Positions 1 through 20,967 of a DNA stretch of 20,967 nt are shown here, piece by piece. Below the pieces are notes generated by a model that saw nothing but the letters and a program-made list of their open reading frames with translations, ran no database searches and had not been told where the DNA came from. Made by a program: the position numbers and the translations under genes. Numbering within the stretch: position 1 is the stretch's first letter; each line of letters starts with the position of its first letter. The DNA comes from a virus. The stretch is from IMG/VR virus record IMGVR_UViG_3300034062_005631, positions 1 through 20,967 of that record; one strand, written 5' to 3'.

Positions 1-5
1 TAATT

Positions 6-689
6 ATGAGACCATCAGTGAAATTGATTGCCTGTACTCAAGGTGCAGGAGAATTAATTGGTAAGTCTGCTCAGGAGGTTATTAGTTATGTTGCCAGGGT
101 GAGTAACCCAAATAATCAATTGAATTTTGATACGGCTGCTGGTCTTCTTAAATACTGCATTAAGCATCAACATTGGAGTATTTTTGAGACGTCTTATATG
201 ACCCTAGAGATTAATACTACCAGGGCGATTGCGGCTCAGATTTTACGACACAGAAGTTTTTGTTTTCAAGAATTTTCCCAACGGTATGCAGACACCAAAC
301 TTCTTTCTGATATCCCAGAACCACCAGATCTAAGAAGGCAAGATACTAAGAATCGCCAAAATTCGATTGACGATTTGGGAGATTATTTAAAACTAACTAT
401 TCAAGATGAGATCTCTAAATACTTTGAAAGAGGTCAGGCTCTTTATAATTCTTTATTAGAACGGGGAATCGCCTCAGAATGTGCGAGATTTGTTCTACCA
501 CTCGCAACACCAACTAGAATTTATATGACAGGATCATGTAGATCATGGATTACTTATATTGCTCTCCGTGAAAAAAATGGAACGCAAAAAGAACATATGG
601 AAATTGCAAAACAATGTAAAGAGGTTTTTGGTCAGCAATTTCCTGATGTTTATGAGGCCTTAGGTGGAAATGTCGTTTGGGAGATTTAA
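6..689 (+). CDS. thyX: Flavin-dependent thymidylate synthase ThyX
   Basis: The 227-residue product matches ThyX, which makes dTMP from dUMP using FAD, NADPH and methylene-tetrahydrofolate and so supplies the phage DNA precursor pool. The signature is visible at about residues 81-94: RHRSFCFQEFSQRY, which fits the family pattern RHR-x5-E-x-S-x-R. The position that is usually Ser is Cys86 here; this is a substitution and does not break the motif. A second conserved stretch with R and P residues (ARFVLPLATPTRIY, about 160-173) and the later SCRSWITYIALR helix also fit the family. The length is normal for phage ThyX. The ATG lies 6 nt from the window edge, so the upstream control region is not visible. 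The stop codon (687-689) abuts the next small gene, whose ATG starts at 690, so co-transcription is likely. Confidence 0.95.
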   Translation: MRPSVKLIACTQGAGELIGKSAQEVISYVARVSNPNNQLNFDTAAGLLKYCIKHQHWSIFETSYMTLEINTTRAIAAQILRHRSFCFQEFSQRYADTKLLSDIPEPPDLRRQDTKNRQNSIDDLGDYLKLTIQDEISKYFERGQALYNSLLERGIASECARFVLPLATPTRIYMTGSCRSWITYIALREKNGTQKEHMEIAKQCKEVFGQQFPDVYEALGGNVVWEI

Positions 690-851
690 ATGAAATCCTA
701 TTGTATAAAAGACCATGAGACTGGTCATGTTTTTAAGATTCTTTTAACCAAAGAAGAGTTTTTAGAATTTCTGGCTGATAATCCAGAAATGGATGAATGC
801 GTTGATTGTGTCGAATGCGAAGACGCGAGTAGTATCACATTGGAGGATTGA
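690..851 (+). CDS. Small acidic Cys-cluster protein (53 aa), unknown function
   Basis: A short open frame starts with ATG immediately after the thyX stop and ends in a TGA whose last base is the first base of the next ATG (TGATG overlap). Codon use and tight packing look like its neighbours, which supports it being real. The 53-residue product is acidic and has a C-x2-C-x2-C cluster at residues 37, 40 and 43 (CVDCVEC), plus Cys5. The cluster could bind a metal or be redox active, but this is inference. I do not recognise the family. Confidence 0.6.
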   Translation: MKSYCIKDHETGHVFKILLTKEEFLEFLADNPEMDECVDCVECEDASSITLED

Positions 852-1102
852 TGATGCCCTTATATCCAGTAATTAACAAAAACACAGGTGAGACAAAAGA
901 ACTTAGCATGACTATTGCGGAGTGGGAGGTTTTTAAGGAAGAAAACCCCGATTGGTCACGTCACTGGGAAATGGGATGTGCAAGTTTGGGTGAAGTTGGA
1001 GAGTGGAAAGATGTCCTGAATAAAAAACATCCATCATTTAAGGAGGTTTTAAAAAAAGTCAAAAAATCTGGCGGCATGAATGCTAAAATGGACACACTAT
1101 GA
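851..1102 (+). CDS. Small conserved-type phage protein (83 aa) between thyX and phoH
   Basis: The ATG at 851 or 854 is more likely than the TTG at 848, because it gives the usual coupled TGATG junction with the gene before. The start (MMPLYPVINKNTGETKELSM) and a later WSRHWEMGCASLGEVGEW stretch resemble small hypothetical proteins I associate with the phoH neighbourhood of T4-like cyanophages; this is recognition from memory and was not searched. The first residues superficially recall FmdB-type regulators, but the zinc-ribbon cysteines of that family are missing: only one Cys is seen. The C-terminus is lysine rich. The TGA stop overlaps the phoH ATG (ATGA at 1099-1102). The role is unknown. 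Confidence 0.75.
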   Translation: MMPLYPVINKNTGETKELSMTIAEWEVFKEENPDWSRHWEMGCASLGEVGEWKDVLNKKHPSFKEVLKKVKKSGGMNAKMDTL

Positions 1103-1869
1103 CACGATCAAGAGCAACTCGTAAATCCAGGCAACAAGCAAACATCCCACTAAACAAGAAAAAAACTCAATCACCACTAATAACTCTTGAACATTTAGTC
1201 GAACTCCAACCATTAACTAAAAATCAAGAAAAACTTTTTTATGCCTATGATGATGGTAAAAACATCGTGGCTCATGGATATCCGGGAACCGGTAAGAGCC
1301 TTTCGCTACTTTACAAGGCCCTAGAAGAAGTGCTGGATCCATCGACTCCTTATAAAAAGGTAATTGTCGTCAGATCCACCGTTGCAACCCGCGATATTGG
1401 ATTTCTTCCTGGATCAATTTCCGAAAAGATTGCGGAATTTGAAGTACCTTATAAGTATATGATCAAAAATCTTTTTGATTTTAATTCTGACGAAAAGTAT
1501 GAGATGCTTTATGGGAACCTAAAGGCCCAGAAGAGTTTTTATTTTATGCCGACGAGTTTTATTCGTGGGATGACAATTGACGAGGCCGTTATAATTGTTG
1601 ATGAATTTCAGAATTGTAATAATCATGAATTAACTTCGTTAATTACGCGAGTGGGGCAAAACACTAAAATTCATTTTAGTGGGGATATTTTTCAAACTGA
1701 TTTAACTAAAAAAAGTGATATTGAAGGAATTCTAGTCTTTATGAATATTTTGAATAATATGAATTCTTTTGAGCGAATCGACTTCAATATTGAAGATATT
1801 ATTCGATCAGAATTATTAAAAGAGTTTATAATAGCTAAAGACAAAATGGGTTTATTTCTTAAAGACTAA
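1099..1869 (+). CDS. phoH: PhoH-like P-loop ATPase
   Basis: The 256-residue protein contains a Walker A motif GYPGTGKS at about residues 60-67 and a Walker B VIIVDEFQN at about 164-172. It also has the PhoH-type stretch around RSTVATRDIGFLPG (about 92-105) and the sensor-like region HFSGDIFQTDL. These define the PhoH family of RNA-helicase-like ATPases. Marine phages often carry phoH, but its role in infection is unsettled, and the link to phosphate stress comes from the E. coli Pho regulon. The basic, low-complexity first 25 residues look disordered. The start overlaps the preceding gene by 4 nt (ATGA). The gene is the last of its cluster and is followed by an intrinsic terminator about 40 nt downstream. 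Confidence 0.93.
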   Translation: MTRSRATRKSRQQANIPLNKKKTQSPLITLEHLVELQPLTKNQEKLFYAYDDGKNIVAHGYPGTGKSLSLLYKALEEVLDPSTPYKKVIVVRSTVATRDIGFLPGSISEKIAEFEVPYKYMIKNLFDFNSDEKYEMLYGNLKAQKSFYFMPTSFIRGMTIDEAVIIVDEFQNCNNHELTSLITRVGQNTKIHFSGDIFQTDLTKKSDIEGILVFMNILNNMNSFERIDFNIEDIIRSELLKEFIIAKDKMGLFLKD

Positions 1870-1909
1870 ATAGTAAGTCTGTTAAGATGGCACTCTCTGC
1901 GGACAAAGG

Positions 1910-1937
1910 GGACACTTCTTTATGGAGTGTCCTTTTT
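1910..1937 (+). terminator. Intrinsic terminator after phoH
   Basis: GGACACT (1910-1916) pairs with AGTGTCC (1926-1932) around a 9-nt loop and is followed at once by five T (1933-1937). It closes the thyX-phoH cluster and would limit read-through into the endonuclease gene. Confidence 0.85.
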
Positions 1938-1953
1938 ATGAAAAAATTATTTT

Positions 1954-1961
1954 ACTAAATA
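1954..1961 (+). promoter_or_regulatory. Possible T4-type late promoter (ACTAAATA)
   Basis: The octamer resembles the T4 late promoter TATAAATA with changes at its first two positions. A start about 6 nt downstream (near 1967) would give a transcript that lacks the left arm of the inverted repeat 1878-1892 and so leaves the endonuclease start accessible. The motif is short and AT-rich, so chance occurrence is possible. Confidence 0.35.
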
Positions 1962-1986
1962 ATAATGCCATCTTAATAGAATATCA

Positions 1987-2508
1987 ATGACTAAGCAAAG
2001 TCCACGTATTTACGTATATAAAATTATCTTTTTAGAGATTCCACATTATTATTTTGGATCTCACAAAGAAAAATATTTTAATGAATTTTACCTAGGTTCT
2101 CCAGTAACTAATAAGGACGTTTGGGTTTTTTATACTCCTATAAAAGAAATAATTAAGGAATTTCCATTTACAGATGAGGGGTACATTGAGGCTAGAAATT
2201 ATGAAGATAGTTTAATTGAACCCGTTTATAAAACGGACCCATTTTGTTTAAATGAGGCATGTAAAGGTAGAATGACTATAAATTCCTGCAGAAGAGGAGG
2301 ACAAAAAACAGGAAAATACCATTATGAAAACGGTACAGGCATATTTTCTTTAACCACAGAAGAAAAACGTGAAGTCAGTAGAAAAAATGGACAAACTCAT
2401 TATGAAAATGGTACAGGTATATTTTCTATAACCCCAGAAGAAAAACGTGAAATTAGTCGAAGAGTTGGACAAACTCATTATGAAATGGGACTAGTATTTT
2501 TTCTTTAA
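1987..2508 (+). CDS. N-terminal part of the frameshifted endonuclease (173 aa)
   Basis: This is the open part of the broken endonuclease as it reads today. It keeps the whole GIY-YIG-like N-terminal module (about residues 1-110) and two full repeat units, enters the third, then runs out of frame into MGLVFFL and stops at 2506-2508. If made, it would be a catalytic domain with a shortened DNA-binding tail. No Shine-Dalgarno sequence is visible, and the start lies just after the right arm of a long inverted repeat. The first ATG (MTKQSPRIYVYK) aligns with the paralogue MKNKSPRIYTYK, which supports the start. Confidence 0.65.
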   Translation: MTKQSPRIYVYKIIFLEIPHYYFGSHKEKYFNEFYLGSPVTNKDVWVFYTPIKEIIKEFPFTDEGYIEARNYEDSLIEPVYKTDPFCLNEACKGRMTINSCRRGGQKTGKYHYENGTGIFSLTTEEKREVSRKNGQTHYENGTGIFSITPEEKREISRRVGQTHYEMGLVFFL

Positions 2509-3023
2509 CTGATGAAGAAAGGCGAGAAAATTGTAGAAAAGGGGGACAAACAAATAAAGAAAATGGAACTGGTATTTGTGGAATGTCAAAAGAACAGCTA
2601 CAGGAAAATGGAAGAAATTCCGCAAGGAAATGTAAAGAAAGAGGAACTGGAATTTTTGGAATGACCCCAGAAGAAAAACGTGAACGTAGCAGCAAAGTAG
2701 GACAAAAACACAAAGAAAATGGAACTGGAATTTTTGGAATGACCCCGGAAGAAAAGAGAGAGGCTAGTAAAAAAGGAGCACAAACAAATAAAGAAAATGG
2801 AACTGGATTATATGGAATTTCACCAGAACAAAGAAAAGAACATGGTAGAAAAAATGGGCAAAAATCCCATGAGAATAAAACTGGACTTTTTGCTATGGCC
2901 CCGGAGGAAAAAACACAGGCGGGAAAAAGAGGAGCCCAAACCCAGATGGAGAAGGGTATTGGAATTTTTGGGAGAACTAAAGAAGAACAAAGAAAAAATG
3001 CTGCTAATGGATTACACGCTCAA
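2323..3023 (+). repeat. Nine tandem 78-nt coding repeats (26-residue NUMOD3-like units)
   Basis: Units start at 2323, 2401, 2479, 2556, 2634, 2712, 2790, 2868 and 2946. Spacing is exactly 78 nt, except 77 nt for the third unit, which carries the one-base deletion. The unit consensus is roughly ENGTGIFGMTPEEKREx followed by SRKGGQTHK. The G-[IL]-x-x-[MIL]-[ST]-x-E-[EQ]-[KR]-[KR] core recalls NUMOD3-type DNA-binding motifs of homing endonucleases. The paralogue at 6542 has only one such unit, so the array grew by unequal recombination or slippage. The repeats are coding and in phase, so this is not a CRISPR array. Confidence 0.9.
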
Positions 3024-3128
3024 AGGTGGCAATGCACCGTTACTGGTTATGTTACTACGTCGGGTCCACTTACAGGATACCAAAAAGCCAGAGGCATCGA
3101 CACCTCTAACCGCATAAGAATTCAATAG
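2583..3128 (+). CDS. C-terminal repeat fragment of the frameshifted endonuclease (181 aa)
   Basis: The frame opens within repeat unit 3 and first offers an ATG at 2583. The 181-residue product would consist of the later 26-residue repeats (part of unit 4 to unit 9) and the family C-terminal module WQCTVTGYVTTSGPLTGYQK...DTSNRIRIQ. It has no nuclease domain. Whether it is translated alone is doubtful, since no ribosome-binding site is seen before the ATG. It is best read as the downstream half of the broken endonuclease. Confidence 0.5.
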   Translation: MSKEQLQENGRNSARKCKERGTGIFGMTPEEKRERSSKVGQKHKENGTGIFGMTPEEKREASKKGAQTNKENGTGLYGISPEQRKEHGRKNGQKSHENKTGLFAMAPEEKTQAGKRGAQTQMEKGIGIFGRTKEEQRKNAANGLHAQRWQCTVTGYVTTSGPLTGYQKARGIDTSNRIRIQ

Positions 3129-3146
3129 ACAGTTTTAAAATTGTCT
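3127..3146 (+). other. Hairpin directly after the endonuclease stop
   Basis: AGACAGTT (3127-3134) pairs with AATTGTCT (3139-3146), including one G-U pair, around a TTAA loop. No T-run follows, so it is not a canonical terminator. It may protect the 3' end of the message or mark an insertion border. Confidence 0.35.
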
Positions 3147-3164
3147 CATAAGCTCTCGGACCAC

Positions 3165-3193
3165 TTGACAGATCCCGATGATCATGCTACAAT
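3165..3193 (+). promoter_or_regulatory. Sigma70-type early promoter for the replication operon
   Basis: A perfect -35 TTGACA (3165-3170) is followed after 17 nt by TACAAT (3188-3193), one change from the -10 consensus. The predicted start is near 3200, giving a short leader with a GAAGGA ribosome-binding site (3205-3210) before the ATG at 3215. This fits host RNA polymerase transcription of the exonuclease-gp33-gp59-LRV-gp32 cluster. Confidence 0.85.
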
Positions 3194-3214
3194 ACACCCA
3201 GGTTGAAGGATAAA

Positions 3215-3892
3215 ATGACTTTTACACATGTTGGAATAAATTTACCCAAATTACAAAGGGAACACATAAATGGGGTTCGCTATTATACAATCAATGAGGA
3301 AAACAAAAAACTAGTCTCTATAACTTCTGTTATCAGTAATTATAACAAAGAAAAATTCACACTCTGGAGACAAAAAGTAGGAGACGAAGAGGCCGATAGA
3401 ATAGTAAAAAATTCTACCAGTAGGGGAACTGATACTCATACTCTTATTGAAAATTACCTCTTAAATAAGGATCTCCCTAAAGTACAACAGGTTATTTCAA
3501 ATTACTTATTTAATTTTGCCAAACCAGATTTAAATAGGATTAATAACATTTATACGCTTGAGGGGGCTCTTTATAGTCTAACTTTAGGCGTGGCCGGGAC
3601 CGTAGATTGCATTGCAGAATTCGACGGTGAACTTGCGGTTATTGATTTTAAGACATCAAAAACTCCTAAACCAGTTGCCTGGCTTGAGGGATACTTCACG
3701 CAAACAATTTTCTATGCAATGGCCCTGTATGAGATGACAGGAATTAAGGTCAAAAAATTAGTTATAATTATGACCTGCGAAAATGGTGAATGTGTTGTTT
3801 ATGAAGAAAGAGACCTTAAAAAGTACATGAAACTGGTCGTTAAATATATCGACAAATTTGTAGAAGACAAGTCAAAAACACTCTCCGATTAA
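3215..3892 (+). CDS. PD-(D/E)XK exonuclease (RecB/Cas4-like nuclease fold)
   Basis: The protein has the nuclease core typical of this superfamily: GVAGTVDCIAEFDGELAVIDFKTSK, cut here for clarity as GVAGTVD then AVIDFKTSK, at about residues 125-149. It supplies the acidic D, the D-x-K pair and the following T-S-K. A QxxxYAMA-like motif follows (QTIFYAMALYEM, about 164-175), as in RecB-type nucleases. It probably processes DNA ends or host DNA during replication or recombination. A TTG at 3203 would add four residues, but the ATG at 3215 is preferred because GAAGGA (3205-3210) lies just upstream of it and it follows the promoter at 3165-3193 directly. It is the first gene of an operon with T4 replication genes. 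The exact substrate cannot be read from sequence. Confidence 0.85.
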   Translation: MTFTHVGINLPKLQREHINGVRYYTINEENKKLVSITSVISNYNKEKFTLWRQKVGDEEADRIVKNSTSRGTDTHTLIENYLLNKDLPKVQQVISNYLFNFAKPDLNRINNIYTLEGALYSLTLGVAGTVDCIAEFDGELAVIDFKTSKTPKPVAWLEGYFTQTIFYAMALYEMTGIKVKKLVIIMTCENGECVVYEERDLKKYMKLVVKYIDKFVEDKSKTLSD

Positions 3893-3899
3893 CAGACTC

Positions 3900-4172
3900 A
3901 TGAAATCTTTTAATTACAAAGAAGAACTACAAAAAGAACTAGAAAAGAAGTTCCACTCGCCAGAAAAGTTTTCACAAGAAATCGAGAACCTCATCATAAA
4001 AAACCCAGAATATAATTACATCACGGCAATCATTGAATACTGTGAGTCCAATGATATTGACGTGGAGCTGGTTCCAAAGCTAATCACCAAGCCACTAAAA
4101 GAAAAACTCAAGTGGAACGCAACCGAACTCAACTTTTTAAAGAAAACCTCCCTAGGTAAACTTCCTATCTAA
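3900..4172 (+). CDS. 33: Late-transcription coactivator gp33-like
   Basis: This 90-residue acidic and basic helical protein matches the T4 gp33 type of marine T4-like phages. The best part is the C-terminal half, ITAIIEYCESNDIDVE followed by LITKPLKEKLKWNATELNFLKKTS, where the KPLKEK and ELNFLKKTS stretches are typical. In T4, gp33 bridges RNA polymerase and the gp45 sliding clamp to activate late promoters. It lies 7 nt after the exonuclease and shares its TAATG stop/start junction with gp59, so it belongs to the same early operon. This fits its need to be made before late genes are switched on. No strong ribosome-binding site is seen. Confidence 0.85.
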   Translation: MKSFNYKEELQKELEKKFHSPEKFSQEIENLIIKNPEYNYITAIIEYCESNDIDVELVPKLITKPLKEKLKWNATELNFLKKTSLGKLPI

Positions 4173-4753
4173 TGTCCCCTTTTGAAGTTTATGAAATGTA
4201 TCTGGCCATAAAGATGCATTTCACCCAGCCGTCTTATGATTATTTCAAGTATTCTGGTAAGGTCAAATCAAACATCGAATCATTTAATAAAAGAAAGGAC
4301 AGATACTTCTTTGAAAAACTCTCAAGAAAAAAGGCCAGAAAAGACGTTTTGGATTATTTTGTTTCAAACTTTATAGAATCTTCTGATCCTTCTAAAATGT
4401 GGGTCGGGGAAATGAAGACCTCTGGTGAGGATAATTACCTAAAATGGAAAGGGCGGGTTCATTCTTTTACTTATTTGTTTGAGTCTGATTTAAACACTTT
4501 AACGGAGGATTGTCATCTTTATGAGGCTATTGTTTCAAAATCAGGCCATCCAAAAATCATAAAGTCCTATCTGGCAGGGAGGATCTGTTTAGAATCAATT
4601 GTTGTTATGGATGACCTGACGAAGTTTATGAGTAAGTTATCTGGGTCTTATGATCCTGTTTTAGATGTTATTCGGGCCAGGGTTAGTAAGTACAGGCCAT
4701 TTTTTGTTTACGATAAGGATTCTGCTGTTCGTGTGATTAGGAGTAAAATGTGA
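4172..4753 (+). CDS. 59: gp59-like loader of the replicative helicase
   Basis: The 193-residue product resembles T4 gp59 along its length (217 aa in T4). The N-terminal part FEVYEMYLAIKMHF...YDYFKYSGKV, the KRKDRYFFEKLS segment (about residues 41-52) and MWVGEM correspond to conserved stretches of gp59. gp59 binds fork DNA, gp32 and gp41 and loads the gp41 helicase at replication forks. Its position between gp33 and gp32 supports this. Start and stop overlap both neighbours (TAATG upstream; TGATG at 4751-4755 downstream), implying coupled translation. Confidence 0.9.
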   Translation: MSPFEVYEMYLAIKMHFTQPSYDYFKYSGKVKSNIESFNKRKDRYFFEKLSRKKARKDVLDYFVSNFIESSDPSKMWVGEMKTSGEDNYLKWKGRVHSFTYLFESDLNTLTEDCHLYEAIVSKSGHPKIIKSYLAGRICLESIVVMDDLTKFMSKLSGSYDPVLDVIRARVSKYRPFFVYDKDSAVRVIRSKM

Positions 4754-5088
4754 TGGAGTATGGAACGAAAGCGAAATTAGCAGAGCGTGCTGATACTCCT
4801 ATTGAAGTTTTAGAGAAATTAGCGGCTGATGAAGAGTGGATGGTTCGCGGTCGGGTTGCATCAAACCCAAGTACACCACAAAAATCTTTAGAACTCCTGG
4901 CAACTGATAAAAATCCTGATGTTCGCGGTCGGCTTGCATCAAACCCAAGTACGCCGCTAAAAACATTAGAACTCCTGGCGACCGATGAAAATTCTTGGGT
5001 TCGCTACTGGACTGCACAAAACCCGAACAGAAACGAACTAATCGAACGACTGGTTCTTATGACTAATTATAAACTGGGGGTGGGCTGA
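4753..5088 (+). CDS. LRV-repeat protein A (variant leucine-rich repeats), 111 aa
   Basis: The protein is built from 26-residue repeats of the form VRGRVASNPSTPxKxLELLATDxNPD, matching the LRV (variant leucine-rich, HEAT-like solenoid) pattern R-x2-A-x-N-P-x-T-P-x2-x-L-x2-L-A-x-D. DNA repeat starts are seen at 4843, 4921 and 4999 with an exact 78-nt period. It lacks the cysteine cluster that binds iron-sulfur in the Azotobacter LRV protein. The ATG at 4753 overlaps the gp59 stop; a GTG at 4750 would add one residue. Solenoids of this type usually bind protein. Its place among replication genes suggests a partner there, but no function is known to me. It is the first of a tandem pair. Confidence 0.75.
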   Translation: MEYGTKAKLAERADTPIEVLEKLAADEEWMVRGRVASNPSTPQKSLELLATDKNPDVRGRLASNPSTPLKTLELLATDENSWVRYWTAQNPNRNELIERLVLMTNYKLGVG

Positions 5089-5498
5089 TGGATTATGACA
5101 CAAAACTAGAATTGGCAAGGAGTCATGATACTCCTATCGAGATTTTAGAAGAGTTGGCTGTTGATGAAAGTTGGGAGATTCGTGGCGAGGTTGCAACAAA
5201 CTCAAATACTCTAGCAAAAACTTTAAAACTTCTAGCAACTGATAAAAATAATTTGGTTCGCAGAAGGGTCGCAAAAAACCCAAACACCCCAGTGGAAATT
5301 CTGCAACAATTAGCGACTGATATATCATGGATCGTTCGCGCCTGTACTGCAGAAAATCCAAACATACCATTAGAAATTCTTGAACAATTAGCGACTGATA
5401 AAGATTCTGATGTTCGCTACTGGGTTGTGCAACATCCAAACCGAACCGAACTTATCGAACGACTGGTTCTTATGACCAATTATAAGTCGGCTAAATAG
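5088..5498 (+). CDS. LRV-repeat protein B (136 aa), tandem paralogue of the gene before
   Basis: This is the same family as the preceding gene, with one more repeat: TPIEILEELAVDESWEIRGEVATNSNT and further units of 26 residues. Both proteins end in NPNR or HPNR followed by xELIERLVLMTNYK. A 23-nt block is identical between the two genes (5041-5063 and 5454-5476), showing a fairly recent duplication or continued conversion. The ATG overlaps the upstream stop (TGATG, 5086-5090). One Cys in the IVRACTAENP stretch is not part of a metal cluster. The function is unknown. The end of the gene overlaps a CTAAATA motif before the gp32 leader. Confidence 0.75.
   Translation: MDYDTKLELARSHDTPIEILEELAVDESWEIRGEVATNSNTLAKTLKLLATDKNNLVRRRVAKNPNTPVEILQQLATDISWIVRACTAENPNIPLEILEQLATDKDSDVRYWVVQHPNRTELIERLVLMTNYKSAK
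5490..5497 (+). promoter_or_regulatory. Possible late-promoter motif (GCTAAATA)
   Basis: The motif overlaps the stop codon of the second LRV gene, 77 nt before gp32. It resembles the phage late octamer, and a late promoter could add gp32 synthesis late in infection. Support is weak because the motif is short and spans common coding bases. Confidence 0.25.
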
Positions 5499-5573
5499 AC
5501 GATTATGGGTTGGTAAACCTGTCAAAAAAGCTTCCGGTTTTAATGTTATCTATCGTATCTATCGTATTAAAAA
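5499..5573 (+). promoter_or_regulatory. gp32 leader with 9-nt direct repeat and small hairpins
   Basis: Just before the gp32 ATG, TATCTATCG occurs twice in tandem (5547-5555, 5556-5564), followed by TATTAAAAA. Further up, GGTT (5508-5511) can pair with AACC (5516-5519), and AAACC (5515-5519) can instead pair with GGTTT (5536-5540), so the two hairpins exclude each other. T4 gp32 represses its own translation by binding a structured, AT-rich leader. This leader could act similarly, but the role is inferred. No Shine-Dalgarno sequence is seen. Confidence 0.35.
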
Positions 5574-6509
5574 ATGGATTTTAAACAACTTAAAAAGCAG
5601 TCTTCCTTAGGTTCTCTGACCGAGAAACTTCTTAAGGAAGCAGAAAAAATGGGATCCTCCTCTTCTGAGAAGGACAGTCGGATTTTTACGGTGCAGAGAG
5701 ATTCTTCGGGCCTAGGGTTAGCGATTGTTCGCTTTTTACCTCCCCCATCTGGAGAAGATTCAGCATTTGTAAGAATTTATAATCACGGATTTCAGGTTAA
5801 TGGAAAATGGCTTATCGAAAATTGTTTAACAACTTTGGGCGATAATTGTCCGATCTGTTCGGAAAATTCAGTTTTATGGAACAGTGGTATTGATGCAAAT
5901 AAGAAAATTGCTAGTGCTCGTAAGAGAAAATTAAATTTTTATAGTAACATTCTTGTGGTAAAGAACCCGGCCAATCCAGAGCTAGAAAATAAAGTCATGT
6001 TATTTAGATATGGTAAAAAAATCTTTGATAAGATTATGAGTGCTATGAAACCGGAATTTCCGGATGACCCAATTATTGACGCATTTAACATGTGGGAGGG
6101 AGCGGATTTTAAAATCAAGGTAACAACTGTTAAAGAATCAAGTGGTGGCGCGACATACCCAAATTACGATTCCAGCGTATTTATGAACCCTCGCGCCATC
6201 TCAGAAGACGATGAAGAGATAGAAAAAATCTGGAAACAGTGCCATTCCCTTCAGGATCTTATTTCCCCGGATAAATTCAAGTCCGAAGAAGAACTCCAGA
6301 AGCGCCTGAATTATGTTCTAGGAACTTCTACCCCCACACCTTCAGCGGTTCAACGGCAGGAGGAAGAGATCGAGGAACAATTCTCGACAACCCGAGATCA
6401 TAATGTTATGGAAGACCTAGAAAAGTCCTTCAGCCGCTCCAAGGACCCTCTAGAAGAGGATGAGAATGAAGACGACGTGTTATCTCGTTTTCAAGAACTA
6501 GTCGATTAA
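5574..6509 (+). CDS. 32: Single-stranded DNA-binding protein gp32
   Basis: The 311-residue product has the three parts of T4 gp32. A basic N-terminus with a LAST-like stretch (KKQSSLGSLT, residues 7-16) serves cooperative binding. The core has a zinc site formed by His71, Cys84, Cys92 and Cys95 (H-x12-C-x7-C-x2-C, close to the T4 spacing). The C-terminal tail is very acidic (DPLEEDENEDD) and would bind gp59, polymerase and other replication partners. It coats ssDNA at forks and recombination intermediates. It follows gp59, its direct partner in T4, and ends 7 nt before the terminator stem at 6517. The gene is complete and normal in length. Confidence 0.95.
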   Translation: MDFKQLKKQSSLGSLTEKLLKEAEKMGSSSSEKDSRIFTVQRDSSGLGLAIVRFLPPPSGEDSAFVRIYNHGFQVNGKWLIENCLTTLGDNCPICSENSVLWNSGIDANKKIASARKRKLNFYSNILVVKNPANPELENKVMLFRYGKKIFDKIMSAMKPEFPDDPIIDAFNMWEGADFKIKVTTVKESSGGATYPNYDSSVFMNPRAISEDDEEIEKIWKQCHSLQDLISPDKFKSEEELQKRLNYVLGTSTPTPSAVQRQEEEIEEQFSTTRDHNVMEDLEKSFSRSKDPLEEDENEDDVLSRFQELVD

Positions 6510-6516
6510 TTATATC

Positions 6517-6535
6517 GGCCCGCAAGGGCCTTTTT
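6517..6535 (+). terminator. Intrinsic terminator after gp32
   Basis: GGCCC (6517-6521) and GGGCC (6526-6530) form a GC-only stem with a GCAA tetraloop, followed by five T (6531-6535). TAATTA occurs on both sides (6507-6512, 6535-6540) and, being self-complementary, can extend the hairpin. It lies only 6 nt before the start codon of the next gene. Confidence 0.93.
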
Positions 6536-6541
6536 AATTAT

Positions 6542-7093
6542 ATGAAAAATAAGTCCCCGAGAATCTACACTTACAAAATTACGTTTGAAGAAGTTCCACA
6601 TTACTACTACGGATATCACAAAGAAGACAAGTTTGATGAGTATTACATGGGCTCTCCATATACTCATAAATGGATGTGGGATTTTTATACTCCACAGAAA
6701 CAAGTCTTAGAATTATTTGACTTTAGTGATAAAGGGTATATTGAGGCTAGTGAAGTAGAAAAAAGATTAATAAATCCTGTTTATAAAACTGATCCGCTCT
6801 GTTTAAACGAAAATTGTGGTGGTATAATTTCTTTAGACGCTCGTAGAAGAGGTGGAAAACTTGCGGGGAAAACAACCGGAAAAATAAATGGACATAAAAC
6901 CTATGAAAATAAAACTGGAATTCATGGGATGTCTTATGAACAAAGAATGGGTGCGGTTAAGAGAGGCGGGCAGGCAACAAGTTCTCAAAAATGGCAATGC
7001 ACGGTTACTGGTTTTATCACCAGTGCTGCAAATCTCTCACGTTACCAAAAAGCCAGAGGCATCGACACATCAAACAGAATCCGCCTTCAATAA
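6542..7093 (+). CDS. GIY-YIG-like free-standing homing endonuclease (intact paralogue)
   Basis: The 183-residue protein starts SPRIYTYKITFEEVPHYYYG, with the Y-x-Y-K and YYYG elements of a degenerate GIY-YIG nuclease, then GSP and a conserved E (GYIEASEVEKRLINPVYKTDP). One NUMOD3-like repeat (about residues 118-144, TGIHGMSYEQRMGAVKRGG) and the C-terminal WQCTVTG...RYQKARGIDTSNRIRLQ module follow. It belongs to the family of the broken gene at 1987-3128 but has one repeat instead of nine. It sits between the end of the early operon and the convergent late operon, a typical insertion site for such genes. Its last 7 nt overlap the gp53 stop on the other strand. The start is only 6 nt after the gp32 terminator, so expression should depend on read-through. 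The nuclease assignment is by motif only. Confidence 0.75.
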   Translation: MKNKSPRIYTYKITFEEVPHYYYGYHKEDKFDEYYMGSPYTHKWMWDFYTPQKQVLELFDFSDKGYIEASEVEKRLINPVYKTDPLCLNENCGGIISLDARRRGGKLAGKTTGKINGHKTYENKTGIHGMSYEQRMGAVKRGGQATSSQKWQCTVTGFITSAANLSRYQKARGIDTSNRIRLQ

Positions 7094-7803
7094 TCAAAAA
7101 TCCTAACGTTCTCACCCCTCTTCAACTTCCGATTAATAAACTGCGACCCGCCTTCCTTATAAGTCATAATCTCCTCTAAATTTTCAAATAAAACGTTTAA
7201 ATACGTAGGTTTTAAAATAAAAATATCCCTCTTCTTCTCTTCCTTTCTTACCTCATATTGATAATTCGTCACCTCAACAATAAAATCTTTAGACGAAACC
7301 AAAACATCCTGCTCGATCCCATCATCATAAAAACCAAAATAATACTCGCCATTATTTTCCACATAATTACCATTAGTACTCCAGGTCGGGCTAATTGTTT
7401 TTCCTGGTTCCAATAAAACCCGGCCTTTGGAATCCCTTATTTCCAGGGTCTCATAATGATGGATGCCACTATAAAGATTCTCATAAGAGCCATATTTTTG
7501 CAGCATGACTTTATCAAACGTCTGTTGTGGGAGAGGCCATTCTTCTTGGACGTTTATGATATTATTAGCAAGAAAAATAACCCAGTCTAGAGTCGGATCG
7601 CCATAAAAAGAATTGGCAATATTATCGGCCCTTTCGTTTCCGACGATACTGTATTTTGTAAAAAAGGTCAGGTCATTAAAGATTTCTTCAAATAGTTTGC
7701 CTCTTCTGAAGAAGTTTTTAATCTGAGTATATTCACCTATCTTTGCGTTTGGTAGGCGATTTATGTATTCAAAGTTTGGAACGTAGTCGAAATAGTGGGC
7801 CAT
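7087..7803 (-). CDS. 53: Baseplate wedge protein gp53-like
   Basis: The 238-residue protein matches T4 gp53. The N-terminal part (YFDYVPNFEYINR, then FTKYSIVGNERADNIANSFYGDPTLDWVIFLANNI, given here in pieces) is typical: the phrase about a short residence structure with D-P-x-L-D-W is the family hallmark. gp53 belongs to the wedge/LysM-like protein set that joins baseplate wedges into the hexagonal baseplate. It is the last gene of the leftward operon and shares its boundary with gp48: the gp53 ATG and the gp48 stop overlap at 7803. Its 3' end overlaps the convergent endonuclease by 7 nt, and no separate terminator is seen for it. Confidence 0.9.
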   Translation of the reverse strand: MAHYFDYVPNFEYINRLPNAKIGEYTQIKNFFRRGKLFEEIFNDLTFFTKYSIVGNERADNIANSFYGDPTLDWVIFLANNIINVQEEWPLPQQTFDKVMLQKYGSYENLYSGIHHYETLEIRDSKGRVLLEPGKTISPTWSTNGNYVENNGEYYFGFYDDGIEQDVLVSSKDFIVEVTNYQYEVRKEEKKRDIFILKPTYLNVLFENLEEIMTYKEGGSQFINRKLKRGENVRIFDY

Positions 7804-9071
7804 TAGTAACCTATCGTATGAATAGAAGTTTCCCCTTCTTGTTTTCCATAATCAGATGCATAAATTGGAGTAAGTTCTTTAAATTGCAATGTTATCCTAT
7901 ACATGACCATCGTTGCTTCAGTATCATTAAAGGTCATGTAAGATCCCATGGGAGTATAATCTACCGTGCAGGTTTGTAGAGCGCAGGTTTTTATTCTACC
8001 TATAGATTGATGTTCTTTTGCTTCAATTGGGGTGTTTCTATTGCTTATTTTACCTCTCATATATCTAATTTTAAAAACATAAGGAGAGTTTAAAAATACC
8101 CCAGCAGAAAATTCACTACTTCCTAATTGCCCTAATTCCCCAATATTATCTCTGACCGCCATATTTGATTTAAAAAAATAAATAATGTCTTTTATTGCAG
8201 TAGCGTCTTTGTCGTCTTTTGCAAATAAGTCAAAGGCAAATGAAAATTGTCTCAATTGTGGACCATTAAAAAGTAATTCAATGTTGTTGTTTAGGATTGC
8301 GCCAGTAGCCCTTGTTAATAAATTATTAACCTGAACAGCCTGACCCGCTAAGGCAACTTTTATTGCTGTTGTGGCTGGGCTACCCTCTTGAAACAAGTCT
8401 TTAAACCCATCTATTGAATCTAAATTTTTTGGATCAAATGCATTATCTGATCGAGCAACATTTAAAGAAGCATTTGCAAAAACTCTCTGTATTTCTGAAA
8501 GCCGATCATCTAACCAATCAACGCTATTCGTATCACTAATTTTAGTAATCGGTAAAACAACAAATGGGGTAGAGTCCACTCTTTTATATTTTTTTTCTTC
8601 TCTATTTCCACCGACTCCGGCAATTACAATATCTTGTCCTAATGTTGATAAGCTTCTACTTTCGGGATTGTATTCATAAACACTAAACTGTACATGATCT
8701 TGATCGTCGCTTATGTCTTGTGGATATTTTAAAAAAGTACTTTTTGTGCCTATGTTTCTATACTCAATTGTTGTATAAGCCTCTTTGGGTAGTGTAATAG
8801 AAAACGGTTGATTTTCTGTTATTCCGGCTTCTGTTAATGATTTCTTACTTTCCTTTACTAAATCTTTATTATTTTTTTGCTCATCATCAGTGGCCTTATC
8901 GGTTGGGGTAAACTTTCCATCTGCTCCATAAGAACCAATAGTCACGAATTCAGTTGTCGAGGCCCTAGGAGACGGCCTTTCTCCCCGTTGAATTAAGGTT
9001 TTATCCCCTTCGACTACAGATTTATAGGTTTTGTTATTAAATCTATAGGGTTTAGATTCTTTTTCTTCCAT
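7803..9071 (-). CDS. 48: Baseplate tail-tube cap protein gp48-like
   Basis: The 422-residue product resembles gp48 of T4-like cyanophages (364 aa in T4). The second half contains a tail-tube-like fold region (NNNIELLFNGPQLRQFSFAFDLFAKD and ACALQTCTVDYTPMGSYMTF-type strands, about residues 260-400) seen in gp48, gp54 and gp19 families. gp48 sits on top of the baseplate hub and starts the tail tube together with gp54. The N-terminal about 100 residues are polar and vary between phages. It lies between gp53 and an uncharacterised gene, all read leftward. A late-promoter-like motif overlaps the stop of the preceding gene. Confidence 0.85.
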   Translation of the reverse strand: MEEKESKPYRFNNKTYKSVVEGDKTLIQRGERPSPRASTTEFVTIGSYGADGKFTPTDKATDDEQKNNKDLVKESKKSLTEAGITENQPFSITLPKEAYTTIEYRNIGTKSTFLKYPQDISDDQDHVQFSVYEYNPESRSLSTLGQDIVIAGVGGNREEKKYKRVDSTPFVVLPITKISDTNSVDWLDDRLSEIQRVFANASLNVARSDNAFDPKNLDSIDGFKDLFQEGSPATTAIKVALAGQAVQVNNLLTRATGAILNNNIELLFNGPQLRQFSFAFDLFAKDDKDATAIKDIIYFFKSNMAVRDNIGELGQLGSSEFSAGVFLNSPYVFKIRYMRGKISNRNTPIEAKEHQSIGRIKTCALQTCTVDYTPMGSYMTFNDTEATMVMYRITLQFKELTPIYASDYGKQEGETSIHTIGY

Positions 9072-9082
9072 CTATTTTATAA

Positions 9083-9667
9083 CTATTTATTAACTTTTAC
9101 AGGATAAAAAGTAGGAATCCTTAAAACATAATTTAATTCTGATGGCTCTATACGATACAATTTACTCTGAACCCTATCAAACCTATATTTTCTAAAAGGC
9201 GACTGAACATATTTCGATGCTGCCAAATCTTTCCAATGGAAATTAATCCCTTCAAAATAACTACCCGAGGCGCTGGTTACCAAAACAACTGGATTTAGGT
9301 CATACCAATCCGGGGTCCGACCCACATATTTAAATGTATAAATTTGATTCAACTGAAAAGAATCTGCGGTTCTTCCTTCTGTTGCCAGAACACCAATCAA
9401 CAACTTAAAATAATAATTAGGATCATAACCACTAGGGATATTTTTAGATAATTCTTCTAGCTTGTTTATCTTTTCTTTTTCTTTCTTTGCCGTCTTATAA
9501 TCAACAAATTCTTCTGGATCTCTTCCTTGTTGTTTGGCAAGATAAACAATCCTTTGTTCATCAGCATCTATTTTTCGTCTTTTTGCATCGGATAATCGAC
9601 CAAAAAGACTTAAGATTTTACTAACAGCACCCCAGGCTCTTTCCGCAATATTCGATAAAATCCCCAT
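9083..9667 (-). CDS. Uncharacterised protein of the gp48-gp4 interval (194 aa)
   Basis: I do not recognise a named family. The first 50 residues are helical and basic (SNIAERAWGAVSKILSLFGR, then DAKRRKIDADEQR), followed by a charged helix. From about residue 80 a beta-rich domain contains FQLNQIYTFKYVGRTPDWYDLNP and the phrase YFEGINFHWKDL. A YDxNPxVL...G(I/L)NFHW pattern recurs, to my memory, in unnamed structural-module proteins of T4-like marine phages. Its start lies 1 nt from the gp4 stop and it ends 11 nt before gp48, so it is co-expressed with virion genes and is probably a virion or assembly protein. That role is inferred from context only. Confidence 0.7.
   Translation of the reverse strand: MGILSNIAERAWGAVSKILSLFGRLSDAKRRKIDADEQRIVYLAKQQGRDPEEFVDYKTAKKEKEKINKLEELSKNIPSGYDPNYYFKLLIGVLATEGRTADSFQLNQIYTFKYVGRTPDWYDLNPVVLVTSASGSYFEGINFHWKDLAASKYVQSPFRKYRFDRVQSKLYRIEPSELNYVLRIPTFYPVKVNK
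9084..9091 (-). promoter_or_regulatory. Late-promoter motif (AATAAATA) before gp48
   Basis: Read on the minus strand, AATAAATA differs from the T4 late consensus TATAAATA by one base. It overlaps the end of the upstream gene and lies 13 nt before the gp48 ATG. The predicted leader would be only about 6 nt, which weakens the call. Confidence 0.35.
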
Positions 9668-9668
9668 A

Positions 9669-10109
9669 TTAAATGCCCAATTCTTTTTCTGTGACTACTC
9701 TGAATTTCATATTATTTGATTCACAAAATTGTGTTGCCTGGTTCCACTTGGACTGATTCTTTTCATAAGTAGCAACCTCATTAAGATAGGTCTGGGTTTT
9801 CTTTCGGCCCCTTTTGGGAGGCCTGGTTTGCTTTTCTGGTTTTATTTCAACTAAATACTTATCAACTCCCCCGTTCCTGTTTCTTACCTTTAAAAAAAGA
9901 TCAGGAAAATATCTCCTTACCTTATTGGTCGAAGAATCAAAATACTTTATAGGAAATGGTTCAGAAGACCATTCAAGAATACTTTCAGTAGTATCGGCCC
10001 ATTTAAAGGCCCTTAGTTCCCATGAGGATCTGAATACAATTTGGTTCGCATCACCAATGTATTTTTGGGGATTTTGTGGTTTAAACAGTCCTTGTAAATA
10101 ATTGGCCAA
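9669..10109 (-). CDS. 4: Head completion protein gp4-like
   Basis: The 146-residue protein matches T4 gp4 (head completion). The order MANYLQGLFKPQNPQKYIGD, IVFRSSWELRAFKWAD and RRYFPDLFLKVRNR, then YLVEIKPEKQT, is typical. The F-P-D...E-I-K-P arrangement is that of a PD-(D/E)XK nuclease fold. gp4 acts with gp50/gp65 to prepare filled heads for tail joining. The start codon is TTG: no ATG is available before the upstream in-frame stop near 10134-10136, and the family normally begins MAN-x-LQG. It is the first gene of the leftward structural operon. Confidence 0.9.
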   Translation of the reverse strand: MANYLQGLFKPQNPQKYIGDANQIVFRSSWELRAFKWADTTESILEWSSEPFPIKYFDSSTNKVRRYFPDLFLKVRNRNGGVDKYLVEIKPEKQTRPPKRGRKKTQTYLNEVATYEKNQSKWNQATQFCESNNMKFRVVTEKELGI

Positions 10110-10114
10110 GGGTT

Positions 10115-10122
10115 GATAAATA
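10115..10122 (+). promoter_or_regulatory. Late promoter (GATAAATA) for the rightward tail operon
   Basis: GATAAATA differs from the T4 late consensus only at the first base. A start near 10128 would give a leader of about 17 nt before the ATG at 10145. This is the natural late promoter for the tube-to-gp5 operon. Confidence 0.6.
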
Positions 10123-10134
10123 GTTATTATTACT

Positions 10135-10142
10135 TATTTATT
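10135..10142 (-). promoter_or_regulatory. Late promoter (AATAAATA) for the leftward baseplate operon
   Basis: On the minus strand AATAAATA lies 25 nt before the gp4 TTG start. The start site would be near 10129. It faces the rightward motif at 10115-10122 across a 12-bp gap, so the two promoters share their initiation region. Confidence 0.55.
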
Positions 10143-10144
10143 AA

Positions 10145-10876
10145 ATGGCCATTAAAGCAAGACCATTATCAGAAATAAAATCTAAACTTTTAAGGCCAGC
10201 GACGACTAGTCATTTTGAATGCAATTTTGTTATTCCTGAAAAGGTAGTAAGATTTATAGGACAACGTGGTGTTATTCTTGATAGAGAATTAATAAACCTC
10301 AGCTGCTGTGATGCTTCTCTTCCGGGGTCTACTCTTAATACGGCAACTCTTACTGATTCTTATACAGGTGTTACTGAAAATTATGCTTATAGGAGAGCCT
10401 ATGATAATCGGGCCGATTTTAGTTTTTATGTCGATTATAATCCGGAAAAAACTCCTTACTCTGTAATTTTGGTATTTGAAAATTGGATTGCATTTGCAGC
10501 AGGAGAAAATAATAAAGCAAGATTAGACGATTTAAACTATTTTTATAGAGTAAATTTTCCATCTAATTATATCGCCAGACAATTTACGATTAAAAAATTT
10601 GAAAAAGATTATAAAAAATACATAGAATATACTTTTATAAATTCATTCCCACTTTCAATTTCATCAATGCCGGTTTCTTATGAGGGATCTCAAGTATTAA
10701 AATTTACTGTTTCCTTTTCATATCAAAGATACGTTCTAGGTAGTTTAACTGGCCCCGGTGTACCGGAACCACCACCGGCCCCGCAACTTCCACCGCCCAC
10801 TACACCGCAAGGTCAACAACAATCTCCTACGGCACCCATAGTTAGCGAGGCTTTTAGGTTACCGACAGTGGCCTAA
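10145..10876 (+). CDS. 54: Tail-tube-fold protein, probable gp54-like tube initiator
   Basis: The 243-residue protein has a tail-tube-like fold pattern: CCDASLPGSTLNTATL followed by the phrase ENYAYRRAYDNRADFSFYVD, then VILVFENWIAF and a late SYEGSQVLKFTVSFSYQRYV strand. These are features shared by gp19, gp54 and gp48. The position next to gp4 and before gp26, in a baseplate context, favours gp54 (first ring of the tail tube on the baseplate) over the main tube protein gp19. The T4 gp54 is longer (320 aa). The last about 40 residues are a proline/glutamine-rich, probably disordered tail. A late-promoter motif lies 22 nt upstream of the ATG. The exact paralogue (gp54 or gp19-like) is not settled by sequence reading. 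Confidence 0.7.
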   Translation: MAIKARPLSEIKSKLLRPATTSHFECNFVIPEKVVRFIGQRGVILDRELINLSCCDASLPGSTLNTATLTDSYTGVTENYAYRRAYDNRADFSFYVDYNPEKTPYSVILVFENWIAFAAGENNKARLDDLNYFYRVNFPSNYIARQFTIKKFEKDYKKYIEYTFINSFPLSISSMPVSYEGSQVLKFTVSFSYQRYVLGSLTGPGVPEPPPAPQLPPPTTPQGQQQSPTAPIVSEAFRLPTVA

Positions 10877-10879
10877 ATA
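10872..10879 (+). promoter_or_regulatory. Possible late promoter (CCTAAATA) before gp26
   Basis: The motif overlaps the stop codon of the tube-fold gene and lies 30 nt before the gp26 ATG. The spacing is suitable. CTAAATA is a weaker match to the T4 late consensus. Confidence 0.4.
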
Positions 10880-10908
10880 ATACCATAGTTATTACTTCAT
10901 AATTTTTT

Positions 10909-11631
10909 ATGGCTCTTCCTATTGTTAATGCTCCTGAATACTTCCTTGAACTCCCTTCAAACGGAAAGAAAGTAAAATATCGTCCTTTTGTCGTAAGAGA
11001 AGAAAAGGTTCTTCTACTTGCCCTTGAATCCGAGGACGTTGCTGAAATGTCCAATGCGGTGAAAAATGTCCTGACTAGTTGCGTAAAAGGCGATAATCTT
11101 AATATTGAAACCCTCCCGACTTTTGACATTGAATATCTGTTCCTCAATATCCGAGGAAAGGCAGTTGGAGAAGAGATTGAATTGGAACTTCTTTGCCCCG
11201 ACGATGGTGAGACTTATGCAAAAACCAAGATCTTTATTGATGAAATCAAGGTCAAAAAAGACCCGACCCATACAAATAAAATAAAGATCAATGATGACCT
11301 GATGATGGAAATGAAGTATCCATCACTTGAGCAGTTTATTAAATCCAACTTTAACTTTGAAGACCGTAAAAATCAACTAGAGCAATCAATTGAACTAATC
11401 GCAGCCTGTGTTGATAAAATTTATAATCAAGAAGAAGTCTGGACTTCTTCTGACGTGACAACTCAAGAAATTATTGATTTTCTTGAGAATCTAAATTCCA
11501 CCCAGTTCAGTGAGATTGAAAAGTTCTTTGAGACCATGCCAAAACTAGAGCATAAGGTACAACTTAAAAACCCAAAAACAGAAGTAGAGAGTACCATTAC
11601 ACTTGCAGGGCTAACCGATTTTTTCGGATAG
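10909..11631 (+). CDS. 26: Baseplate hub/tail chaperone-type protein gp26-like
   Basis: The 240-residue protein matches the T4 baseplate protein family that includes gp26 and gp51. Typical parts are the opening PEYFLELPSNGKKVKYRPF and VREEKVLLLALES (about residues 9-41), IETLPTFDIEYLFLNIRGKAVGE (split here; about 65-87) and the C-terminal LAGLTDFFG. gp26 takes part in hub assembly. The family is thought to be related to tail assembly chaperones of long-tailed phages; I hold this from memory. The last sense codons are GAT TTT TTC GGA before TAG, forming a U UUU UUC slippery heptamer at 11619-11625. The -1 frame is open through the stop into the next short ORF. Confidence 0.88.
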   Translation: MALPIVNAPEYFLELPSNGKKVKYRPFVVREEKVLLLALESEDVAEMSNAVKNVLTSCVKGDNLNIETLPTFDIEYLFLNIRGKAVGEEIELELLCPDDGETYAKTKIFIDEIKVKKDPTHTNKIKINDDLMMEMKYPSLEQFIKSNFNFEDRKNQLEQSIELIAACVDKIYNQEEVWTSSDVTTQEIIDFLENLNSTQFSEIEKFFETMPKLEHKVQLKNPKTEVESTITLAGLTDFFG

Positions 11632-11652
11632 GTCTCAGCCATATGGATCTGA
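11619..11652 (+). promoter_or_regulatory. Candidate -1 ribosomal frameshift site
   Basis: The heptamer T TTT TTC (11619-11625) is in the gp26 reading phase, two codons before the stop. After a 9-nt spacer, TCAGCC (11635-11640) can pair with GG (11645-11646) and CTGA (11649-11652), making a small bulged hairpin that could stall ribosomes. A slip of -1 continues without a stop into the frame of the ORF at 11643-11810, giving a fusion of about 300 residues. The heptamer, phase and open frame are seen directly. The use of the site is inferred. Confidence 0.55.
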
Positions 11653-11810
11653 TGTCTTACTATAAATTAAATTTTAGTCTGGCCCAGTTTCATAAATGGT
11701 CAATATCAGAAATAGAAAACTTTATTCCTTATGAACGTGAACTTTATGTGATAATGCTGAATCAACACATCGAGGAAGAAGAACAAAAACAAAAAGCCCT
11801 GTCCCCATAA
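11643..11810 (+). CDS. Short ORF after gp26 (52-55 aa), gp26/gp51-associated, possible frameshift extension
   Basis: The frame starts at ATG 11643 or ATG 11652 and ends at TAA 11808-11810, abutting the next ATG. The product MSYYKLNFSLAQFHKWSISE followed by IENFIPYERELYVIML and an acidic helix resembles the short ORF that follows gp26 in T4-like cyanophages (my recollection). IPYERELYVIML recalls the end of tail chaperone extensions (T part of lambda gpGT). No convincing ribosome-binding site precedes either ATG. It lies in the -1 frame relative to gp26, and that frame is open back to 11568. It may therefore be translated as an extension of gp26, as a separate small protein, or both. Confidence 0.75.
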   Translation: MDLMSYYKLNFSLAQFHKWSISEIENFIPYERELYVIMLNQHIEEEEQKQKALSP

Positions 11811-14399
11811 ATGTCAATCAGAAACAAGTTAGACGCACTTAAAAGAATACTTGGGGCCGAGAACTTTTTTCTGGCCGAGGCATTTATTGACAAAAATTTA
11901 AAACCACTAAAGATCAGAAAGAACTCTAATCTTTATGTTGCGGCTGTTGAATATATTGGCACATTAATTCAAGAAGGAAAGCAAATATTATCAGATAAAG
12001 AGGCCGAAACCTTATCCAAAGACAACACAAAAAAGACTGTTGGTACTGTTCATAAAAGGCTAAAGAAAGAGTTCGATAATCTTGTAAAAATAAACCAAAT
12101 AATAGAAGGAGAAAAGAAAGAACCAGCAAGAACTGCCACTAAACCTTTACCCGATCCAATCCCGGCTGCTGCGGCAAAAAAAGAACCGCCAGAAGTAACT
12201 CTTGAGGCCGATCAAAAAAGAGTCCAAAAAGGCGGCTATGCAACAGTAACCTGGGTATCTAAAAATGCGGCCAGGATATCAAGAACAGACATTCCAGGAG
12301 TAACGTCAAGATCTCCTTTGAGTGGTTCTATAGAAGTCAAGGACATAAGAAGGAGACGGGATCTTTATATTGTTGTTGAATCTTTAGATGGTCAAAAGGC
12401 CGAGGCCAAGACTCAAATTTTTGTTGAGACCCAAGATTATCAAAGGAAAAGAGAGAAAGGAATAGTCGATGAAGAACCTCCTACTCCACAACCAAGACAA
12501 CCATCAATTAATCTGGTCAGCCCTTCTTCTAGACCCCAACCAGAGCCAAGAAGGCGGCCAACACCGGATGCCGAATCTTCTAATATAAACACCAATATTC
12601 TAGTCAGTATTGAGAAGTCCCTTACAAATATTTCTAGGGTTCTTGCCTCTCAATTGAGGTTAGGTCAAAGAATTTTTGATACCGAAAGAAAGGCAGCCGA
12701 GGCCGCAAATCGGCTCAAAAAAGAAGAGCAAATGGAGGCAAAAGATGAGGGTCCTTCTGGAACTTCTCTGATGAAGGCCGGGGCCGAAAAGATGCTTTCG
12801 CCATTTAAGGCCATTATTGATAAGATCATTAACTTTTTGGTCTTTACATTTTTGGGCCGGGCCTTTACTGAGATCATAAAATGGATGAATGATCCGGCAA
12901 ATAAAGGAAAGGTTGATGCCCTAGGAAAATTCTTAAAGGCCGCCTGGCCAATTCTTCTTGGACTTTCTGTACTATTTTTGACACCTTTAGGTAGTTTTAT
13001 TTTAGGAACTGTCCAGTTTTTGACCGGAACCGCCAAGACCTTAAAGGGTCTAAAAAGATTAATTGATAAACTTATTTTCAAGAAAGGAGCCAAGCCGCCA
13101 GTAAAAGGTAGTCCAGGTACTGCTGGTAAACCTAAGGTAACAGTAAGCGGGGAAACTCAGGCCAGAGGACCATTTGCAAGGAAATTCCCAATATCTGGGG
13201 ATGTCCAACCGAGAGGTTCTAGATTACCCAAGATTCCATCTTTAAAAGGAATTGGTCGCGGAAATTTAGTTACTGCGGCTATAACAACACTTGCTTCAAT
13301 GTTTATGCCGCAAATTCAGAGTGCTGTTGGTGGTGTATATGGAGGCATGGGGCTTGGTGTTCAAAATTTAACTGATGATCAATTAGCAGAAGAAATTAAA
13401 AATGAATCTAAGATAAAAGATGATCCTTTTGGTAGACTCAGGCTATTACAGGAAGAAGCCGAACGAAGACAAAAGAAATTTTCATCGGGTGGCCAGATAT
13501 TCTCAGGTCTCGTGACAGAAAAAGACGGAATAAAAGTATCTGGCGCAGGAAAAGATACTCAAGCATTCCCTGTTATGGGTGGTGGAACAGCAGTTCTTCA
13601 ACCAGGGGAAGTCGTTCTTAATAAGCAAGGTGTAAAAAACGCACTTTCTATAGGAATAGATCCATTAAAACTAAACACTGGACCAAATGCAAATAAACCG
13701 GCTAATATAACAACCGGAATAAAGGCCATGAAATCAGGTGGGGTTGTTGGTGGTATGAATATGATGCCAAGAATGAAGACACCATCAATGAATTTAAATT
13801 CTATTAAAAACATCACCAACAGGCCAACGAATTTAAATGTCAACAATAATATGACAATGAGGAATTCTAGCCCAATGAGTGGGGGTTCTTCATATAAACC
13901 AATGAGATCATCAACTCCTATGATGAGTAATTATTCGTCAATGAACAATAAACCAATGAGATCATCAACTCCTATGATGAGCAATTATTCATCAAGAACT
14001 GCACCCAGGTCAATGTCCTCTGGTATTTCTATGACCAGGCCATTTACTCCTCAACCTAGAACTTATGAATCAACAAGTCCATATATTAGAAAACCAGAAC
14101 AAACTTCTTATTTTAGTTCTTACGATAAAATAGCCAGATCAACATCTACTGTTTATCAAACTTCAAATAATTTTCAGGCAGTAAGATCAACACCAACTCT
14201 TACCGCACCACCCCCTATTACTAGAAGAAATAGATCTGAACCAATTATCCTGCCGCCAATAACCCAAGGTGCTAATATGGTTGGATCATCGGCTACTGGT
14301 TCTGGCACCCAGATTCCATCCTTTGGGGCCACTTGTCCATCATCAAGTGCTGCAACGGCCAGAAAAATCCTATGTGACACTTACGGAATAATTGCCTAA
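11811..14399 (+). CDS. Large tail protein 1 (862 aa), candidate tape-measure or tail-lumen protein
   Basis: No named T4 homologue is recognised. In order one sees a helical N-terminus (1-100); an Ig-like beta domain (about 127-205, with TVTWVSKNAARIS and SGSIEV phrases); a proline/arginine-rich linker; a coiled-coil-like helix (about 265-312); and a hydrophobic stretch of about 70 residues (335-405) with FLVFTFLG. Then comes a glycine-rich LQPGEVVLNKQ motif (about 597-607) common in tail-associated proteins, and a Met/Asn/Ser-rich low-complexity region with an 18-residue duplication. Two Cys are near the C-terminus. Its place after gp26 and before gp27 is where long-tailed phages carry the tape measure. 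The function is inferred from length, hydrophobic core and position. The ATG directly follows the previous TAA. Confidence 0.75.
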   Translation: MSIRNKLDALKRILGAENFFLAEAFIDKNLKPLKIRKNSNLYVAAVEYIGTLIQEGKQILSDKEAETLSKDNTKKTVGTVHKRLKKEFDNLVKINQIIEGEKKEPARTATKPLPDPIPAAAAKKEPPEVTLEADQKRVQKGGYATVTWVSKNAARISRTDIPGVTSRSPLSGSIEVKDIRRRRDLYIVVESLDGQKAEAKTQIFVETQDYQRKREKGIVDEEPPTPQPRQPSINLVSPSSRPQPEPRRRPTPDAESSNINTNILVSIEKSLTNISRVLASQLRLGQRIFDTERKAAEAANRLKKEEQMEAKDEGPSGTSLMKAGAEKMLSPFKAIIDKIINFLVFTFLGRAFTEIIKWMNDPANKGKVDALGKFLKAAWPILLGLSVLFLTPLGSFILGTVQFLTGTAKTLKGLKRLIDKLIFKKGAKPPVKGSPGTAGKPKVTVSGETQARGPFARKFPISGDVQPRGSRLPKIPSLKGIGRGNLVTAAITTLASMFMPQIQSAVGGVYGGMGLGVQNLTDDQLAEEIKNESKIKDDPFGRLRLLQEEAERRQKKFSSGGQIFSGLVTEKDGIKVSGAGKDTQAFPVMGGGTAVLQPGEVVLNKQGVKNALSIGIDPLKLNTGPNANKPANITTGIKAMKSGGVVGGMNMMPRMKTPSMNLNSIKNITNRPTNLNVNNNMTMRNSSPMSGGSSYKPMRSSTPMMSNYSSMNNKPMRSSTPMMSNYSSRTAPRSMSSGISMTRPFTPQPRTYESTSPYIRKPEQTSYFSSYDKIARSTSTVYQTSNNFQAVRSTPTLTAPPPITRRNRSEPIILPPITQGANMVGSSATGSGTQIPSFGATCPSSSAATARKILCDTYGIIA
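13894..14001 (+). repeat. Two tandem 54-nt coding repeats in large tail protein 1
   Basis: Copies at 13894-13947 and 13948-14001 share their first 34 bases exactly and are nearly identical for about 50. They encode NKPMRSSTPMMSNYSS-type units in a low-complexity Met/Ser/Asn-rich region. Confidence 0.8.
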
Positions 14400-17296
14400 T
14401 GGACCCGTCTAAATTCTTTAACCGAAAAATAAACATAAGAAACCCCAAGACTCCTTATCAACAGGGAAAGTTTGTTGATGAGTCGCAGAATTATTCCAAT
14501 AGAATTTCGTCTAGGATAAATCAATCACCATTAACCAAGTCTCTTTTTTCTTTAAGGAACAAAGTATTTCAGATTGAGAATTTATTAAATGGTATTTTTA
14601 GCCTAGACAAAAAGAGACAAGAACAAGGTAAAAAGATAAAGGCAGCCGAAGTACCTGATAAAAAACCAAAAACCAAAGGCCCCCAAATTTTTGGTAAACT
14701 TATACAGAAACCTAAAACAGGAGCCCTTGGACTAATAAAAGATTTTGTCACATTTACATTTTTAGGTTGGCTATTTACAAAATTACAACCACTACTTGGT
14801 GGCCTAACAAAACTTGCTCCATTATTGGAAGGAATGGCCTGGTTTATTGGCGGAACAATTAAAAATATGGTCGATGTATTTGCCACATTTTTAAAACTTG
14901 GTTTTGACGCAAAAGAGAAATTTGATAATATAGTCGCGGACATAAAAAAGAATACAAAAGGAATAGACAAAACGTTTGATGCAACCTTAAATCCATTAAA
15001 GGCAGTTTTTGATGGTGTAATACAACTGGCCAATTCGTTTTTAATTACTTCAGTAAAGGCCGATGAATTAAACGAGGCTAAAACTCAACTATTCAAAGAA
15101 CAGACTGTCGATACTGTTCCGGCAATGCCTCCCCTACCAAAGGTGGATGAGCCTCAGATGCCACAAACATCCGACCCATTTCCGACTCCCCAAACGAATC
15201 CAGGAGTCGTTCAAAAATTCAATACTGGTGGTGTCATTCGTGGTTATAATGAGGGAGGACGAATTGATCCGAGAACTCCTGTAACTCGCGGGGTCGAAAG
15301 ACAAAGAAGAGAAGTACCCAAACCAAAACCAATTATTCAACCACAAAAAACGGCCCCAGGCAAGGACGTCGGCGGTGATAAAAAGATTAAACAATTATAC
15401 GATCAAACAGCTGCCAGTAGTATTGCTGATTTTATTCCACTTCCTTCTTTCTTTAGGTCTGATAAAAAGAGTGGTTTTGCGGCCCTGATGGGGGCGTCTG
15501 AAGAATATAAAAAACCAATGACCAATGATATTCTTGGAATTGGTAATATGATGGGCGCTTCTGTTGATTCTGCCCTGGGTCAGAAAATAGAAAAGAAATC
15601 TTATACTCAATTTGCAGACGGTATTAAGTATTTGGTTAATTATGGTAGAACCGAGCCAGAAGAGTTTGCAAAACTTGATCTTGAAGATATGGTAAGAAAG
15701 ATTGTTGAGCCAAGAGTAAACATGGCGATCAATCGAATTCAAGAAGAGATTAATAAAAAAGGAAAAGTTGAGGTGGATTCGGGTGATGGTGGTGGAGGTG
15801 GACTTGACTTTGGTGGGGATGTTGGAGATTATGCTGATTTGATTGCATTAATAGTTGCTGAAGAAAGTGCTGGCCATGGTGGCTATGAGGCATTTAATAC
15901 TGGTGGTTATGGTAGTGCGCCTAGTGGCTCCGCGAACTCCATTAACACTCCAGTTGGTGGAATTTTAAAACCTTTAACACAAAGGACAGTTAAAGATATT
16001 ATGAATATGCATAATAGACGGCAAATACATGCTACAGGAAGATATCAAATAATTGCAACTACTTTACGTGGATTAATTAGTGGGGCATACGGTCAAACTG
16101 GTGTAAGTGAAAATGATTTATATGACGCTGCAACACAAGATAAACTCGCTATTGCATTAATAAAAAATAGACTAAAAGATCCTACTCTTCAAAATTTTAG
16201 AGATGAATGGACTGGATTAGAAAAGGTTCCTGATAATGTTTTAAAGGCCGCTATAGAAAAGGCAAAAATTGGTAGGTTATACAATGTAAGTGATATTCTT
16301 TCTAGTAATTTAAAAGGCTTAGTATTACATTCTGGACCAGGGGGCCTCATTCAAGGTGGATCTGGAAGTAGAGGGGAAGCTGATTATGCGGTTCACTTTC
16401 ATCTTGACACTAAAAATCCAAATCCAACTAAAGAAGAATTAGCAAATGTGAGGGAAGTTGCTTTTAAAGCTGTGAAAATAATGCTTGCTAGGGGCTCTAA
16501 AGTATATTTTGGTAATGTAAAGGAATATGCGTCTAATGATGATAATACACTTAAGAGGCAGATTGCGGAAGATCAGAGAAGACACGCTCAACGAAGTACT
16601 CCAGGTGTTGATATTCAAGAAATAAACTCTAATGTGGGGCCAACTATTAAAGGGCTACCCGGCTCTAGAATTGCTTTCCCATTTGCTGTTGGTCATGTTT
16701 ATAGAAAGGGTGGTTATGGCAGGGAAGCTGAAATTATAGGTTCTGGGGGTGTGGTAGTCTCACATGGAGCAGCTGGTTCAGCCGCGAGTATTGTGCAGCG
16801 ACCACAACAAACACGCTCTCAACAACTCCAGGCACCAAGACAAGCTCCTAGAACCTCCTCTTCTGGTCCTTTAACTCCACTAGCATCATCTGATAGAAGA
16901 GGATTTTTGATCAACAACCAAATGTATTATGTGGATCTTAAAACTGGATTTATTACTAATTCTCAAGGTAAAACGATAAATGATGAAGCCATAGGTAAGG
17001 TTATATTACAAAGATTAACTCCTGGTGATAGACAAAAATTAGAAAAATTAAAAAATCAAAAGGGGTCTCAAAATATTCCCTGGTGGGGAAGAATGCTTCC
17101 GGGAATATCATCAATCAAACCTAATTTACCAGCCGACAAATACGCTTCTTATGAACAACCAGATTCACAAGAACGACTAATCGCCATTCAACCAGTTATC
17201 ATGAATAACCCAATTCCGGTTCCTGTTTCATCTGGTCCTGTTGCATACGCCCTTCCTAGAATAAGTAATCTTAATACACCAATACCAATATCATAA
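14399..17296 (+). CDS. Large tail protein 2 (965 aa) with lysozyme-like domain
   Basis: The first 230 residues have a helical start and a hydrophobic stretch (about 110-215) with FVTFTFLGWLF, matching FLVFTFLGRAF of the preceding protein, so the two share a module. FNTGGVIRGYNEGG (274-287) is a tail-protein-type Gly motif. Residues about 477-600 look like a lysozyme/muramidase fold: LIALIVAEESAGHGGYEAFN with a candidate catalytic Glu488 or 489, then ATGRYQIIATTL (545-556) and YDAATQDKLAIALIKNR (575-591). Further on, an H-F-H-L-D motif (666-670) and QRSTPGVDIQ (731-740) suggest a second enzyme-like or binding domain that I cannot name. It probably degrades peptidoglycan locally during DNA injection. 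Both ends overlap neighbours (TAATG), so it belongs to the hub gene block. Confidence 0.8.
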   Translation: MDPSKFFNRKINIRNPKTPYQQGKFVDESQNYSNRISSRINQSPLTKSLFSLRNKVFQIENLLNGIFSLDKKRQEQGKKIKAAEVPDKKPKTKGPQIFGKLIQKPKTGALGLIKDFVTFTFLGWLFTKLQPLLGGLTKLAPLLEGMAWFIGGTIKNMVDVFATFLKLGFDAKEKFDNIVADIKKNTKGIDKTFDATLNPLKAVFDGVIQLANSFLITSVKADELNEAKTQLFKEQTVDTVPAMPPLPKVDEPQMPQTSDPFPTPQTNPGVVQKFNTGGVIRGYNEGGRIDPRTPVTRGVERQRREVPKPKPIIQPQKTAPGKDVGGDKKIKQLYDQTAASSIADFIPLPSFFRSDKKSGFAALMGASEEYKKPMTNDILGIGNMMGASVDSALGQKIEKKSYTQFADGIKYLVNYGRTEPEEFAKLDLEDMVRKIVEPRVNMAINRIQEEINKKGKVEVDSGDGGGGGLDFGGDVGDYADLIALIVAEESAGHGGYEAFNTGGYGSAPSGSANSINTPVGGILKPLTQRTVKDIMNMHNRRQIHATGRYQIIATTLRGLISGAYGQTGVSENDLYDAATQDKLAIALIKNRLKDPTLQNFRDEWTGLEKVPDNVLKAAIEKAKIGRLYNVSDILSSNLKGLVLHSGPGGLIQGGSGSRGEADYAVHFHLDTKNPNPTKEELANVREVAFKAVKIMLARGSKVYFGNVKEYASNDDNTLKRQIAEDQRRHAQRSTPGVDIQEINSNVGPTIKGLPGSRIAFPFAVGHVYRKGGYGREAEIIGSGGVVVSHGAAGSAASIVQRPQQTRSQQLQAPRQAPRTSSSGPLTPLASSDRRGFLINNQMYYVDLKTGFITNSQGKTINDEAIGKVILQRLTPGDRQKLEKLKNQKGSQNIPWWGRMLPGISSIKPNLPADKYASYEQPDSQERLIAIQPVIMNNPIPVPVSSGPVAYALPRISNLNTPIPIS

Positions 17297-18612
17297 TGTC
17301 AAATTTAGCCGCACTTGGCGGAAAAGGCCAACTACAAGAACTCCGATTAATCTCTAACTATTCAGGGGATCTTAATCTCACTGATGGTTTTATTGAGATG
17401 ATTCTTTATGAGAGTGTTCTTGATTACTCAACCAGGGCAACACTTTCTTTTGTAGACACTGGTTACAGACCAAATAAATCTGGAACCGCCGCAATGGAAT
17501 CCGGTGATATTAATCTTGTTTCTGGTGAACAATTTGAATTTAAGGCGACTGATGGGTATGATCAGGTCCTAGAGTGCAAAAATAATTACCGAATGATTAC
17601 TGATGCAATTCATTCAGTAGACGAGCAAGTAAACAAAACAATAATTTCCCTTTCTTTTGCATCACAAGAGCACATAACAAACGACTTTGTAAAAAACAGA
17701 CTAACAAAAAGATACGAAGGAAAAATATCTGATTCTGTCTTTAGGATCCTATCAGAATTCACAACAAAACCAGTAGATATTGATCAGACCCTAAATGAAT
17801 TTGTCTTTAATGGAGACAACGAAAAGCCATTTTATAGAATACCCTGGCTTGCCAAAAAATCAGTACCAGACGTACCAAATGCAAAAGAAAACCTGGCCGG
17901 GTATTTCTTTTATGAGACTTTTTATGATGGAACCTTTGGTGGTTATCGATTTAAATCTATTGATAAATTGTGGGCAAATCCAGCAAAAAGAAAGTTAATT
18001 TATAATGATCTGGTAACAATACCTCCTGGTTATACTGGAAAGATATTTGCATATTCGTTTGATAATTCTTTAAGTCTAAGTAAAATGGCCAAGTCTGGTG
18101 TATTTTCTACCCAGCAATTAAAAACATTTGACTTTATAACAAATGCAAGAACAGTATCCGATAAATCGGATGTTGACCGGTTAAGTACTAATTATACTGG
18201 CGGCCTTGAACCACCTAAAATTGCATCCCATCTAGATTTTTGGAATACCCAAACAAGAATCAGTGAATCAATTGTTGATCGTGGGGTTCTTCCGCCTGGA
18301 ACGAATTTAGAACAGCAACTTAAGTTTTTAGATCGACTCAATTTTAATGAAGAAGAAATTTTAAGACAATCTTGTGCTAGGTATAATAACCTATTCACTG
18401 TTAAATTATCAGTGACTATTGCAGGAGACTTTGGAATTCATGCAGGAGATATTATAGAATGCGATTTTCCTGAGGTTTCATCCAAGGCAAATAAAATTGT
18501 CAGTAATAAAAAAAGTGGTAGATACATGGTGATTGACGTTGCTCATCGAATTCATGCAAATGGGTATTATACCACCCTAAATATGGCAAGGGAAAGCATT
18601 TACAAAAAATGA
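17296..18612 (+). CDS. 27: Baseplate hub subunit gp27-like
   Basis: The 438-residue protein fits gp27 of T4-like cyanophages. It begins LQELRLISNYSGDLNLTDGFIEM and DYSTRATLSFVDTGY, has the long beta-rich middle, and ends with IHAGDIIECDFPEV followed by SGRYMVIDVAHRI. gp27 trimers form the central hub ring below the tail tube and hold the gp5 spike, and its folds recur in type VI secretion VgrG proteins. It is coupled to both neighbours: TAATG with the lysozyme-like gene and ATGA with the next small gene. It is normal in length (T4: 391 aa). Confidence 0.9.
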   Translation: MSNLAALGGKGQLQELRLISNYSGDLNLTDGFIEMILYESVLDYSTRATLSFVDTGYRPNKSGTAAMESGDINLVSGEQFEFKATDGYDQVLECKNNYRMITDAIHSVDEQVNKTIISLSFASQEHITNDFVKNRLTKRYEGKISDSVFRILSEFTTKPVDIDQTLNEFVFNGDNEKPFYRIPWLAKKSVPDVPNAKENLAGYFFYETFYDGTFGGYRFKSIDKLWANPAKRKLIYNDLVTIPPGYTGKIFAYSFDNSLSLSKMAKSGVFSTQQLKTFDFITNARTVSDKSDVDRLSTNYTGGLEPPKIASHLDFWNTQTRISESIVDRGVLPPGTNLEQQLKFLDRLNFNEEEILRQSCARYNNLFTVKLSVTIAGDFGIHAGDIIECDFPEVSSKANKIVSNKKSGRYMVIDVAHRIHANGYYTTLNMARESIYKK

Positions 18613-18818
18613 CACTTCAAGAACATATAAAAACTAATGAGAAAGAGCTTTCTGATCCCATGATCAGTTCTCAACGTAGGAGGCATCTTTCTTCTGAATT
18701 GGTTGATCTTCTAAAATACCAGTCGGAAAATCCAACAGTCTCTAAAGACCCCACGGCACTAGAACTCTTTTGTTATTTTAATCCTTCAGAACTTGAATGT
18801 AAGATCTTTAATCTATGA
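18609..18818 (+). CDS. Small conserved-type protein between gp27 and gp5 (69 aa)
   Basis: This helical, charged protein starts at an ATGA overlap with gp27 and ends at an ATGA overlap with gp5 (18815-18818), so it is translated within the hub operon. The stretches MISSQRRRHLSSELVDLLKY and DPTALELFCYFNPSELECKI are like a small hypothetical protein I associate with this place in T4-like cyanophages (from memory, not searched). No domain is recognised. Possible roles are a chaperone or linker in gp27-gp5 hub assembly, on position only. Confidence 0.8.
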   Translation: MTLQEHIKTNEKELSDPMISSQRRRHLSSELVDLLKYQSENPTVSKDPTALELFCYFNPSELECKIFNL

Positions 18819-20967
18819 ACGATTTTTTTGATCCTCAGACAGGAGGCCTAAATCAACTTTATGGATTTCTTGGTCAAATTGCAGATGATTCTGTTTGGAT
18901 AGATAACCACGCTAATGCAAATTTTGAACATAAACTCCATCTAACAAACGATATTGCCGGTGCCTCAAGAAGGGTCAAGGTCCAAATTTTCGGTAAGCAC
19001 GTAGAAGTAAAAAATATTTCGGATGAACAACTTCCAATGGCCGAAGTTCTTCTTCCAACAACTGCCGGATCAGGTCATGGCGGAAGTCATCAGACCCCAA
19101 ACCTTAAACAAGGAATGTACGTCTTTGGGTTTTTTAAAGACGGTAAACAAGGAACCCAGCCAGTTGTAGTAGGTGTTCTTCCAAATGATCCGAGGGTTCC
19201 TCTTTTTGGAGGAAACCCAGCCCAAAATTTTGTTCCTAGAAGTGGATTTAACGGAGTCGGTCGGTCAATCCCGGTTTCTACATCTTATATACGACTAGAA
19301 GGACCTAATTCTTCAGTAGAAGCAGAAGGAAAATCAACTAGTCCTCTTCAGGCAACTGTTTCTCATAAAGATCAACATGATGATGGAAAAAGACCATTCT
19401 TTCTTCCAAAAAATATTAACTGTGAAGGGCCATCTGGAGAACTACAAGGATTCCAAAAACAACTAAAATCATTTTTATTTGAGGTAAAAAGAGCCAAAAG
19501 AGCATCCCAACAATTTATCGGGGCAGTTTCTAATTTAAATTCTAATATTTCTACATTAATAACAACCTATACAAATTTAATTGCGGCCCTGGCAAAATCT
19601 TTAATCGCAAAGATCCGGGGATTTATTGTCAACAGGCTAAACAAAGAACTAACCAGACTGTTTGAACTTTTACCGCCAAATCTAAGACCAAACACCGCCC
19701 AAGTATCTAAAAAAGTAAACAACACAATACAATGCGTATTCAATAAAATTATCTCGGCCCTTGTAGGAATTGTTAAAAGTCTTCTAGAACAAGTAGTTGA
19801 TCGTTATGTAAATGCTCCTCTTTGTGCGGCAGAGAGTTTTGTTGCCAATTTAATTTCTTCCTTTTTAGGGGATCTGACTTCTGGGATCCTTGGAGCCTTA
19901 GGTGAAATTTCTGGAGTTGCTCTTGATGTTGCTGGACTTCTTTTCCAGGCCTTTGATATTTTAATTGGTGTACTACAATTCCTTTCTTGCGAGCCAGATT
20001 TAGATTGTCAAATATTAGACGAATGGTCCTTCTGGGATGGATCTACTCTTGTAAAAACCGCTCTTGGATCTAATTCGGGTATTTCAAGTAGTCTAATTGC
20101 TTTTGTCGGATCAAATAATGCTTTTGGCGGTGGACTAATTCCTGGATGTAGTGCCCTTCCACTTTTCTGTGGCCCACCTAAGGTTGACTTTTTTGGTGGA
20201 GTTGGAACACCCGCAACCGGAAATGTTGTGGTTGGCCTGACCGGTCAAATAATGGGGGTTGATCTAGTAAATGGTGGGAGATATAATACAACAACTGTTG
20301 CTGGAGTAGGAACCGAAACAACAATTGTCCAGACCCCACAAATAGATGTAAGAATTATTGATGATTGTGGTCTAGGTAATGGATCCATTGGAGTTGCGAT
20401 TACTGAAAAGTATCCTAATGAAGAATCAGACAATTCAGAGTCCGATCAATATTTTGTTTCTAATGTGGTTATTATTGATCCAGGTTCTAATTACCTAACA
20501 ACCCCAGATGGATCAACCGGTGGTGATGGATCTCTATTTTCTGGTAAATGTGATACCATCATAAACACAGACGTTTATGCACCAAATAAAACCGTAAGAG
20601 TCAAAAAGGGTCAGATAATATATTTACCAAGAAAAACTACTGTTGAAGTAGTCAATAATCAGGGAGAAGTGGTTCAGATCCTAAATGGCGATGGGCAACT
20701 TACTCCAATTAGCATAACCGAAAATGGAACCATTCTTACTCCAGATTGTTTCTCTGGAGACGAAGGACCAGAATTTCCTAGGCCTCCGGTTCCGCCAATT
20801 TCTGCGGCGCCATTTATTTCTATTTCAGATGATGAAATAAGGCAGCAAGAAGGAGATTCTGGGATAACAACTTTTAGAATAACAGTAACCCGTTCTGGTG
20901 ATTTAAGTCAAAGAAGTTCAGCAAACTGGAGAGTAGTTGGAACCAGTAATAGACCGGCCAGACCATC
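18815..20967 (+). CDS. 5: Baseplate hub/spike protein gp5-like, partial at window end
   Basis: The frame is open for 717 residues from ATG 18815 and runs off the window. Residues about 15-150 match the gp5 N-terminal OB-fold: YGFLGQIADDS, RRVKVQIFGKH, LPMAEVLLPTTAGSG and the typical QGMYVFGFFKDGKQGTQPVV followed by VGVLP. A helical, amphipathic region follows (about 205-400), then beta-rich segments with NGGRYNTTT and DPGSNYLTTP phrases. From about 666 comes the start of a Calx-beta domain (ISISDDEIRQQEGDSGITTF). T4 gp5 has a lysozyme domain right after the OB-fold; none is recognised here, and the upstream 965-aa protein has a lysozyme-like domain instead. In T4 gp5 forms the membrane-piercing spike. 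The C-terminal beta-helix would lie beyond the window. Confidence 0.85.
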   Translation, partial: MNDFFDPQTGGLNQLYGFLGQIADDSVWIDNHANANFEHKLHLTNDIAGASRRVKVQIFGKHVEVKNISDEQLPMAEVLLPTTAGSGHGGSHQTPNLKQGMYVFGFFKDGKQGTQPVVVGVLPNDPRVPLFGGNPAQNFVPRSGFNGVGRSIPVSTSYIRLEGPNSSVEAEGKSTSPLQATVSHKDQHDDGKRPFFLPKNINCEGPSGELQGFQKQLKSFLFEVKRAKRASQQFIGAVSNLNSNISTLITTYTNLIAALAKSLIAKIRGFIVNRLNKELTRLFELLPPNLRPNTAQVSKKVNNTIQCVFNKIISALVGIVKSLLEQVVDRYVNAPLCAAESFVANLISSFLGDLTSGILGALGEISGVALDVAGLLFQAFDILIGVLQFLSCEPDLDCQILDEWSFWDGSTLVKTALGSNSGISSSLIAFVGSNNAFGGGLIPGCSALPLFCGPPKVDFFGGVGTPATGNVVVGLTGQIMGVDLVNGGRYNTTTVAGVGTETTIVQTPQIDVRIIDDCGLGNGSIGVAITEKYPNEESDNSESDQYFVSNVVIIDPGSNYLTTPDGSTGGDGSLFSGKCDTIINTDVYAPNKTVRVKKGQIIYLPRKTTVEVVNNQGEVVQILNGDGQLTPISITENGTILTPDCFSGDEGPEFPRPPVPPISAAPFISISDDEIRQQEGDSGITTFRITVTRSGDLSQRSSANWRVVGTSNRPARP

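Follow-up and report, generated by a model that had tools for sequence, protein, structure and literature searches.

A conserved slippery heptamer near the end of gene 26 points to a frameshifted tail assembly chaperone in T4-related cyanophages

Introduction

Tail assembly chaperones of the lambda G/GT kind occur in two forms that are made in a fixed ratio, bind the tape measure and tail tube proteins and are absent from the virion; they are encoded between the genes for the tail tube and the tape measure. In lambda gpG/gpGT, as in other long-tailed phages, a short reading frame carries a -1 slip site near its 3' end, which in lambda is the heptamer G GGA AAG; the second lambda reading frame follows in the -1 frame, just before the large tail genes.

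In the available part of a 2016 review, this G-T frameshift is conserved in long-tailed phages 'except T4' (PMC5009743). For T4 itself, the accessible sections of a 2010 review describe gp26 and gp51 as chaperones of hub assembly, with gp51 essential and of unknown function, and state that genetic studies support gp26 as a component of the hub and not only as a chaperone (PMC3004832). Vladimirov, Gautam and Davidson (Virology, 2022) identified the tail chaperone genes of T4-like phages, according to passages of two papers that cite them (PMC10885494, PMC12846349). The first of these, the PRFect paper, refers to that study for some T4-like phages in which a short gene and a fused long gene take the place of frameshifting (PMC10885494, in the part available), and the second, a 2025 paper on phage Adele, refers to it for -1 signals of poly-T type in the chaperone genes of T4-like phages. 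The available text of the Adele paper also describes, in Vandenendeviridae and Andersonviridae, a conserved poly-T site with a -1 frame open in every genome examined there, and a downstream reading frame that was mistaken for a separate gene (PMC12846349).

Here we analyze a comparable locus in a virus record of 20,967 bases (IMGVR_UViG_3300034062_005631; the window, hereafter), a fragment of a T4-related cyanophage that, judged by gp26, is closest among named phages to Synechococcus phage B23 (76% identity over 240 residues). The locus resembles lambda gpG/gpGT in its short frame with a -1 slip site near the 3' end and in its second frame just before large tail genes, but differs in its heptamer, T TTT TTC, and in its protein family, PF12322. 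It shares the poly-T site and the open -1 frame with the Adele system, as far as the text of that paper is available, but that system belongs to other phage families and has a GTTTTT motif (PMC12846349). With T4 gp26/gp51 it shares both PF12322 and the same extra C-terminal domain, whereas the short gene and fused long gene of T4 are replaced by one gene and a putative frameshift.

Results

A slippery heptamer in phase near the end of gp26

The gp26 gene of the window ends GAT TTT TTC GGA TAG, with one sense codon, GGA, between the TTC of the heptamer and the stop (Table 1). An earlier note on this DNA had pointed to an in-phase T TTT TTC near the gp26 stop, to a -1 frame open from position 11568 that becomes the frame of the next short reading frame (11643-11810, gp51), and to a fusion of about 300 residues, and all three were confirmed from the sequence: no stop interrupts the -1 frame between 11568 and 11807, and the predicted -1 product comprises 239 + 61 = 300 residues, against 240 for gp26. 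The heptamer alone is not rare, as TTTTTTC occurs 17 times on the two strands of the window versus 21.7 expected in shuffles; what goes beyond chance is its phase, its place, its conservation and its synonymous freeze.

Table 1. Features of the gp26 junction and its surroundings in the window.
Feature	Coordinates	Strand	Evidence
Upstream gene, tail tube family	10145-10876	+	PF23849 (1.6e-11); phrog_45, tail tube
gp26, putative short tail assembly chaperone, zero-frame product, 240 aa	10909-11631	+	PF12322 (231 bits); phrog_150
Slippery heptamer T TTT TTC	11619-11625	+	In phase; conserved; synonymous ratios 0.00 and 0.02
Predicted -1 frame C-terminal (T-like) domain, 61 aa plus stop	11625-11810	+	Open -1 frame; phrog_634; HMM match to T4 gp51
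Zero-frame TAG stop of gp26, passed by the -1 frame	11629-11631	+	
ATG, possible independent gp51 start	11643-11645	+	ATA in L004
862-aa reading frame downstream, candidate tape measure	11811-14399	+	Position only

The tail tube family gene lies directly 5' of gp26, and two large reading frames of 862 and 965 residues lie 3' of the junction. The 862-residue frame gave no informative Pfam match and falls in phrog_35029, which has no known function there. In the 965-residue frame (14399-17296), residues of about 460-620 match endolysin and tail-lysozyme PHROGs. A protein search found a single PF12322 copy in the window, which is itself a fragment.

Several other features of the window were recorded. 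A 69-residue frame amid the tail genes (18609-18815) matches CP12 above the Pfam cut-off (29.7 bits, E 1.1e-6) and also phrog_627, of unknown function (E 3e-18); it may represent a small conserved protein of phages and not a metabolic CP12 gene. At 4750-5498, two adjoining genes of leucine-rich-repeat-variant (LRV) repeats overlap stop to start. A repeat protein of the type NGTGIFGMTPEEKRE is encoded at 1987-3128; it is open in frame from 1987 to 2508, and its repeats continue in the -1 frame to 3128, with the frame break at a T run near 2496-2503; this may be gene disruption, an error in sequencing or another frameshift.

The heptamer and the open -1 frame are conserved across relatives

Relatives were gathered from IMG/VR, two of the searches contributing the best 80 of 599 and the best 80 of 570 matches, and from 14 named phages, using search patterns that excluded the junction itself. 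This gave 273 records including the window; four whose contigs end before the gp26 stop (L236, L257, L258 and L273) were dropped, and the remaining 269 yielded 224 distinct junctions (L084 is a copy of the window). Among these best IMG/VR matches and 14 named phages, 222 of the 224 junctions have T TTT TTN in frame among the final ten codons of gp26, as TTTTTTC in 209, TTTTTTT in 10 and TTTTTTG in 3. The heptamer is separated from the stop by one codon in 197 of the 222, by none in 14, and by two, three or eight codons in 2, 4 and 5, respectively. All 222 of these junctions have a -1 frame free of stops over the slip site, and it continues for 158-215 nt past the gp26 stop where the contig end does not cut it. 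The arrangement of one gene with a putative -1 shift was found in Kyanoviridae, Emdodecavirus, Pootjesviridae, Menderavirus and several genera of Straboviridae.

The two junctions that lack the heptamer belong to Vibrio phages K413 and 1.244.A. A search of a phage collection with gp26 returned 709 records at E 1e-3, and the junction was read in 19 named records of the one-gene type, 15 of which carry the heptamer. In the other four (K413, 1.244.A, Salmonella phage Vi01 and Dickeya phage RC-2014), the domain is kept in the -1 frame although T TTT TTN is absent, and these four form one supported group in the protein tree (99/99). Among them (L315, which is Vi01; L316, which is RC-2014; L090; L093), one junction, for example, reads GAA ATT TTC ATT TAA; these phages may use another slip site or re-initiation.

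Selection at the slip site appears to act on nucleotides

Phe codons elsewhere in gp26 are 72% TTT and 28% TTC (n=2417), and other Phe-Phe pairs in gp26 take the form T TTT TTC/T in only 9/222 cases, 2 of them T TTT TTC. We compared observed with expected synonymous differences at 227 gp26 codons, using 1500 pairs drawn from the 211 sequences with zero or one codon between heptamer and stop. The two Phe codons of the heptamer had ratios of 0.00 and 0.02, the lowest of all 227; the third lowest was codon 3 (0.06), against a median of 0.86, and Gly 234 and Leu 235, close by, stood at 1.04 and 1.00. These comparisons indicate that selection at the slip site acts on the nucleotides, beyond keeping Phe-Phe.

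The -1 domain often lacks a nearby start codon

The reading frame that follows gp26 matches phrog_634, 'baseplate hub assembly catalyst' (E 1.4e-21 for 11643-11807), with a weak match (E 0.029) to the C-terminal portion of the gp26 family, phrog_150. Start codons were counted at 216 loci, after setting aside six loci cut inside the -1 frame (L020, L067, L126, L151, L171 and L184) and the two that lack the heptamer. Of these loci, 155 have an ATG in frame no more than 30 nt beyond the gp26 stop and 61 do not, and in 46/216 there is no ATG, GTG or TTG in the -1 frame within 20 nt past the stop, although the domain is kept. Across the 18 nt before any start in those 46 loci (29 distinct sequences), synonymous codon differences stood at 15.4% in the -1 frame versus 7.1% and 7.4% in the two other frames, as raw pair counts uncorrected for relatedness. 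The window itself has an ATG in the -1 frame 11 nt after the gp26 stop codon; in L004, which is 93% identical and the nearest IMG/VR relative among the best 80 of 599, that ATG is replaced by ATA and the frame is still open. With start codons often missing nearby and a coding appearance of the -1 frame ahead of any start, translation of the domain seems to proceed by way of the shift. A related count at all 216 loci, limited to the initial 12 nt (18.5% synonymous versus 4.4% and 3.0%) and likewise uncorrected for relatedness, was discarded as evidence, many of these stretches containing an ATG.

Public annotation lists gp51 of relatives as a separate gene. In six records (L087, L315, L320, L085, L091 and L090) the annotation of the -1 domain is missing, late or different: it is unannotated in LPCS28, Vi01 and Aeromonas 65.2, annotated from a late internal ATG in Melnitz-2 and IC12, and replaced by another reading frame in K413.

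The -1 domain corresponds to the extra C-terminus of T4 gp51

T4 gp26 (215.6 bits) and T4 gp51 (177.5 bits) both match PF12322 over its full length, and the extra C-terminus of T4 gp51 (residues 147-246) matches phrog_634 (1.2e-23). An HMM of the cyanophage -1 domain found the gp51 C-terminus in 11/11 T4-type loci (E 4e-7 to 1e-3); in those T4-type gp51 proteins that were examined, the domain is joined in frame to the rest of the protein. Run against 11 further named records, this HMM matched eight at E below 1e-5 and 1.244.A weakly (0.034), and gave no match at E <= 1 in Stenotrophomonas phage Ps15, in which the heptamer is present, or in K413. The gp26 ends of T4-type phages carried no T TTT TTN in any of the 10 that could be read among the 11 loci. 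PF12322 occurs once in all 14 of the 14 named one-gene-type records (12 with the heptamer, two without) and twice in T4 and in 6/7 T4-type contigs; in the seventh, the IMG/VR contig L282, gp51 is broken into two parts that lie in different reading frames, owing to decay or misassembly.

In an unrooted tree of 51 proteins with long end branches, one branch (support 95/94) parts 37 one-gene proteins from 14 T4-type proteins. The T4-type gp26 proteins do not form one clade, as gp26 of Klebsiella phage phi1_146002 groups with gp51 (92/85). In that phage (L317, 2501-3794), a gp26-like gene comes after a gp51-like gene that bears the extra domain, both on one strand, unlike T4, where genes 26 and 51 are divergent. 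The tree fits a single duplication on the T4 side without proving its direction, and one switch between frameshift and duplication would be the simplest reading.

The predicted fold of gp26 is chaperone-like

The PF12322 match of gp26 in the window lies far above the family cut-off of 24.5 bits, and its AlphaFold model has a pLDDT of 85.2. Foldseek alone gave no significant match of this model in the PDB (E 0.89). A second aligner run against 920 chains placed 3fgx in its first row (Z 8.0) and the HK97 tail assembly chaperone 2ob9 in its second (Z 7.8, rmsd 3.9, 84 aligned of 107 residues), followed by 3klu (YqbN; Z 6.9) and 5ir0 (5.3) and then a drop to 3.8; by the aligner's own caveat a Z of 7-8 can reflect a common arrangement, yet the top four rows are clear of the rest. 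We take 3fgx and 3klu to be prophage proteins of the tail-chaperone kind. Against predicted viral structures, the named best matches were phage baseplate hub or hub chaperone proteins. The modelled fold of the short form resembles that of the HK97 tail assembly chaperone. A model of a T4-type gp51 (pLDDT 90.1) found nothing convincing in the PDB, the best match being C1QBP at Z 5.1 with no tail chaperone among the rows listed, and a T4-type gp51 profile found nothing convincing among PDB sequences (best E 0.11).

RNA structure 3' of the site is strong in some relatives

RNAalifold returned no consensus structure for either the 54 distinct window-like or the 74 distinct P-SSM2-like sequences. 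Explicit stems were traced in part of each group, a 5-bp hairpin being intact in 31/54 window-like sequences and 10 or 11 of 11 pairs being kept in 42/74 P-SSM2-like ones. Single-sequence folds 3' of the site were strong in S-PM2 (z -3.99) and P-SSM2 (z -3.94) and not significant in B23 (z -1.25), R11Z (-0.71) or the window. The earlier note had placed a small hairpin at 11635-11652, and this was not supported: the 72 nt from 11618 fold with a z of +0.80, 160 of 200 shuffles being at least as good, and 80 nt beginning further 3' reach -1.44. Stretches of 70 nt at the 216 loci had a mean z of -1.98. In a profile in 60-nt steps, only the P-SSM2-like group stood out just 3' of the heptamer (mean z -1.93), the window-like group, at -0.82, being no lower there than over the rest of its own profile, and the remaining group standing at -0.45.

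These folds support a stimulatory hairpin for some relatives and not for the window. As the window has no significant 3' structure and no consensus structure was found, its frameshifting may be weak or may need little help. A Shine-Dalgarno-like 4-mer precedes the heptamer by no more than 18 nt at 160/222 junctions; we do not claim it as a stimulator, because the conserved Glu-Gly-Leu codons could produce it.

Discussion

We propose, with a probability that we put at roughly 0.92, that gp26 is the short form of a tail assembly chaperone and that some ribosomes slip by -1 on T TTT TTC to give a long form, T4 using two genes instead. Most ribosomes would stop at the gp26 TAG and release the 240-residue form. 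A minority would slip back by one base on the heptamer, where the two Phe tRNAs would re-pair with TTT TTT; reading on past the stop in the -1 frame, these ribosomes would append 61 residues and so make the 300-residue form. The added domain would be what the annotation of relatives calls gene gp51. If the two forms behave like lambda gpG and gpGT, the shorter would coat the tape measure protein, and recruitment of the tail tube protein would fall to the longer. In T4 and its close relatives, the two forms would come from two genes, 26 (short) and 51 (long).

The chief alternative is that gp51 is an independent small protein with no fusion, translated from a start at 11643 or through re-initiation downstream of the gp26 stop. 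This would agree with the ATG close behind the stop in the window and in 155/216 loci, with the overlapping stop-start TAATG or TGATG of several relatives, and with the gene of its own that public records annotate. However, it leaves the frozen heptamer unexplained, and it sits poorly with the 46/216 loci that have no start codon within 20 nt, with the loss of ATG 11643 in L004 while the frame stays open, with the coding appearance of the pre-start stretch in the -1 frame, and with the in-frame fusion of the domain in the T4-type gp51 proteins examined; we regard it as quite improbable.

That RNA polymerase slips on the T run and produces mRNAs in the other frame is suggested by the run of six T at the site, but six T is short for polymerase slippage, and the run ends in C in 209/222 junctions although TTT is the commoner Phe codon. 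A run ending in C fits tandem tRNA slippage and not a demand for a longer T run, which makes the polymerase a very improbable agent of the shift. Least credible is a coincidence of heptamer and open -1 overlap: that TTTTTTC is not enriched in the window would be in keeping with chance, yet neither its presence at 222 of the 224 distinct junctions nor the synonymous freeze is what chance would leave.

A ribosomal -1 frameshift is thus our preferred reading. The earlier note had proposed a gpG/gpGT-like shift here, and its case is strengthened by the invariant site, the synonymous suppression, the open -1 frame, the start-poor domain and the chaperone-like fold; the alignment of related genes that it suggested returned T TTT TTN and an open -1 frame at nearly all junctions, together with suppressed synonymous change at both Phe codons. 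Its remark that no report was known for T4-type gp26 is weakened by the 2022 Virology paper, which, in the passages that cite it, identified T4-like tail chaperone genes. Such frameshifts are well known in other tailed phages and, judging from the available parts of the literature, have probably been noted for T4 relatives already. Vladimirov et al. 2022 aside, we recognized no description of this frameshift in cyanophages in a search that covered sources in part, and the cyanophage site is possibly described in that paper.

We lean towards a history in which one gene with a -1 shift is ancestral and the commonest arrangement in T4-related phages, T4 genes 26 and 51 derive from a single duplication with loss of the slippery site, and a separate cyanophage gp51 protein does not exist. 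The relatives suggest that the exception 'except T4', as worded in the available part of the 2016 review (PMC5009743), is perhaps confined to the T4 branch. The junctions collected here form a large natural set for testing the slip site and its stimulators, and in practical terms annotation should treat gp51 of these phages as the C-terminal portion of a gp26 frameshift product. For T4 itself, the relatives suggest that gp26 and gp51 may be read as the short and the long form of a tail assembly chaperone.
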